Source: Reichenbachiella sp. (GTDB taxonomy: Bacteria; Bacteroidota; Bacteroidia; Cytophagales; Cyclobacteriaceae). From it: a stretch of DNA of 64,000 nucleotides. The translations under genes were made by a program, and so were the position numbers. Shown here piece by piece: positions 1 to 64,000 of this stretch. The number at the start of each line of letters is the position of its first letter. Within the stretch, counting starts at the first letter, position 1. The notes under the pieces are model-generated. The model did not search any database. It worked only from the letters and a program-made list of their open reading frames with translations, and was not told the origin of the DNA. The stretch spans positions 3,933,501 through 3,997,500 of the forward strand of contig NZ_JAWPMM010000001.1 in NCBI RefSeq assembly GCF_033344935.1, in the 5' to 3' direction.

Positions 1-384
1 CTCAACGACAGCATGTGGAATACCAATCCAGCCGTTCAGGTTTTGGCCTGGCGAATGCTCTCAAGACTGAAAGGAGAAGGCTGGCCTCAAGATCTGCTGG
101 ATATGCTATACTTGGACGAAAGTACAGCATCCTGGGCCAGAGCTACTGACGAAGGAGAAGACGAAGCGGATAAAATCATACATAAAGATAGCAATGGGGC
201 TACTTTGGAGGCAGGTGACAGCGTAGTGCTTATCAAAGACTTGAACGTAAAAGGAGCTAATTTCACAGCCAAAAGAGGCACTGCCGTTCGTAATATCTCT
301 TTAGTTTATGACAATGCTGAACAAATTGAAGGAAAAGTAAACGGTCAGCAAATCGTGATCCTAACCAAGTTTGTGAAAAAGTAA
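1..384 (+). CDS. PhnA/YjdM-domain protein, 5'-truncated by window edge
   Basis: The frame is open from base 1, so the true start lies outside the window and the ATG at 13 is internal. About 127 residues are visible. The last 65 or so, beginning around DSNGATLEAGDSVVLIKDL, match the compact C-terminal PhnA domain (SH3-like barrel) of the YjdM/PhnA family. Family members usually carry an N-terminal zinc ribbon, presumably upstream here. The WNTNPAVQV segment is typical of the longer Bacteroidota versions. Despite the name, the family is not established as a phosphonate-degrading enzyme and its role is unclear. It is convergent with the thioesterase gene 15 bp downstream. Confidence 0.8.
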   Translation, partial: LNDSMWNTNPAVQVLAWRMLSRLKGEGWPQDLLDMLYLDESTASWARATDEGEDEADKIIHKDSNGATLEAGDSVVLIKDLNVKGANFTAKRGTAVRNISLVYDNAEQIEGKVNGQQIVILTKFVKK

Positions 385-398
385 ACTCAATAAAGGGA

Positions 399-791
399 TC
401 AACCTTCAGCCAAACGATCCTTCACATATTCGATTTCAGTCTTTCCATGAGGAGTTGGCTTGCCGTCAGTTCCAATATTCACAAGGACAATCCTTTCTAC
501 AGTAATAATTGTCTCCCGAGTCATCTTGTTTCTCACTTCACAATTAAGTTCAAGCGACGTCCGACCAAACTTGATAGGCTCAATCCCAATTTCAACTATA
601 TCTCCTTGGCGTGCCGAACTTAAAAAGTTGATCTCTGACATAAACTTGGTCACCACTTTTTGATTTTCTAACTGTATCGCTCCATAAAGAGCCGCTTCCT
701 CATCAATCCAGGCTAGAAGTTTACCACCGAATAAAGTTTGATTTGGGTTTAGGTCTTCGGGCTTTACCCACTTTCTTGTATGAAATTTCAT
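399..791 (-). CDS. Acyl-CoA thioesterase, hotdog fold
   Basis: A 130-residue single-domain hotdog protein. The segment NQTLFGGKLLAWIDEEAAL has the GG-x-L-x-x-W-x-D helix typical of YciA/BFIT-type acyl-CoA thioesterases, with the acidic DEE in the active-site region. SARQGDIVEIG and FGRTSLELNCEV are the following strands. It probably hydrolyses acyl-CoA thioesters in the cytosol; chain-length preference cannot be read from the sequence. The length fits the short single-hotdog subfamily. It stands alone, convergent with the PhnA-domain gene and divergent from the gene at 943. Confidence 0.85.
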   Translation of the reverse strand: MKFHTRKWVKPEDLNPNQTLFGGKLLAWIDEEAALYGAIQLENQKVVTKFMSEINFLSSARQGDIVEIGIEPIKFGRTSLELNCEVRNKMTRETIITVERIVLVNIGTDGKPTPHGKTEIEYVKDRLAEG

Positions 792-942
792 TTTATACTT
801 GTCTTTATCTATTTCAAAACACTATCACTCTTTGAGCAAGTTACTTTCAGAATTATTAGTTGATTGCAATTTAAATGATAGGATTTCATTATCTTAATTT
901 TATTAATTCGCAGCCCTTGAAATTTAATTATCAACCGTCAAA

Positions 943-1407
943 ATGAGATTCTTATCTGCTTTCATAATTGTTTTTTCTAGTTACTTCACTCTATCCGCTC
1001 AATCAAAAGTTTTTGAATTCCAATACCAAGAAATGGAGCTGGATGAAGCTTATATAGAATCGCTTTCTCCTCATCGGTTCGGGCCGCCGTTCACTAACAT
1101 GATGCAGCTCTTAAATGAATACTACGTCTATGAAGAGACAAGTAAAGTTTCTGGCACAACAACCAAATTCATACAAAAATCTGCAATTTACTACTCCGTA
1201 AAAAAAACAAACAAATACGTACTCAAAGGGCTAAAAAAGAAGCTGATCACAGAAGAAAAAGCCAAAGCTGATCTCGAAAGAGTCTTAAAAGTTGCGCTGA
1301 ATATCAGACATCAAAACACAGAAGAGTTAGAAGATGTACTGTATAAAATTAAAGATGCTGAAGACATTATTGCGTTTTATTATAGCAACATCACCCTAAC
1401 AGAATAG
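943..1407 (+). CDS. Secreted protein of unknown function
   Basis: 154 residues with a clear Sec signal peptide (hydrophobic residues 4-17, cleavage after LSAQ near residue 20). The mature part is rich in Lys and Glu and predicted mostly helical; it contains no cysteine and no motif I recognise. Probably periplasmic or secreted. The 150 bp upstream is AT-rich, with a TAATTTTA sequence near 895 that resembles a weak -7 box. I do not recognise the family. Confidence 0.6.
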   Translation: MRFLSAFIIVFSSYFTLSAQSKVFEFQYQEMELDEAYIESLSPHRFGPPFTNMMQLLNEYYVYEETSKVSGTTTKFIQKSAIYYSVKKTNKYVLKGLKKKLITEEKAKADLERVLKVALNIRHQNTEELEDVLYKIKDAEDIIAFYYSNITLTE

Positions 1408-1443
1408 GTTTTCGGAAAAAACTATTGTGGAAGCACTGACAAT

Positions 1444-2250
1444 TTACTGATTCGTTGAATTTACAGATTCTAATTTCAAAATTCCATTTTTCTCAATAAA
1501 CTCAGCCGACTGTCTCGCCAGCGTTTGGTAAGTCAATTTTGAAGGATGTACACCATCACTAAAGTAAAGTCCAATATCTTCAGACAGGTTGTATTTTTTG
1601 GACCAAGTCTCAATGCTAATAATCTCAGAAGAATAGTACACGTTTTCAAATTCAGCAACTACCTGTTTTAATGATTCGCCTAATATTTCCACCAGATTCC
1701 CGATCGTCCACTTCATCAGCGGAGTAAAAGCAGGAAACTCTTTAATAGGAGGCATGTTTGTAAACACTATAGGTACGTTACCAAATTTGCCATTCAAATC
1801 CTGAATGAGAGACCGGGTTTGCGCCTTCCAACGAACAGGGTTATTGAGTTTGAAGGCATCATTACCGCCAATTCCAATAACCACCAAATCCCAATTATTT
1901 TCATCTAGCTCTGCCAGCAATTCTTTTGAAACTCTACTTACCGTGATTCCGCTTTTGGCTTGCACCCTCCACTTGACGTATAGATTAAGTCTATCAGACA
2001 ACTCATGAGCTAATGTTCCAGCAAACCCCTCTCGATGCGTCTCTACTCCCACCCCTGCCATTGTACTTTCTCCCACAACTAGAACCTCAATACATTGATC
2101 CGATGTCAACCCACTGACCCCTGCTGGCTCTATGGCTTCTGGTAAGTCTGGAATTGTCTGTTTAACCCTTCTTCCTTGGAGATATAATATTGGTAATAAA
2201 GGCAAAGTGAATAGCGAACCTATGAAATATTTCACATTCATATCATTCAT
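1444..2250 (-). CDS. SGNH/GDSL-type esterase or lipase, membrane-anchored
   Basis: 268 residues. An N-terminal hydrophobic segment (about 8-24) would anchor the enzyme or act as an uncleaved signal. The SGNH blocks are visible in order: VVGESTMAGVG (nucleophile Ser62; GES replaces the usual GDS), GIGGND near residue 130 (Gly and Asn of the oxyanion hole), and DGVHPSKLTY near the C terminus (catalytic Asp and His). It is therefore a likely carboxylic ester hydrolase acting at or outside the inner membrane; the substrate is unknown. It is the last gene of a three-gene set, with its start overlapping the DUF2721 gene by 4 bp (ATGA), which suggests translational coupling. Confidence 0.82.
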   Translation of the reverse strand: MNDMNVKYFIGSLFTLPLLPILYLQGRRVKQTIPDLPEAIEPAGVSGLTSDQCIEVLVVGESTMAGVGVETHREGFAGTLAHELSDRLNLYVKWRVQAKSGITVSRVSKELLAELDENNWDLVVIGIGGNDAFKLNNPVRWKAQTRSLIQDLNGKFGNVPIVFTNMPPIKEFPAFTPLMKWTIGNLVEILGESLKQVVAEFENVYYSSEIISIETWSKKYNLSEDIGLYFSDGVHPSKLTYQTLARQSAEFIEKNGILKLESVNSTNQ

Positions 2251-2639
2251 CCCTCCATATCACTCAATTCTATATTGAGTGCCTTAGTAGACATCTGAAT
2301 TTCTATCAATGAAAAGATGAGTGAAGTGATGAGTGAAAGCAAACTCCCACCAAAAAGGTAATTGGCCAAGATAAAGCCTTCTCTAAATAAAGCAAACATG
2401 CAGGCCACAGTAAGAAGAAAACTTAGCACACCAAAAGCCTGCATCCGACGAACCATATTCAACCGTACCCTGAGATTTTTTATTTGCCCAACAAGCACAT
2501 GTTGAGTTTTAGTTTGTTGATATTTTGCATGCAGATTTCTGATAAGCGTGGCCAGCGCCAAGAATCGATTGGTGTAAGCCAGCAGCAATAGCGTAATCGC
2601 CGGAAACAATAGGGCCGGTGTAGAGATTTCTAACTGCAA
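2247..2639 (-). CDS. DUF2721 family membrane protein
   Basis: 130 residues with three hydrophobic segments (about 8-31, 68-88, 92-115), joined by a basic cytosolic linker (LIRNLHAKYQQTK...) and a conserved-looking RRMQAFGVLSF stretch. The hydrophobic layout and the TPALLFPAITLLLLAYTNRF opening match the DUF2721 family, whose function is not known. It lies 8 bp after the response regulator stop and overlaps the SGNH hydrolase start by 4 bp, so the three are probably cotranscribed. Confidence 0.75.
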   Translation of the reverse strand: MQLEISTPALLFPAITLLLLAYTNRFLALATLIRNLHAKYQQTKTQHVLVGQIKNLRVRLNMVRRMQAFGVLSFLLTVACMFALFREGFILANYLFGGSLLSLITSLIFSLIEIQMSTKALNIELSDMEG

Positions 2640-2647
2640 AATAGGGA

Positions 2648-3007
2648 TTATTTATTTTCGATAAGAGCGACCAACTCATCCGCATCCCATGGTTTTCCTA
2701 CGCTTCCAGTAAAACCAAATTTTTTGATTGCGTTTCGAATGATCTCATCATTTACATATTCAGAAATGATAATTCTCACCATATCAGGATATAGCTCACC
2801 CACTTTTTCAAGTAGCTCCACACCTGTCATTTCAGGCATGCGATGATCAGATATAATTACATCAAACTTATCTTCTTCCATTAGTTTGAGTCCTTCTGCT
2901 GCACTTTCACATGTAGTGACATTGTACCTTCTTTTGAAGGCAATTCTGAAAACATTTAGGTTAGCTGCTTCATCATCCACATACAGCAATTTGATCTTAT
3001 CTGCCAT
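2648..3007 (-). CDS. Single-domain response regulator (REC)
   Basis: 119 residues, a complete receiver domain with no output domain. The acidic pocket is Asp11-Asp12, the phospho-acceptor is Asp54 in VIISDHRMPEM, Ser82 takes the Thr/Ser switch position, and Lys105 (GKPWD) is the conserved lysine. The KPW ending resembles receivers found with HD-GYP or RpfG-type regulators. It must act by protein-protein contact. No histidine kinase is adjacent; it leads an operon with DUF2721 and SGNH genes. A -7 box lies 45 bp upstream of the start. Confidence 0.9.
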   Translation of the reverse strand: MADKIKLLYVDDEAANLNVFRIAFKRRYNVTTCESAAEGLKLMEEDKFDVIISDHRMPEMTGVELLEKVGELYPDMVRIIISEYVNDEIIRNAIKKFGFTGSVGKPWDADELVALIENK

Positions 3008-3051
3008 AATTAATCGTTCTTTCTCTTTTTCCTTAACTGGTTATGCAAAAT

Positions 3052-3087
3052 ACAAAATTATTATAACAATTTATGACGTGTGTCAAA
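3052..3087 (-). promoter_or_regulatory. Putative Bacteroidota-type promoter for the response regulator operon
   Basis: On the minus strand TTTG (3084-3087) is followed after 24 bp by TAATTTTG (3052-3059), which matches the Bacteroidota sigma-ABfr consensus TTTG / TAnnTTTG. The spacing is at the long end. The start codon is 45 bp downstream. The -33 element overlaps the stop codon of the outer-membrane gene. Confidence 0.45.
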
Positions 3088-4207
3088 AGGCCTCACGAAC
3101 TGATAGATAAAACGCGTGTTGCCCATTATCCGTAAAACCTAAATCCATTCTGAAATTAAGCTTTTCATCCTTTAGCGCCCTAAAACGACCTCCAAGACCA
3201 TAAACCGCTCTTATTTTATCTGTCCCAAATTCACTAAAGCTATCGAATACCTCTCCTACACCTGCAAAAATCACGCCTCCAAATCTCCAAAAAAGCTCTT
3301 GTCTGGCTTCTACTTGAAAATACATCAACTGTCTATCCCTGTAAAGGTTTCGGTGCTCGATTCCTCTGAGCCTCCCTCCTCCGCCCATTTTGGGCAGTTT
3401 ATAAAACGGTGCATCACCAGATGTCAGGTTCATTCTGAACTGAATGGCTAAAACACTCTTTGGACCCAAGAATTCAAAGTATTGACGATAATCAAAAAGA
3501 AAACTTCCATAATTGTACTCACCTCCAAATGCTTTGCCATAGAATGCAGCTCTAGCATTTATAAACCTTCCATGTGTTGGCCACAACGTACTATTTCGTG
3601 TGTCATTTCTAAATGCTGGACCTAGCCCCATATTCCTTCCACCTTCTATCCCAACAGGCACATCCGTTTCCAATAGACCAGAGTCGAGCAAATCAGTTAT
3701 GTTATTATACTGAAAATCAAAACGAATACCACCAAACCACTGGGGAGTAACTGGTTTCAGCAACGTACCACTCATAGCCACATAACGGTCCGTATATTGC
3801 TCCACCACATCCGGATCAGTTTCGCTCCCTATACCGTAATAGTTATCAGGAAAATCAAAGACCCTGGCCTCCATGTTCAGATTCATCCCATTCCCAAAGA
3901 ATAAATCAAAATCCGACTTTATCAGTACCTGTTTATTAGTAGTAAATACTATATAAGGAGTAATGCTCGACGGTCTATGAAAAGTAGGATTTTTTGATTT
4001 GGTATTAAATACAAAAAATGCAATGGTACCTATATTGACTTTGGTCTCAGGGGAGTATCCTAACGCCGGGTAGATTGCAAATTTGATTCGTTTCTCTTGA
4101 ACAGAGTCTTGCTGTAAAGAGTCTTTTTGGACAGCAATCTGCTCTTGTGCACGTCCATTAAAGAACGAGCACAATAATAGAAAACAACAAATCAGATTTT
4201 TCCTCAT
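3083..4207 (-). CDS. BamA/TamA-type (Omp85) outer membrane beta-barrel protein
   Basis: 374 residues with a signal peptide ending at GRAQ (residue 20), a short linker, then alternating amphipathic strands. GGGGRLRGIEHRNLYRDR resembles the Omp85 barrel element with the V/L-R-G-F/Y motif, and the protein ends in aromatic Phe (LSVREAF), the usual outer-membrane C-terminal signal. There is no room for POTRA domains, so it is a short 'surface antigen D15' type protein and not BamA itself. It starts 4 bp after aspS and is probably cotranscribed with it. Cargo or role is unknown. Confidence 0.75.
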   Translation of the reverse strand: MRKNLICCFLLLCSFFNGRAQEQIAVQKDSLQQDSVQEKRIKFAIYPALGYSPETKVNIGTIAFFVFNTKSKNPTFHRPSSITPYIVFTTNKQVLIKSDFDLFFGNGMNLNMEARVFDFPDNYYGIGSETDPDVVEQYTDRYVAMSGTLLKPVTPQWFGGIRFDFQYNNITDLLDSGLLETDVPVGIEGGRNMGLGPAFRNDTRNSTLWPTHGRFINARAAFYGKAFGGEYNYGSFLFDYRQYFEFLGPKSVLAIQFRMNLTSGDAPFYKLPKMGGGGRLRGIEHRNLYRDRQLMYFQVEARQELFWRFGGVIFAGVGEVFDSFSEFGTDKIRAVYGLGGRFRALKDEKLNFRMDLGFTDNGQHAFYLSVREAF

Positions 4208-4211
4208 CTAG

Positions 4212-5966
4212 TTATTCAGCAGGCAATAGATCCAGTCCCAACTCATCCAGTTGATCTTTTGCAATCGGAGAAGGTGATTCTATCATTACATCGCGCGCAG
4301 AAGTATTTTTAGGGAAGGCTATAAAGTCTCTGATAGAATCCGAGCCGCCAAACATAGAGCATAATCTATCAAATCCAAAAGCAATTCCACCATGAGGAGG
4401 TGCACCGTATTCAAAGGCATCCATTAAGAATCCAAATTGTTCACGTGCTTCTTCGTCAGAAAAACCAAGATGCTTAAACATCATCGCCTGCGTAGCACGG
4501 TCATGAATTCTAATAGAACCACCACCAATTTCAACACCGTTAATGACCAAATCGTAGGCATTGGCATGAACTTTACCAGGGTCTGTATCGAGAAGTGGTA
4601 TTTCATCTGGCTTAGGCGAGGTAAATGGATGGTGCATCGCGTGATACCTTTCAGTCTCTTCATCCCATTCTAAAAGAGGAAAGTCCAACACCCATAGTGG
4701 CTTGAAGTTCATTGGATCTTTCAACTCCAACAAGTCTCCCATGTGCAATCTCAATTCACACATTTGCTTTCTTGTAGCATTCAGATCTCCAGATAGTACC
4801 AAGATCAAATCTCCTGGCTTAGCCTCGGCTTTTTGCGCCCAGGCTTTCAAATCCTCTTGGGTATAGAACTTATCTACAGACGACTTGAATGAACCATCTT
4901 CATTACACTTCACATATACCAATCCTTTAGCTCCTACTTGAGGACGCTTTACAAAATCGGTCAAAGCATCTAATTGTTTTCGGGTCCAATCAGCACATCC
5001 CTCAGCACAAATTCCAACCACTAATTCGGCTTGATCAAAAACATTGAATCCTTTGTTTTGTGCAACTTCATTAAGCTCAATGAAAGGCATACCAAATCTT
5101 ACATCTGGCTTATCAGAGCCATAGAGTTTCATGGCATCATCATACTGCATATGTACAAACTCACCCACTTCTACATCAAGTGCTTGTTTGAATAAGTGAC
5201 GAGTCAGCCCTTCGAAAGTATTCAAGATGTCTTCCTGAGTTACAAATGACATTTCGCAATCAATTTGTGTAAACTCTGGCTGACGATCCGCTCTCAAATC
5301 TTCATCTCTGAAACATTTCACAATCTGAAAATATCTGTCGAACCCAGATACCATCAACAGCTGCTTAAACGTTTGTGGGGACTGAGGCAAAGCATAAAAC
5401 TCTCCTTTATTCACTCTAGAAGGCACCACAAAGTCTCTTGCTCCTTCTGGGGTAGACTTGATCAGCACTGGAGTTTCTACCTCCATAAAACTCTGATCTG
5501 ACAGGTAAGATCTAGTGGCTTGCAACATCTTATGACGAAGCATTAATTTATCTCTAACCTCGTCTCTTCTTAAGTCGAGGTATCTGTATTTCATTCTTAG
5601 CTCTTCTCCACCATCAGTATCATTATCGATAATAAATGGAGGAACCTTAGATGGGTTTAATACTTCTAAGTTCTGAACTTTTATTTCAATTTCTCCTGTA
5701 GGTATTTTATCATTTTTAGCATAGCGCTCAGCCACTTCTCCGGTCGCCTTGAGCACGAATTCACGACCCACCGTCTTTGCTTTTTCCAGCAATTCTGTAG
5801 GCGTCTGCCCTTCCTCGAATATTAATTGAGTAATTCCGTATCGATCCCTAAGATCAATCCAAACCATTCCTCCTTTATCGCGTACTTTTTGTACCCATCC
5901 ACATAGTGTCACTTCCTTTCCGGCATCCGCCAGTCTCAATTCGCCACAAGTCTGCGTTCTCAGCAT
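4212..5966 (-). CDS. aspS: Aspartyl-tRNA synthetase
   Basis: 584 residues, the normal length of the bacterial type. It has an N-terminal OB fold (about 1-105, anticodon binding), class II motif 1 around [20 protein letters not shown], motif 2 [18 protein letters not shown], the inserted GAD domain in the middle (about 290-410), and motif 3 [16 protein letters not shown] near the C terminus. It charges tRNA-Asp with aspartate in the cytosol. The start fits the family ([10 protein letters not shown]...). A TAAATTTG -7 box lies about 30 bp upstream. The Omp85-like gene follows after 4 bp. Confidence 0.97.
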
Positions 5967-5994
5967 AATATTCGTATTATAAAAAATGAAGGCG

Positions 5995-6002
5995 CAAATT
6001 TA
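5995..6002 (-). promoter_or_regulatory. Putative -7 box for aspS
   Basis: TAAATTTG on the minus strand, a perfect TAnnTTTG match, about 28 bp before the aspS ATG in the 114-bp divergent gap. No clear TTTG was found at the expected -33 distance. Confidence 0.4.
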
Positions 6003-6015
6003 ATCATTGTCTTGT

Positions 6016-6047
6016 TTTGGGCTTCATCACAAGGTAGTTTAATTTTG
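6016..6047 (+). promoter_or_regulatory. Putative promoter for the gene at 6081
   Basis: TTTG (6016-6019), 20-bp spacer, TAATTTTG (6040-6047): a full match to the Bacteroidota consensus with ordinary spacing. The ATG at 6081 lies 33 bp downstream of the -7 box. Confidence 0.55.
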
Positions 6048-6080
6048 ATTTTTCACTAGCTTTAAAAAATTCGCAAAATC

Positions 6081-6641
6081 ATGGGTGTCTTTTTATTTTT
6101 TAATCTGATTTTTTCAACGTTTCCGGCTAACGACCTGACAAAAGTCAACGTAACCGAAGAGATCACTATGATGATTCCAAGTCAATTCAGACTGATGACT
6201 GACGACGAAATTGCCAGCAGATACTTTTCTACCAAAAGGCCAGTAGCCATCTACACCGACCAATCTGTCACGATTGATCTAGGTGTAAATAAATCAGTAA
6301 CTCAATGGAGTGCTGACGATTTGGAAATTATGGTAAGTTTTCAAAAATCCAACATCTACAATTTTTATGATGAGATAGAAATGATCAGCCAGGGCATGAA
6401 AGAAGTAAATGGAAAAAAAGCAGCCTATTTCGAATTTGTGTCTACAGTAAAGCCAGACAATAGCACCCAATCTTTTAGATCACAAAGTGCAGTTAAAAAA
6501 TATACTTACATACAGTACATGATCGTAGGCCAACACTCTTGGGTATTCAACTTTACGAGTCCAATCCAACTGCAAAACGAATGGCAACCACAATTGGCGG
6601 ATATCATGGATAGCGTCGAATTTATTAAAAAGAAAAAATGA
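6081..6641 (+). CDS. Exported protein of unknown function, possibly PsbP/DcrB-like fold
   Basis: 186 residues. A short hydrophobic start (GVFLFFNLIFSTF, likely signal peptide) is followed by a mixed alpha/beta region with strand patterns such as KVNVTEEITMMIPSQFRLM and WVFNFTSP. The order (a beta strand with 'mipsqf', then a surface helix, then AYFEFVS and a terminal helix ADIMDSVEF) is reminiscent of DcrB/PsbP-like domains, but this is only a resemblance. The stop overlaps the tadA start by 4 bp (ATGA), so it is cotranscribed and probably coupled with tadA. Confidence 0.6.
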   Translation: MGVFLFFNLIFSTFPANDLTKVNVTEEITMMIPSQFRLMTDDEIASRYFSTKRPVAIYTDQSVTIDLGVNKSVTQWSADDLEIMVSFQKSNIYNFYDEIEMISQGMKEVNGKKAAYFEFVSTVKPDNSTQSFRSQSAVKKYTYIQYMIVGQHSWVFNFTSPIQLQNEWQPQLADIMDSVEFIKKKK

Positions 6642-7096
6642 TCCCTGGACTTCATAGCGATGAGGCATTCATGAAAGAAGCCCTGAAGCAAGCCCAATAC
6701 GCCTTCGAAGAGAATGAGGTACCAGTGGGTGCTGTAGTAGTATGTGAAAACAAAATCATATCGCGAGCCTATAATCAAGTAGAAAAGCTCAACGACGTAA
6801 CAGCACATGCGGAAATATTGGCTATAACGGCGGCCGAAAACTACCTAGGTACGAAATACCTCGCTGGCTGTAAATTGTACGTAACGCTCGAACCTTGCAC
6901 CATGTGCGCTGGAGCCACCTATTGGTCTCAATTGGATGAGGTAATCTATGGCGCGAGCGACGAGAAAAGAGGTTATGCTCATCTAGCACCAAAAGCCATT
7001 CACCCAAAAGCTAAAATCACAAAAGGCATATTGGCTGACGAGTGCAGTACCTTGGTTACAGATTTTTTTAAGCGCATGCGGGATAGGGGTGCTTAA
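6638..7096 (+). CDS. tadA: tRNA adenosine(34) deaminase TadA / nucleoside deaminase
   Basis: 152 residues of the cytidine-deaminase-like fold. The zinc site is H57-A-E59 (THE proton-shuttling Glu59) and P86-C87-T-M-C90. The order HAE...PCxxC, the length and the SDEAFMKEALKQAQ opening match TadA, which converts A34 of tRNA-Arg(ACG) to inosine. Guanine-deaminase-like relatives share these motifs, so the exact substrate is inferred. It is in an operon with the exported protein upstream. Confidence 0.88.
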   Translation: MIPGLHSDEAFMKEALKQAQYAFEENEVPVGAVVVCENKIISRAYNQVEKLNDVTAHAEILAITAAENYLGTKYLAGCKLYVTLEPCTMCAGATYWSQLDEVIYGASDEKRGYAHLAPKAIHPKAKITKGILADECSTLVTDFFKRMRDRGA

Positions 7097-7248
7097 CACA
7101 CTGTTATTTTGACTTATCTTGAGGTTTCGTGATTTCATACAATCATTCTATATCAGTATAGAATAGAATGATCAATTGATTCCGTTTATTTTAGATTTAC
7201 AATTAACTTTACTCTCAAGAATTTTTTAAACATAAACATAGATTTATC

Positions 7249-7851
7249 ATGGCATTTGAATTACCATCATTACCCTATGCACACGATGCATTGGAACCAC
7301 ATATCGACAAACGTACAATGGAAATCCACCACGGAAAGCACCACAATGCGTACGTAACTAATTTGAATGGAGCGATTGCCGGTACTGAAATGGAAGGCAA
7401 GTCTATCGAAGCACTATGTGCGGAGCATTCAGATGTACCTGCTGTAAGAAACAATGGCGGTGGACATTTCAATCACTCTTTGTTTTGGACTGTAATGAGC
7501 CCAAATGGCGGTGGCAACCCTACTGGTGATATTGCTGGAGCAATTGATGAGGCCTTCGGTTCATTCGACGCCTTCAAAGATGCTTTCGCTAAAGCTGGTG
7601 CTACCAGATTTGGATCTGGATGGGCTTGGCTTTGTGTAAAAGAAGGCAAGTTGGAAGTTTGCTCTTCGGCCAACCAAGACAACCCTTTGATGCCTGGCGT
7701 TGGATGTGGAGGCACTCCTATCCTAGGGCTTGATGTTTGGGAACATGCTTACTACCTAAACTATCAAAACAGACGTCCAGATTACATCAATGCATTTTTC
7801 AATGTAATCAACTGGGAAGAAGTGAACAAGCGTTTCGCTGCTGCGAAATAA
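7249..7851 (+). CDS. sodA: Superoxide dismutase, Mn/Fe family (Mn-type signature)
   Basis: 200 residues, full length, no signal peptide, so cytosolic. The metal ligands are His27, His76 ([10 protein letters not shown]), Asp162 and His166 (DVWEHAYY). The outer-sphere glutamine is Gln143 (SANQDNP) with Gly70 at the alternative position, which is the arrangement of Mn-type or cambialistic enzymes and not Fe-type. It converts superoxide to peroxide and oxygen. It is monocistronic, followed by a strong terminator whose loop contains a repeat. Confidence 0.95.
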
Positions 7852-7874
7852 GCTATAGTCTTTATTAAGCAGGG

Positions 7875-8006
7875 AGCCTGATTCAAAAGTTATCCGTCAT
7901 TGCGAACAACGTGAAGCAATCTTAAAATCAGATCAGTAATCAAACTTTAAGATCACTTCGTTGCACTCGTGATGACGCTTTCAATACTTTTGAGACAGGC
8001 TTTTTT
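7875..8006 (+). terminator. Intrinsic terminator of the sod gene with a repeat nested in its loop
   Basis: AGCCTGATTCAAAAGT (7875-7890) pairs at 14 of 16 positions with ACTTTTGAGACAGGCT (7986-8001), which runs into a T tract. The roughly 95-nt loop is almost entirely occupied by the palindromic repeat at 7895-7977, which would itself fold, giving one long stacked hairpin. Confidence 0.65.
7895..7977. repeat. CGTCATTGCGA-type palindromic repeat, two arms
   Basis: The left arm CGTCATTGCGAACAACGTGA... (7895-7926) is an imperfect inverted copy of the right arm (7946-7977, ending ...GATGACG). Both arms end in the ATCTTAAA motif facing the centre. The same pattern (GTCATTgCGA ... AATCT) recurs at 48983-49056, and single arms occur at 46295-46322 and 54201-54226, so it is a dispersed intergenic family. 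Confidence 0.75.
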
Positions 8007-8007
8007 A

Positions 8008-9537
8008 TTACTTCTTCAATCTCTTTTTCTTCAAGTCGAAGATATCCTTTCTTCGGTCTCTCAAGTTCTGCACACTACCAAACTGATTCAACTCTCTCAA
8101 TAAATCGACATCCACATCAGCGATTAATATCATTTCAGCATTAGGGGTAGCCTCCGCTTTGATGCCGTTAGTCGGGAAGGCAAAATCACACGGAGTAAAC
8201 ACCATAGACTGTGCAAACTGAATATCCATATTGTGGACCTTCGGAAGGTTACCAACACTACCCGCAATAGCCACATAACATTCGTTTTCAATGGCACGTG
8301 CTTGCGAACAATTCCTCACTCTTGAGTAGCCATTTTGAGTATCTGTCAAAAATGGTACAAACAAGATATCCATTCCTTCATCTGCCAATAGACGGCTCAA
8401 TTCTGGAAACTCAGAATCATAACAAATTAATACTCCAATCTTCCCACAATCCGTGTCAAAGGCTTTGATTTCATTGCCACCTTGCATACCCCAAACTTTT
8501 GACTCATCTGGTGTTACATGGATTTTCTCATATCGCTCAGTAGTTCCATCTCGACGACATAAGTAACCTACATTATACAGCAAGTCATCCTTGATCTCGG
8601 GCATACTACCTGTGATGATGTTGATATTATAGGAAATAGCTAATTCTGAAAATCGTCGGACAATTTCCTCCGTATGCGTAGCCAATTCTCGAATCGCCTC
8701 AGGCTCGGACATGTGGTTGTTCTCCGCCATCAGTGGCGCGTTAAAAAACTCTGGAAACAAAGCGAAATCGCAGCGATAACCAGATACCGCATCCACAAAA
8801 TACTCTGCTTGTTGCATGAGTTCTTCCATACCTTTATACAATCGCATTTGCCATTGTACCAGCCCAAGACGCACGATCTTCTTTTTGGTCTCAGCTTTTT
8901 TGGTTGGTTTCTTATAATAAATATTATCCCACTCCAACAATACGGCATATTCACTAGATGCTTCATCACCTTCTAAATATCCCGTTAGTACCTTGGAGGG
9001 GTGAAAATCATTGGAGATTTGAAAATTCAACACCGGGTCATCAATTTCCTTTCTTTTGACTCGCTCAATATATTCTTTAGGTGAAATCTCGTCGGCAAAT
9101 TTGTGATAATTGGGAATTCGTCCACCGAATGCTATCAAACGTAAATTCATACGTTCACATAGTTCTTTCCGGTAATCATAAAGACGACGACCTAATCGCA
9201 ATCCTCTATATTCAGATTTGATAAATACATCAATCCCATATAAAACATCGCCTTCGTCGGTATGCGTATCGAAAGTATAATCTCCTGTAATTTCTTTATA
9301 GGTATGATGCTCATCGAACTGATTGTATTTCACAATGATCGACAGCGCGCAACCTGCCAATTGACCATTAACCTTGATCACGACTTGACCGTCAGGGAAT
9401 TTATCAATCAGGGACTTGATCTCGTCCACCTTCCAATAAGCGTCTTGTATGCTGCTATATGCCTCAATCATTGCCTTCTTCAACTCCTTGTAATCGCCAA
9501 GGGTCAAATAGGTCAATTCTATATTTTCAATTTCCAT
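8008..9537 (-). CDS. GNAT N-acetyltransferase / carbon-nitrogen hydrolase fusion (YhcX type)
   Basis: 509 residues. Residues 1-210 form a GNAT-like domain (acetyl-CoA loop near YRGLRLGRRLYD, about 110-120). Residues 222-500 form a nitrilase-superfamily domain with the complete Glu-Lys-Cys triad: Glu263 (LFPEFF), Lys338 (YEKIHVTP) and Cys372 (LICYDSEFPE). Such fusions are known in Bacillus YhcX and in Bacteroidota. The hydrolase half should act on an amide; whether the GNAT half transfers acyl groups is not known. It is a single gene, convergent with the sod gene. Confidence 0.88.
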   Translation of the reverse strand: MEIENIELTYLTLGDYKELKKAMIEAYSSIQDAYWKVDEIKSLIDKFPDGQVVIKVNGQLAGCALSIIVKYNQFDEHHTYKEITGDYTFDTHTDEGDVLYGIDVFIKSEYRGLRLGRRLYDYRKELCERMNLRLIAFGGRIPNYHKFADEISPKEYIERVKRKEIDDPVLNFQISNDFHPSKVLTGYLEGDEASSEYAVLLEWDNIYYKKPTKKAETKKKIVRLGLVQWQMRLYKGMEELMQQAEYFVDAVSGYRCDFALFPEFFNAPLMAENNHMSEPEAIRELATHTEEIVRRFSELAISYNINIITGSMPEIKDDLLYNVGYLCRRDGTTERYEKIHVTPDESKVWGMQGGNEIKAFDTDCGKIGVLICYDSEFPELSRLLADEGMDILFVPFLTDTQNGYSRVRNCSQARAIENECYVAIAGSVGNLPKVHNMDIQFAQSMVFTPCDFAFPTNGIKAEATPNAEMILIADVDVDLLRELNQFGSVQNLRDRRKDIFDLKKKRLKK

Positions 9538-9607
9538 TAATTACTCCATTTGAATAGGGAAATAAAGCTAGCGGAAAAGGGCTATAAGTGAGACAGTAGT
9601 GTCTTAA

Positions 9608-10378
9608 TTATTTAACAAACCCAAAGGTTTCTTCTATTAGTAGCAGATGGTTTCGGTAATCCAGAGCGACCTGATCGCCTCTTTCGTCATTCATAAATAC
9701 AGTGCCTTCCTCCAGATCAACAGTACCAAAAGGCGCTAATGCATCTACGGCATAGACCAATGTGAATGCTCCCACAATTTTGAATGGTTCGTCGAACGTT
9801 AAGCTAACAGGGGCGTAATTTTTATCGGTACCGATGTGCATTTTTATTTCTTGACCCAACTCATTATTCCCATCAAAATACCTTCCTTCCAGCGATAGAA
9901 ATTTATAGCCTGTGTTCCAGTCCCAGGCCATGCCATTCGTAGGATCTAAGTCGCCTACATGATCTATTGAAGTGTTGGCTTCTGAATCTACTCCAATCGC
10001 CATTTTGATTTCCGATATTTCAAAGTCAGCTGGGATGTTTTCAACCATAAAAGTTACAGTGGCTTGATCTTGGTCAAAACTTAAAAGCCGATAGCTATCA
10101 GGTTCAGAATAGTAGGTATCCGATTTAGCATCCTTAATCTGGATATTACTCAAATAAAAATCCAACCTTTCGATGGTGATAGATTGTTGCAGTGGAGTAG
10201 TGTATTTTTTCGATCCAAAAACTAATAATTCATCCTCCGCTTTCGCGGTAAACTTGAAAATCAAACTACTGGTGTCTTTAGATTCGTCACTATCACAGGC
10301 ACCCAACAAGAGCAATAAAACAGCAGCGCTAATTTTCGAAAGGGTCAGAAAAATTTTCATTCGTAATAAATGTTTCAT
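9608..10378 (-). CDS. MbnP-family copper-binding lipoprotein
   Basis: 256 residues from the first ATG; Met7 (10360) gives a more usual signal peptide. The lipobox LLGAC puts the lipidated Cys at residue 28, so it is exported and membrane-anchored. The segment MAWDWNTGYKFLSLEGRY (150-167) is the hallmark of MbnP proteins, whose partner MbnH oxidises a tryptophan to kynurenine to create a copper site. Trp152 and Trp154 are candidates. The start lies inside the 3' end of the upstream MbnH-like peroxidase gene (overlap 32-50 bp), which supports a coupled MbnH-MbnP pair. The copper role is inferred from the family. Confidence 0.8.
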   Translation of the reverse strand: MKHLLRMKIFLTLSKISAAVLLLLLGACDSDESKDTSSLIFKFTAKAEDELLVFGSKKYTTPLQQSITIERLDFYLSNIQIKDAKSDTYYSEPDSYRLLSFDQDQATVTFMVENIPADFEISEIKMAIGVDSEANTSIDHVGDLDPTNGMAWDWNTGYKFLSLEGRYFDGNNELGQEIKMHIGTDKNYAPVSLTFDEPFKIVGAFTLVYAVDALAPFGTVDLEEGTVFMNDERGDQVALDYRNHLLLIEETFGFVK

Positions 10379-11435
10379 CAGTTAAGGTATGTAAAAAAGC
10401 GATAATTGCTTCCTTCTCTTCTTCGGTCAATCCCAGTTTGACTGGTAACACAGCTTCAGGAAGATTAGTTGCTTCCACGATCTGCTGGTCTAGAGTCGAA
10501 CTCGTCTGAACATTACTATTATAATGATCTAATACTTCTTCTAAAGTGGCAAATCTACCATCATGCATATAGGGTGCTGTCAATTCGATATTTCTTAGAC
10601 TCGGCGCCTTGAATTTGCCTTTATCTTCAGGCTTACCAGTCGTTGCCATTAGGCCGTCTTCTAAGTTGTCGTCGACATCAAGCCCGTTATTATTGAATCC
10701 CAAAAAATCTTTACGATCTCCGGATGTAAGAATAGTCTTATGACAGTCCCCGCAATTTCCACCTCTTAAACCTGTATTTGCCACAGGATGCGTGAAAAAC
10801 AAGTCCATGCCTAGTTTCTCTTGGTCAGTCAACACATTTTCACCTAGCAAGTGCTGATCGTATCTGGAATTAGATGAAACCAGCGTTCGCATGAATTGAC
10901 TCAGTGCTTTGGCGATGAGATCTCCAGAAATTTCTTCCGTTTCAAAGGCAGCAGCAAATTGCTTTCTATAAGTATTTGACTCTGTTAATCGACTCACCGC
11001 CTCTTCGATCGGCAAGTCCATTTCGATGTGATCTTGAATCGGTTGCAAGGCTTGCGCTTCCAAGCTCAGCGCTCTCCCATCCCAAAAGAACTTTGATTGC
11101 CAATGCAGATTGACCAGAGACATGGAGCTCTTGCTCGTTAGCGCACCATCCAATCCGGTGCTAAAAGCTGCCCCATCAGTAAAAGCCTTCGACTGCTGAT
11201 GACAAGTCCCACAAGAAATTTGATTGTTTCGAGAGAGCATTTTCTCGTAAAACAAGTTGCGACCTAGAGCTATTCCTTCTTCGGTAAATGGGTTATCATT
11301 TGGAATCTCAAATCCATCCCCAAATAGGATTGGCGGTTCAAATTGGTAAGGCGTAGGGCTCCTAATTGTCGTGTCATCAGTGCATGCTACCAAGAGCATC
11401 AAACTAATCCATCCTATCAACAATCTTATTTTCAT
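10329..11435 (-). CDS. Di-heme cytochrome c peroxidase family protein, MbnH-like lipoprotein
   Basis: 368 residues. The lipoprotein signal ends LLVAC (Cys18). Two c-type heme sites are present: C75-GT-C78-H79 and C228-GD-C231-H232. The CCP/MauG signatures FFWDGRA and APYMHDGRFATLEEVLDHYN are clear. The C-terminal end overlaps the MbnP gene, and in MbnH-MbnP pairs this enzyme modifies MbnP; the MbnH assignment is by that context. Hydrogen peroxide reduction is the alternative. It is divergent from a paralogue starting near 11496. Confidence 0.88.
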   Translation of the reverse strand: MKIRLLIGWISLMLLVACTDDTTIRSPTPYQFEPPILFGDGFEIPNDNPFTEEGIALGRNLFYEKMLSRNNQISCGTCHQQSKAFTDGAAFSTGLDGALTSKSSMSLVNLHWQSKFFWDGRALSLEAQALQPIQDHIEMDLPIEEAVSRLTESNTYRKQFAAAFETEEISGDLIAKALSQFMRTLVSSNSRYDQHLLGENVLTDQEKLGMDLFFTHPVANTGLRGGNCGDCHKTILTSGDRKDFLGFNNNGLDVDDNLEDGLMATTGKPEDKGKFKAPSLRNIELTAPYMHDGRFATLEEVLDHYNSNVQTSSTLDQQIVEATNLPEAVLPVKLGLTEEEKEAIIAFLHTLTDETFITNENFSDPFEN

Positions 11436-11457
11436 CCTTTACTCAACACTAAAAAAT

Positions 11458-11499
11458 ATGAATTCCACTATCTTGACCAGACAAAAGCAACGGCCCTGA
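11458..11499 (+). CDS. 13-codon upstream ORF overlapping the peroxidase lipoprotein start
   Basis: ATG at 11458 opens MNSTILTRQKQRP and stops at TGA (11497-11499). That stop overlaps the CTG at 11496 as CTGA, the geometry of coupled ATGA junctions. A single missing base in the CCC at 11493-11496 would instead join this ATG in frame to the peroxidase signal peptide. The ORF is thus either a coupled upstream ORF, a programmed frameshift, or the true N terminus hidden by a sequence error. Confidence 0.35.
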   Translation: MNSTILTRQKQRP

Positions 11500-12497
11500 A
11501 ACCAAGATTTCTCATATCGCTCATTACTTATACTATCATAGCATGGAGTTGTAATACTAACTCAAATTCAACAAAAAAATTACAACTTGAATTCCCTGTT
11601 CATTTTCCTGAGCCAGTACCCGCACCAGAGCGCAATCCTATGACACAAGCGGGTGTTGCTTTAGGTAAAGATCTTTTTTTTGATCCACGTCTTTCTGCCA
11701 ATGAGCAAATATCATGCGCCAGTTGTCATCAACCTGATTACGCCTTCGGGGATCGTACAAAGTTTAGTGTGGGACATAGCGGAATCACTTTAAAAAGAAA
11801 TACGCCTCCTCTTTTCAATTTGACCTGGTCAGAATCTTTCTTTTGGGATGGTGGAGTGAAAAATTTAGAGTCCCTTTCGTTTGCAGCACTAATGAATCCG
11901 GATGAAATGGGGGTTGATTTAACTGATCTATGTCAAAAACTGAATACAGACAAACACTACAAAGAAGCATTCAAAACGGCCTTTGGAATTGATTCCGTGA
12001 CTTCAGCTTATATAAGTAGAGCCCTTGCTCAATATATGCGCACATTGGTGTCTGCTAACTCCAAGTACGACAGTGTTCAACTCGGACTGACTCAATACAA
12101 CAACGAAGAACAGGAAGGAGAAAGGGTGTTCTTAAAAAATTGTGCTTCTTGCCATACTCCCCCACTTTTCACCGACTTTGGATTTCATCACAATGGTATC
12201 GATCAGGTTTACTCATTAGACAATCTATCTCTAACTACTGGAAGATTTAGAATAACCAGAGATTCTCTTGATTTGGGCAAATACAAAACTTCCTCACTCA
12301 GAAATTTAAAATACACTGCCCCCTATATGCATGATGGAAGATTTGCCAATTTAGATGAGGTTTTAGTGCATTATCAAAACCAAAATACATTGAACCAAAA
12401 CCAAGACTCTCTTGTTAGCCTAATTAAGTTTTCTGACAAAGAAAAGGAAGAGCTAAAGTCATTCTTGATGACGCTGGAAAATCCGTCTTTTGATTGA
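11496..12497 (+). CDS. Second di-heme cytochrome c peroxidase / MbnH-like lipoprotein (start uncertain)
   Basis: About 333 residues from CTG 11496. It carries a lipoprotein signal (KPRFLISLITYTIIAWSC) and heme sites CASCHQ and CASCHT, with FFWDGGVKNLE and APYMHDGRFANLDEVLVHYQ as in the divergent paralogue. The frame has an ATG at 11343, but starting there would add 51 residues encoded opposite the N terminus of the neighbouring gene and would bury the signal peptide. No ATG, GTG or TTG lies between 11346 and 11639. Start by rare CTG, or an indel linking to the ATG at 11458, fits better. It may modify MbnP or act as a peroxidase. Confidence 0.8.
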   Translation: MKPRFLISLITYTIIAWSCNTNSNSTKKLQLEFPVHFPEPVPAPERNPMTQAGVALGKDLFFDPRLSANEQISCASCHQPDYAFGDRTKFSVGHSGITLKRNTPPLFNLTWSESFFWDGGVKNLESLSFAALMNPDEMGVDLTDLCQKLNTDKHYKEAFKTAFGIDSVTSAYISRALAQYMRTLVSANSKYDSVQLGLTQYNNEEQEGERVFLKNCASCHTPPLFTDFGFHHNGIDQVYSLDNLSLTTGRFRITRDSLDLGKYKTSSLRNLKYTAPYMHDGRFANLDEVLVHYQNQNTLNQNQDSLVSLIKFSDKEKEELKSFLMTLENPSFD

Positions 12498-12696
12498 CGA
12501 ATTCTCCAATTAGTTCAACTTTCGTACTAATTGTGCGTAAGAAATTTTAAATTTAGGTAAAACAAAAACTGAACGCATTATCTCAACCCTCACCCAATCA
12601 AATTCCCAAACCTCTCAAATTTCCTATTTCAAGGAAAAGTTTAAAAGGGTAAGAAATCAATCGTTACATCTCTGCGCTCCGCTCGAAAAAGAAGAC

Positions 12697-13863
12697 ATGG
12701 TCGTCCAGCCGATCGTAGATGTAAGCCCTCCAAAATGGCACCTGGGTCACTCTACTTGGTTTTTTGAGAAAATGATCTTAGAAGAACATTTCAAAGGTTA
12801 TCAGGTTTATCATCCAGAGTACAACTTCGTATTCAACAGCTATTATGAAAGTATAGGCAAACGTGTACTACGAACAGACCGCGGCAATCTCACCCGACCA
12901 ACCACGGAGGAAGTGTATAAGTACAGAGCCTACGTCGACGAACAAATGGCTCACTTTCTAGACAAGCTCACCGAGCTCCCTAAAAATGTCTCTGATCTTC
13001 TAGAATTAGGACTTCAACACGAACAGCAGCATCAGGAGCTGCTAGTATATGACATCAAATACATCCTCGGCAATAATCCTCTATTCCCAGCTTACAACAA
13101 GAAAGAAATCATTTCGTCTATTGAAAGTAGAGCACTCAGCTTTTTATCCATTGCTGGAGGCAATTATAAAATAGGTCATCAGCAGGAAGGCTTTTGTTTC
13201 GACAATGAGCTGGGTGTGCACCAAGTGTATTTGCACGATTTTGAAATCGCCGACAGGCTAGTGACTAATGGCGAATACCTAGAGTTTATGAATGCTGGAG
13301 GTTATCAAAATTTCAAATATTGGTACATGGAAGCCTGGGCTTGGGTTCAAGAAAATAAGGAATCAGCCCCTATGCACTGGCACCAAATCGATGGCGAATG
13401 GTATCAATACACCTTTTTTGGTTTGCAAAAACTAAACCTCCATGAACCGGTGACGCACATCAGTCAGTACGAAGCAGCAGCCTACGCACAATGGAAAAGT
13501 ATGCGATTGGCTACTGAGTTTGAGTGGGAAGTAGCTTGCAATAATTATGAGTCTACTCTTCATAAACGAGCCAACTTCGTAGAAGGCGCGGCACTTTCCA
13601 CCCGGACAGCGGAAAAAGATCATTTTCAGTTTTTCGGAGATGCCTGGGAGTGGACCAATTCGGCCTACTTGCCTTACCCTTATTTCAAAACAGAAACAGG
13701 TCCCATAGGTGAATACAACGGCAAATTCATGATCAATCAAATGGTACTGCGTGGTGGATCTTTTGCCACACCCAAAGACCACATTAGACCCAGCTATAGA
13801 AACTTTTTTCATCCTCATTTAAAATGGCACTTCACTGGAATTCGCCTGGCACAACATGTTTGA
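12697..13863 (+). CDS. egtB: Ergothioneine biosynthesis sulfoxide synthase EgtB
   Basis: 388 residues from ATG 12697, but homology-like sequence (YFKEKFKRVRN, then LCAPLEKED) continues in frame upstream to about 12620 with no ATG, GTG or TTG back to the stop at 12538. ATT 12619 would give 414 residues. Domains are an N-terminal DinB-like bundle with KWHLGHSTWFFE and QHEQQHQEL (three-His iron site), then a formylglycine-generating-like sulfatase-modifying fold (GDAWEWTNSAYLPYPYF, LRGGSFATP, WHFTGIRLA). It joins trimethylhistidine to a cysteine donor with O2. No methyltransferase is fused, so it is EgtB and not OvoA. It overlaps egtD by 8 bp. Confidence 0.9.
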   Translation: MVVQPIVDVSPPKWHLGHSTWFFEKMILEEHFKGYQVYHPEYNFVFNSYYESIGKRVLRTDRGNLTRPTTEEVYKYRAYVDEQMAHFLDKLTELPKNVSDLLELGLQHEQQHQELLVYDIKYILGNNPLFPAYNKKEIISSIESRALSFLSIAGGNYKIGHQQEGFCFDNELGVHQVYLHDFEIADRLVTNGEYLEFMNAGGYQNFKYWYMEAWAWVQENKESAPMHWHQIDGEWYQYTFFGLQKLNLHEPVTHISQYEAAAYAQWKSMRLATEFEWEVACNNYESTLHKRANFVEGAALSTRTAEKDHFQFFGDAWEWTNSAYLPYPYFKTETGPIGEYNGKFMINQMVLRGGSFATPKDHIRPSYRNFFHPHLKWHFTGIRLAQHV

Positions 13864-14830
13864 AACCATAGAAAAAGAAATAGTAAAAAATAAGCAGTTC
13901 TTAAACGATGTGATTGAAGGCCTTTCGGCTGACTCCAAGCATATTTCGTCGAAGTACTTCTACGACAAAAAAGGGGACGCCATATTCCAACAAATCATGC
14001 ACATGGATGAGTATTACCTCACAGATGCTGAATTGGACATCTTCCAAACACATAAGTGTGAAATCGCCAAAATATTCTCTCCTGAGAAGGAACCGTTCAA
14101 TCTCATCGAGTTCGGAGCGGGTGATGGTATGAAGACTAAGGTTTTACTAAAAGAGCTACTCAATCATGAGATACCCTTCGATTACATACCGATCGACATC
14201 TCCCAAAATGCGTTGGATCAGCTGAATAAATCGTTGACTAAAGAAATGCCAGATCTTTCTTTCAAAGGTATACAAGGAGACTATTTTGATGTTTTGAACA
14301 AACTCAAAGAAGACAATAACAAAAGAAATGTTATCCTATTCTTAGGCTCTAACATTGGTAACTTCACCAACGAAGAAGCTCTTTCTTTTACGTCCAACAT
14401 CAGCGGCAAACTGAACCCAGGCGATTTGCTATTCATAGGAGTGGATTTAAAAAAAGACCCAAGAAAAATCCTTTTAGCGTACAACGACCCAACCGGTATC
14501 ACTGCCGAATTCAACTACAATCTTTTGCGCAGAATCAACCGAGAACTAGGCGGAAATTTCGACATCGATCAATTTGAGCATCACCCAACCTACGATCCCG
14601 TTACAGGCGAATGCAAAAGCGCCTTACTCAGCAAAATAGATCAAGAAGTAGCCATAGATGATCAAACCTTTCACTTCGCCAAATGGGAGCCAATCCACAC
14701 AGAGATATCGAGGAAATATTCACTGAAGCAACTGCATCAATTGGCTAACAATGCCGGCTTCAAAGTCAAAATCGATCTATTCGATTCGAATAAGTATTTT
14801 GTAGATTCTATTTGGGAGATTAAAGACTAA
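13856..14830 (+). CDS. egtD: L-histidine N-alpha-methyltransferase EgtD
   Basis: 324 residues, the usual length. Opening SSKYFYDKKGDAIFQQIMHM and YYLTDAELDIF are EgtD signatures (substrate cap). The SAM site is IEFGAGDGMKTK, followed by PIDISQNAL and LGSNIGNF. It trimethylates histidine to hercynine, the first step of ergothioneine synthesis. Its ATG lies inside the end of egtB (8-bp overlap), so the two are translationally coupled. egtA, egtC and egtE are not adjacent, which is normal outside actinobacteria. Confidence 0.93.
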   Translation: MFETIEKEIVKNKQFLNDVIEGLSADSKHISSKYFYDKKGDAIFQQIMHMDEYYLTDAELDIFQTHKCEIAKIFSPEKEPFNLIEFGAGDGMKTKVLLKELLNHEIPFDYIPIDISQNALDQLNKSLTKEMPDLSFKGIQGDYFDVLNKLKEDNNKRNVILFLGSNIGNFTNEEALSFTSNISGKLNPGDLLFIGVDLKKDPRKILLAYNDPTGITAEFNYNLLRRINRELGGNFDIDQFEHHPTYDPVTGECKSALLSKIDQEVAIDDQTFHFAKWEPIHTEISRKYSLKQLHQLANNAGFKVKIDLFDSNKYFVDSIWEIKD

Positions 14831-14880
14831 TAGATTTTCAAACTTTAAATGGGATTGCAATGATTTTTCAACAATCCTTC

Positions 14881-14888
14881 TATTTTTG
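14881..14888 (+). promoter_or_regulatory. Putative -7 box for tRNA-Leu
   Basis: TATTTTTG matches TAnnTTTG and lies 35 bp before the mature tRNA 5' end. A TTG at 14855-14857 is 23 bp upstream and could be the -33 element. Confidence 0.45.
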
Positions 14889-14923
14889 CAATCCCAAATC
14901 AATTGGGCTCATCACTTACAAAT

Positions 14924-15007
14924 GCGCACGTGGTGAAATTGGTAGACACGCCATCTTGAGGGGGTGGTGGGAGCAATCCCGTGGAAGTTCGAATCTTCTC
15001 GTGCGCA
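14924..15007 (+). tRNA. tRNA-Leu(GAG)
   Basis: Acceptor stem GCGCACG (14924-14930) pairs with CGTGCGC (15000-15006), with A at 15007 as discriminator; CCA is not encoded. The anticodon stem CCATC/GGTGG encloses loop TTGAGGG, giving anticodon GAG (codons CUC and CUU). The long variable arm GGGAGCAATCCC is the class II feature of leucine tRNAs, and the T loop is TTCGAAT. The long overlapping reading frames here are not genes. Confidence 0.95.
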
Positions 15008-15028
15008 CAATTTTCAAAATTTCCCGTC

Positions 15029-15052
15029 TTTGTTGGTCTTGTGACCAACAAA
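15029..15052. repeat. GTTGGTC palindromic hairpin, copy 1
   Basis: TTTGTTGGTC (15029-15038) and GACCAACAAA (15043-15052) form a perfect 10-bp stem with loop TTGT, 22 bp after the tRNA. The identical stem with loop TTTT occurs at 26363-26386. It lacks a T tract on the plus strand, so it is a repeat or weak terminator for the tRNA. Confidence 0.6.
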
Positions 15053-15181
15053 CACACCACAGCAAATAGATTGCACCGGCTCTTCTTCATAGAATATCTA
15101 ATATTACTTCCTTAATTAGATCGAATGATATTGTCAATTCTTAAATTCGCATCTTAAATCAAGAATTTATAATCAAATCAT

Positions 15182-16234
15182 ATGTCTCTTAATATTCCAC
15201 TACTCAAAAACATTTGTGAAATCGCTGGTGCACCTGGCTTCGAATCCCGCATCAGAAATCTGGTGATCGAAGAAGTAAAAAAGCATGTGGACGAGTACCA
15301 CATCGACAACATGGGCAACCTGATTACCATCAAAAGAGGCAAGGGAGACGAACCTAAAAAGGTGATGCTCGCCGCACACATGGACGAGATCGGCTTCATT
15401 GTCAATCACATCGATGACAACGGGTTTTTGAGATTTCAAACGCTGGGTGGATTCGATCCTAAAACTTTTACCGCACAGCGAGTGGTCGTACATGGCAAAA
15501 AAGACATTATCGGAGTAATGAGTAGCAAACCCATTCATGTGATGTCTCCAGCGGAGAGAGAAAAACCGGCCAAGAAAGAAGATTATTTCATCGATCTGGG
15601 CATGCCGAAGGAAGAAGTGGAGAAAATTGTAGCCGTAGGCGATCCGGTAACCAGAGAAAGAGATTTGATCGAGATGGGCAACTGCGTCAATTGTAAATCC
15701 ATAGACAATAGAGTATCTGTTTTCATTTTAATTGAGGCTTTGAAGCAACTGAAAAGCAATGTACACGATGTATACGCCGTATTCTCCGTGCAGGAAGAAG
15801 TCGGTATCCGTGGCGCCAATGTGGCCGCACATAGTATCAACCCTGATTTTGGGATTGCCTTAGACACCACCATCGCGTATGATCTACCCGGTGCTCAGCC
15901 ACATGAATATGTGACTGAATTGGGCAAAGGCACGGCCATCAAAATTCTAGATGCCATGACGATTTGCGACACACGAATGGTTAGTTTCCTCAGAAAAACT
16001 GCCGACGATCATAAGATCAAATGGCAAAATGAAATCCTGGTAGCTGGCGGCACAGATACTTCAGGCATTCAACAGAAAGGAAAGAATGGCGCTATATCTG
16101 GTGCAATTTCCATCCCCACTCGTCATTTGCACCAGGTGATCGAAATGGCCGATAAAGACGATATACAGGCGTCCATCGATTTGACGGTGGCTGCCTTAGA
16201 AAACATTCACAACTATAACTGGAGCTGGACTTGA
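15182..16234 (+). CDS. M42 family metallopeptidase (glutamyl aminopeptidase type)
   Basis: 350 residues, full length, no signal peptide. The dinuclear zinc site is spread over AAHMDEIGF (His and catalytic Asp), SIDNR (bridging Asp), VQEEVGIRG (catalytic and ligand Glu), IALDTT (Asp) and TRHLHQ (His), all intact. Members form tetrahedral dodecamers in the cytosol and trim N-terminal residues from peptides. Some are annotated as endoglucanase in error. Its TGA overlaps the TTG start of the DUF6624 gene, forming an operon with GH3. Confidence 0.93.
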   Translation: MSLNIPLLKNICEIAGAPGFESRIRNLVIEEVKKHVDEYHIDNMGNLITIKRGKGDEPKKVMLAAHMDEIGFIVNHIDDNGFLRFQTLGGFDPKTFTAQRVVVHGKKDIIGVMSSKPIHVMSPAEREKPAKKEDYFIDLGMPKEEVEKIVAVGDPVTRERDLIEMGNCVNCKSIDNRVSVFILIEALKQLKSNVHDVYAVFSVQEEVGIRGANVAAHSINPDFGIALDTTIAYDLPGAQPHEYVTELGKGTAIKILDAMTICDTRMVSFLRKTADDHKIKWQNEILVAGGTDTSGIQQKGKNGAISGAISIPTRHLHQVIEMADKDDIQASIDLTVAALENIHNYNWSWT

Positions 16235-16815
16235 AAAAAATAATTTTCATTTTATCTATTATTTCATTCAATAGTGTTGCACAAGAGTATTCCAACTTGC
16301 GTACAAATCTGGAGCATTTCGTTGATCAAAGTATCGAAGTACGAGAAGCGGTAATGCCTACTGCACAGGAGTTTGGATTTGAATCCTATCAAATGGATTC
16401 ACTCAATCAACTGATTAGCTTTAGAGATTCTATGCATCTTCAATATGTGGTAGCTGTGCTTGCTGAGCATGGGTGGTTGGGTACCTCAGTCATTGGTAAA
16501 AAAGCCAACATCTCTATTTTCCTGGCCATACAACAAGCGCCTCGAGATCAAGTGAGAGAACGTTACTTTCCGATGCTTGAGGCTTCCGCCAAAAGAGGAG
16601 AATCAAGCTTGGCGCAAATGGCTACGATGAAGGACAAAATTTTGGTTAACAAAAAACAACCACAGGTCTATGGTACCCAGTGGAATTATGTTGATGACAA
16701 ATCGATGCTATTTCCATTGGAAGATGTAAATTCGGTGAATGAAAAAAGAGTTGAAGTGGGACTACAACCACTGACAGACGAAGAGTTAGAAACTGCACAA
16801 AGCAAATACCAATAA
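16231..16815 (+). CDS. DUF6624 family exported protein
   Basis: 194 residues starting with TTG that overlaps the peptidase stop (TTGA). The signal peptide ends near SVAQ (residue 18). LAEHGWLGTSVIGKKANISI, FLAIQQAP, RYFPMLEASAKRGE and QVYGTQW follow the pattern of the DUF6624 family common in Bacteroidota, whose function is unknown. Only 2 bp separate it from the GH3 gene. Confidence 0.75.
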   Translation: MKKIIFILSIISFNSVAQEYSNLRTNLEHFVDQSIEVREAVMPTAQEFGFESYQMDSLNQLISFRDSMHLQYVVAVLAEHGWLGTSVIGKKANISIFLAIQQAPRDQVRERYFPMLEASAKRGESSLAQMATMKDKILVNKKQPQVYGTQWNYVDDKSMLFPLEDVNSVNEKRVEVGLQPLTDEELETAQSKYQ

Positions 16816-16817
16816 AC

Positions 16818-18314
16818 ATGGGCATCCGATCGGTACTGAGCAAGCCATTCGCCAAATACATCATCAACCAACAAAACAAATGGGCTTCGAATCCCAAAGA
16901 AGCACAAGACAAAATTTTATCTGAGATCACTAAAAAGGCTGCGAATACAGCCTTTGGAAAAGACCACAAGTTCAAGGATATTGGATCCTATCAGGAATTT
17001 AAGGAAGCTGTTCCCATTGGTGACTATGAAGCGCTGCGCTCGTATGTAGACCGCATCAAAACAGGCGAACCTGATGTGCTTTGGCCGGGACTACCCTCCT
17101 ATTTCGCCAAGACCTCAGGAACCACTTCAGGCACCAAGTACATTCCCATTACCAAAGACTCCGTGCCCAATCATATCAATAGTGCCAGAAATGCGCTCCT
17201 GAACTATGTGCATAACTCTGGTAATAGTCAATTTTTGGATGGCAATCTGATATTTCTTTCGGGGAGTCCTATCATGACACAAACCAGTGGCATCCATACC
17301 GGCAGACTTTCCGGCATTGTCAATCATCATGTACCTGGTTATTTGCGATCGAATCAGATGCCGTCTTACGAGACGAATTGCATCGAAGATTGGGAGCAGA
17401 AGGTAGATCAGATTGTAGAAGAAACTTATCAAAAAAACATGACGCTGATCTCAGGCATTCCGCCCTGGGTACAAATGTATTTTGATAGACTAACAGCCAA
17501 AACAGGAAAAGCCATCAAGGATTTATTTCCGGACTTTTCACTCTTCGTGTATGGCGGCGTCAATTTCGAGCCTTACAAAGGCAAGTTGTTTGAAAGCATC
17601 GGAAAAACCATTGATTCAGTAGAAACCTATCCAGCCTCAGAAGGATTTATCGCCTATCAAGACACGTTGGACCAAGAAGGTTTGTTGCTTCTATTAGATT
17701 CTGGCATCTTCTTCGAATTCATTCCCGCGGATGAATATTTTGATGAAAATCCTACCCGACTCAGTATCGGTGAAGTAAAAACAGGCGTCAACTACGCCCT
17801 CATAATCAACAGCAATGCGGGGCTCTGGGGCTATTCGATTGGGGATACCGTGTCGTTTGTTTCCACGGATCCGTATCGTGTTGTGGTGACAGGCCGAATC
17901 AAACATTTTATCTCGGCCTTCGGAGAGCACGTCATTGGGCAAGAAGTAGAAAAAGCCATGAATGCTGCCGTTCAAGAACAAAGTCAGACAGAAATCACGG
18001 AGTTTACTGTAGCGCCACAAGTGACACCAGATTCAGGATTGCCCAAACATCAATGGTTCGTAGAGTTTGGGCATCAGCCCGAGGATATGGAGCGATTTGC
18101 CAATACAATTGATCAAAAATTGAGAGTATTAAATTCCTACTATGATGATTTGATTGCTGGCAATATTTTGGAAAGGCTGGAAATCATTTCGCTCAAAAAG
18201 AATGCATTCATTGATTACATGAAATCTCAAGGCAAGCTCGGCGGGCAAAACAAAGTACCTCGTTTGTCTAATGACCGAAAGATTGCTGATGAGCTAATTA
18301 AGCTCAGACTCTAA
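16818..18314 (+). CDS. GH3-family acyl-adenylating protein
   Basis: 498 residues. FAKTSGTTSGTKYIPIT is the ATP-binding motif of the ANL superfamily in its GH3 form; VYGGVNFEPYKGKL, ETYPASEGFIAYQD and YSIGDTVSF are further GH3 blocks, with a shorter C-terminal domain (HFISAFGEHVIGQEVEKA). Plant GH3 proteins join amino acids to carboxylic acids such as auxin or jasmonate. Bacterial members are widespread in Bacteroidota but their substrates are unknown. It is the last gene of the peptidase-DUF6624-GH3 operon and is followed by an AAAGTTT palindrome. Confidence 0.9.
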   Translation: MGIRSVLSKPFAKYIINQQNKWASNPKEAQDKILSEITKKAANTAFGKDHKFKDIGSYQEFKEAVPIGDYEALRSYVDRIKTGEPDVLWPGLPSYFAKTSGTTSGTKYIPITKDSVPNHINSARNALLNYVHNSGNSQFLDGNLIFLSGSPIMTQTSGIHTGRLSGIVNHHVPGYLRSNQMPSYETNCIEDWEQKVDQIVEETYQKNMTLISGIPPWVQMYFDRLTAKTGKAIKDLFPDFSLFVYGGVNFEPYKGKLFESIGKTIDSVETYPASEGFIAYQDTLDQEGLLLLLDSGIFFEFIPADEYFDENPTRLSIGEVKTGVNYALIINSNAGLWGYSIGDTVSFVSTDPYRVVVTGRIKHFISAFGEHVIGQEVEKAMNAAVQEQSQTEITEFTVAPQVTPDSGLPKHQWFVEFGHQPEDMERFANTIDQKLRVLNSYYDDLIAGNILERLEIISLKKNAFIDYMKSQGKLGGQNKVPRLSNDRKIADELIKLRL

Positions 18315-18317
18315 CAT

Positions 18318-18344
18318 TTCCAAAGTTTGAAACTTTTGGAAAGT
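18318..18344. repeat. CCAAAGTTT palindrome, copy 1
   Basis: TTTCCAAAGTTTGAAACTTTTGGAAAG region with core AAAGTTT-G-AAACTTT, extended by TTTCC/GGAAA with a 1-nt bulge. It directly follows the GH3 stop. A sister copy lies at 25391-25409 after metG. It could end the GH3 transcript weakly, since no T tract follows. Confidence 0.5.
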
Positions 18345-18363
18345 TCGGTTCGACTATTCTTTA

Positions 18364-18371
18364 TAGTTTTG
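18364..18371 (+). promoter_or_regulatory. Putative -7 box for dxr
   Basis: TAGTTTTG matches TAnnTTTG; a TTTTG ending at 18339 lies 24 bp upstream. Both candidate dxr starts (18389, 18413) lie downstream. Confidence 0.45.
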
Positions 18372-18412
18372 CAGCTGCTTTTTACTTTTTGAAAGAGGAA
18401 ACACACCCAATA

Positions 18413-19564
18413 TTGAAAAAGAAAATATCCATTCTAGGTTCTACCGGCTCTATTGGCACACAAGCCTTAGAGGTCATAGAAGCCAATCCAGATCATTTTG
18501 AGTTGGAAGCCATCACGGCCAATGAAAACGCCGATTTGTTGATCAAGCAGGCGATTCAGTTCAGGCCCAACCTGGTAGTCATTGCCAATGAAGACAAGTA
18601 CCAACAGGTCTTCGATGCACTCGATCATTTGGATATCAAGGTTTATGCTGGAGAAAATGCGCTTTGCCATGCGGCCGAACTCGAAGAGGTGGATGTGGTA
18701 TTGACTGCATTAGTAGGCTACGCAGGCTTGAAGCCAACACTCCGAGCCATAGAAGCAGGTAAGGCCATTGCACTCGCCAACAAAGAAACCTTAGTAGTCG
18801 CTGGTGAATTGGTTACCACTTTGGCCCGAAAGAAACGAGTACCTATTCTACCGGTGGATTCTGAGCACTCGGCCATTTTCCAATGCCTGACGGGCGAATA
18901 TGCAAATCCAATTGAGAAAATAATATTGACGGCATCTGGTGGGCCCTTTAGAGGAAAGGATCGTGACTTTTTGACGAATGTCAGAAAAGAACAAGCCCTC
19001 AAGCACCCTAACTGGGACATGGGAGCCAAAATCACCATTGACTCCGCTTCACTCATGAACAAAGGTCTGGAGGTAATCGAAGCCAAGTGGCTTTTCAGCT
19101 TGACCGACGAACAGATCGAAGTAGTGGTACACCCACAATCGATCATCCACTCGATGGTACAATTTGAAGACGGGTCAATTAAGGCGCAAATGGGGTTGCC
19201 TGACATGAAGCTCCCCATACAATACGCGCTAACCTACCCTGACCGACTTAAAAACGACTTTCCAAGGTTCAACTTTATGGACTATCCAGAGTTGACCTTT
19301 GAAAAACCAGACATGGAAACATTCAAAAACTTAGCATTGTCGTTTGAAGCGCTAAAAAAAGGCGGCAATCAGCCTTGTATATTGAATGCAGCTAACGAAA
19401 TTGCGGTATCAAAATTTTTGGAAGACCGTATAGGCTTCTTGGAGATGTCTGATGTGGTAGAATCCTGTCTGAATAAAATCTCGTATATCTCCACTCCTAA
19501 TTTTGACGATTACGTAGAGACTGATAAAGAAACTCGAATATTAGCAACAGAATTAATTAATTGA
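18413..19564 (+). CDS. dxr: 1-deoxy-D-xylulose 5-phosphate reductoisomerase
   Basis: 383 residues from TTG 18413 (MKKKISILGSTGSIG), which matches the family N terminus; an in-frame TTG at 18389 would add 8 residues. The NADPH site is GSTGSIG; LANKETLVVAGE, PVDSEHSA, SGGPFR, ASLMNKGLEVIEA and VHPQSIIHSMV are the catalytic and substrate motifs. It converts DXP to MEP, the committed step of the non-mevalonate isoprenoid pathway. It shares a TGATG junction with rseP, a pairing conserved in many bacteria. Confidence 0.96.
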   Translation: MKKKISILGSTGSIGTQALEVIEANPDHFELEAITANENADLLIKQAIQFRPNLVVIANEDKYQQVFDALDHLDIKVYAGENALCHAAELEEVDVVLTALVGYAGLKPTLRAIEAGKAIALANKETLVVAGELVTTLARKKRVPILPVDSEHSAIFQCLTGEYANPIEKIILTASGGPFRGKDRDFLTNVRKEQALKHPNWDMGAKITIDSASLMNKGLEVIEAKWLFSLTDEQIEVVVHPQSIIHSMVQFEDGSIKAQMGLPDMKLPIQYALTYPDRLKNDFPRFNFMDYPELTFEKPDMETFKNLALSFEALKKGGNQPCILNAANEIAVSKFLEDRIGFLEMSDVVESCLNKISYISTPNFDDYVETDKETRILATELIN

Positions 19565-20883
19565 TGGAAGGACTAATAATGACAGCCCAACTTTTGTTGG
19601 GATTATCCATTTTGGTGGGTGTGCACGAATTTGGGCATTTGATTGCCGCAAAAGCCTTCGGCATGAGGGTAGAAAAATATTCGATTGGTTTTCCCCCAAA
19701 GATCTGGGGATTTCAATATGGCGAAACGGAATACTCATTTGGCGCGATTCCTTTGGGAGGATTTGTAAAAATATCCGGTATGATAGACGAGTCTCTGGAC
19801 ACCGAAAGCATGTCTGCAGAGCCTGAAGAATGGGAATTTAGAGCAAAACCGGCTTGGCAAAGACTCATCGTGATGATGGGCGGTATCATTGTGAATGTAA
19901 TCACTGGTATCATCATCTTCGTTTTCTTGGTGTATAGCAATGGAAATTCTTTTGTGCCAAAAGAAGAACTTAACAAACATGGCATTGTTGCTTATGAGCT
20001 TGGTCAAGAAATTGGTCTTCAGTCTGGCGACGTCATCTTGAAAGTAAATGGCAAGGACTACGATCGTTTCTCGGATCTAAGAAGCATGGATGTGTTGTTT
20101 GCGGATCAGCCTACTTACAAAGTGCAAAGAGGAGACTCAGTTTTTGATTTGGCTTTCCCAGAAGGCTTTTTAAACAAGCTAACTGATAAAAAGTACAAGG
20201 ATCGGTTTATTGCGCCTAGGTTCCCTTATGAAGTGGGACAGGTAATCGCAGGTACTGCAGCGGCAGACGGTGGATTGAAAGCAAAAGATAAAATTCTAAC
20301 AATCAACAATGAGCCAGCCCTCTATTTTGATCAATTGAAAGAAATATTAACATCCAATGCTGACTCGAATGTTGTAGCTACTGTTAAAAGAGCTGACAAT
20401 ACTACTGAAACATTGACATTCAAAGTTTCTTCAGAAGGCACAATCGGATTCCAGCCGCGTCCATTGATCAACTATCAGCATGACGAATATACATTTGGCG
20501 AAGCTATTCCGATTGGAACGACCCAAGCATTCAATGTAGTTTGGGCCAATATCAAAGGGTTGGGCAAAATCTTCTCAGGAGATGTGGCTGTTTCGAAATC
20601 GTTGAGTGGTCCCATACGTATCGCTCAAATGTTTGGCGGTACTTGGGACTGGAACAAATTCTGGAATATGACCGGATTACTTTCTATGGTTTTAGCCTTC
20701 ATGAACTTCTTGCCTATTCCAGCTTTAGATGGCGGACACGTGGTATTCTTGACTTACGAAATAGTATCTGGTCAAAAACCTTCAGACAAATTTTTAGAAA
20801 ATGCGCAAAAAGTAGGCATGGTTATCCTATTGAGTTTGATGGTATTTGCCTTCTTCAACGACATCGTACAAACCATTTTTTAA
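19564..20883 (+). CDS. rseP: RIP zinc metalloprotease RseP (site-2 protease)
   Basis: 439 residues from ATG 19564, which overlaps the dxr stop by one base; a TTG at 19561 is possible. HEFGH in the first membrane helix binds zinc, FGAIPLGGFVKI is the family beta-loop, two PDZ domains follow (about 130-200 and 215-290), and MNFLPIPALDGGHV supplies the third ligand Asp. It is an inner-membrane protease that cuts trimmed membrane anchors such as anti-sigma factors. The FecR protein in this window is one conceivable substrate; that is conjecture. Confidence 0.95.
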   Translation: MEGLIMTAQLLLGLSILVGVHEFGHLIAAKAFGMRVEKYSIGFPPKIWGFQYGETEYSFGAIPLGGFVKISGMIDESLDTESMSAEPEEWEFRAKPAWQRLIVMMGGIIVNVITGIIIFVFLVYSNGNSFVPKEELNKHGIVAYELGQEIGLQSGDVILKVNGKDYDRFSDLRSMDVLFADQPTYKVQRGDSVFDLAFPEGFLNKLTDKKYKDRFIAPRFPYEVGQVIAGTAAADGGLKAKDKILTINNEPALYFDQLKEILTSNADSNVVATVKRADNTTETLTFKVSSEGTIGFQPRPLINYQHDEYTFGEAIPIGTTQAFNVVWANIKGLGKIFSGDVAVSKSLSGPIRIAQMFGGTWDWNKFWNMTGLLSMVLAFMNFLPIPALDGGHVVFLTYEIVSGQKPSDKFLENAQKVGMVILLSLMVFAFFNDIVQTIF

Positions 20884-20903
20884 TTCATTAAAGACATTTA
20901 TTG

Positions 20904-20936
20904 AAAGAGCACTGGCCATATCAGTGCTCTTTTTTT
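20904..20936 (+). terminator. Intrinsic terminator after rseP
   Basis: AAAGAGCACTG (20904-20914) pairs with CAGTGCTCTTT (20922-20932) around a 7-nt loop, followed by a T tract. Confidence 0.85.
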
Positions 20937-20973
20937 ATTTATATTGACCAACTATTTGCAATTAAGTTTATTG

Positions 20974-22647
20974 ATGAGGAAGTCCTTTTTCTTTTTTTTA
21001 ATACTATCCATTAGCCACCTCACCTTCGCTCAAAACCTTCTGTATCAGGTTGAAATAAACGATCACCGGGCAGGCAGTCTCAAACAAAGTGTGGAGATCG
21101 ATCAAAACACTCACACTTTCTCTTCACTAGACTTCCAAATTCTAACCCTAAACGATACACTCCAATATTTTTCAGAAGTACATTTTGTTGAATCAGATTC
21201 TGGCTATTTAAAATCTGTGGAATGGACGCAGGTTTTTAAGGATACTCTAAACTTTACGTTAACGTTTAGCAAAGACACATTAGCCTATGGCCCAGAGAAA
21301 ATCAGGAAGTTAAGCATTAAACGATTGGATACAATTGGAGCTTCTATTTGCTACCCTACTTATTCTCCCGAGCTTAATCAAACAATAGAAGTATCTAGGG
21401 AGCTCGTCAGATTTTCTATAGAAAAGGCACAAAAATTAAGAGTCGTGAAAGAAACGATCGGTGCCAAATCAGCGATCAACAAATTCGACAATCAATTCTA
21501 TTTAGTCGAATCCAAAAGCCCATCGCCATTTGGTGAAATTAGGTTGATTAGAACAAACAAAACTGCCCCACCTCAGTTCTTTGAACCCAACTACTTCGAA
21601 CAAGAGAATATTCTTTCAAACATCAGATTTCCTGACCCAAATGGTATCAATACGATTAAACTAAAAATTGAAGGCGTGGACAGTTTGTCTTCTGCAACAT
21701 TCAAACACTACAATCAAAAAATCACCCTTCGGGATAGCAATACTTTGATCCTTATTGTAGAACAAAAGAAGGAACCGTACCTCGATTCGAATACTACAAA
21801 TCGTTCTCTCTCCAAGTTGTTATGGAGTGGTACAAAAGCCAGGGTGATCTTGGATTCATTAGGTATTGACACACTCCAAATCCATAATAAGATCGAGCGA
21901 ATCAAGTCTTTTTCGAAAATTCAAAGCCATCCAAATTTAGCCCTATTAGAGCTTTCATCAGTAGCCGGTATTCCGGCTCGAATGGTCTGTGGTTATGTTT
22001 ACAATCAATGGTTTTGGTCACCAAGAAACTGGGTGGATATAGCGATAAATGGCTACTGGGAGAACATAGATCTTACTACTGAAATTCTACCCAATTCTGC
22101 CTTAAGAATTGCAATACACAAAAGCAAGTCAGGAGGACCCTTCAATGATTTTGTATTAAAGCCTATACCGAAAATCACAAGCCTCCAAGTTCAATCCTTC
22201 ACGCTCAGGGGCAAGAAGCACGCTGTTTCTAGTCAGGTTTTACCCTACTACTTTGAAAACCCAGTCTATGAAAATGAAGGCTTAGGCATTCGAATGAATA
22301 TCCCAGATGGCTTCACCATTACAAACGACGGCACTCAATCCCCGTCTGATTTGTTTTTATCCTTAGAAAATGACTATAAAGAAAAAATAAATTGTTTTCA
22401 ATTGTCAACATCAGGTCAACCATTAACTACAGACTTGGTGAGAGTAAAAATTCAAGAATTTGTCGGAGATAAAGATATCAATATCAGCCAAGGTAAAAAG
22501 TTTAAATTCTGGTATGGGCACAAAGGAAATCGTGGAGCCATTGTAATACCCCAAGGTGGGAGCTACATTCTGATAACAATTACACATGAAGACCCAGAAT
22601 TCATAATTCTAGTACTGACTCGAAAAAACCTAACGCTTAAATACTAA
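20974..22647 (+). CDS. Exported transglutaminase-like protein lacking the catalytic Cys and His
   Basis: 557 residues from ATG 20974; the TTG at 20944 would put 10 extra residues before the signal peptide (RKSFFFFLILSISHLTFAQ). The central segment VAGIPARMVCGYVY...WVDIAINGYWENIDLT is the transglutaminase core. The catalytic Cys before this block (usually GxCxxxA) is replaced in the region SHPNLALLEL, and the His of the HxW motif is Asn (RNWVDI); the final Asp is kept (IDLT). It is probably a non-enzymatic periplasmic binding or scaffold protein. It converges on the gene at 22644 with a 4-bp overlap. Confidence 0.75.
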   Translation: MRKSFFFFLILSISHLTFAQNLLYQVEINDHRAGSLKQSVEIDQNTHTFSSLDFQILTLNDTLQYFSEVHFVESDSGYLKSVEWTQVFKDTLNFTLTFSKDTLAYGPEKIRKLSIKRLDTIGASICYPTYSPELNQTIEVSRELVRFSIEKAQKLRVVKETIGAKSAINKFDNQFYLVESKSPSPFGEIRLIRTNKTAPPQFFEPNYFEQENILSNIRFPDPNGINTIKLKIEGVDSLSSATFKHYNQKITLRDSNTLILIVEQKKEPYLDSNTTNRSLSKLLWSGTKARVILDSLGIDTLQIHNKIERIKSFSKIQSHPNLALLELSSVAGIPARMVCGYVYNQWFWSPRNWVDIAINGYWENIDLTTEILPNSALRIAIHKSKSGGPFNDFVLKPIPKITSLQVQSFTLRGKKHAVSSQVLPYYFENPVYENEGLGIRMNIPDGFTITNDGTQSPSDLFLSLENDYKEKINCFQLSTSGQPLTTDLVRVKIQEFVGDKDINISQGKKFKFWYGHKGNRGAIVIPQGGSYILITITHEDPEFIILVLTRKNLTLKY

Positions 22648-23186
22648 GAATAAGTAAGCATGGTCTGAAAATAATCTTTGAGATCGAACATCAAGCGTTC
22701 GCTCTCTTCATTTCTGAATTTTAGGGTAATGAGTTCTTCTAAGTCGCCCCGTCTCATATATGCGGTTATGGTATACTGAAATTCCTGATTTGATTCTGAA
22801 AAAGCATTAGCATCGGCCTGCTTGGCTTGAACTTCCAACTTAACATCCTTTACATCAGTAAATAAATACGCTCTCGAATGCCCTGCCCTAAATAGAATAG
22901 TCTTATTACTTCGGTCAATAACTAAACTGCGATAGGATGCGGTGAGATAATTAAAAAATGGGGCTATGAGCAATACTATCCCGACACCCAACGCGAGCAA
23001 CCCCTCCCAATTTCCCGCGAGTACAAGAATCAATAATCCAAGCATGGTAAATGTGAAACCTAAAATAGAAAATAGAATCAATAGCCCCCACGAGCCAAAA
23101 ATTTTGGTTCTAATAATCAAACAATTCTCGTTCTGATAAACACGATAACCGTTTTTACCCAAAGTCTGAATTAATTCTCGTTTCAT
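22644..23186 (-). CDS. Membrane protein with two TM helices, unknown function
   Basis: 180 residues from ATG 23186 (MKRELIQTLG); an upstream ATG at 23219 would add 11. Two hydrophobic segments (about 30-50 and 52-75) follow a short cytosolic strand pair (YRVYQNENCLIIRTK). The soluble C-terminal half has PH-like strand patterns (YRSLVIDRSNKTILF, AYLFTDVKDVKLEV). The layout of TM pair plus PH-like domain is common in Bacteroidota, but I do not recognise a named family. Confidence 0.6.
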   Translation of the reverse strand: MKRELIQTLGKNGYRVYQNENCLIIRTKIFGSWGLLILFSILGFTFTMLGLLILVLAGNWEGLLALGVGIVLLIAPFFNYLTASYRSLVIDRSNKTILFRAGHSRAYLFTDVKDVKLEVQAKQADANAFSESNQEFQYTITAYMRRGDLEELITLKFRNEESERLMFDLKDYFQTMLTYS

Positions 23187-23288
23187 TTTACAGGATGTTG
23201 GTTTCGCATAAGTTACCAATAATTTTTCACCTACCCCTTTGCCAACTTAAATATGTACGAATTACGTCTCCTAGCTTTCGAATATTTC

Positions 23289-23296
23289 TATCTTTG
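23289..23296 (+). promoter_or_regulatory. Putative -7 box for metG
   Basis: TATCTTTG matches TAnnTTTG, 14 bp before the GTG start at 23311, implying a very short 5' UTR. No convincing -33 element is visible. Confidence 0.4.
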
Positions 23297-23310
23297 CCGA
23301 AAAAAAATCC

Positions 23311-25380
23311 GTGCAAAAAGAGTTTAAAAGATACACCGTCACCTCTGCCCTTCCGTATGCGAACGGCCCTTTACACATTGGTCATATAGCAGGTGCTTAT
23401 TTGCCTGCCGACACTTATGTACGCTACCTTAGAGCCAAAGGAAAAGAAGTCGCCTATGTATGTGGTAGCGACGAGCACGGCGCTGCTATTACGCTTAGAG
23501 CTAAAAAAGAAAATACTACACCACAGACGATTATAGACAAGTATCATCAGATCAATAAAGATACTTTTGAGCGATTCGGGATTTCTTTCGATATGTATCA
23601 TCGGACCTCAGAACAAATTCACCACAAGACGTCACAGGAATTTTTCTTGAATTTGTACGAAAAAGGAGAATTCACAGAAAAAGAATCTGAGCAGTTTTAC
23701 GACGAAGAATTCAAACAATTCTTGGCTGATAGATATGTTACAGGCACTTGTCCAAAATGCAGTCACCCGGCAGCTTATGGCGATCAATGTGAAAAGTGTG
23801 GAACGTCGCTCAATGCCACAGATTTGATCAATCCCATTTCCACATTAAGTGGTAAAACACCTGTTCTAAAAACCACCAAACATTGGTACTTGCCATTGGA
23901 CAAATACCAACCTTGGCTGGAGCAGTGGCTGATAGAAGGCAAAAAAGGCGAATGGAAATCTAATGTCTATGGACAATGCAGCTCATGGTTGAAAGAAGGA
24001 CTACAGCCTCGTGCTATGACCAGAGACCTCGACTGGGGTGTGGATGTACCTTTACCAAAAGCTGAAGGGAAGAAATTGTATGTATGGCTCGATGCACCGA
24101 TCGGCTATATCTCAGCTACTAAAGACTGGGCAAAGGAGAACAACAAAAACTGGGAAGACTACTGGAAAAAACAAGATAAGGATGAAGATGACTCATGTTT
24201 GATTCACTTCATCGGAAAAGACAACATTGTATTTCATTGTATCATATTCCCAGCAATCTTGCATGCGCACGGCGGTTACATATTACCAGAAAACGTGCCG
24301 GCCAACGAATTCTTAAATCTAGAAGGAGAGAAGATTTCGACCTCAAGAAACTGGGCTGTCTGGTTGCACGAATACCTGGATGAATTTCCCGGTAAGGAAG
24401 ATGAGTTGAGATATGTTTTAACCTCTATCGCACCAGAAACGAAAGACAGCGAATTTACCTGGAAGGACTACCAAGCCAGAGTAAATAACGAATTAGTAGC
24501 CATATTCGGAAACTTTGTCAATCGTGCGGTGGTGCTTACACACAAGTATTTTGATGGGCATTTGCCTGCGGCCGCCTTGCAAGGAGAAGATGAAGCCGTT
24601 ATCAAAGAATTAGCTGCTTTTCCTGCTAAAATCTCAGAGAGCATAGAGAAATATAGATTCAGAGAGGCTCTAGCCCACTTGATGGATTTGGCTCGGTTAG
24701 GCAATAAGTATCTAGCAGATACAGAGCCTTGGAAACTCATCAAAACGGATGAAAAGCGTACTGCTACCATTCTGAATGTAGCCCTTCAGATTGCGGCCAA
24801 CCTTTCTATTCTTTGTGAGCCATTCTTGCCAAGAACATCAGAGAAACTAGCCACCATGCTCAACATGGACGGTGAAAAATGGGATGAAGCAGGATCTGCC
24901 AGCATCCTTTTGGCTGGACAAAACATCGAAAAGCCAACCTTATTGTTTGAAAAAATAGAAGACAAATTAGTAGAAGAACAAGTGGAAAAATTAAAAGCAG
25001 CAGAAGCCAACAAGCCGGCGGTAGTAGAAGACGTAGAAGTAGCCCCACAAAAAGCTGAAGTGACCTTTGACGACTTTATGAAAATGGATATCCGTACAGG
25101 AACCATTTTGGAGGCAGAAACTGTACCAAAATCGAACAAACTCTTGAAGTTTAAAGTAGATACTGGCGTAGATAAACGTACGATTTTGAGTGGAATCGCC
25201 AAACATTACTCTCCTGAAGAGATGATTGGCAAGCAAGTGACCGTACTGCTTAATCTAGCTCCAAGAGCCATTATGGGGATCGAATCTCAGGGCATGATCC
25301 TGATGGCGGAAGATCACGACGGCAAGCTCCGACTGATCCAACCCAATGAGGTCACTCAGAATGGGATGGGGATAAGCTAA
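23311..25380 (+). CDS. metG: Methionyl-tRNA synthetase
   Basis: 689 residues, GTG start, family N terminus ([20 protein letters not shown]). The class I HIGH motif is intact; [18 protein letters not shown] is the zinc knuckle; the KMSKS loop reads EKISTS near residue 340. A C-terminal EMAP-like tRNA-binding domain ([16 protein letters not shown]...) follows a short Glu/Lys/Ala linker, which makes it the dimeric long form. It charges both initiator and elongator tRNA-Met. It is transcribed alone and ends in a strong terminator. Confidence 0.97.
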
Positions 25381-25390
25381 CAATTAACTT

Positions 25391-25409
25391 CTCCAAAGTT
25401 CCGAACTTT
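25391..25409. repeat. CCAAAGTT palindrome, copy 2
   Basis: CTCCAAAGTTCCGAACTTT with core AAAGTTC-C-GAACTTT, same 7+1+7 design and CCAAAGTT start as the copy at 18318-18344. It lies between the metG stop and its terminator. Confidence 0.45.
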
Positions 25410-25422
25410 AAAAGTTGCTTAA

Positions 25423-25460
25423 CAAAAACAGCTCAGGGTTAAAACCATGAGCTGTTTTTG
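25423..25460 (+). terminator. Intrinsic terminator after metG
   Basis: CAAAAACAGCTCA (25423-25435) pairs perfectly with TGAGCTGTTTTTG (25448-25460) around a 12-nt loop; the T-rich right arm continues into TTTT. The A-rich left arm also makes it usable on the minus strand. Confidence 0.85.
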
Positions 25461-25499
25461 TTTTAGATTGGCGGTTTTAAAAATCAAACTGCACAGAAA

Positions 25500-26303
25500 T
25501 TGAAAATATTTTTCACCACTGCCTTCAGCATAATTTTATTCTCCTCTGCTTTTTCTCAAGACAAAAGATTTGCTGAAAAACCTGACATCTGGATGGATGG
25601 ATACGCGTACTTAACTTCAGGAGAGAAGAAAGAAGGAAAGATCATTTACAGTTTTAATTCGCAAAGCATTCAAATAAAAATTGGAGAAGCTATCAAGACT
25701 TACCCGGCAAAGGACATTAACAGATTTATTGTACAAAATTCTAAAGGAGAAAAATTAGAATACGTTTCTATGTTTATTGCTCATATTGTCAAAGGAGATA
25801 TTGAAAGGCTTCAGTTTGGGAAGCAAGTTATTAATGAAAGCGACCAGTTTTTGCTTGTAAAACATAAGAATACAAAAGCAGCTATACTGGCTAATTTAAG
25901 TTTCGATATAGAAAATTTTTATTACGAAGATGCCGTCGTCAGTGAAAACGGTTATCATTATAGTGGTAAAAGAGAAATACTTGTTGAAAGAATATGCATA
26001 TTAGACAAAAGAGCAATACCATATCCAATTCTTTACAGACCAGTTGATAAAATCCACAAATACAAGGCAAACAGTTCGGAATACAACATATCGTACAACG
26101 AAAAAACAAACCAATACTCGAGTAAAAAACCCAAGAAAATAGATAAAGAAAACCCCAAATACAAACTTATTAACAAAGACTTCCTCCAAGAACTCGACTC
26201 AAAAAATTACAAAAAACTAGAAGCTTACATTAAAAAGAATGAGGTCGATATCAAAACCATAGAAGGACTCACACTATTGATTGACTATTGGGCGGAAATC
26301 TAA
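25500..26303 (+). CDS. Exported protein of unknown function, AT-rich
   Basis: 267 residues from a TTG start giving a good signal peptide (KIFFTTAFSIILFSSAFSQ). MDGYAYLTSGEKKEGKIIY resembles the start of Bacteroidota secreted proteins with small beta-strand repeats. The C-terminal part is highly charged (KKPKKIDKENPKY...). Its codons are more AT-rich than those of its neighbours metG and the oxidoreductase, which may mean recent arrival or low expression. No known domain was recognised. Confidence 0.55.
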   Translation: MKIFFTTAFSIILFSSAFSQDKRFAEKPDIWMDGYAYLTSGEKKEGKIIYSFNSQSIQIKIGEAIKTYPAKDINRFIVQNSKGEKLEYVSMFIAHIVKGDIERLQFGKQVINESDQFLLVKHKNTKAAILANLSFDIENFYYEDAVVSENGYHYSGKREILVERICILDKRAIPYPILYRPVDKIHKYKANSSEYNISYNEKTNQYSSKKPKKIDKENPKYKLINKDFLQELDSKNYKKLEAYIKKNEVDIKTIEGLTLLIDYWAEI

Positions 26304-26362
26304 TATTAGAATTCTAATCGAATTTGATTCAATTACTCAATCAACCTAAATGCCTTTTTGCC

Positions 26363-26386
26363 TTTGTTGGTCTTTTGACCAACAAA
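26363..26386. repeat. GTTGGTC palindromic hairpin, copy 2
   Basis: TTTGTTGGTC (26363-26372), loop TTTT, GACCAACAAA (26377-26386). The stem is identical to the copy at 15029-15052 and it is flanked by similar CTTTG...CAAACA sequence. Lies in a 245-bp gap with no gene. Confidence 0.6.
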
Positions 26387-26436
26387 CATCTGACGTCTCG
26401 GACAACATTGAATACTTAGAGCAGAACCTGAAGCGG

Positions 26437-26460
26437 CTCGTTGGTGACAACACCAACGAG
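26437..26460. repeat. CGTTGGTG palindromic hairpin, related type
   Basis: CTCGTTGGTG (26437-26446), loop ACAA, CACCAACGAG (26451-26460), a perfect 10-bp stem sharing the GTTGGT/ACCAAC core with the hairpin 50 bp upstream. The pair probably forms one composite repeat. Confidence 0.55.
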
Positions 26461-26548
26461 AGCAGTCAAAAAATAGCACTCCATTTGTCCAAAATGATTT
26501 CCATTGTGCATTAACCACAAATCCCCTATCTTTTAAAAAAGATTAGGC

Positions 26549-28657
26549 ATGTCCCAAACTCACTTTCGAACCTGCAACCTATGCGAAGCCATGTGTGGCT
26601 TGGCTATCGAGCATGATGGCAAAGAAGTAATCTCAATTAAAGGAGACGTAGACGACGAATTTAGTCAAGGCCACATCTGTCCAAAAGCACTGGCACTCAA
26701 GGATATATACGAAGATCCCAACCGACTCAAAAAACCAGTAAAAAAAACGGCAGATGGTTGGGTCGAAATATCTTGGAAGGAGGCCATTGAAGAAGTAGCC
26801 CAGGCGCTCGCAAACACGAGAAAGCAACATGGGGCAGATGCCGTAGGTGTGTATAGTGGCAACCCAAATGTACATAACTCGGGCGCTATCTTATCCGCTC
26901 CAGAATTCATTAAAGAACTTAGAACCAAAAACCGTTTTTCGGCTACTAGCGTAGATCAGTTACCACACCAGTATATGGCGTATCTGATGTACGGTCATCA
27001 GCTCCAAATCCCTATTCCTGATATTGACCGTACAGACTTTTTGGTTATTCTTGGAGCGAACCCTATTATTTCAAATGGCAGTTTGCTGTCTGCTCCTAAT
27101 ATCAAAAAACGACTCAAAAACATTCAGGATAGAGGCGGAAAGATTGTGAATATCGATCCGCGATTTACAGAGACTTCTGCCAAGTCAGATCAGCATTTGT
27201 TCATAAGACCTGGTAGCGACGTTTTCATGTTGCTGAGCATGCTTCATATTCTTATTGAAGAAAATCTGGTAAACCTAGCACGATTTGAGAATCATCTGAA
27301 TGGCTACGAAGACCTTCATCAATTGGTCAAAGACTACTCACCAGAAAATACAGCCGAAATTACTGGAATAGAATCAGATGTACTCACAGACTTAACCAGA
27401 CAATTTGCAAATACAGCAAAGGCTGTATTATACGGCAGAATGGGTGTCTGCACCCAAGAGTTTGGCGGCATGTGCATGTGGCTGGTCAATGTGCTCAATA
27501 TCCTGACCGGACACTTCGACGAACCAGGTGGGTATATGTTTACCAGCCCGGCCATCGACTTAAAACCACAAATATCTAAAGGGCATATTGGTAAATGGAA
27601 AAGTAGAGTTCGCGGCCTCCCCGAAGTGGGTGGAGAACTCCCCTCCTCTGTGATGGCCGAAGAGATTTTGACGCCTGGGAAAGGACAGATCAAAGCCATG
27701 ATCATAAGCTCTGGAAATCCAGTCCTTTCCACACCCAATGGTGCCCAATTGGAAAAGGCATTTGAGTCATTGGATTTTATGGTCTCCATTGATATTTACA
27801 TCAATGAGACTTCCAAGTTGGCTGATATCATCTTGCCCACTGCCACGGGTTTAGAAACGGATTTGTACGACATTATATTCCATACGCTGGCGGTAAGAAA
27901 TACGTCCAAATACTCTACTGCACTTTTTGACAAAGCAGAAGGGGCCAAATATGATTGGGAGGTTTTCAGAGCATTGAAAATGACTTATCTGAAATCAATG
28001 AACAAGATGTCCTTGTCGAAGCGTTTGAAAATTGGCATCGCCCATCTTTTTTCCCCAGAAAAAATGCTCAACATTTTACTCAGAAGAGGACCGTATGATT
28101 TAAGTATTAAGAAATTAAAACAACAACCTCATGGTATTGATTTGGGTGCATTGAAATCACAAATGCCTGATTCGCTTTACCACAAAGACAAAAAAATCAA
28201 TCTATTGCCTAATGAAGTAAAAGAAGACCTAAAGCGCGTAAAACAGAAACTGGACACCTTCAAACCCGATGATTTTTTACTCATCGGCAGACGACAACTG
28301 AGAACTTGCAACTCCTGGCTTCACAACAGCCAACGCTTACTTAAGAATAATTCTTGCCAGCTATTTTTACATCCTAAAGACGCCGAAAAACTAGGCCTTC
28401 AAGAAAAAAACAGCATCATGGTTTCGTCAAGAGTAGGACAGGTAGTTGTTCCGTTTGAAACGACGGAGGAAATTATGCAGGGGGTAGTCAGTTTGCCGCA
28501 CGGCTGGGGTCATAAAGGGAAAATCAAACTTGATGTAGCATCAACCTCACCTGGCACCAACATCAATGAGCTTACAGATGAAAATTTTGTAGATCTGCTC
28601 ACAGGAAATGCTGCAGTGAATGGGGTAGCGGTGAAGTTGGAGGCTCATAAAAATTAG
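26549..28657 (+). CDS. Molybdopterin-dependent oxidoreductase (formate dehydrogenase-like, FdhF/NapA fold)
   Basis: 702 residues. The N-terminal 4Fe-4S site is C-NL-C-EAM-C with the fourth Cys in HICPKA. Molybdopterin regions include YSGNPNVHNSGAIL, TSVDQLPHQYMAYL, ILGANPIISNGS and VNIDPRFTETS, with a C-terminal dinucleotide-binding domain (LLIGRRQLRTCNSWLHN, SLPHGWGH). There is no Tat signal, so it is cytosolic. No electron-transfer subunit or cofactor gene is adjacent, so partner and substrate are unknown. It converges on ygiQ. Confidence 0.88.
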   Translation: MSQTHFRTCNLCEAMCGLAIEHDGKEVISIKGDVDDEFSQGHICPKALALKDIYEDPNRLKKPVKKTADGWVEISWKEAIEEVAQALANTRKQHGADAVGVYSGNPNVHNSGAILSAPEFIKELRTKNRFSATSVDQLPHQYMAYLMYGHQLQIPIPDIDRTDFLVILGANPIISNGSLLSAPNIKKRLKNIQDRGGKIVNIDPRFTETSAKSDQHLFIRPGSDVFMLLSMLHILIEENLVNLARFENHLNGYEDLHQLVKDYSPENTAEITGIESDVLTDLTRQFANTAKAVLYGRMGVCTQEFGGMCMWLVNVLNILTGHFDEPGGYMFTSPAIDLKPQISKGHIGKWKSRVRGLPEVGGELPSSVMAEEILTPGKGQIKAMIISSGNPVLSTPNGAQLEKAFESLDFMVSIDIYINETSKLADIILPTATGLETDLYDIIFHTLAVRNTSKYSTALFDKAEGAKYDWEVFRALKMTYLKSMNKMSLSKRLKIGIAHLFSPEKMLNILLRRGPYDLSIKKLKQQPHGIDLGALKSQMPDSLYHKDKKINLLPNEVKEDLKRVKQKLDTFKPDDFLLIGRRQLRTCNSWLHNSQRLLKNNSCQLFLHPKDAEKLGLQEKNSIMVSSRVGQVVVPFETTEEIMQGVVSLPHGWGHKGKIKLDVASTSPGTNINELTDENFVDLLTGNAAVNGVAVKLEAHKN

Positions 28658-28673
28658 CCCCTCAGATTTCTCG

Positions 28674-30611
28674 TTACTTTCTTCTACTCTTACCTGACCT
28701 TTTACCAGAGAATGGTTTTTTCTTTCCAAAGGTTTTACCCTTACCATCTTCTTTGTGTGCAAACTGCTTTTTCTCAGGTTTACTGTAAAGTAATCTTTCG
28801 ATCAAATCTTCCCTCCCCTTGCTTTGTAGTTTGTCTTTGATTCGATTGCGATACTCGCTCTTATGCCAGAAAAAGAACATGTGCTGATTACGCTTTTCTT
28901 TTTCCGACTTGGGTGTGAACAACTTCTGCATCGTATAGGGATGATAGCCAGAATAATAGATCACAGTAGCAACTGTCATCGGTGTCGGTGTAAAATCCTG
29001 TACTTGCTCCAACCTAAAGCCCATATCTTTAGTCTCAGCGGCTAAATTCGCCATATCTTCTTCTTTGCAACCTGGGTGACTAGATATGAAATAAGGGATC
29101 AACTGTTGATTGAGCTGATGCTTTTCGTTGATCTTGTCGTATTTCTTTTTGAACTCGTGAAAATGCTTAAAGGATGGCTTTCGCATGATCTTCAAAGTAT
29201 CATCGGCTGTGTGTTCGGGTGCTACCTTCAATCTACCGGATACATGACGTGTAATCAGTTGCTCCATATACTCGTCGATACTGTCGTTGGCGTCCTTGTT
29301 ATAACTTTTGGTAAGCAAGTCATATCGAATGCCGCTACCAACAAATGCTTTTTTCACGCTAGGGTGCTTATCTACCTTTCGGTAAAGCTCGGTCATCTGG
29401 CTATGATCAGTATCTAGGTTACTGCAGATCACCGGATGGATACATGATGGACTCACGCATCGATCACAAATTTCCTGCACCTTCCCTTTCAGACCGTACA
29501 TATTGGCTGAGGGTCCGCCGAGATCTGAAATATATCCTTTGAAATCAGGCATTTTCGTTACCTGATCCACCTCCTTCATGATTGATTCCTGGCTCCTACT
29601 AGCTATGAACTTCCCTTGATGTGCTGAGATGGTACAAAAGCTACAGCCTCCAAAACACCCCCTATGCATATTGATCGAAAACTTGATCATTTCGTAAGCA
29701 GGAATAGGCCCACGTTTATTGTATTTGGGATGAGGAAGCCTCGTATATGGCAAGTCAAAAGATTGGTCAATCTCCTGCTCTGTCATGGTGTAATAAGGCG
29801 GATTGATCACTACCTGATAATCAGCAGCAGCTTGAATGATCCGATCCGCTTGAAGTCGATTGGACTCTTGCTCCACAAACTTGAAATTGGAAGCGTAGGA
29901 CTTCTTGTCCCGCAAGCACTTTTCATGGGTATTGAGTACAATATCCTTCCAATCTTTATGCTTAGGCACTTCTTCGTTACGAGGTGCTTTGTAGCTAGTC
30001 TGTGGAATATTGGTCAGTTGATGGAATGGCACTCCTTTTCCCAACAAACTCATGATTTCTCTAAGCGGTTGCTCACCCATTCCATAAACCAACAAGTCCG
30101 CTCCACTATCCACCAAAATAGATGGCATCAATTTGTCCGACCAATAGTCGTAATGAGTCACTCTACGCAAACTGGCTTCTACCCCTCCGATCACTACCGG
30201 AACATCAGGGTAAATTTCTTTTAGAATTTTAGTGTAAGTGATGGTAGCATAATCTGGTCTAAAACCGGCATCTCCACCTGGCGTATAGGCATCGTTGGAG
30301 CGCTTTCTTTTGTTGGCTGTATAGTGATTGACCATAGAATCCATACATCCTGAAGTCACACCAAAAAACAACTTGGGTTTGCCAAACTTCTTAAAATCAC
30401 GGAGATCATCTTGCCAGTTGGGTTGAGGAATAATGCCTACTCTATAACCGGCAGATTCTATAATTCTACCTATGACAGCACCTCCAAAGGCAGGGTGATC
30501 CACATAGGCATCTCCAGATATGATCACCACATCCAATTCATCCCATCCATGCGCTTCCAACTCCTTCTTAGTGATTGGAAGCCAATCCTTTAATTCATGC
30601 CTCACTGCCAT
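28674..30611 (-). CDS. ygiQ: YgiQ family radical SAM protein
   Basis: 645 residues. The radical SAM cluster site is RGCFGGCSFC (CxxxCxxC). N-terminal MAVRHELKDWLPITKKE, SGDAYVDHPAFG, GGVEASLRRVTHYDYWSD and the later VAPEHTADDTLKIM and YFISSHPGC blocks are diagnostic of YgiQ (UPF0313). The C-terminal tail is basic (GKKKPFSGKRSGKSRRK), suggesting RNA binding. The reaction catalysed is not established. Single gene, divergent from aroB. Confidence 0.94.
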   Translation of the reverse strand: MAVRHELKDWLPITKKELEAHGWDELDVVIISGDAYVDHPAFGGAVIGRIIESAGYRVGIIPQPNWQDDLRDFKKFGKPKLFFGVTSGCMDSMVNHYTANKRKRSNDAYTPGGDAGFRPDYATITYTKILKEIYPDVPVVIGGVEASLRRVTHYDYWSDKLMPSILVDSGADLLVYGMGEQPLREIMSLLGKGVPFHQLTNIPQTSYKAPRNEEVPKHKDWKDIVLNTHEKCLRDKKSYASNFKFVEQESNRLQADRIIQAAADYQVVINPPYYTMTEQEIDQSFDLPYTRLPHPKYNKRGPIPAYEMIKFSINMHRGCFGGCSFCTISAHQGKFIASRSQESIMKEVDQVTKMPDFKGYISDLGGPSANMYGLKGKVQEICDRCVSPSCIHPVICSNLDTDHSQMTELYRKVDKHPSVKKAFVGSGIRYDLLTKSYNKDANDSIDEYMEQLITRHVSGRLKVAPEHTADDTLKIMRKPSFKHFHEFKKKYDKINEKHQLNQQLIPYFISSHPGCKEEDMANLAAETKDMGFRLEQVQDFTPTPMTVATVIYYSGYHPYTMQKLFTPKSEKEKRNQHMFFFWHKSEYRNRIKDKLQSKGREDLIERLLYSKPEKKQFAHKEDGKGKTFGKKKPFSGKRSGKSRRK

Positions 30612-30677
30612 ATGGCAAAGCTAGCGAAAAAGATATGAAAGTAGGATTGTTGCTGGGTGTCGCTACCGTCACTCACG

Positions 30678-30724
30678 CTCGTGTCCTCACGAGACCTTCT
30701 TCATTTAGGTTCGTGAGACACGAA
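30678..30724. repeat. Two CGTG/CACG hairpins in the ygiQ-aroB gap
   Basis: CTCGTG-TCCT-CACGAG (30678-30693) and TTCGTG-AGA-CACGAA (30710-30724) are small adjacent hairpins. The second shares its TTCGTG/CACGAA core with the hairpin after aroB at 31896-31915. The rest of the 211-bp gap holds only an aroB -7 box. Confidence 0.35.
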
Positions 30725-30795
30725 TCACGACTCGCATAATTCCCTATGAAATTGCTTTTGATATACAATTAAATGGAATTTAAAATTGACCCGAT

Positions 30796-30803
30796 TACAT
30801 TTG
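30796..30803 (+). promoter_or_regulatory. Putative -7 box for aroB
   Basis: TACATTTG matches TAnnTTTG, 19 bp before the aroB ATG. No -33 element was found at normal spacing. Confidence 0.4.
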
Positions 30804-30822
30804 CCGCTTACAAGCTATTATC

Positions 30823-31869
30823 ATGGAAAATCACCGAACAGAAATCACGAACGACATTACCCAAAGTATCCGTAATTTCCTTGACGGTAAAAAATATAGC
30901 AAAATCGCTGTCATCTGCGATGAAAATACTGAAGTGCATTGTTTGCCTTTGGTTTTGGATGCACTTCCTGAGCACTACCTACTCAAAATTGACAGTGGAG
31001 AAGAAAACAAACATCTGGGTACTTGTGAAAAGCTTTGGATGGCACTTACTGAAGCTGGATTCGATCGAAAAGGGCTAATCATCAACCTGGGAGGCGGAGT
31101 CATCGGTGACATGGGCGGCTTTGTGGCTAGCACTTACAAGCGCGGGATGGACTTTTTAAACATTCCAACGACTTTACTATCTCAAGTAGATGCCAGCGTG
31201 GGTGGAAAACTAGGCGTAGATTTTCATGGATTCAAAAATCACATTGGACTCTTCGCCGAACCTCAAAATGTTTTGATTGACACTTGTTTCTACGCTACAC
31301 TTCCCGATAGAGAACTTCGTTCTGGGTTTGCTGAAGTAATCAAACATGGATTGATCTACGACAAAGCTTATTGGATGAAAGTGAAGACGATAGATTTAGA
31401 AAATGCCAATTGGTCGGAGTTAGTGGATCGATCGATCGAAATCAAAAAAGAGGTGGTAAAAGCTGACCCTTTCGAATCTGGATTGAGGAAGATTCTAAAT
31501 TTTGGACATACTTTGGGGCATGCCGTGGAGTCTTATTTTCTAGATAAGGCCGATCAACGTTTATTGCATGGTGAAGCTATAGCTGTAGGCATGATTTGCG
31601 AAGCTTATTTGTCTCAGAAATTCACCGGACTGACTTCCGAGGAGCTAGATGAAATTACGGCTTACTTGATCAAGATTTATAACCCAGTAAGTATTGACAA
31701 GTCACTCTTTGATGAAATCATTGGACTTACTCTTCAAGATAAGAAAAATGAAGGAGGAGTTGTTCAGTTTAGTCTATTGAGTTCGATTGGAGAAAGTAAA
31801 GTGAATGTGCCCATATCTGCACCAGATATGCTGGACAGTTTATTCTATTTTAATAAGCAAGTAGGGTAA
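30823..31869 (+). CDS. aroB: 3-dehydroquinate synthase
   Basis: 348 residues. NAD-binding LINLGGGVIGDMGGFVASTYKRG-type block (about 86-108), PTTLLSQVDASVGGKLGVD, the zinc ligands in GFAEVIKHG (Glu), NFGHTLGHAVE (His) and LLHGEAIAVGM (His) are all present. It closes DAHP to 3-dehydroquinate in the shikimate pathway. aroA lies 0.5 kb downstream on the same strand but is separated by a minus-strand gene, so the two are not a simple operon. Confidence 0.96.
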   Translation: MENHRTEITNDITQSIRNFLDGKKYSKIAVICDENTEVHCLPLVLDALPEHYLLKIDSGEENKHLGTCEKLWMALTEAGFDRKGLIINLGGGVIGDMGGFVASTYKRGMDFLNIPTTLLSQVDASVGGKLGVDFHGFKNHIGLFAEPQNVLIDTCFYATLPDRELRSGFAEVIKHGLIYDKAYWMKVKTIDLENANWSELVDRSIEIKKEVVKADPFESGLRKILNFGHTLGHAVESYFLDKADQRLLHGEAIAVGMICEAYLSQKFTGLTSEELDEITAYLIKIYNPVSIDKSLFDEIIGLTLQDKKNEGGVVQFSLLSSIGESKVNVPISAPDMLDSLFYFNKQVG

Positions 31870-31889
31870 AATAAAATTTCAAAAGGCAT

Positions 31890-31915
31890 AAAAAAGGTTC
31901 GTGACATCACGAACC
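31890..31915 (-). terminator. Intrinsic terminator for the small gene at 31954
   Basis: GGTTCGTG and CACGAACC (31896-31903, 31908-31915) form an 8-bp stem with loop ACAT; read on the minus strand it is followed by six T (31890-31895). It may also slow aroB transcription from the other side. Confidence 0.65.
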
Positions 31916-31953
31916 AAACCTGTTAATTCAATTTAGCGTCGACCTCTCGCCTC

Positions 31954-32136
31954 TTAGACGAAAAGGTCTGCTTTGGAATCTTCCGCAACGATCAACTCAT
32001 CTACTTTTTTATTTTCAACTTTGTCGTTTTTGAAATAGAGATAAGTAGCCAACCCAACAGTTGCTCCAGCAGTTGCCCCCGCAACCAGTTTGCTCAAAAT
32101 TCCTTTTCTTTTTTTGTTTGCTTTTTGCTTCATCAT
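31954..32136 (-). CDS. Small single-pass membrane protein, YtxH-like
   Basis: 60 residues. A basic start (MMKQKANKKRKGILSK) is followed by a Gly/Ala-rich hydrophobic segment (LVAGATAGATVGLATYLYF, about 17-35) and an acidic tail. This resembles the glycine-zipper membrane segment of small YtxH-like proteins. It has its own terminator, which supports it being a real gene between aroB and aroA on the opposite strand. Function unknown. Confidence 0.55.
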   Translation of the reverse strand: MMKQKANKKRKGILSKLVAGATAGATVGLATYLYFKNDKVENKKVDELIVAEDSKADLFV

Positions 32137-32410
32137 CGTATTCTCTGACCTATTGTAATAACAACTCTAAGGATCTAATCCCTCAAGTTTTTGCTTCATT
32201 TATTTCAACGGATAAACCGAATAATAGATTTACAAAATTGAAGATGAACGATTGTTTTGTTTAAGTCTTTGGTTTAGGGGAAGTATCAATTGTTCATCCT
32301 CAATTAAGTATGAGCAAGTACGCCTATATTCAAATTAAAATCCTGTCTAATCGCTTCAAATTCCTGCCTAGGCCTTAATATTGCAACTTCAAAAAATTGC
32401 AATCAAGAAC

Positions 32411-33637
32411 ATGAGTGGATCAATCAAATTAAGCAAGCCTACAACAACATTATCCCTCGATGTTCCATTGACCTCTTCGAAAAGTGAGAGCAATCGGGCC
32501 TTACTTTTGAATGAGTTGGGTGGCGGTAATTCAGAACTTAAAAACCTTTCAACGGCACGTGATACAGTCACTATGACCAAACTGATGGCATCAGATGAAT
32601 ACTCTCTAGACGTATTGGATGCTGGAACGGTGATGCGATTTACTACCGCTTTTCTGGCCATAGGAAAAAAGGAAAGAAGAATCACAGGTACACCTCGAAT
32701 GTGCCAGCGTCCCATTGGTTTGCTCGTAGATGCACTCAATGAGCTAGGTGCTGAAATCGCGTATGAAAAAGAAGAAGGCTATCCCCCACTATTATTCAAG
32801 CCCTTCACCAATCAAAAAACCAACCAATTAACGATTCCGGGAAATATCAGCAGTCAGTATATTTCTGCTTTACTGATGATAGCACCTACCCTTCCTGAAG
32901 GTTTGACTATCACGCTCGAAGGTGAAATTTATAGCCGACCTTATATAGAAATGACTTTGAACTTGATGAAACACTTTGGAGTTTCAGGTGAGTTCAACAA
33001 CAACCAAATAAGTGTTGAACATCAATCCTACCAATCTAATAGTTATACTATTGAATCAGATTGGTCTGGGGCGAGCTATTGGTACAGTTTGTTCGCATTG
33101 GCTGATGAAGCTCAAATCACTTTAAAGGGTTTAAGGTCAAAGTCAAACCAGGGAGATCATGCCATTGCTTCTATTATGGAAGGATTGGGTGTGAAATCTA
33201 CTTTTGATGGAGAAATTGTCACGCTCAGCAAAACTGATGTTCAAGAAAAATTAGTCATCGACTTCAAATCGTGCCCAGATCTGGCACAAACGGTAATGGC
33301 CGCTGCCGCTGCCTTAGGAGTAGATTTAGAAATGACTGGACTGGAAAGTCTTAGAATCAAAGAATCTGATCGTACGGCTGCAATGGCAACTGAATTAGCT
33401 AAAATAGGCGCCAAGCTCAAAGAGCACGACAATGGACTGTGGATCCTTACATCTCCAAAGAAATTGGAAGTAACGGAGGTGATTGAATTCGACACCTACG
33501 ACGACCATCGAATGGCCATGGCTTTGGCTCCATTAGCCATGAAGTTTGATTGCATCATTCACGAACCAGAAGTTGTTGTAAAATCCTATCCTGAATATTG
33601 GGATCATTTGGAGAAGGCGGGAGTGGTTATTCAATAG
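32411..33637 (+). CDS. aroA: 3-phosphoshikimate 1-carboxyvinyltransferase (EPSP synthase)
   Basis: 408 residues from ATG 32411; an in-frame TTG at 32381 would add 10. Substrate motifs are SKSESNRALLL, LDAGTVMRFTTAF, IKESDRTAAMATEL and YDDHRMAMALAP, with two inside-out alpha/beta domains. It adds PEP to shikimate 3-phosphate. The divergence of the central glycine loop (usually NAGTxxR) is normal for Bacteroidota enzymes. It converges with the STN-repeat gene, 4 bp apart. Confidence 0.95.
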   Translation: MSGSIKLSKPTTTLSLDVPLTSSKSESNRALLLNELGGGNSELKNLSTARDTVTMTKLMASDEYSLDVLDAGTVMRFTTAFLAIGKKERRITGTPRMCQRPIGLLVDALNELGAEIAYEKEEGYPPLLFKPFTNQKTNQLTIPGNISSQYISALLMIAPTLPEGLTITLEGEIYSRPYIEMTLNLMKHFGVSGEFNNNQISVEHQSYQSNSYTIESDWSGASYWYSLFALADEAQITLKGLRSKSNQGDHAIASIMEGLGVKSTFDGEIVTLSKTDVQEKLVIDFKSCPDLAQTVMAAAAALGVDLEMTGLESLRIKESDRTAAMATELAKIGAKLKEHDNGLWILTSPKKLEVTEVIEFDTYDDHRMAMALAPLAMKFDCIIHEPEVVVKSYPEYWDHLEKAGVVIQ

Positions 33638-33641
33638 CCAT

Positions 33642-35402
33642 CTAAAACCGCACAGAAACAGCATACCCCACCCAAGCAGATAGATGTACACCATTGTCTG
33701 TGGTGGATTCATAAAACCCATCACGATCTAAGTCACCATACCTATCGGTAACTGAATCATAAACTTTGGTTAGGTATAGATTCAATGTGGGGCCAGCATT
33801 GATGGATAGGTGTTTGCCTATTTGGTATCCAAGATTAAGGTTTAATCGATTAAGAAGATTTAAATCATCTTCTTCTATTTCTCTGTTTGGATTTTGAATG
33901 CTGTGAGCCACCAATTCTACATTTCCATACCACTTTTTCTTCAGGTTGAATTGTGTCCCAAAGCCAAGTCCATAATGCCATAAGTTATCCTTGGATGGAT
34001 CAATACCGGCAGACAATACACTATAAAACCTGTGTATTCCAGACCTGAAATAGGCATGATAGGGCATGAACTCATTGTGTTCTATAGCGAATTGATGCAA
34101 ACCACTTTTTACAAAATTGATCAGCCCGATGGGCACACCACTTACCACTGTATCGGCCATATTCAAGACACCAAATTGTACACCCTTCAGCTCTTTAGCC
34201 ATATTTAAAAAGCCTGCTATTTGAACGCCCTCTACCTTGTTAGTCAAATTCACAAAGCCCGCAGTTTGAACACCTTTTGTCGATTTGGACATATTCACAA
34301 AACCTGCACCTTGAAAGCCATTCATGTCTTGAGTCGCCAAGTTTACAAATCCTGCTGCTTGCACGCCATCGACTTTTTTTGAAAGATTGACAAATCCGGC
34401 TGCTTGTACTCCTTTGACATCGTCAGTAACTACATTTAAAAACCCTGCTGCCTGCACACCATTGGTATACCCTTTAGTGGTATTGAGAAAGCCAGCCAGT
34501 TGGACGCCATGCGACTCACCACCGACTGCATTACCAAACCCACCAATCTGCACACCTGACATCTCTCTTCGGTCAATATTGTAAAAACCGCCCAGTTCTA
34601 CTCCTTTCACACCATAAGCATATCCAGCCAATAAATTGATAGATAGGCTATTCCTGACCTGACCGCTCAATTTCCCATTCGTCCCTACCATCGGAACTAA
34701 AGAAAATTGGAAGAATCGATCTTCTTCCAAGGTCACATTTTTGGCGTTTTTTCTGGATTCATCGGGCGTGAAGAATTTTACCAGCTTTTTTGTCTCTATT
34801 TCAAACCGATCAGAAAGACGAACCTTTTCTTTTTTGATTGGTTTCAATGAAACTGACATTTCTGACACGTTCCTTACCTGAATAATGGTATCCTGATAAT
34901 TTTCTCTGCTTATCGCAAAGGTTAGATAGTCAGTTTTTGCTCGCACCGTGATATCAAAGCCTCCACTGTTATCTGTAAGCGTAGCATCCAATTTGCTCAC
35001 CTCATAAACGGTGGCATCTTTAATCACTTCACCTGTCTCAGCGTCCTTTACTGATCCGGAGAGCTTAATGGAGTGCTTTTTTTTTTCGTCCTTCTTTTTG
35101 GGAAGTATGATGGCGTAACTTCCTCTGAACTTAAGATCAAAATCTGATCCTAGTAAAATTTCTAAAACCTTTGCCAGCGGTTCTTCCTTAAAAGACTCAT
35201 TGACAATTTTATCCTTTGGAATTTGGTCAGGATTGTAGGCTAATTTGACATCCTCCAACGCATTAATTTTTTCTAACGCTTGCTCTAATGTTACATCCTC
35301 AAAGGTAATGGTAATGCGCTGCTGAGAAAGCTCTTGGCCAAGCAAGGAATACCCCCCGCAGAAAAGGAGCATAATTAAAATAATTTTACTGCGGACAGCC
35401 AT
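33642..35402 (-). CDS. STN-domain protein with surface repeats (LA_2272-like) and C-terminal beta-barrel segment
   Basis: 586 residues. Order: signal peptide (1-22); secretin/TonB short N-terminal (STN) domain (about 30-100); carboxypeptidase-regulatory-like Ig domain (112-188); eleven 15-17-residue repeats of the form GVQxAGFxN (about 264-432); then amphipathic strands ending in SVRF with a terminal Phe, typical of outer-membrane proteins. STN domains normally receive FecR signals in TonB receptors, but no plug or barrel of a TonB receptor is present. Its start overlaps fecR by 17 bp, so it is the effector of the ECF-FecR unit. Confidence 0.8.
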   Translation of the reverse strand: MAVRSKIILIMLLFCGGYSLLGQELSQQRITITFEDVTLEQALEKINALEDVKLAYNPDQIPKDKIVNESFKEEPLAKVLEILLGSDFDLKFRGSYAIILPKKKDEKKKHSIKLSGSVKDAETGEVIKDATVYEVSKLDATLTDNSGGFDITVRAKTDYLTFAISRENYQDTIIQVRNVSEMSVSLKPIKKEKVRLSDRFEIETKKLVKFFTPDESRKNAKNVTLEEDRFFQFSLVPMVGTNGKLSGQVRNSLSINLLAGYAYGVKGVELGGFYNIDRREMSGVQIGGFGNAVGGESHGVQLAGFLNTTKGYTNGVQAAGFLNVVTDDVKGVQAAGFVNLSKKVDGVQAAGFVNLATQDMNGFQGAGFVNMSKSTKGVQTAGFVNLTNKVEGVQIAGFLNMAKELKGVQFGVLNMADTVVSGVPIGLINFVKSGLHQFAIEHNEFMPYHAYFRSGIHRFYSVLSAGIDPSKDNLWHYGLGFGTQFNLKKKWYGNVELVAHSIQNPNREIEEDDLNLLNRLNLNLGYQIGKHLSINAGPTLNLYLTKVYDSVTDRYGDLDRDGFYESTTDNGVHLSAWVGYAVSVRF

Positions 35403-36372
35403 AGCCAGCTAATAAGTAGGAATCTCCTTGATTCGACCAAACCAAATTCAAGGTCTCTCCTATAATTTCTAAAACATGCTCGATTTCTTCGTCTTCAAAG
35501 TCAACATTGATCTTACAGTTTGCGATCTCGGGATTTGACAGCTTTACTTTTACTCCATAAACTTTTTGTATGGCATCAACGGCTTCTGAAACTGTCGCTC
35601 CTTTGAATGCGAGGGTTTTGGTTCGCCAATAGTTATGCATACCGGTATTGGCTGTTTCGATCTTCACAAGCAATTCAGTACTTCTATAATATACCCCTCG
35701 ATAGCCAGCAGTAAGTATCTCTTCTTTTCCACCAACACTCATGCGGACTTTTCCGCTATCCACACTAACTACCACACTATCCTTGTTGGTATTATTGACA
35801 TTAAATTTCGTGCCTAACACCTGCACTTCCACTTCGTCTGTCTCTATTAGAAAGGGCTGTCCAGGGTTATGGGCAACTTCAAAATACGCTTCACCTTTCA
35901 GCTGAACTTTCCGATTACTCCCTTTGAATTTATCAGGGTAAATCAACTGACTGCCTTCATTCAATGAAATTTTAGAACCATCCTCTAGTTCTATCGCTTG
36001 CTGCTCATTTTGGACTATTAGTTCAAGTGTTTCTACTCGATTTGACACATAAGTGAACCAGCCAGCCCCTAGAATCAATATGATCGATGCAGCAATTTTC
36101 AACCAGGTAAAACCAGAGGTCTTACGCGCATGATTTACCTGTTGAAATTTCTTCCAAGCCAAAGACGCATCATAATTCTCAACGCCCTTTCCAATACTAG
36201 TAATGGCTTTAATATCCAATAGCACCATCCGAACCCGTTCAAATTCTTCTAGATTTTGCTCAGACTCAGCCTTCCATGACAATACGATGCCTTGTTCATC
36301 AGGACTCACCTCATTCAAAAAATATCTGAACAGAAGTTCCTCTGAAACGCTATGTCTGTTTTTCTCACTCAT
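35386..36372 (-). CDS. FecR-family anti-sigma factor (DUF4974)
   Basis: 328 residues. Cytosolic N-terminal part (about 1-90, RYFLNEVSPDEQGIVLSWK), one TM helix (WLKIAASIILILGAGWFTYV), then the periplasmic FecR domain (LEDGSKISLNEGSQLIYPDKF, GEAYFEVAHNPGQPFLIETD, VLGTKFNVN) and a C-terminal DUF4974 (LAFKGATVSEAVDAIQKVYG). It holds or activates the sigma factor encoded 33 bp upstream and relays signals from the STN protein downstream (17-bp overlap). Confidence 0.92.
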   Translation of the reverse strand: MSEKNRHSVSEELLFRYFLNEVSPDEQGIVLSWKAESEQNLEEFERVRMVLLDIKAITSIGKGVENYDASLAWKKFQQVNHARKTSGFTWLKIAASIILILGAGWFTYVSNRVETLELIVQNEQQAIELEDGSKISLNEGSQLIYPDKFKGSNRKVQLKGEAYFEVAHNPGQPFLIETDEVEVQVLGTKFNVNNTNKDSVVVSVDSGKVRMSVGGKEEILTAGYRGVYYRSTELLVKIETANTGMHNYWRTKTLAFKGATVSEAVDAIQKVYGVKVKLSNPEIANCKINVDFEDEEIEHVLEIIGETLNLVWSNQGDSYLLAGYGCPQ

Positions 36373-36405
36373 TTTCTCCTAGAATGTGGACAACTATCTC
36401 TCATT

Positions 36406-36993
36406 TTACCCCCACAAGTTTTTTTGAAGCACCGAAATCATCCAAAATATGAAACTTGGCAAGTGCCTACTCAATGCCGATCTCATCACTTTTAATGCCC
36501 TTCCCATTTGATTTTCGACAGTCTTGATGGATAGTCCCAATTCCTCTGCAATTTCCTTATATTTCTTGTCCTCGAAACGGCTCATTTCAAAGATTTGCCT
36601 ACACTTTTCAGGTAATTGGGCTAATCCCTCATCTATCTCCTTTTGCAATTCATCCAGCTCCAAAAAGTCAGTTTCAAAGCCTTCTGGTTTCCTCTGTTCT
36701 TGCTCTTCGTACCTTCGTTCTATCTTTTTATGCTTGATGTAGTTCAGGCAAGCATTTCTTACCGCACCATAGAGATAAGACTTCACTGCGGTTCGGATTT
36801 CTATCTGATCAGATTTGGACCATACGTTTGTGAAAGTATCTTGCACTATCTCCTCAGCTATTTCATGACTTTCTACATACTGAAATGCGAAAGCTGAGAG
36901 TTGTTGATAGTAGGTCTTAAACACCTTTTCAAAAGTGTTTTTGTTTGATAGATCGGTGATGTTTTTGGTGATTTCCAAATCAGTTTTCAACAA
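36406..36993 (-). CDS. ECF RNA polymerase sigma factor (Bacteroidota FecI-like)
   Basis: 195 residues. Region 2 (FEKVFKTYYQQLSAFAFQYV, EIAEEIVQDTFTNVW) and region 4 (LPEKCRQIFEMSRFEDKKYK EIAEELG, then LSIKTVENQMGRAL helix-turn-helix) are complete, joined by an acidic linker. It heads the sigma-FecR-STN unit and should direct its own transcription and possibly other surface genes. A C-terminal hydrophobic tail (SFIFWMISVLQKNLWG) is common in this expanded family. Confidence 0.92.
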   Translation of the reverse strand: MLKTDLEITKNITDLSNKNTFEKVFKTYYQQLSAFAFQYVESHEIAEEIVQDTFTNVWSKSDQIEIRTAVKSYLYGAVRNACLNYIKHKKIERRYEEQEQRKPEGFETDFLELDELQKEIDEGLAQLPEKCRQIFEMSRFEDKKYKEIAEELGLSIKTVENQMGRALKVMRSALSRHLPSFIFWMISVLQKNLWG

Positions 36994-37197
36994 CTCGACG
37001 AAAGTATCAAGATTTACTAATAATTGCAGCGATAATCGCCACTTTTAGGGTCGTTCAGCTTCATAATTGCAATAATCCATTCTTTTCGTATATTTTTTTT
37101 TGGCGAATTGCATGATTTCAGTAGCTTAGTTTGAACTGATTGGTCAGATGCAATCACATTTTGGACAAAACAAATATTCCACTTATCTAAATCCTGT

Positions 37198-39573
37198 ATG
37201 AATTTACCTCATTCAAAATCAAGATATCTACTTCTATTTACGCTAGCTTTTATGCTTGTGGGGTCGATGTGTCTTGCTCAAAACAGAAATGAGAGAGATA
37301 GGGAAAGAATCAACACTTTGCTTTCAAATGCTAAAACCAGTCTGAATCGTTCAAATCTTGGTACATCACTCAATCAAGCGCAAGCAGCATTAGATCTGGC
37401 AGAAAAAAATGAAGATGTACAGAAGACCTGGGAGGCAAAAAATCTGATTGGAGAGGTCTATTTAACACAAAATGACTTTCAGAAAGCTATTCACATATTT
37501 CTTGAAATGAGTATGCAAGCCGAAAAAGTCAACAATTATAGTGTGTCAGCAAATGGGTACTTATCTCTTGCAAACATCTATTCCCACATGGGTGCTTTTA
37601 CCAAGGCTAATGAAACCTATGCCATAGCCTACGATCAGTTCAATAAAATTGACTACGAACTGGGCATGATCGAGGTAAAGGCGGCGGCCAGCCTGAATCA
37701 TCTTACCGCCAACAACCTTAAAAATGCCTTAGCCTCCTACAAGACGTTATTGGCCTTAGCTGAAAAAGACAATTTGGCCTATTTTAAATTGATCGCACAT
37801 GACGGGCTATTGGAGGTGTATCAAAAAACTGAGGACAACCAAAAAGGTATTGCTACTGGCAAAGCCTATCTATCCTTGATTGAAACAGAAGGCGGCAGTG
37901 AGCAGATGGCAGCCAATGCTCACAATAGAATGGCGGCACTTTATCTCAACACTGGAGAAAACAACAAAGCAATAGAATCATTACAACAGGCAGAATCCAT
38001 TGGCCAAACCGGCCAGGCAGGGAATAAAATATTGGCTCACACTTATGAATTGTTTTCAAAAGCTTACGACGCACTTGGAAACAAAGCAGAATCCAATCGA
38101 TACCAAAACCAATTCAATTCGTTGGACAGAAGATTGCCTGCAGAAACCAGCTATCATCCGGACGACCTTGAGGAGGCCGAAACACTAGCCAGAGAATTAG
38201 AAAAAACTTCGAGAGCCATTATTACAGAAGAGCAGCTGGCAAAAGAGGCTGATGAGAAAAATAAACGCGAAGAAATTTTAAAAGATGAAATAGCCAGACT
38301 GAAAAGTTTGGAACATGAAGCGCTTGTAGGCAATAGAGAACTCGGACATACAGCCTTGGAGGCCGAATACATTCACCAAGATCTAATGGTAGCACAGCAT
38401 GAGTTCGAAAGCACAGAACGACAGGCTGAAATCCTGAGATACAAAGAAAGTCTGGTTAGACATCAGCTGGAGTTAAAAGTAGCGGAGGAAGAAAAACTCA
38501 TTCTTCAGCAACAAGCTGAAATCAGTGAAAAGAGACAACAGATTTATTTAATCATCGGCGGAGCCTTTCTTCTTATTGCTATTATTCTAGGTGTTGAGTA
38601 TGTTAGAATTCGAAAACTCAACAAGCTGTTGAAATCACAACAAGACACCATTCATCAAAGAAATGTCGAATTGGAAATAAGCAACTCTACCATTATGGAG
38701 AAAAATGCCAAACTCCATAAAGCGCATGAGGAATTGAAAAGAACGCAGGCTAACTTGATACAAGCAGAGAAAATGTCTGCCTTAGGGATGCTGACAGCAG
38801 GTATTGCACACGAAGTGAATAATCCGATCAGCTTTGTGTCCAATGGCCTTCAAATATTAGATGAGAACATTTCTGAGACCTTTGATACACTAAGTACTTT
38901 TGAGCAAATCATACAGTTGAATGATATTGACGAAATCAAGAGTAATTACAATATTCACAAATCAGAAAACCAAAGTGTATCTGTGCTAAAAAAGGATACC
39001 GCTGATCTGCTGGAAGATGTAAAATTTGGCGCTACTCGAATTACTGAAATTGTAGATGGACTTAGAATTTTTTCAAGAAAAGACGAAAAGAAATTTAAAA
39101 AAGCGCAACTCAGCGACATTATCGAATCGGCCCTACTTATTTCTAAGTCGAAGTATAAAGGCCGCGTTCAGATCATCAAAGAGTACGGAAACAATATCCC
39201 CTCGATCGACTGCTATCCTGGGCAGCTCAATCAAATTTTCATCAATCTTATTGGCAACGCTTCGGATGCGATTGAAGGAGAAGGTTGGATCAAAATCATG
39301 CTTCAAAATATCGATAATAAATATGTTCGAGCTATTGTTCAAGACAGTGGCAGCGGCATGACAGAAGATGTGAAGAAGAAAATTTTCGAACCCCTCTATA
39401 CCACCAAAGAATCAGGCAAAGGTACTGGCCTTGGACTGTCCATCACTACTGATATTATAAAAACTCACAGAGGTCATATCGATGTCAGAAGTAAGGTTGG
39501 AGTAGGAACAGCGTTCATCCTTACCCTACAAGTGGACTTGATGAAAGGCAAGAATCAAGAAACAGATAGTTAA
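37198..39573 (+). CDS. TPR-containing hybrid-architecture sensor histidine kinase
   Basis: 791 residues. Signal peptide (10-27), five or so tetratricopeptide repeats in the periplasm (about 35-305), a long coiled coil (about 320-447), one TM helix (449-467), a second coiled coil, then the HisKA-like helix with phospho-acceptor His538 (AGIAHEVNNPISF) and a HATPase domain (N box QIFINLIGNASDAI, G1 VQDSGSGM, G2 GTGLGLSITTDIIKTHRG). It is an inner-membrane sensor. No response regulator is adjacent; the orphan receiver at 2648 is one possible partner, without direct evidence. Confidence 0.92.
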   Translation: MNLPHSKSRYLLLFTLAFMLVGSMCLAQNRNERDRERINTLLSNAKTSLNRSNLGTSLNQAQAALDLAEKNEDVQKTWEAKNLIGEVYLTQNDFQKAIHIFLEMSMQAEKVNNYSVSANGYLSLANIYSHMGAFTKANETYAIAYDQFNKIDYELGMIEVKAAASLNHLTANNLKNALASYKTLLALAEKDNLAYFKLIAHDGLLEVYQKTEDNQKGIATGKAYLSLIETEGGSEQMAANAHNRMAALYLNTGENNKAIESLQQAESIGQTGQAGNKILAHTYELFSKAYDALGNKAESNRYQNQFNSLDRRLPAETSYHPDDLEEAETLARELEKTSRAIITEEQLAKEADEKNKREEILKDEIARLKSLEHEALVGNRELGHTALEAEYIHQDLMVAQHEFESTERQAEILRYKESLVRHQLELKVAEEEKLILQQQAEISEKRQQIYLIIGGAFLLIAIILGVEYVRIRKLNKLLKSQQDTIHQRNVELEISNSTIMEKNAKLHKAHEELKRTQANLIQAEKMSALGMLTAGIAHEVNNPISFVSNGLQILDENISETFDTLSTFEQIIQLNDIDEIKSNYNIHKSENQSVSVLKKDTADLLEDVKFGATRITEIVDGLRIFSRKDEKKFKKAQLSDIIESALLISKSKYKGRVQIIKEYGNNIPSIDCYPGQLNQIFINLIGNASDAIEGEGWIKIMLQNIDNKYVRAIVQDSGSGMTEDVKKKIFEPLYTTKESGKGTGLGLSITTDIIKTHRGHIDVRSKVGVGTAFILTLQVDLMKGKNQETDS

Positions 39574-39725
39574 TTCCAGTGATCTTAATCATGTCTCGTC
39601 AAGGACAGTGAATTAGGCAGATCGGTCAATTCTCATTAGATTTGCCGATTGGCCTACGGGAAAATTTTTCCTTGGTTGCCATTTTGGCAAGTTTATTGAC
39701 CTAACCAGAGAAAAATTAAGCAGCT

Positions 39726-40844
39726 ATGATAAGATATAAGTTTTCTAAAAAGCAGGATCAGGAGTTTACCGCAACGCTTCGAAGCAGAGTCAACAACTAT
39801 TTTCAGGAAAACAACCTAAATCGTGATGCTAATTCCACGATGGTGATCAAATCCATCTGTCTTTTCACATGGTATCTCACACCTTATTTTATTATCATAT
39901 TTTCTGGAATTACCAGCCTTCCCATATTGATGAGTCTTTGGGTAGTAATGGGATTGGGGAAAGCATTCATAGGTACTGCAGTCATGCACGATTCTTTGCA
40001 TGGCTCCTATTCCAATAGTAAAAAAGTAAACTTCTGGATGGGCCTATCTGCCATGATCATTGGCGTGGATTCTCTGATTTGGAAAATCCAGCATAACGTC
40101 ATCCATCATACCTATACCAACATCGAACACACGGATGAAGACATTCTTCCTCGCTTCGTCTTCCGTTTTTCAAACAACCAACCCAAAATGTGGTTCCATA
40201 GGTTCCAACACATCTACGCACCAATTTTTTACTGTGTACCTCTTTTAGAGTGGTTGACTACCAAAGATTTTTTAAAGGCATTTGATTATAAAAAAATGCG
40301 TCTGATCAAACCAGGGGCAGAGTTTAGAAAAGAATTTGCAGCGATAGTGCTTAGGAAATTTTTCTATTACATATTCTTCGTGGCCGTTCCTATGCTAGTG
40401 GTACCAATTCCTGCTTGGATTACTTTGGTAATGATATTGGTATCGAGTGGGGTAACTGGTATCATGCTCGCCATGATTTTCCAGACTGCTCACGTAGTGC
40501 CATCTGCGGCATTTTATGAGATAGAAGGTGAAGAGGTAGACCACAGCTGGTCGGCCCATCAGCTCTTGACAACGTGCAACTATGGTATGAATGACAAAGT
40601 CTTGAGTTGGTTAGTTGGTGGGTTAAACTTCCAAGTAGAGCACCATCTCTTTCCCGACATTTGCCATGTGCATTACCCGGCCATTGCTCCTATCGTTCAG
40701 CAAACCACGAAGGAATTTGGGCTGCCGTACTATGCCGTAGATTCGTTTGGTGATGCGGTCAAAAGCCACTTCCACATGCTCAAGCAGTTAGGCAAGCAAG
40801 AAGTGTACGAAGGTCAGCCGGCGTTCTTTGTGGCGAAGGCTTGA
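39726..40844 (+). CDS. Fatty acid desaturase, front-end/linoleoyl-CoA type
   Basis: 372 residues. The three histidine boxes of membrane di-iron desaturases are HDSLHGS, HNVIHHT and QVEHHLF; Q in the third box is the front-end (delta-5/6) desaturase mark. Four or so TM helices surround them. No cytochrome b5 domain is fused, so electrons come from another protein. It probably introduces double bonds in acyl-CoA or membrane acyl chains. It is transcribed alone. Confidence 0.9.
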   Translation: MIRYKFSKKQDQEFTATLRSRVNNYFQENNLNRDANSTMVIKSICLFTWYLTPYFIIIFSGITSLPILMSLWVVMGLGKAFIGTAVMHDSLHGSYSNSKKVNFWMGLSAMIIGVDSLIWKIQHNVIHHTYTNIEHTDEDILPRFVFRFSNNQPKMWFHRFQHIYAPIFYCVPLLEWLTTKDFLKAFDYKKMRLIKPGAEFRKEFAAIVLRKFFYYIFFVAVPMLVVPIPAWITLVMILVSSGVTGIMLAMIFQTAHVVPSAAFYEIEGEEVDHSWSAHQLLTTCNYGMNDKVLSWLVGGLNFQVEHHLFPDICHVHYPAIAPIVQQTTKEFGLPYYAVDSFGDAVKSHFHMLKQLGKQEVYEGQPAFFVAKA

Positions 40845-40924
40845 GGAATTAAACTTATTGCATGCATTCCATCCATTCCTTGATTTGATGTGTCTTCTCT
40901 TCAGAATCAAAAATCTAGATTTTA

Positions 40925-41137
40925 ATGAAGACGACCCTACTTTTTCTAATACTATGTATCTCAATTCTCTCCTGCTCTGAGGATGAAAAGGAATGCATAG
41001 AAAAGATTGACCCTGCCTGTGGGTGCACTCAGGAGTATGAACCCGTTTGCGGCTGTAATGGAAAAACCTATGGCAATGCATGCATGGCTGCCTGTGCCAA
41101 CATCATTGACTATGAGGAAGGGGAATGTTTAAACTAA
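40925..41137 (+). CDS. Kazal-type serine protease inhibitor domain lipoprotein
   Basis: 70 residues. The lipoprotein signal ends ISILSC (Cys17). The mature part contains the Kazal pattern CGCTQEYEPVCGCNGKTYGN followed by CMAACANI and a final GEC, with cysteine spacing of the C-x-C-x6-PVCG-xDG-x-TY-x-N-x-C class. Many Bacteroidota encode such short surface lipoproteins; they may block host or prey proteases, which is inference. Its stop abuts a perfect palindrome. Confidence 0.85.
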   Translation: MKTTLLFLILCISILSCSEDEKECIEKIDPACGCTQEYEPVCGCNGKTYGNACMAACANIIDYEEGECLN

Positions 41138-41172
41138 TTCATAGGTCAGGGTTTAAACCCTGACCTATGAAT
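41137..41172. terminator. 36-bp perfect palindrome, likely bidirectional terminator
   Basis: Bases 41137-41154 (ATTCATAGGTCAGGGTTT) are the exact reverse complement of 41155-41172. It fills the whole gap between two convergent genes: it begins on the last base of the Kazal gene stop and ends one base before the thrC stop. There is no T tract, so it may be a repeat of the GTCAGGGTTTAAACCCTGAC type that also serves as a terminator. Confidence 0.6.
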
Positions 41173-41173
41173 A

Positions 41174-42466
41174 TTATAATGTCTTCAACACCTCTTCCAG
41201 CTGCCCTAGATCGGCATTCATTTCGATGGCTACTTTCTTGCGATCGATGTAGTCTTGCAGTCTTTGTGGAATTTCTACTTTCTCCTTGATGATAGGCTCT
41301 ACCACGTCCAAGAATTTCGCTGGATGGGCTGTTTCTAAAAATACACCTACGGCATCATTGTCTTTCAAATAAGCCTTCAATCCCAAATAGCCTACTGCGC
41401 CATGCGGATCTAACAAGTATCCAGTATCGGCATACACCTTTTTGATGGTCTCGCTGGTTTCCTCATCTGAGTAAGTATAACCTTTCAACTCCTTTCTAAA
41501 CGATTCGAGGTCGGCACCAAACAAATCATTCATTCTATAGAAGTTGCTCGGGTTGCCCACGTCCATGGCATTGGAAATGGTTTCGACTGATCGTCTCGGC
41601 TCAAAATTGCCGGATCTCAGGTAGGCCGGTACAATGTCGTTGGCATTAGCCGAAGCGATATACTGCTTGATCGGCAAGCCCATTTTCTTGGCCAGCAGAC
41701 CAGCGGTCAAGTTGCCATAGTTGCCACTTGGTACAGAGATCGCCAAATCCTTTTCTTCGCCCAACATGGCATAGGTCCAGAAGTAATAAAAAGACTGAGG
41801 AATCAGACGCGCCATATTGATAGAGTTGGCTGAAGTCAGGTTATACTTGGCCTTCATCTCCAGATTCAAGAACGAATCTTTGACCAACTTCTGACAATCG
41901 TCGAACGTGCCGTCCACTTCGCACGCGGTGATGTTTTCTCCAAGTGTAGTCAATTGCTGCTCCTGAATTTTGCTGATTTTCCCTTTCGGGTAAAGGATCA
42001 CCACGTTGATGTTTTTCATCCCTAAGAAACCGCTAGCTACCGCACTACCGGTATCGCCCGAAGTAGCCACCAGAATGGTAGCTTTCTTGTCGCTTTGGCG
42101 AGAGAAGTAGCTCAGACATCGGGCCAAAAACCTCGCTCCCACATCCTTAAATGCGCAAGTAGGGCCATGATACAGCTCCAGCGAATAAACACCTTCTTCC
42201 ACTTCTACCAAAGGCAAATCAAAAGCCAAGGTCCCCGCCACTATTTCCTTCAACTCCTTTTCAGGAATCTCATCTTCGATGAAACATTTCGCCACTTCAT
42301 AGGCAATGTCATGCAATGGCATGTCATGAATATTCTTAAAAAAATCAGCAGGCAACTGCTTTATTTCCTTTGGCATATACAAGCCATTGTCATCGGGCAA
42401 ACCTTGAAAAATGGCTTTTTCGAAACTTACTTCTGGGACTTGCTTATTGGTGCTATAATATTTCAT
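41174..42466 (-). CDS. thrC: Threonine synthase
   Basis: 430 residues from ATG 42466 (MKYYSTNKQVPEVSFEKA), which fits the family start; ATG 42484 would add 6. The PLP lysine lies in HGPTCAFKDVGARF; VATSGDTGSAVASGF binds the phosphate; SVPSGNYGNLTAGLLAKKMG is a later substrate block. It converts O-phosphohomoserine to threonine. It is the last gene of thrA-thrB-DUF1330-thrC. Confidence 0.96.
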   Translation of the reverse strand: MKYYSTNKQVPEVSFEKAIFQGLPDDNGLYMPKEIKQLPADFFKNIHDMPLHDIAYEVAKCFIEDEIPEKELKEIVAGTLAFDLPLVEVEEGVYSLELYHGPTCAFKDVGARFLARCLSYFSRQSDKKATILVATSGDTGSAVASGFLGMKNINVVILYPKGKISKIQEQQLTTLGENITACEVDGTFDDCQKLVKDSFLNLEMKAKYNLTSANSINMARLIPQSFYYFWTYAMLGEEKDLAISVPSGNYGNLTAGLLAKKMGLPIKQYIASANANDIVPAYLRSGNFEPRRSVETISNAMDVGNPSNFYRMNDLFGADLESFRKELKGYTYSDEETSETIKKVYADTGYLLDPHGAVGYLGLKAYLKDNDAVGVFLETAHPAKFLDVVEPIIKEKVEIPQRLQDYIDRKKVAIEMNADLGQLEEVLKTL

Positions 42467-42502
42467 TGTGTTCTTTCTATGCAATTCTATGCTAGAATTG
42501 GA

Positions 42503-42805
42503 TTACATTTTTTCTCCTTTAAACATCAAGATAGATTCTACAGATTCTTCTTTTAGATGCTTAAACTTCAGACGAGTATCGTCTTTCATAAATTCTTTCA
42601 ATTTGTCTTCCGACTCAAAACTGACAATATGGATTTCGTATGGCTTTCTTTCTTCACCATCGACATAAGCCGCTGACTCTGGTCGCAGTCTTTGCACCAG
42701 TTTGCCAGAATACTTTTCCATCAATGGAATAGCATGATTTTCAAATTCTTGAAAAATCGCTTCCTTTCCAGGTTTGATATAGATCAGTTGAGTGATGTAC
42801 AACAT
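42503..42805 (-). CDS. Small ferredoxin-like-fold protein, DUF1330 / ABM-like, in the thr operon
   Basis: 100 residues. MLYITQLIYIKPGKEAIFQEFE, a central EIHIVSFESEDKLKEFMKDD and a C-terminal strand fit the dimeric alpha-beta barrel (DUF1330 or antibiotic-biosynthesis monooxygenase-like) pattern. No catalytic residue is obvious. It lies 4 bp after thrB and 36 bp before thrC, so it is cotranscribed with threonine synthesis genes, where I know of no required role. Confidence 0.65.
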   Translation of the reverse strand: MLYITQLIYIKPGKEAIFQEFENHAIPLMEKYSGKLVQRLRPESAAYVDGEERKPYEIHIVSFESEDKLKEFMKDDTRLKFKHLKEESVESILMFKGEKM

Positions 42806-42809
42806 GGCC

Positions 42810-43733
42810 TTAGATGGCTCTTACGCCTTCTTTCCCTATTTTCGACATATATGAATACGCCAATATGCCTACTTCATCATATTTGGCTTGCATCAATGCT
42901 TTAATTTCCAAAGCCGTACTTTCCCCCTTACTAAACGCAAAAATAGAGGGGCCTGATCCAGCAATACTACATCCCAGTGCTCCGGCATCTAGTACGGCCT
43001 CTTTCACCTCGTCGTAAAGCGGAATCAATATTTTCCTTACAGGCTCCACTATTTTATCTACCATGGAACGACCGATGAGATCGTAGTCCGACTCGTACAG
43101 TCCTGACACCAAACCGCCAACATTGCCCCATTGCTCTACGGCAATCGAAAGATCCACTTGTTTTTTTAAGATCTTTTTAGCATCGGTGGTTTTGATTTCC
43201 ACTTGTGGGTGAATCACCGTCACGTACAAAACTTCTGGCACGGGCAATTGCAAAATATCCAACGGCTCGTAGCTACGCACTAAGGTAAACCCTCCTAGCA
43301 AGTTGGGCGCTACATTGTCTGCGTGTGCTTTTTTCGATACGACCTTCTCGCCTTCCATAGCAAACTCCACGAGCTGCATAGGAGTAAATGGCCTACCCAA
43401 TAATTCATTGACAGCAAAAACGCCACCTGCCGAACTGGATGCGCTAGTGCCCATGCCGCTACCAGGATTGATTGTTTTCTTTATCGTGAATGAAAAACCC
43501 TGCTTGCTCCCTGCCGCATTTAGCAGTGCCTGAGCAGCTACCGTTGCCGTATTTACAGTAGGATCTTTGGGTAGGTCAAACCCTATGATTTCGTCAATCA
43601 CCAGTTGACCATCGTCTCTTTTGGAGACTTCCATTTCTTCACCAATCCCAGCCAGGGCAAAACCCAATACGTCGTAGCCGCAACCTACATTGGCGACTGT
43701 TGAGGGAGAGAATATTTTAATTTTGTCAGGCAT
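42810..43733 (-). CDS. thrB: Homoserine kinase (GHMP family)
   Basis: 307 residues. GHMP motif 1 (FSPSTVANVGCGYDVLGFAL), the ATP loop NPGSGMGTSASSSAGG and motif 3 (GALGCSIAGSGPSIFAFSKG) are intact. It phosphorylates homoserine for ThrC. It starts 3 bp after thrA and ends 4 bp before the DUF1330-like gene. Confidence 0.96.
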   Translation of the reverse strand: MPDKIKIFSPSTVANVGCGYDVLGFALAGIGEEMEVSKRDDGQLVIDEIIGFDLPKDPTVNTATVAAQALLNAAGSKQGFSFTIKKTINPGSGMGTSASSSAGGVFAVNELLGRPFTPMQLVEFAMEGEKVVSKKAHADNVAPNLLGGFTLVRSYEPLDILQLPVPEVLYVTVIHPQVEIKTTDAKKILKKQVDLSIAVEQWGNVGGLVSGLYESDYDLIGRSMVDKIVEPVRKILIPLYDEVKEAVLDAGALGCSIAGSGPSIFAFSKGESTALEIKALMQAKYDEVGILAYSYMSKIGKEGVRAI

Positions 43734-43736
43734 AAT

Positions 43737-46181
43737 TTAGCTATTTGCAATTCGCATGATATCAGCAAATATACCCATCGCAGTCACTGCTGCACCAGCA
43801 CCAGCTCCTTTTATCACTAGTGGATTGTCGTCGTACCTGTGGGTATTAAACAACACGATATTGTCACTTCCTTCCAAATTATAGAATGGGTGCGATTTTC
43901 CAATTTCTTTTAATCCTACAGAGGCTTTGCCGTTGTCATAAGAAGCGACCACTTTCAAGCGAGCATTGTTAGCCTCGGCCTGCTCTACCAAAGATTGGAA
44001 ATGGGCATCATGCTCTTCCAACTTGGCGTAAAAGTCATTGTTATTATCCGTCTTCATACAAGCTTCAGGTATAAACGATTCGCTCACGATGTCATCCAAT
44101 TCGATTTCTACACCACATTCTCTGATCAAAATCAAAATCTTCCGCATTACATCTACACCACTCAAATCGATCTTTGGATCTGGCTCAGTGTATCCTTCCT
44201 CACCGGCTTGCTTCACGATATCCGCAAACTTCACTCCCGGCTTGAAATTATTAAAAATGAAGTTTAGGCTGCCAGAAAGTACAGCCTCAATTTTCTTTAC
44301 CTTATCACCACTCTTAATCAAGTCTTGTAGCGTAGTGATGACTGGCAAACCTGCGCCTACATTCGTCTCGTAGTAGAATTTAGACTTGTACTCACGCGCT
44401 GTGTTTTTCAGTTCTTGATAGTTTTCGTAAGAAGATGCACAAGCGATCTTATTAGGAGTGACTACCGAAATATTCTTATTCAAAATGCCGTTGTACAGAC
44501 CAGCAATCTCTGCGCTGGCTGTGTTGTCCACGAATACGCTATTACGCAAGTTCATGTCCTGAATTGCTTGAATGAAGGCGTCGTTCGACATTTTCAAATC
44601 GCTACCTAATAGCAAATCTTTCCACTTGGACAGATCAATACCGTCTTCATCGAAGAACATTTTCTTACTATTGGCCAAGCCAACTATACGCAAGTCGACG
44701 TGCTCGTTTTCACTCAAATATTCTTGTTGCTTAGCGATCTGCTGAATCAAAGTACCTCCCACATTTCCTATTCCGACTAGAAACAAGTTGATTCTTTTCT
44801 TCTCAGAAAGGAAGAAGCTTTCGTGTAATACGTTTAGCGATTTTTTGAGGTGACGCTCCTGGATCACTACCGTGATGTTTCTTTCAGACGAGCCCTGCGC
44901 AATGGCTTTGATGTTTACCCCATTTTCGCCAAGAGCGGCAAACATCTGCCCACTGATTCCCACGTGATCACGCATCTTGTCGCCTACTAAGGCCACGATG
45001 GCTAGGTTTTCTTCTACCTCTAGCGGATTGACTTTATTCAAGCTCAGTTCAAACTGAAACTCTTCTGCTATGGCAGCTCTACTCGCCTCCACGTCGTTGC
45101 CATCCACACCCACGCAGATCGAATGCTCAGACGAGGCCTGCGTAATGATGATCACATTCACTTTGGCTTCCGACAGAGCTTTGAACAGTCTGAAAGAGAA
45201 TTTCGGAATACCGATCATGCCACTACCCGACAAGTTGAGCAGTGCGATATTTTTTACACTTGATAAACCTTTTACGAACTGCTTTGATCCGTTGGAGTCG
45301 GCGCTAATGGTTGTACCGGCATCCTGAGGTCTAAAAGTGTTTTTGATCTTGATTGGAATGTTTTTGTCCAATGCCGGCTGAATGGTCGGCGGATAGATCA
45401 CTTTTGCTCCGAAGTGCGACAGCTCCATCGCTTCCTGATAGGAGATTTTTTCTATCGGATGTGCCGATGATACTGCTCTAGGATCGGAAGTCATCATACC
45501 GCTCACATCCGTCCAGATTTCGAAAGTATCTACTTCGAGTGCCGCCGCCAGAATGGCTGCTGTGTAGTCAGACCCGCCACGACCTAATGTGGTGTTTACA
45601 TTTTCCTCATTAGAAGAAACAAATCCAGGACAAACCACCAAGTCCGCCGATGATTTGAAAAATTTCTTAATGTTTTTATTGGTTGCACTAAACTCTACAA
45701 TGGCGTTGTTGAAAGTGCTATCGGTTTTGATCATGGCGCCAGTATTCCCCCAGTCGGTAGTCAAGCCTTCTGCGTTCAGGAAATCAACGATGATATTAGA
45801 AGACAATATCTCACCCATACCCAATACACGATCCAAAGATCTTGGCGAAAGCTCACCAATCAAAAAGATACCTTTCATGATATCTTCCAGGTCGTTCAAT
45901 AAGATTTTGGTTTTGCTGAGTGTACCCGATTGGTTTTTGACTGGTAGCAATTCTTTGACGGTATCAAGATGCCTAGCCTCAATTTTGGCGAATAGCTCCT
46001 GATACGACTCGTCACCAGCAGCAGCCAAGTCGCTACACTCATGGAGTAGGTTGGTCACGCCACCGAAGGCAGACACTACACACACTTGCTTTTCTTCTTT
46101 TCCAGCTGATAAGATGTCCTTTACCACTCTCAAATTATCCGGGGTACCTACGGATGTACCTCCAAATTTCAACACTTTCAT
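43737..46181 (-). CDS. thrA: Bifunctional aspartokinase / homoserine dehydrogenase
   Basis: 814 residues. Aspartokinase domain 1-290 with KFGGTSVGTPDNLR and LGRGGSDYTAAILA; two ACT domains (about 315-460, LLNLSGSGMIGIPKF and IVALVGDKMRDHVGISG); homoserine dehydrogenase about 465-814 with VGIGNVGGTLIQQI, NVGAGLPVITTLQDLIKSGD and YTEPDPKIDLSGVDVMRK. It makes aspartyl phosphate and reduces aspartate semialdehyde to homoserine; threonine feedback via ACT is expected from the family. Asd is not in this window. It lies 186 bp after ilvA, a gap filled with repeats. Confidence 0.97.
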   Translation of the reverse strand: MKVLKFGGTSVGTPDNLRVVKDILSAGKEEKQVCVVSAFGGVTNLLHECSDLAAAGDESYQELFAKIEARHLDTVKELLPVKNQSGTLSKTKILLNDLEDIMKGIFLIGELSPRSLDRVLGMGEILSSNIIVDFLNAEGLTTDWGNTGAMIKTDSTFNNAIVEFSATNKNIKKFFKSSADLVVCPGFVSSNEENVNTTLGRGGSDYTAAILAAALEVDTFEIWTDVSGMMTSDPRAVSSAHPIEKISYQEAMELSHFGAKVIYPPTIQPALDKNIPIKIKNTFRPQDAGTTISADSNGSKQFVKGLSSVKNIALLNLSGSGMIGIPKFSFRLFKALSEAKVNVIIITQASSEHSICVGVDGNDVEASRAAIAEEFQFELSLNKVNPLEVEENLAIVALVGDKMRDHVGISGQMFAALGENGVNIKAIAQGSSERNITVVIQERHLKKSLNVLHESFFLSEKKRINLFLVGIGNVGGTLIQQIAKQQEYLSENEHVDLRIVGLANSKKMFFDEDGIDLSKWKDLLLGSDLKMSNDAFIQAIQDMNLRNSVFVDNTASAEIAGLYNGILNKNISVVTPNKIACASSYENYQELKNTAREYKSKFYYETNVGAGLPVITTLQDLIKSGDKVKKIEAVLSGSLNFIFNNFKPGVKFADIVKQAGEEGYTEPDPKIDLSGVDVMRKILILIRECGVEIELDDIVSESFIPEACMKTDNNNDFYAKLEEHDAHFQSLVEQAEANNARLKVVASYDNGKASVGLKEIGKSHPFYNLEGSDNIVLFNTHRYDDNPLVIKGAGAGAAVTAMGIFADIMRIANS

Positions 46182-46186
46182 TATAT

Positions 46187-46211
46187 AAGATTTTAGACGT
46201 TAGACTCAAGA
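46187..46211. repeat. AAGATTTTAGA / GTTAGACTCAAGA intercistronic repeat, copy in ilvA-thrA gap
   Basis: AAGATTTTAGA (46187-46197) is identical to 51384-51394, and GTTAGACTCAAGA (46199-46211) is identical to 53142-53154. The three sites lie in three separate gaps of the same gene array, so they look like copies of one AT-rich repeat. Confidence 0.5.
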
Positions 46212-46294
46212 TATTAGGCTTGGGTCTTTATTTATTTAAGTTTTGAACTTTCGCTTACAACAAACTAAGCTAGGGTTCGATAATTATTCTAATA

Positions 46295-46322
46295 AGATTT
46301 CTCCCTATCGGTCGAAATGACA
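46295..46322. repeat. Single arm of the GTCATTnCGA repeat family
   Basis: On the minus strand TGTCATTTCGACCGATAGGG and then AGAAATCT; it aligns base for base with the arm at 48984-49013 (GTCATTGCGAGC...GCAATCT). No second arm is seen nearby. It occupies the ilvA-thrA gap. The remaining bases of that gap contain no gene or leader peptide. Confidence 0.55.
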
Positions 46323-46367
46323 ATACGTGATCAATGTCGCTATTCATTGGTCATTAATCACTTTTCA

Positions 46368-47636
46368 TTATACCAAATACTGCATCAAATCCGGTTTTTC
46401 ATTCAGGTATTCGAAAACGAAACTTTTGGTTTCCATTTTTTTGAATAAGTCCTGAAGGCTGTCCTTGTTTTGTAATTCTATTCCTATCAAAGCGGGTCCT
46501 TTTTCTCTGCTGTTCTTTTTCGAATACTCGAAATGAACAATATCATCACCAGGCCCAAGTACCTCCGTCAAAAACTCCCGAAGGGCACCAGCCCTTTGCG
46601 GAAATCGAATGATGAAGTAATGTTTGATGCCTTCATACAATAAAGACCGCTCTTTAATTTCTTCTGTTCGGGTAATGTCGTTGTTGCTGCCGCTGATCAC
46701 GCAGACTACTTTTTTGCCTTTGATCTTGTCTGCATAAAAGTCCAAGGCCGCCAAGCTCAGTGCACCTGCCGGCTCTACTACGATGGCTTCCTGATTGTAC
46801 AATTGCAGGATCATCGAGCACACCTTGCCTTCTGGTACGAGGATGATATCATCCAAACCTTCTTTGCAAATTTCTAAAGTCTTGGCTCCTACTTGCTTCA
46901 CCGCTGCGCCGTCGATAAAGGTGTCGATCTTTGGCAATATGATGTTGGTGCCTTGAGCGATGGAGTCCTTCATAGCCGGTGCTCCAGTAGGCTCTACGCC
47001 AATGATTTTCGTATTCGGAGATAATGTTTTCAGTGCAGTAATGGCACCTGCAGCCAAACCACCACCACCGATTGGCACGAACAAATAATCGATCGGGCCA
47101 TCTGCATCTTCTAAGATTTCTAAGGCAACGGTTCCTTGTCCTTCGATTACTTTTTCGTCATCGAATGGATGCACGAAAGTAGCCTGATGCTTGTCGCAAT
47201 AATCGATCGCATGATTGTAAGCATCATCGAAAGTATCACCCACGAGAACCACCTCAACCACCTCTTTGCCAAACATACGAACTTGCCCGATCTTCTGCTT
47301 GGGCGTAACACTTGGCATAAAGATCGTGCCTTTGATTCCGAGTTTTTGACACGAGTAGGCTACACCTTGTGCGTGGTTGCCAGCGCTGGCACAGACGATG
47401 CCATTGGCTCGTTCGCTGTCGTTGAGGCTGGATATTTTATGGTAGGCTCCACGGATTTTGTAGGAGCGTACGGCTTGCAGATCTTCTCTTTTGAATGAGA
47501 TATCTGCCTGATATCTTTCAGAAAAATTAAGATTTTTCATCAAGGGTGTACGCACAACTACATTGTTGAGCTTCACCTTGGCGGCTTGTATGCCTTCGTA
47601 AGAAGGTATGTTGATATCGGCGGCAGCTATTCCCAT
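46368..47636 (-). CDS. ilvA: Threonine ammonia-lyase (biosynthetic threonine deaminase)
   Basis: 422 residues. The PLP lysine lies in AVRSYKIRGAYHK; SAGNHAQGVAYSC and GGGGLAAG bind substrate and phosphate; one C-terminal ACT-like domain (about 335-422, HYFIIRFPQRAGALREFL) makes it the shorter regulated type. It yields 2-ketobutyrate for isoleucine. It follows the aminotransferase by 6 bp. Confidence 0.93.
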   Translation of the reverse strand: MGIAAADINIPSYEGIQAAKVKLNNVVVRTPLMKNLNFSERYQADISFKREDLQAVRSYKIRGAYHKISSLNDSERANGIVCASAGNHAQGVAYSCQKLGIKGTIFMPSVTPKQKIGQVRMFGKEVVEVVLVGDTFDDAYNHAIDYCDKHQATFVHPFDDEKVIEGQGTVALEILEDADGPIDYLFVPIGGGGLAAGAITALKTLSPNTKIIGVEPTGAPAMKDSIAQGTNIILPKIDTFIDGAAVKQVGAKTLEICKEGLDDIILVPEGKVCSMILQLYNQEAIVVEPAGALSLAALDFYADKIKGKKVVCVISGSNNDITRTEEIKERSLLYEGIKHYFIIRFPQRAGALREFLTEVLGPGDDIVHFEYSKKNSREKGPALIGIELQNKDSLQDLFKKMETKSFVFEYLNEKPDLMQYLV

Positions 47637-47642
47637 TTTATA

Positions 47643-48968
47643 TCAGACGTCTACCTCTTCGTTTATGTCGGAAGTACAAAACTCATTGATCGCATCAGCG
47701 ATTTTGCTGAAGGTCTCGTGCAAGACTTCTTTGTTTTCTTCGAGTAGCGTGATTCTAAAGCCTCTCAATTCGGATTGAAAAGAAGACAATGGCACCACAC
47801 ATACGCCTTTTGCGGCAAGCAAATAATACACAAATCGCTTGTCTGGTTCACCTATGCGCTCTACCCAAGATTCAGCCAAGGCTTTGACCTCAGTGTTATC
47901 TATCTGCAAGGCTTGATTGTTATTCAAGACGCCGTCTTTGAATACAATGGTATTGTAGAATGCCCCGTTCGTTTTGTTGAAAGTCACATAAGGCAGATCC
48001 TTCAAATACTGCGAAATGATTTCACTTCGTTCTGCGATTTCAGTTCTTCGCTGAGCCAGATACTCCTGATAGTTAGGGTGTTCCTGAATCAGAGGCAATG
48101 CCTTTTGTGGCAAGGTAGTAGAACACACCTCTACCATCTTAGCATTTTCTAGCGTAGCGCAATATTTGTTAAATTCTTCGTCGGCCTCACGATTGTAGAA
48201 CTCCATCCAGCCACACCGGCTGCCTGGCCACGGGCAGTCTTTGGATATACCTTTCAGTGCGATACCTGGCACATCTCCCAAAACTTCCGACAAGGCTTTT
48301 GTCTTTGTGTCGTTGTAAATGATGTTGGTATAGATCTCATCGCTGGCAATGAAGAGATTGAATTCTTTTGCGATCTCTACGATCTTCATCAAATACTCCT
48401 CGGGATATACCATACCCGTTGGGTTGTCCGGATTGATGATCAGGATACCCACGATATTTGGATTGTATTTCACTTTTAGACGCAAGTCGTCTAAGTCCGG
48501 ATACCAGTTGTTTTCTGGATCCAGGTTATAAGTGAGCGGTTCTTTGTTGGAATGTGCTGCCTCCAAAGCAGAGTGCGTAGAATAAGCCGGTGACGGCCCT
48601 ATCACTCTCGAATAAGGATTGAGAAACTGATACAGTTTTCCAATCGCATCACCCAATCCATTGAAGAATAACACATCGTCGGCAGTGATCTGCACGCCGT
48701 TCTTTTTGTTGTTTTTCTGAGCCAGGTATTGTCTGGTCTCCAACACGCCTTTCGAATGGCAATAGCCATAGGTAGAGTTTTCATTGACCAATCCAGTCAA
48801 AATCTCCTTGATCCAGGCAGGTACGACTGCATGCTTCAATATCGGATCTCCAATATTTTCCCAATAGATCCGTTGGTCCAACGCTTGTAGGGCTTCAGCT
48901 TTCTTGACTATGTCTCTGATTTCATAGTCCAGCTGGCTCGATCCTTCATGTAGTAGTACTTGGCGCAT
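47643..48968 (-). CDS. PLP-dependent class I/II aminotransferase in the ilv array
   Basis: 441 residues. Fold-type I features: YGYCHSKGVLETRQYLAQKN, PAYSTHSALEA, IINPDNPTGMVY, IASDEIYTNI and the PLP-lysine block KGISKDCPWPGSRCGWMEF. Related enzymes include alanine or valine-pyruvate type aminotransferases. Its position between ilvN and ilvA suggests transamination of branched-chain or 2-keto acids, but substrate cannot be read from sequence. It stands where ilvC is often found in related operons. Confidence 0.85.
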   Translation of the reverse strand: MRQVLLHEGSSQLDYEIRDIVKKAEALQALDQRIYWENIGDPILKHAVVPAWIKEILTGLVNENSTYGYCHSKGVLETRQYLAQKNNKKNGVQITADDVLFFNGLGDAIGKLYQFLNPYSRVIGPSPAYSTHSALEAAHSNKEPLTYNLDPENNWYPDLDDLRLKVKYNPNIVGILIINPDNPTGMVYPEEYLMKIVEIAKEFNLFIASDEIYTNIIYNDTKTKALSEVLGDVPGIALKGISKDCPWPGSRCGWMEFYNREADEEFNKYCATLENAKMVEVCSTTLPQKALPLIQEHPNYQEYLAQRRTEIAERSEIISQYLKDLPYVTFNKTNGAFYNTIVFKDGVLNNNQALQIDNTEVKALAESWVERIGEPDKRFVYYLLAAKGVCVVPLSSFQSELRGFRITLLEENKEVLHETFSKIADAINEFCTSDINEEVDV

Positions 48969-48982
48969 TTTTGTCTTTTTTT

Positions 48983-49056
48983 ACGTCATTGCGAGCTTTA
49001 GCGAAGCAATCTCATCAATTATTAAGATTGCGTCGTCGTCCCTCCTCGCAATGACG
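48983..49056. repeat. CGTCATTGCGAG palindromic repeat, two arms, between ilvN and aminotransferase
   Basis: ACGTCATTGCGAG (48983-48995) is an exact inverted copy of CTCGCAATGACGT (49044-49056); inside, GCAATCT and AGATTGC also pair. It matches the element at 7895-7977 and fills most of the 97-bp gap, so the transcript would carry a large hairpin here. Confidence 0.75.
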
Positions 49057-49065
49057 TTTTAAATT

Positions 49066-49626
49066 TTAGTAGTCTTTAATACTTAATAGATTTGACTTGG
49101 TCTCTTCCAATTCTTTGATATAAGCTTCTGTCTTACGCTTGGATTTGGAAATGGCTACGCGACCTGATCGTACAAACTCCAGCAAGCCTAATGGCTCTAG
49201 TTTTTGGTACAAATCGTGCGTATCTGCCATGTGACCCGTTTTCTCGATGATGATATGATCTTCTTCGATCACCAGTATTCTAGCACCATTATTTCGTACC
49301 AAAGTCTCGATTTTGTTTCCATTCAAGAAAACAGTCGTAGGCACTTTGTACAAAGCGATTTCTTGATAGTAGATTTCATTCTCTTCGTAAACGAAGGCTC
49401 CCAACACTTCAATCAGCTTTCTAAACTGCTTGCAGCAGTTATCTGCACTGTCTCTGGTAGTGGTGATCACGATCGTAAACCTACTAATCCCAGCCACCTC
49501 GGTAGTCGAGACATTAAGAGAATCGATGTTGATTTTTCTACGATTCAAGATCACGGTGAGATGGTTGAGTAAACCCGCTCTATCTTCGGTAAGTACCGAT
49601 AATGTATATTGTTTTTCTGCTTCCAT
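49066..49626 (-). CDS. ilvN: Acetolactate synthase small (regulatory) subunit
   Basis: 186 residues. The N-terminal ACT domain (YTLSVLTEDRAGLLNHLTVI, LNVSTTEVAGISRFTIVI) binds valine in the family; the second half (EIALYKVPTTVF, RILVIEEDHIIIEKTGH) is the C-terminal regulatory domain. It pairs with the large subunit encoded 5 bp upstream. Confidence 0.94.
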   Translation of the reverse strand: MEAEKQYTLSVLTEDRAGLLNHLTVILNRRKINIDSLNVSTTEVAGISRFTIVITTTRDSADNCCKQFRKLIEVLGAFVYEENEIYYQEIALYKVPTTVFLNGNKIETLVRNNGARILVIEEDHIIIEKTGHMADTHDLYQKLEPLGLLEFVRSGRVAISKSKRKTEAYIKELEETKSNLLSIKDY

Positions 49627-49631
49627 GATTA

Positions 49632-51371
49632 CTATCTTTCCAATTTCACTTCAGATACAGACGCCCCTGTAGGCACCATTGGGAATACATTTCCTTCTTG
49701 CTCTACACCGACCTCCAACAAATATGGCCCGTCGTGTTCCAAGAACACATTTACCGCTACGGCAAGCTCTTTTCTATCAGTCACTTTATTACAAGGAATG
49801 CCATACCCTTTTGATATCATTTGAAAATCTGGGTTGATCATTTCCGTGTGGGCGTATCTTTTGTCAAAAAACATTTCTTGCCATTGACGAACCATTCCCA
49901 AAAACTGATTATTCAAAATCAATATTTTGACACCAATGTTACTTTGGAATATGGTACCCAATTCCTGAATGGTCATCTGAAAACCTCCATCCCCAATAAC
50001 AGCTATGACCTCCTTTTCAGGGCGAGCCACTTTGGCTCCCATCGCCGCCGGCAACGAGAATCCCATCGTGCCTAATCCACCAGAAGTAACGTTGCATCTG
50101 GTATCATCAAAGGCATAATATCGACTCGCAATCATCTGATGTTGCCCCACATCTGTTACGATAATGGCTTTACCTTTCGTCTGATCGGATATCAATTTGA
50201 TAACTTCAGCCATTTTGATTTCTTCCTTTTCAGAATGAAGATCAAGCTTCTTTACTTTTTCAAACTCTTTGGCATCACAATCGCGAAACTCCTGAAGCCA
50301 TGCCTCATGCTTATTGGCAGTTGTTTCTTTTCCGAGCTGAATCAAAGCAGCTTTAGCATCGCTTACAATGGCTACATCAGTCTTTACATTTTTGTCAACT
50401 TCGGCAGGGTCGATCTCGATGTGAACGATCTTGGCTTGCTTGGCATATCTGCTCAGATCACCAGTCACCCGATCATCAAATCGCATACCTACCGCAATGA
50501 TCACATCTGCTTCGTTGGTCTTTACATTCGGCCCATAGTTGCCATGCATCCCTAGCATTCCTACATATAATGGATGTTTGTCAGGAACGGCAGACAATCC
50601 CAGCAAGGTAGAAGCCATAGGAATTCCCGCCTTTTCTGCAAAAGCCAACAATTCACTTTGCGCTTGCGAAATCAAAACACCGTGTCCTACCAACATCAAA
50701 GGCTTCTTGGCTTGGTTGATGATAGCCGCAGCCTCAGTCACCTTAGATTGCTGTAAAATTGGAAACGGGTGGTAACTCCTGATTTTAGTACACTTCTCGT
50801 ATACTGGAAAATCAAATTCAGTCACCTGCGCGTCTTTGGTGATATCTATCAAAACCGGCCCTGGTCTACCTGTATTGGCTATGTAAAAAGCCTTGGCAAT
50901 AGCCTGAGGTATTTCTTCTGCCTTGGTTACCTGAAAATTCCACTTTGTCACAGGCATAGAAATGCCGATCACATCAGTTTCCTGAAAGGCATCCGTACCC
51001 AAAAGGTGAGAAAACACCTGACCTGTAATAGCCACCATAGGGGTAGAATCGATTTGAGCGTCCGCGATACCGGTAATCAAATTGGTAGCACCTGGTCCAG
51101 ATGTAGCCATACACACGCCTGTTTTCCCATTCACTCTTGCGAATCCTTGTGCAGCGTGCGCAGCGCCCTGCTCATGTCTTACCAAGATGTGATTTAATCG
51201 GTCCGAGTATTTATATAGTTCATCATAGACTGGCATAATTGCACCACCTGGATACCCAAAGAGTGTATCTACTCCTTCGGCCAGCAAGCACTCAAGCAAA
51301 GCCTGTGAGCCTGTCAATCTTTTCGTTCCTTGTTTTGGTTTATCTTCCAATTCTAGTGTCGATGTGTTCAT
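49632..51371 (-). CDS. ilvB: Acetolactate synthase large (catalytic) subunit
   Basis: 579 residues. TPP enzyme with catalytic Glu in [19 protein letters not shown]-binding middle domain (about 205-350), and ThDP/Mg motif [19 protein letters not shown]. It makes acetolactate for valine and leucine and acetohydroxybutyrate for isoleucine. It is 5 bp from ilvN and 88 bp after ilvD. Confidence 0.97.
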
Positions 51372-51383
51372 TTTGATAGATTC

Positions 51384-51438
51384 AAGATTTTAGATTCAAG
51401 ATTCAAGTTTGAAGACTTAGTCTTGGCTCTTGAATCTT
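51384..51438. repeat. Intercistronic repeat with hairpin in ilvD-ilvB gap
   Basis: AAGATTCAAG (51398-51407) pairs with CTTGAATCTT (51429-51438). The gap also holds AAGATTTTAGA shared with 46187-46197 and repeated CTTGGCTCTTG units. It takes up most of the 88-bp gap. Confidence 0.5.
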
Positions 51439-51459
51439 GGCTCTTGTTTCGCATTTAGG

Positions 51460-53130
51460 TTATTCGTCGGTTACACAACCTTCTGAGGCTGATGCTACTT
51501 GGTTGATATATTTTCTTAAAATTCCTTTTTTGGCTTTGTACTCCGGCTGCACCCAAGCGGCTTTTCGTTTCGCCATTTCTTCATCAGAAATTTTCAAATT
51601 CATTTCGTTTTTCACTGCGTCGATGCTGATGATATCACCATCTCTCACCAATGCCAATGGTCCACCTTCTTGCGATTCTGGCGTCACGTGCCCTACCACA
51701 AATCCATGTGATCCTCCCGAGAATCGTCCATCAGTAATTAGTGCTACGTCTTTACCCAAGCCAGCGCCCATCACGGCACTTGTAGGCTTCAGCATCTCCG
51801 GCATACCAGGTGCACCTTTAGGGCCTGACTGTCTGATGACAATCACTTCACCTTTTTTTACATCCTTGCCTATGCCTTCGATCGCTTCAAATTCATCCTC
51901 ATAGCATCTCGCTGGTCCTTCGAAGTATTCTCCTTCTTTACCAGTGATTTTTGCTACAGAACCTTCTGGCGCTAGATTTCCGTAAAGGATCTGCAAGTGA
52001 CCAGATGGCTTGATAGGATCAGAGAAAGAATGAATAATTTTTTGTCCTTCTTTCAATGATGGCCCTTCTTCAATATTTTCCGCCAAGGTCTTGCCAGTCA
52101 CTGTCATACAGTCGCCGTGCAAGTATCCTTCGTGCAATAATGCTTTCATCACTGCTGGAACACCACCCACAAAGTGAAGGTCTTCCATCAAGTATTTACC
52201 ACTTGGTTTCAAGTCGGCAATGAAAGGCGTGCTGTCTGAGATTCTTTGGAAATCGTCCAGACCGATCGGCACATCCACAGATTTCGCCATAGCGATCAAG
52301 TGAAGCACTGCATTGGTAGAACCACCCAAAATCATGATGATACGAATCGCATTTTCGAATGCCTCTTTGGTCATGATATCTCTTGGACGCAAGTCTTGCT
52401 CTAGCAAGTGTCGCACAGCCTGACCTACTCGATAAGTCTCTTGTTTCTTGTCATCGCTTTCTGCTGGATTAGAAGACGATGACGGTAAGCTCATGCCCAT
52501 CGCCTCGATAGCCGATGACATGGTGTTGGCGGTGTACATCCCTCCACAGGCTCCAGGGCCTGGGATTGAGTTTTTGATGATACCATTGTAATCTTCATCC
52601 GAAATATTGTTGGCTAGTTTTTGGCCGTAAGCCTCAAATGCCGAAACAATATTCAAATCTTCGCCTTTCCATTTTCCTGGTCTTACGGTTCCACCGTATA
52701 CCATCAATCCCGGTCTGTTCAATCGACCCAAGGCCATGATAGAACCGGGCATGTTTTTGTCACAACCAACGACAGGAACTACCGCATCGTAAAACTGTGC
52801 ATTCACAACTGTTTCGATCGAATCGGCAATGATATCTCTGGAAATCAGAGAATATTTCATCCCTGTGGTCCCATTGGAAATCCCGTCACTAACTCCAATG
52901 GTGTGGAAAATCAAGCCCACAAGATCAGCTTCACGCACACCCTTTTTCACCTGATGTGATAAAATATTAAGGTGCATGTTGCATGGATTGCCTTCGAAGC
53001 CTGTGCTAACGATCCCAACTTGTGCTTTTTTCATATCCTCTTCAGACAGGCCAGTAGCATAAAGCTGCGCTTGAGATGCTGGCTGTGAAGGGTCTTGTGT
53101 GATCGTTTTGCTGTATTTGTTTAAACTCAT
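51460..53130 (-). CDS. ilvD: Dihydroxyacid dehydratase
   Basis: 556 residues, the shorter common type. Iron-sulfur cysteines lie in [16 protein letters not shown] and [28 protein letters not shown] and [15 protein letters not shown] are further family blocks. It dehydrates the dihydroxy acids to the 2-keto acids of isoleucine and valine. It lies between ilvE (120-bp gap with repeat) and ilvB. Confidence 0.97.
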
Positions 53131-53141
53131 GTTATTCGGAT

Positions 53142-53182
53142 GTTAGACTCAAGAGTCAAGAACCAAGATTTGATTCTTGACT
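53142..53182. repeat. Intercistronic repeat with hairpin in ilvE-ilvD gap
   Basis: GTTAGACTCAAGA (53142-53154) is shared with 46199-46211; AGTCAAGAA (53154-53162) pairs with TTCTTGACT (53174-53182). A further CTTGGCTCTT unit lies at about 53226. Confidence 0.5.
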
Positions 53183-53250
53183 TATTTGATGTCCATATTT
53201 CTATTTTTAAATTCTGTCTTTATTCTTGGCTCTTAAAATCTAGCCTATGA

Positions 53251-54141
53251 TTACACCAATGTGAAATCGCTAAGCTCCGCATTGCTCACTCGCTGGCGAT
53301 ACATGAGGAACAAGTCATAAGCCACGGTTTCTTTCCAGTCCTTCTTGAATTCCATATCGTCGATGGAAGCGATACTCGCTACTTCTGTCGCGGTACCCGT
53401 GAAGAAGGCTACTTCTGCGCCTTTCATTTCTTCCGGCTTGAATAGCTTCTCCACTACTGGGTAACCCAACTCCATCGCATACTCGATGATGGTCGCTCTG
53501 GTGATGCCTGGTAAGATATTGCCAAGTGGTGGAGTGTAAATCACATCATCTTTCACGAAGAAGAAGTTTTGACCCGATCCTTCTGCTACATAGCCTTCTG
53601 AGTCTAGCAACAAAGCTTCGTCGTACCCATTTCTCTTGGCTTCGTTAGACGCCATGATCGAATTGGTGTAGTTACCTGATACTTTGGCATCAACAGGGAT
53701 CGACTTCGGATTCGGTCTTTCGATAGAAGAGATCATTACTTTCAAAGCTTCGTCACCCAAATATGGAGGCCAGTCCCAAGCCGCCATCATCACATGCACT
53801 TCTCCACAAGAGAGCAGCTTCATGTTGGCACCGAGATAAACCATCGGACGGATGTACGCATTGCTCAATCCATTTCTATCCAATAATTCATAAGAGATTT
53901 TAACTAACTCATCTACTGACTGGCTGATTTTGATATTCATCTTTTCAGCTGAGTATTTAAGTCTTTCGAAATGTTCCTTGGCCTTGAAGACATTGGGTCC
54001 GGCTGCACCAGCGTACGATCGGATACCTTCAAAGACACCGTTACCATAGTGCATGGTCTGGCTAAACAAGTCAACTTTAGCTTCTGATGCTTTTACCCAC
54101 TGTCCGTCTAGGAAAAGGATCGAATTTTCGTTGTAATACAT
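53251..54141 (-). CDS. ilvE: Branched-chain amino acid aminotransferase
   Basis: 296 residues, fold-type IV PLP enzyme. FLDGQWVKASEAKVDLFSQT, HYGNGVFEGIRSY, IRPMVYLGA, the PLP lysine in DAKVSGNYTNSIMA, EALLLDSEGYVAEGSGQNFF and FTGTATEV follow the IlvE order. It makes isoleucine, valine and leucine from their keto acids. It is the first structural gene after the tandem attenuators and its long leader implies termination control. Confidence 0.96.
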   Translation of the reverse strand: MYYNENSILFLDGQWVKASEAKVDLFSQTMHYGNGVFEGIRSYAGAAGPNVFKAKEHFERLKYSAEKMNIKISQSVDELVKISYELLDRNGLSNAYIRPMVYLGANMKLLSCGEVHVMMAAWDWPPYLGDEALKVMISSIERPNPKSIPVDAKVSGNYTNSIMASNEAKRNGYDEALLLDSEGYVAEGSGQNFFFVKDDVIYTPPLGNILPGITRATIIEYAMELGYPVVEKLFKPEEMKGAEVAFFTGTATEVASIASIDDMEFKKDWKETVAYDLFLMYRQRVSNAELSDFTLV

Positions 54142-54200
54142 ATTCTGTCTCTTTAGTTAATAATCTCCTTCATTCGACAATAGTCATCTAGTCTTTAATA

Positions 54201-54226
54201 CTGCCGCGCTCCGCTCGCAGTGACGG
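54201..54226. repeat. Single arm of the CGTCACTGCGAG repeat family in the ilvE leader
   Basis: On the minus strand CCGTCACTGCGAGCGGAGCG, followed by CGGCAG, an arm of the same family as 7895-7977 and 48983-49056. It lies just after the second attenuator terminator and before ilvE. Confidence 0.5.
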
Positions 54227-54230
54227 CAAC

Positions 54231-54261
54231 AAAAAAGCCTTTCTCTGTAGAGAAAGGCTTT
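54231..54261 (-). terminator. Attenuator terminator 2 (proximal to ilvE)
   Basis: On the minus strand AAAGCCTTTCTCT pairs perfectly with AGAGAAAGGCTTT (54249-54261 with 54234-54246), followed by a run of six T in all (54231-54236). The 5' arm segment CCTTTCTC (54250-54257) is also complementary to GAGAGAGG at the end of leader peptide 2 (54284-54291), with one G-U pair. Confidence 0.9.
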
Positions 54262-54289
54262 AGAATCTTTTGGTTCTTATATACCTCTC

Positions 54290-54352
54290 TCACGTATCAC
54301 CAATAATGGTAATAATCACGATGGCTAATACAGTGACAATTGTCGTTATCAT
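54290..54352 (-). CDS. ilv leader peptide 2
   Basis: 20 residues, MITTIVTVLAIVIITIIGDT: seven Ile, three Val, five Thr, one Leu. It starts 24 nt after terminator 1 and stops 29 nt before the 5' arm of terminator 2. The TGA is part of the GAGAGAGG segment (54284-54291) that can pair with that arm. Ribosome stalling on Ile/Val/Thr codons would leave this segment free to form an antiterminator; completion of translation would mask it and let the terminator form. Too short for ordinary gene calling. Confidence 0.85.
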   Translation of the reverse strand: MITTIVTVLAIVIITIIGDT

Positions 54353-54375
54353 TTTTTGGGTCAACATTTGGGTAT

Positions 54376-54409
54376 AAAAAAAGCGCCATCCTGTTGGGAA
54401 TGACGCTTT
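54376..54409 (-). terminator. Attenuator terminator 1 (distal)
   Basis: On the minus strand AAAGCGTCAT (54400-54409) pairs with ATGGCGCTTT (54380-54389) with one G-U pair, followed by a T tract (54376-54382 overlapping the arm). TCATTCCC (54396-54403), in the 5' arm and loop, is exactly complementary to GGGAATGA at the leader 1 stop (54436-54443). Confidence 0.88.
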
Positions 54410-54435
54410 AGAATATCGTTTTATACTATTGCATA

Positions 54436-54504
54436 TCATTCCCGACCTGAGGTGACTGTGACCTCGGTAATAATCGCTAATGCTATGACAATAATATTCT
54501 TCAT
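54436..54504 (-). CDS. ilv leader peptide 1
   Basis: 22 residues beginning MKNIIVIALAIIT: five Ile, three Val, three Thr and one Leu. The start is 22 nt after a TACCTTTG -7 box and the stop TGA lies within GGGAATGA, which is complementary to the 5' arm of terminator 1. Codons 14-19 also form a small hairpin (GAGGT/ACCTC, 54449-54465) that could act as the pause structure. This is the full layout of an amino-acid-controlled attenuator. Confidence 0.88.
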   Translation of the reverse strand: MKNIIVIALAIITEVTVTSGRE

Positions 54505-54525
54505 CTTTGTTGTTCTTTCGAATAC

Positions 54526-54533
54526 CAAAGGTA
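54526..54533 (-). promoter_or_regulatory. Putative -7 box of the ilv operon promoter
   Basis: TACCTTTG on the minus strand, a perfect TAnnTTTG match, 55 bp after the leuB stop and 22 bp before leader peptide 1. No clear TTTG is present 19-24 bp upstream, so the -33 element is weak. Confidence 0.5.
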
Positions 54534-54588
54534 GAACATAAAATTTTTAACGCCCTAGCATTTTAGGCAATTTTTAATACTATTTTAT

Positions 54589-55671
54589 CTAACCTTCTAA
54601 TACTGTGCTGCTTGCACTGATTATTTCGGCTATTTTATCTCCTACCTCTGTAGTAGACTTTGCATTTTCTTTATTTAAATCCTCGGTGAGGTAGTCCTCA
54701 TCGATCACTTGGTTCACTGCATTTCTGATCGCTTCTGCTTCCTTCATCAAGTCCAAAGACTCTAACAACATAGCTGCTGAAAGAATGGTAGCAATCGGGT
54801 TGGCGATGTTTTTGCCAGCGGCCTGTGGATAAGAACCGTGGATAGGCTCAAACACTGAAGTATGCACCCCTACAGAAGCAGAAGGCAACAATCCCATAGA
54901 TCCGGTGATCACACTCGCCTCATCAGAAAGAATGTCTCCGAACATGTTTTCAGTTACCATCACGTCAAATTTCTTTGGCCATTGGATCAACTGCATAGCG
55001 GCATTATCTACAAACATGTATTCGGTTTGAATATCAGCGTGCTCCTTTTCCATGCCTTGTGCTACTTCTCTCCATAGTCTAGAAGTACCTAATACATTCG
55101 CTTTGTCGACTACTGTCAAATGCTTTCTTCTTTTGCCTGCGTATTCGTAAGCCAAATCCAAGATTCTCTTCACCTCGTCTTTGTTGTACACGCAAGTATC
55201 GAATGCCGTATGGCCATCTTCCGATCTACCTCTAGGCTCTCCGAAATAGATACCGCCAGTCAATTCTCTAATCACCACAAAATCAGATCCTTCTACGATC
55301 TCCTCTTTCAAAGGTGACTTGTAGTTCAACTTAGGGAAAGTAACTACCGGACGAATATTAGCATATAAGCCTAATTTCTTTCTCATCTTCAACAAGCCTT
55401 GCTCAGGACGAACTTTCGCAGATGGATCATTGTCATACTTAGGGTCACCAATAGCGCCGAAAAGTACCGCATCAGACTCCATACACAAGTCGTGTGTAGC
55501 GTCAGGATAAGGATCTCCAACTGCATCGATCGCTGATGCACCAACTTCTGCAAATTGAAAATCAAACTCATGGCCGAAAACTTCACCCACTGATTTCATC
55601 GCTTTGATCGCCTGTTCTACTATTTCAGGTCCGATTCCGTCTCCAGACAGTGTAGCTATTTTATACTGCAT
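54589..55671 (-). CDS. leuB: 3-isopropylmalate dehydrogenase
   Basis: 360 residues. [20 protein letters not shown], the substrate block [31 protein letters not shown], and the adenine site [19 protein letters not shown] are intact. It oxidatively decarboxylates 3-isopropylmalate. Its start overlaps the upstream synthase by 11 bp; it ends the leu group before the ilv promoter. Confidence 0.97.
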
Positions 55672-57196
55672 ATTCTTTTACTTCTTTACTTTCTACTATG
55701 TTCAACATTCGTGTGGTCGCCTTAATAGCCGCCACGGTTTGGTCAGGGTCTAGCCCTTTGGTTTTTAATATTTTGCCATTCCAATTCCATGAAATGGTGG
55801 TCATCACTAGCGCATCTGTGTTGCCTCCAGGTGGTATCCTCACTTCGTAGTCTACCAGCTTTGGGAAGGTACGTCCTACGGTGGCATAGATCTTCAATAG
55901 TGCATTCATGAATGCATCATACTGTCCATCGCCAGGTGCCGTCTCTTCTTGCACGATGCCATCTAGGCTCACAGAGATCGTTGCCGAAGGCTTCAATCCT
56001 TTAGCCACTGACAAAGAGTAATTCAAAATTTCGACCGTAGGATCAGAAACCGAATTGCCCAACACATCATTGACGATGTAAGGCAAATCCTCTTGCGTGA
56101 TAGTTTCTTTCTTATCTCCTAGCTCAATGATTCGTTCGGTCACTTTTTTGGTTTCTTCTGGTGTCAGCTGAATTCCTAAACCTTCTAAGTTTTTAAGAAT
56201 ATTGGCTTTGCCCGAAAGCTTGCCTAAAGCATAGGTATAAGACCGCCCGAATCTCGTTGGTTCTAAAGCCGTCTGATACAAATTGTCTTTGCTATCGCCA
56301 TCAGCATGCACACCAGAAGTTTGTGTAAACACAAACTCACCAATCAATGGTTTGTTGGCAGGAATACGTACGCCAGAAAAAGCTTCTACTACCTTGCTCA
56401 CTTTGTAGAGTTTGGTCTCATCCAGATTCACTTCCAAATGCAAGTGATCTTTCATGATGCCTACCACACTAGATACTGGTACATTGCCAGCTCTTTCTCC
56501 CAAGCCGTTTAGCGTGGTATGAATCCCTTTCATACCCGATTTCAATGCTTCAAACACATTGGCAACCGAAAGGTCGTAATCGTTATGCGCATGAAAATCA
56601 AAATGCACTTCTGGAAATCGTTTCACCATCTCCGAGCAATACTTGCTTACGTCTTCGTGATTCAACACCCCTAAAGTATCTGGCAGCATGATTCGCTTGG
56701 CGCTGGTCTTTTGCAAGCCTTCTACCATTTGGTAGACATACTCCGGAGAATCTATCACGCCATTAGACCAATCTTCGAGATAGACATTGACTGCAATGCC
56801 GAGTTCGTCGGCATAAGCGATCGTCTCTGCGATATCCGCCAGATGTTCTTCTGGTGTTTTTCTCAGTTGCGCCTGACAATGCTTCAAGGAGCCTTTGGTC
56901 AGCAGATTCATCACCTGCCCTTTGGCTTCTTTGATCCAATCCAAAGATTTTCCACCATCTACAAAACCGAGGATTTCGATTTTGTGACCGTGCCCATTTT
57001 GATTGGCCCAATCCAGAATATTCTGAGCCCCACGATATTCGCCATCCGATACGCGTGCAGAAGCAATCTCCAAACGATCCACGCCCAGCTCATCGATGAT
57101 GAGTTGGGCGAGGGTTAGCTTTTCACTTTCGGTGAAAGCTACGCCGGATGTTTGTTCTCCATCCCGAAGGGTAGTATCTAGGATTTCTACTTTCAT
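55661..57196 (-). CDS. 2-isopropylmalate / citramalate synthase homologue with regulatory domain
   Basis: 511 residues. HMGL-type barrel with [26 protein letters not shown] and the HxH metal site [15 protein letters not shown]; linker; C-terminal LeuA allosteric (dimer) domain from about 395 with [16 protein letters not shown]. It condenses acetyl-CoA with a 2-keto acid. Since a second synthase (59444) heads the operon, this one may be the leucine-regulated LeuA or a citramalate synthase feeding 2-ketobutyrate through LeuCD and LeuB. Overlaps leuD by one base (TAATG) and leuB by 11 bp. Confidence 0.85.
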
Positions 57197-57789
57197 TAAG
57201 CTCGCGCTTCTTCGTATGCTTCTATTTTGTCTCTCAAGGAGATTAGATAATCAATATCGTCGTATCCGTTTTGCAAGCACTCCTTCTTGTATGGGCTGAT
57301 TTCGAACGAAGTCGAATCGCCAGTAGAAGAAATAGTGAAAGTCTGCGCTTCTAGATCTGCTTCAAACTGCGTGTTTGGATTAGATTCGATAGCTGCAAAT
57401 ACCTTTTCAGCAAATTCAGTTGATACTTGAATTGGCAACACACCATTGTTCAAACAATTGTTTCTAAAGATGTCCGCGAAGAAACTAGAAACCACTACTT
57501 TGAAACCATAATCGTGTACCGCCCAAGCGGCATGCTCACGGCTAGATCCACACCCAAAGTTTTTACCAGCTACCAAGATGGTACCTGAATACTTTTTGTC
57601 ATTGAGCGGAAACTCTGGAATTTCATTTCCATCGCCATCGTATCTCCAATCACGGAAAAGGTTTTCACCGAATCCTTCTCTTGTCGTTGCCTTCAAGAAT
57701 CTGGCTGGGATAATTTGATCTGTATCTACATTTTCGGTAGCTACTGGAACTGCCGATGAGTTTATTTTTACGAATTTTTCTAATGCCAT
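57196..57789 (-). CDS. leuD: 3-isopropylmalate dehydratase small subunit
   Basis: 197 residues. [13 protein letters not shown] and [16 protein letters not shown] are the swivelling-domain signatures of LeuD. It forms the isomerase with LeuC, encoded 4 bp upstream. Size is normal. Confidence 0.96.
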
Positions 57790-57793
57790 CTGA

Positions 57794-59200
57794 TTAAGCG
57801 TTTACAGGTTCACGAGGATCTACAATTTTGCCGGCAACAGCCACTGCTGCTGCAGTAAGCGGGCTAGCCAATAAGGTACGAGAGCCTGGCCCTTGTCTTC
57901 CTTCGAAGTTTCTGTTTGAAGTAGAAACTGCGTATTTACCCTTCGGCACTTTGTCGTCGTTCATGGCCAAACAAGCCGAACAACCTGGCTGTCTCAATTT
58001 GAAACCTGCTTCTTCTAGTACTTCTACCAAGCCTTCTTCTTGTGCTTGTTTTTCTACTTGCTTAGAACCTGGTACAATCCACGCGGTAATGTTTGGCGCT
58101 TTTTGCTTGCCTTTCACATAACTAGCCACTTCACGCAAATCTTCGATTCTACCGTTGGTACAGCTACCTACGAATACATAATCGATTGGCTTACCTACCA
58201 AAACATCGCCGTCAGAGAATCCCATGTAGTTCATAGACTTCTGGAATGACTCCTGCTCAGACTTTTCAATTTCAGACAATGCTGGGATAGAAGATTTGAT
58301 CTTCGTGCCCATACCTGGGTTAGTACCGTAAGTGATCATCGGCTCAATGTCCGCTGCATCGAATTCCAATTCTTTATCGAATACTGCACCATCGTCAGTT
58401 TTCAATTTCTTCCACTCTTCTACTGCCTTGTCGAAGTCTGCGCCTTTCGGTGCATTTTCTCTTCCTTTCACATATTCGAAAGTGGTCTCGTCAGGAGCAA
58501 TCAATCCTCCTCTGGCGCCCATTTCGATACTCATGTTACACACAGTCATTCTACCTTCCATCGATAGGTTTTCGAATGCAGATCCTGCATACTCGATGAA
58601 GTATCCTGTACCGCCTCCGGCAGTTACTTTAGAGATAATATAGAGCACCAAATCCTTGGCAGTTACTCCTTCTCCTAGTTCACCATTCACGGTGATTCTC
58701 ATTTTTTTAGGCTTAGGCTGCATGATACACTGAGAAGCCAATACCATTTCTACTTCACTAGTACCAATACCAAATGCAATGGCACCAAATGCACCGTGCG
58801 TAGACGTGTGGCTATCACCACAAACAATCGTCATACCTGGCTGAGTCAATCCCAATTGTGGTCCAACTACGTGTACCACACCTTGATATGGGTGATTCAA
58901 TCCGTACAAAGACACGCCGTGCTTTTCGCAATTTTCGGTCAACTTGTCTACTTGAAATTTTGACAATGCGTCCTGAATTGGCAAGTGCTGATTTTCTGTT
59001 GGTACGTTATGGTCCGGTGTTGCAAATGTTTGGTTCGGTCTGAAAACCGGTACTCCTCTTTTTTCAATGCCTGCAAAAGCTTGTGGACTGGTCACTTCAT
59101 GAATCAAGTGACAATCAATATATATGGCGCTAGGCCCTCCCTCGATCTCGCTCACTACATGAGCATCCCAGATCTTATCAAATAATGTTTTTGCTTCCAC
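57794..59200 (-). CDS. leuC: 3-isopropylmalate dehydratase large subunit
   Basis: 468 residues. Aconitase-like; [19 protein letters not shown], and the 4Fe-4S cysteines in [14 protein letters not shown] and [10 protein letters not shown]. It isomerises 2- to 3-isopropylmalate, and can act on citramalate in related systems. It is preceded by a 69-bp gap containing a hairpin. Confidence 0.97.
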
Positions 59201-59232
59201 GTTTAATTTAAATCTCTAATTAATTACTTATT

Positions 59233-59257
59233 AAAAAGTCATCTATCGCTAGATGAC
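59233..59257 (-). terminator. Terminator-like hairpin between the small ORF and leuC
   Basis: GTCATCTA (59250-59257 on the minus strand) pairs exactly with TAGATGAC (59238-59245), loop GCGA, followed by five T (59233-59237). As it lies inside the leu operon it should only partly end transcription, or be controlled. Confidence 0.65.
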
Positions 59258-59269
59258 ATTTACCCATTT

Positions 59270-59440
59270 TTACTCGCAGCCAAAGGCATACAAAAAGTTT
59301 TCGTTGGTACCCCGACAATGGGAAGAGGCTAAAAACACTCTAGCAGTGATTTCCTTCTTGTCCATTTCAAATTCTTCTTGAAAGGTATCCAACTGTTGAT
59401 TCTCTTTTTTCGGGTTATTTTTATTGTTGTAATTGTCCAT
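59270..59440 (-). CDS. 56-residue conserved-looking small protein between leuA and leuC
   Basis: ATG 59440 lies 3 bp after the leuA stop. The product begins MDNYNNKNNPKKENQQ and ends ENFLYAFGCE, with cysteines at 42 (SSHCRGTN) and 55. It has an Asn/Lys-rich start, an acidic helix (about 17-32) and no signal peptide or TM. It has few leucine codons (three), so it does not look like a leader peptide. The hairpin at 59233-59257 follows 12 bp after its stop. Function unknown. Confidence 0.5.
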   Translation of the reverse strand: MDNYNNKNNPKKENQQLDTFQEEFEMDKKEITARVFLASSHCRGTNENFLYAFGCE

Positions 59441-59443
59441 GAT

Positions 59444-60619
59444 TTATAGCTCTACATTGATCATCAAATACTCACTCAGCATTCCTTTGAGCAACTTATC
59501 ATCCACCACATCGTGCTTGTCTGCTACTTTCAAAAATTCGTGATAGACTTTTTCCAACTCTTCTTTTGAAAGGTTGACATTCAATTTTTCCACTCTGTAG
59601 TTTAGTGCGGCTCTTCCGCTTCTTGCAGTCAGCACGATCGATGACTCATCTACACCTACCTCAGCAGGATCAATGATCTCGTAGTTGTCTCTGTTTTTGA
59701 TTACACCATCTTGATGAATACCTGATGAGTGAGCAAAGGCATTACTACCTACAATCGCTTTGTTTGGCTGAACCGGCATTCTCATGGTTTCAGAAACCAA
59801 TCTCGACATCGCGTTCAAGCGAGTAGCATCGATATTGGTATCAGATTTCATCCAATTGTGTTTGCGCATAATCATCACGACTTCTTCAAGAGATGTGTTT
59901 CCTGCTCTTTCTCCAATACCGTTGATCGTACACTCGATCTGACGAGCACCGTTCTGGATACCAGCGATAGAATTGGCTGTAGCCAAACCTAGATCGTTGT
60001 GACAGTGGGTAGAAATGATCGCATTTTCGATTCCTTTCACATTATCAACCAGATATTTGATTTTAGCACCATATTCTTCCGGCAGACAATATCCTGTTGT
60101 ATCTGGGATATTGACCACAGTTGCGCCTTCGGAAATAGCTGCTTCAATCACCTGAGCCAAAAACTCATTATCCGTTCTTCCAGCATCCTCCGCGTAAAAC
60201 TCCACATCATCCACAAAATTCTTCGCCCACTTGACCGCCTGCTTACTTCTGGCAATGATGTCTTCTCTAGTCGTTTTGATTTTCGTGAAAACGTGCTGAT
60301 CGGAAGTACCAATACCAGTGTGTATCCTTGGTCGTTTGGCATGCTTCAAAGCTTCAGCTGCACACTCAATATCTTTTTGCACTGCTCGGGTCAAGCCACA
60401 AACAGTCGTATCTTTCACTAATTTTGAAATCTCGGAAACAGATTCGAAATCACCAGGGCTGGAAATTGGAAATCCAGCTTCTATGATGTCTACTCCAAGG
60501 TGTTCTAATTGCTCAGCAATCAAAAGTTTGCCTTTGGTGTCTAGCCTGCAACCTGGCACTTGTTCTCCATCACGTAGTGTTGTATCGAAAATGTGTATGC
60601 GATTGTCCATAGTTCTCAT
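59444..60619 (-). CDS. leuA: 2-isopropylmalate synthase, short form without regulatory domain
   Basis: 391 residues (388 from the second ATG at 60610). [57 protein letters not shown] and HxH in [14 protein letters not shown] give a complete catalytic barrel, with [15 protein letters not shown] and a communication domain. The roughly 120-residue C-terminal allosteric domain is absent. It is the first gene of the leu group, with a TAGTTTTG -7 box just upstream. As a 391-residue form it should not itself be leucine-inhibited. Confidence 0.9.
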
Positions 60620-60632
60620 TTAATTCTGAATA

Positions 60633-60640
60633 CAAAACTA
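60633..60640 (-). promoter_or_regulatory. Putative -7 box for the leu operon
   Basis: TAGTTTTG on the minus strand matches TAnnTTTG, 13-22 bp before the two candidate leuA ATGs. The UTR would be very short, leaving no room for a leader peptide here. Confidence 0.45.
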
Positions 60641-60700
60641 AACAGCGACAATTCGCTAAAAAATGCCTATTATTTTTTTAATTACGATTTCTAAAAAGTG

Positions 60701-60708
60701 TATTTTTG
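60701..60708 (+). promoter_or_regulatory. Putative -7 box for the gene at 60753
   Basis: TATTTTTG matches TAnnTTTG, 44 bp before the ATG, in the gap divergent from leuA. No TTTG at standard spacing. Confidence 0.35.
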
Positions 60709-60752
60709 TTTAAATACTTACAACAGGCCATTCTAAGTTAAATATAATTACA

Positions 60753-62300
60753 ATGTCTAAAGAGAGATCGGACGCTTTATTCCATTTGATCAAGTCGCTC
60801 AAAAAGAGTGAAAAGCGCTATTTCAAGCTCTCAATGGCCAATGGGGAAGAAAAAAAGTTTTCCAGACTTTTCAACATCATTGAAAATCAAAGTGAATTCA
60901 ATGATGAAGAGATTCTAAAAAAGGACTCAACAATCAAAGCCAAACAGCTTTCGAACATGAAAGCCCACTTGTATACCAAAATACTAAACTCACTTCGAGA
61001 TTATAATGCCAATACGTTGCCAAACATCAAAATTCGGGACATGATCGATCATGCTGAAATTTTGTTTAATAAAGGGCTGTACAAGCAATGTGCTGAGGTG
61101 ATTAAAAAAGTGAAAAAAATTGCGATAAAAGGCGGTAACCTCGAAATGCAATTGGAAATACTGAAGTGGGAAAAACAGGTACTCTTTCATACTTCAGGTA
61201 AAGAAAATGTAGCTCGAACCAATGAAATTATTGTAGATGTTCAGCGGGTTAACAACCGAATCAACAACATCAATTCATTTTCCAACCTTCAGGTAAAACT
61301 GCAATCCCTATATCAGAAAATTGGTTTCATTCGGAATGAAACTGATTACAACAAAATACAAAATGTATTCGCAGCATCCTTGCCCGTATTTGTTGAAGAA
61401 GAGCTTTCAAATAGTGAGAAAATAAGCCTTTACAACCTTTATATCGGCTATTACTTCTTCTTGCAAGATTTTGAACAAGGATTTCAATATGCCAACAAGT
61501 TGGTTCATCTGTTTAATGAAAATAAGGCACTGATCAATTCCATGCTGGAATCATATATCAATAGTCTTAACAATCTACTGATCGCCCAAAATAAATTGTT
61601 GAAATACCGAGAATTTCAAGCGACTACACGAGAGCTAAGAGCACTCAACAATCTACCGCCTGCACAGCTGAATGAAAATATTCGGATGAAGCTATTGAAA
61701 TACACCTTCGTGCATGAATTCAACCGCTTGTTTTTGATGGGAGATTTTGAGCGAGGGGTAAAACTGATGGAGCGTATCAAGCCAGGCATGGAGCAGTTTA
61801 TTAGCCAGATAGATATGCACTCGAAGGTGATCCTGTTTTACAAAACTGCTTGTTTGTATTTCGGGAATGACAACTATCAAACGGCTATTTATTGGCTCAA
61901 TCAAATCATTAATTCCAAAGAGGCTGACTTGAGAGAGGATATTCATGGTTTCGCTCGAATACTCAATCTGATTGCTCACTACGAGTTAGGCAACATGGAA
62001 CTGATTGAATATTATGTGAGATCCACCTACCGCTTTCTTCTTAAAAAAGAGGATTTGCACCTTTATCAAAAATACATTCTCAACTTCCTGGTAAGGCTGA
62101 AAACCAACATCACACAAGAGGAACTAATCAAACGATTTCGTACCCTAAGAGAAAATTTGATTCCATTGGCAAAAGACCCCTACGAACGACGTGCTTTCAT
62201 CTATTTCGATATTATCTCCTGGCTGGAATCCAAAATAGAAAGACGCCCGGTTCAGAGTATTATCAAAGATAAGGCGTTATTGAGGCTGAATGAGATTTAA
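60753..62300 (+). CDS. Helical repeat (TPR-like) protein of unknown function
   Basis: 515 residues, no signal peptide, no TM. Entirely helical pattern with tandem pairs such as AEILFNKGLYKQCAEVIKKV and YFFLQDFEQGFQYANKLVHL, so a TPR-like solenoid. The opening SDALFHLIKSLKKSEKRYFK is distinctive and I believe recurs in Bacteroidota proteins of this size, but I cannot name a family. It is rich in Asn and Lys. A protein-protein scaffold role is likely. Confidence 0.65.
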   Translation: MSKERSDALFHLIKSLKKSEKRYFKLSMANGEEKKFSRLFNIIENQSEFNDEEILKKDSTIKAKQLSNMKAHLYTKILNSLRDYNANTLPNIKIRDMIDHAEILFNKGLYKQCAEVIKKVKKIAIKGGNLEMQLEILKWEKQVLFHTSGKENVARTNEIIVDVQRVNNRINNINSFSNLQVKLQSLYQKIGFIRNETDYNKIQNVFAASLPVFVEEELSNSEKISLYNLYIGYYFFLQDFEQGFQYANKLVHLFNENKALINSMLESYINSLNNLLIAQNKLLKYREFQATTRELRALNNLPPAQLNENIRMKLLKYTFVHEFNRLFLMGDFERGVKLMERIKPGMEQFISQIDMHSKVILFYKTACLYFGNDNYQTAIYWLNQIINSKEADLREDIHGFARILNLIAHYELGNMELIEYYVRSTYRFLLKKEDLHLYQKYILNFLVRLKTNITQEELIKRFRTLRENLIPLAKDPYERRAFIYFDIISWLESKIERRPVQSIIKDKALLRLNEI

Positions 62301-62680
62301 AAAAGAAGCCTGCAAACAACTATCCGCGTGCGTACACATTGCTTACAGGCTTTAACCAACCTAACCTGAAAGCAAGATAAAGTGATTTATTTCAGCTGTA
62401 AGTTTGACTCGGTGAATCTCGAAGAATTCTCGTTGGTTAAAAGCTATATCAAGGTGTGCACAAAAAAATTCTTGTAGCAATTACAAAAAACAATCTATCA
62501 CTGCTTTCCAAATCTACCTTTCAAATGCGAATTGATTTTTCTCAAGACAAGAGGTTTATTTTGCAGGGTGGACTTTCTTTAGAACACTATTCTTATTTCC
62601 TTAAATAATGACGCTTATTCTCCTAAGAATGCGCTGTCCTTTTTATTTTTACCAGTATAAAATATTAACCCAGTAAGCAA
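62301..62680. other. 380-bp gene-free gap before the thiolase
   Basis: AT-rich. AAGCCTG (62306-62312) and CAGGCTT (62346-62352) could form a long-loop terminator of the upstream gene. A 22-codon ORF at 62608-62676 ending 4 bp before the thiolase start has no supporting feature. No RNA gene, promoter match or repeat was recognised in the rest. Confidence 0.4.
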
Positions 62681-63859
62681 ATGCAAGAAGTATATATAGT
62701 ATCGGCGGTCAGAACGCCAATCGGAAGTTTTGGCGGAAGCCTTTCTAGCCTATCGGCTACTAAACTTGGTTCTATCGCCATCCAAGGGGCACTAGAGAAA
62801 GCAGGCGTAAAAGCCGAATCAGTAGATGAAGTATTCATGGGAAATGTGGTGTCAGCTGGTCTAGGACAGGCTCCTGCACGACAAGCAGCTATTGGTGCTG
62901 GCATTGGTTACAATGTACCCTGCACTACTATCAACAAAGTTTGTGCTTCGGGGATGAAATCCGTGATGTTAGGTGCGCAAAGCATCATGCTTGGTCATGC
63001 AGATGTAATCGTAGCAGGTGGAATGGAAAGCATGTCAAACGTTCCTTACTATGTACCGAAAGCAAGATATGGTCATGGCTACGGCCACGGACAATTACTC
63101 GATGGTTTGATGCACGACGGTCTTTGGGAACCATATCATCAATTCCCAATGGGAAGCTGTGCAGATAATACGGCAAAGGAAATGAATATCTCTCGTGAGG
63201 CACAGGATGAATTTGCGATCAACTCTTACAAGAAAATCGCTGATTCTGTGGCCAACGGTCTATTCAAAAACGAGATCATACCAGTAGAGATTCCTCAAAG
63301 AAAAGGAGACCCGATCGTAATGACGGAAGACGAAGAATACAAGAATGTGAAATTCGATAAGATTCCTAGCCTTCGTCCAGTTTTCAACAAAGACGGTTCG
63401 GTAACTGCTGCTAATGCCTCAACCATCAATGATGGTGCTTCTGCTTTGATCTTGATGAGTAAGGCAAAAATGGAAGAGCTTGGTCTGAAGCCAGTCGCGA
63501 AGATCAGAGGATTTGCCGATGCTGCTCAAGAACCATTATGGTTCACGACTGCACCATCATTGGCGATTCCAAAGGCAATCAAGAATGCCGGCATCAATAA
63601 ATCTGACGTTGACTTTTACGAAATCAATGAGGCTTTCTCTGCTGTAGCTTTGGCTAATATCAAAGAATTGGATTTGAATCCTGATAGTGTGAATGCCTTT
63701 GGTGGGGCTGTAGCTTTGGGTCATCCGCTCGGGTGCTCTGGTGCGAGAATTATCACGACACTGAATTCAGTACTACATGAAAAAGGCGCCAACATCGGTG
63801 TAGCAGGTATCTGCAACGGCGGTGGCGGTGCTTCAGCTATCGTGATAGAAAAAGTATAA
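62681..63859 (+). CDS. Acetyl-CoA C-acyltransferase / acetyltransferase (thiolase)
   Basis: 392 residues. Acylated Cys88 in TINKVCASGMKSVMLGAQ, NEAFSAVALA, the active-site His in GGAVALGHPLGCSGAR, and the second Cys in GICNGGGGAS. The length and motifs suit an acetoacetyl-CoA thiolase (AtoB/ThlA) more than a long-chain FadA, though the NKVCASG form occurs in both. It works in beta-oxidation or acetoacetyl-CoA turnover. Transcribed alone. Confidence 0.93.
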   Translation: MQEVYIVSAVRTPIGSFGGSLSSLSATKLGSIAIQGALEKAGVKAESVDEVFMGNVVSAGLGQAPARQAAIGAGIGYNVPCTTINKVCASGMKSVMLGAQSIMLGHADVIVAGGMESMSNVPYYVPKARYGHGYGHGQLLDGLMHDGLWEPYHQFPMGSCADNTAKEMNISREAQDEFAINSYKKIADSVANGLFKNEIIPVEIPQRKGDPIVMTEDEEYKNVKFDKIPSLRPVFNKDGSVTAANASTINDGASALILMSKAKMEELGLKPVAKIRGFADAAQEPLWFTTAPSLAIPKAIKNAGINKSDVDFYEINEAFSAVALANIKELDLNPDSVNAFGGAVALGHPLGCSGARIITTLNSVLHEKGANIGVAGICNGGGGASAIVIEKV

Positions 63860-63965
63860 TAAAATACAATAATAGACGTAAGAGACTTTAGATTTGGGGC
63901 AACTCAGGTTTGAAGTCTTTTTTGTTTAATACACTTGAGTCAGAATTTATCAGCTTGAAAAGTTA

Positions 63966-64000
63966 ATGAAGTACGTAATCAGTTTTTTGTTTTTGATATC
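63966..64000 (+). CDS. Start of a probable exported protein, cut by window end
   Basis: ATG 63966 reads MKYVISFLFLI to the end of the window, a typical signal peptide start 106 bp after the thiolase. Only 11 codons are visible, so nothing can be said about function. Confidence 0.4.
   Translation, partial: MKYVISFLFLI

Follow-up and report, generated by a model that had tools for sequence, protein, structure and literature searches.

In the leuB-ilvE gap of a genome from the marine bacterium Reichenbachiella, on the minus strand of the 64,000-nucleotide stretch of DNA analysed here (the window), two short units are arranged in series ahead of a run of ilv and thr genes. We think it probable, on balance, that the two act as serial gates on one signal, the charging of the Ile and Val tRNAs, and that their doubling tightens control by multiplication. 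The anatomy of the units, their conservation, their codon bias and the one promoter element that precedes them are read directly from the DNA.

Two candidate attenuators in series upstream of ilvE

Unit 1 starts with leader ORF 1 (54436-54504, minus strand, like the other elements of both units; MKNIIVIALAIITEVTVTSGRE followed by the stop codon), which is open and alignable in all eight Reichenbachiella genomes. Inside the end of this ORF lies a hairpin, P1 (54449-54465, with 54465-54460 paired to 54454-54449), and after it region 2 (GGGAATGA, 54436-54443), which includes the ORF 1 stop and can form an antiterminator with TCATTCCC (54403-54396), the 5' arm of the terminator. Terminator 1 itself (54380-54409) has 12 pairs that are kept in 8/8 sequences and then a T run. 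In unit 2, leader ORF 2 (54290-54352; MITTIVTVLAIVIITIIGDT and its stop codon) has an equivalent in seven of the eight genomes, and its start was placed at ATGATAACG on the grounds that relatives retain this codon as ATG or GTG. Region 2 of this unit (GAGAGAGGT, 54283-54291) overlaps the ORF 2 stop and pairs, with two G-U pairs, to GCCTTTCTC (54258-54250), and terminator 2 (54234-54261) has an equivalent stem in 7/8 genomes. Both short leader ORFs are rich in codons for the product of the pathway, an intrinsic terminator separates each of them from the genes, and the antiterminator, judged by pairing and conservation, excludes the terminator and reaches the end of the ORF; it is by these features that we recognize a ribosome-mediated attenuator. 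An earlier, sequence-only reading had described two independent attenuators in tandem, and this description holds, since every element of an attenuator, from the Ile/Val-rich ORF through the antiterminator pairing to the intrinsic terminator, is present in each unit. That both are real attenuators we regard as very likely.

Both units occur in seven of the eight Reichenbachiella genomes, the eighth (G006) having unit 1 only. Four of the six base pairs of P1 have changed on both sides and 95.8% of cells in the eight sequences are paired, the sixth pair being unformed in the window and in L005; in unit 1 of the genus, all of P1 (alignment columns 41-57) precedes region 2 (columns 63-71). The nine pairs of the unit 1 antiterminator are kept in 8/8 sequences, seven of them invariant, and since most columns of the antiterminator and terminator never vary, retention of these pairs says little. 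When partners were shifted by one to three alignment columns, pairing was 65% at most. Within the genus, codon differences were 64 synonymous and 223 non-synonymous in ORF 1, and 24 and 54, respectively, in ORF 2, and in neither unit did they reveal purifying selection on the exact leader peptide sequence. At the level of sequence, the conserved feature of the leaders is their Ile/Val-rich content and frame, not the exact peptide. L005 and L006 carry differing insertions between unit 1 and unit 2.

Gene neighbourhood of the tandem units

Behind the device the minus strand carries ilvE, ilvD, ilvB, ilvN, an aminotransferase gene, ilvA, thrA, thrB, a 100-aa ORF and thrC (41174-54141), so that the ilv and thr genes named in the sequence-only reading are indeed in place. 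The window ilvE and its counterpart in R. faecimaris DSM 26133 share 97% identity, and no minus-strand terminator scoring 13 or more was found from 54234 to 34730. The 100-aa ORF occupies 42503-42805 of the minus strand, in the thrB-thrC gap. Between terminator 2 and ilvE, at about 54201-54228, there is a short REP-like palindrome that is missing at the equivalent site in L005-L010 and has one more copy, with three mismatches, in the genome. On the other side of the device, a 56-aa ORF in the leuA-leuC gap (59270-59440, minus strand, with the C-terminal end ...RVFLASSHCRGTNENFLYAFGCE) gave no Pfam match up to an E value of 1, and reading frames resembling it lie just 5' of the attenuators in L007-L009. 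In one genome, G002, the leu genes (L222, 15788-18999) are 63-68% identical to those of the window and the ilv genes 80-96%; its leu cluster looks to have been exchanged, with the attenuator pair alongside nonetheless retained. The thrA of G002 (L222, 5008-7450) matches as two abutting pieces in different frames, reflecting either a broken gene or a sequencing error.

Minus-strand terminators scoring at least 13 were likewise not found between leuA (60619) and terminator 1, a finding that would suit terminators whose chief task is to block readthrough from the leu into the ilv genes, with the leaders secondary. We consider this very improbable: the pair is retained whether leuB or leuA is the upstream gene, with leuA next upstream in four genomes and diverged leu genes in G002, and an antiterminator and a promoter element would be purposeless in a device of that kind.

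A promoter element before unit 1

A -7-like promoter element, TACCTTTG (54526-54533, minus strand), lies 22-29 nt 5' of ORF 1 and fits TAnnTTTG, which we take to be the Bacteroidota promoter consensus. Of 27 tandem loci, 17 had an exact TAnnTTTG match within 75 nt 5' of ORF 1, and one had such a match 5' of ORF 2 (Fisher p 5e-6); among 18 clade representatives the numbers were 12 and one, respectively, and the background in mononucleotide-shuffled ORF 1 windows was 0.053. Stop 1 and start 2 were 66-100 nt apart in 17 of the 18 representatives. Because of this spacing and of the bias of the element towards ORF 1, we favour a single transcription start 5' of unit 1. RNA polymerase starting at the lone element would have to pass both units, which agrees with the earlier statement that transcription must do so. 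In three Chryseobacterium loci (L061-L063) the element lies just 5-12 nt before ORF 1, and peptide 1 may thus begin at or beside the 5' end of the RNA.

The spacing of 66-100 nt could also be expected if the leader ORFs worked via translational coupling or reinitiation instead of transcription attenuation, and a published account proposes leader-gene reinitiation (PMC4833913). The T-run terminators and the conserved alternative pairing in each unit of the genus argue against this, and we rate it as extremely improbable.

Both units appear to read the same amino acids

In the window, unit 2 contains seven Ile and five Thr codons and unit 1 five and three, so the sequence-only reading was right in calling unit 2 the richer in both. 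Its further suggestion, that the units may sense different mixes, fared poorly, since the paired comparison of unit 1 and unit 2 across the 18 representatives showed no significant difference for any of four amino acids (Wilcoxon p 0.068 for Ile, 0.47 for Val, 0.66 for Leu and 0.82 for Thr) and Thr was often absent. When all 27 pairs, which are non-independent, were used, Ile was slightly higher in unit 2 (p 0.011). Among the representatives, Ile was present in both units in 18/18, and Val was missing from unit 1 in 2/18; Leu was missing from unit 1 in 7/18 and from unit 2 in 3/18, and Thr in 6/18 and 7/18.

The composition of the window could nevertheless be taken to indicate an AND gate, in which unit 1 senses mainly Ile/Val and unit 2 Ile/Thr (or Leu), and the ilv-thr genes open when both are short. 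The five Thr codons of unit 2 speak for it, as does gene order within the genus, where thrABC follows ilvA in 7/7 tandem genomes and not in the single-unit genome, whose thrA is about 40 kb away; this link to thr depends on that one genome. Thr codons are, however, not conserved in close relatives (one each in L006, L008 and L009, against five in the window), and none of the nine tandem loci outside the genus has a thr gene in the fetched stretch. Together with the non-significant paired differences across the 18 representatives, this makes the AND gate improbable in our view. The related idea that Thr codons track linked thr genes was dropped as unsupported outside the genus, given the same nine loci.

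Codon choice points to a signal shared by both units. In the leaders of 103 loci, GTC accounts for 182 of 336 Val codons and ATT for 481 of 647 Ile codons; in the ilvE genes at these loci, the figures are 175 of 1652 and 776 of 1793, respectively. Since GTC makes up 54% of Val codons in unit 1, unit 2 and single leaders alike, the preference for AUU and GUC is common to all three. It is bound to the reading frame: in 54 tandem leaders, GTC occurred 79 times in the codon frame and 6 and 3 times off-frame, and ATT 231 times against 10 and 21. The Ile/Val codons peak 5-13 codons before the leader stop, a position from which a stalled ribosome would not cover the stop region. The genome of the window has tRNA-Val genes with GAC and TAC anticodons; a tRNA-Ile(GAU) gene was not seen among the 150 candidates scored out of 354, which we read as a limit of the scan. 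Theory by Elf and colleagues is said to hold that charging-sensitive codons are chosen in leaders, and the AUU/GUC preference yields a clear prediction of the tRNAs sensed. We conclude that both units likely read the same Ile/Val signal.

Pairing within and between the units

In a fold model of 14 units from seven loci, with probabilities taken at the emergence of the terminator 3' arm, a ribosome stalled at the Ile/Val codons left the terminator 5' arm paired upstream with a probability of about 1 in 14/14 units. Placing the ribosome at the stop lowered upstream pairing to less than 0.5 in six units and to 0.5-0.8 in six; in two units, both of them from L012, it stayed at or above 0.97. At full equilibrium the terminator was favoured at most stall positions (at 0.96 throughout for unit 2 of the window), meaning that the switch, as modelled, must be kinetic.

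Averaged over 27 loci, cognate pairing amounted to -12.6 and -13.2 kcal/mol and cross pairing between the units to -8.1 and -7.6 kcal/mol, although one cross pairing beats a cognate one in several loci (L012, L013, L037, L043, L096 and L101). Selection for orthogonal stems was considered and rejected, as cross pairing within a locus (-8.18 kcal/mol) hardly differed from that between loci (-8.04 kcal/mol, p 0.61).

Tandem and single units across Bacteroidota

Units were called by a detector requiring a terminator, an ORF 12-45 codons long in which Ile, Val, Leu and Thr make up at least 35%, and a pairing of at least 5 bp. Of 72 ilvE upstreams, 57 yielded one unit or more and 17 yielded two, the leader-terminator pairing being partly built into the detector. 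None of 360 dinucleotide shuffles scored; reverse complements gave one unit in 3/72, and other gene starts in the same loci scored in 7 of 350 cases, all seven being ilvE leaders reached from another start codon. Elsewhere in the window, this rather loose detector made false hits in 5 of 558 overlapping tiles, corresponding to four distinct places, and under a stricter terminator and pairing score open to any amino acid, terminators 1 and 2 were the sole leader-ORF terminators of the window.

The main sample consisted of 139 non-redundant ilvE upstreams, nearly all from Bacteroidota (149 before near-identical loci were removed), among which the script called a single unit 88 times, two units 25 times, three units once and no unit 25 times. 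Coverage is that of genomes with a close ilvE, namely 23 of 59 (E 1e-60) and 57 of 242 and 35 of 296 (E 1e-70). From genome contigs, 50 of 55 loci were used. The five set aside were L027 and L028, which duplicate the genomes of L005 and L010, L040, whose upstream stretch is 65 nt long, and L077 and L079, titled as proteobacterial MAGs; L076, which was kept, bears a proteobacterial title as well. Curation reduced the 26 two- or three-unit calls to 23, because those in L016, L050 and L132 were judged spurious, as products of upstream gene ends, as was the first unit of L111. L006, L013, L042, L082 and L101 were classed as tandem by hand, and the first ORF of L061 was replaced by hand; L082 stands outside the 27 pairs of the paired analyses because the start of its first ORF was not fixed. 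L017 and L143 have second terminators that look tandem and were left as single for want of a convincing second leader. The final counts were 28 tandem (23 from the script and five by hand), 86 single, some of them doubtfully labelled (e.g. L098, L131, L132 and L154), and 25 without a unit. The same reading had called the tandem arrangement unusual, a word that needs qualifying with 28 of 139 ilvE upstreams in the tandem state.

Among the tandem loci are those of Reichenbachiella, others of its family and some from records with the titles Flavobacteriales, Fluviicola, Ulvibacter, Aureispira and Chryseobacterium. The tandem state was also traced on a FastTree tree of ilvE alone, in which some branches, including that of L022, are long and many forks are weak. 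There it changed at least 15 times over all rows and at least 13 times among rows with a unit, implying that it has been gained or lost repeatedly; with 86 of 139 loci scored as carrying a single unit, the second is not essential. Upstreams of ilvD had one unit in 3 of 29 cases and two in none, in a comparison that used 29 of 57 places without the window locus and consisted partly of coding sequence where ilvE is directly upstream.

These changes of state, at least 13 on the tree, would be in keeping with a second unit that arose by duplication or conversion and is tolerated as a redundant copy, without a selected gain in steepness. The likeness of ORF 1 and ORF 2 also points that way, exceeding that of codon shuffles in five of seven Reichenbachiella genomes (p 0.0005-0.008, tests that are not independent). 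On the other hand, the stems of the two units differ: among the 18 representatives, the ratio of unit 1 to unit 2 was 9:1 for class A stems and 1:12 for class B stems (p 1e-4, with 13 of 36 stems unclassed), so most pairs are not fresh copies. Both units are, moreover, intact in the 7/8 genomes of the genus. A merely tolerated duplicate thus seems unlikely to us, and the balance leans, if modestly, towards a pair selected for tighter or steeper control. An initial view of class A leaders as rich in Ile and of class B leaders as rich in Leu did not survive the paired test (Leu p 0.66).

Discussion

What we infer beyond the anatomy concerns stalling, termination efficiencies, co-transcription and the multiplicative logic. 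Under the preferred reading of two gates on one signal, both attenuators would be ribosome-mediated and transcribed in series from the promoter just 5' of unit 1. When charged tRNA-Ile or tRNA-Val is short, the ribosome would stall on AUU or GUC, 5-13 codons before the stop, and the stop-codon region, left free, would pair with the terminator 5' arm, so that RNA polymerase reads on; a ribosome reaching the stop would cover this region and the terminator would form. With the same signal in both units, RNA polymerase would have to be let through twice and readthrough would multiply (p1 x p2), with lower basal expression when Ile and Val are plentiful and a steeper response as the expected outcome. 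Multiplied readthrough had also been put forward in the sequence-only reading, and the sequence data are consistent with it.

If this is true, a textbook attenuator has repeatedly evolved into a two-stage form that reads one signal twice. We tentatively raise the possibility that paired attenuators read by ribosomes recur in Bacteroidota as a class, at the head of operons that start with ilvE. Their two gates, set for the same tRNAs (the decoders of AUU and GUC), would by multiplication give an Ile/Val switch that is ultrasensitive, and the class would imply close coupling of transcription and translation in this phylum. Loci with one unit, with both and with a unit lost can be compared inside a single genus and among near relatives, which makes it directly testable how two gates in series alter leak and slope. 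Moreover, attenuation needs a ribosome close behind RNA polymerase, which makes the leaders a handle on transcription-translation coupling in Bacteroidota, a subject on which, to our knowledge, there is little work.

Classical attenuators such as those of trp, ilvGMEDA and thr consist of control codons, an antiterminator and an intrinsic terminator. The units described here have the same parts, but two sets of them in series. They also depart from the four-segment trp type, in that unit 1 of Reichenbachiella has no 1:2 hairpin competing for segment 2, P1 preceding region 2 and not sequestering it. The novelty apparently lies in ordinary attenuator parts that are doubled for one signal. Our literature search returned no ilv leader attenuators, single or paired, in Bacteroidota; its scope did not extend to Lopatovskaya et al. 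2010 and Vitreschak et al. 2004, which are reportedly surveys of leader attenuators and may mention this phylum. A 2010 paper stated that, before its own Firmicutes case, leader-peptide systems were unknown outside Proteobacteria and Actinobacteria (PMC2965389).

The Salmonella mgtCBR leader, as its authors describe it (PMC3641672), contains two attenuating leader ORFs that respond to ATP and proline and is called a "singular example" by them. Like mgtCBR, the Reichenbachiella leader has two serial short ORFs, each controlling transcription, at least as predicted here. The mgtCBR units, by that account, sense different signals, act additively and lack intrinsic terminators, whereas both units here look Ile/Val-directed, being alike in Ile, Val, Leu and Thr content by sequence, and possess intrinsic terminators.

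The closest parallel comes from the tandem T-boxes located ahead of ilv, leu, trp and thr operons of Bacillota, for which a 2025 survey expects pseudo-cooperative output and states that, among riboswitches, tandem control of the branched-chain pathway is exclusive to Bacillota (PMC12452182). T-box covariance models had no match in the window, whose sole Rfam match at gathering score is a tRNA. The two arrangements share two serial sensors of tRNA charging, each with its own terminator, before branched-chain genes, both of which have to be passed. T-boxes bind uncharged tRNA directly, whereas the sensor here would be the translating ribosome, and the phylum is Bacteroidota. The tandem units before ilvE would then, if our reading is true, be a ribosome-based equivalent of tandem T-boxes.
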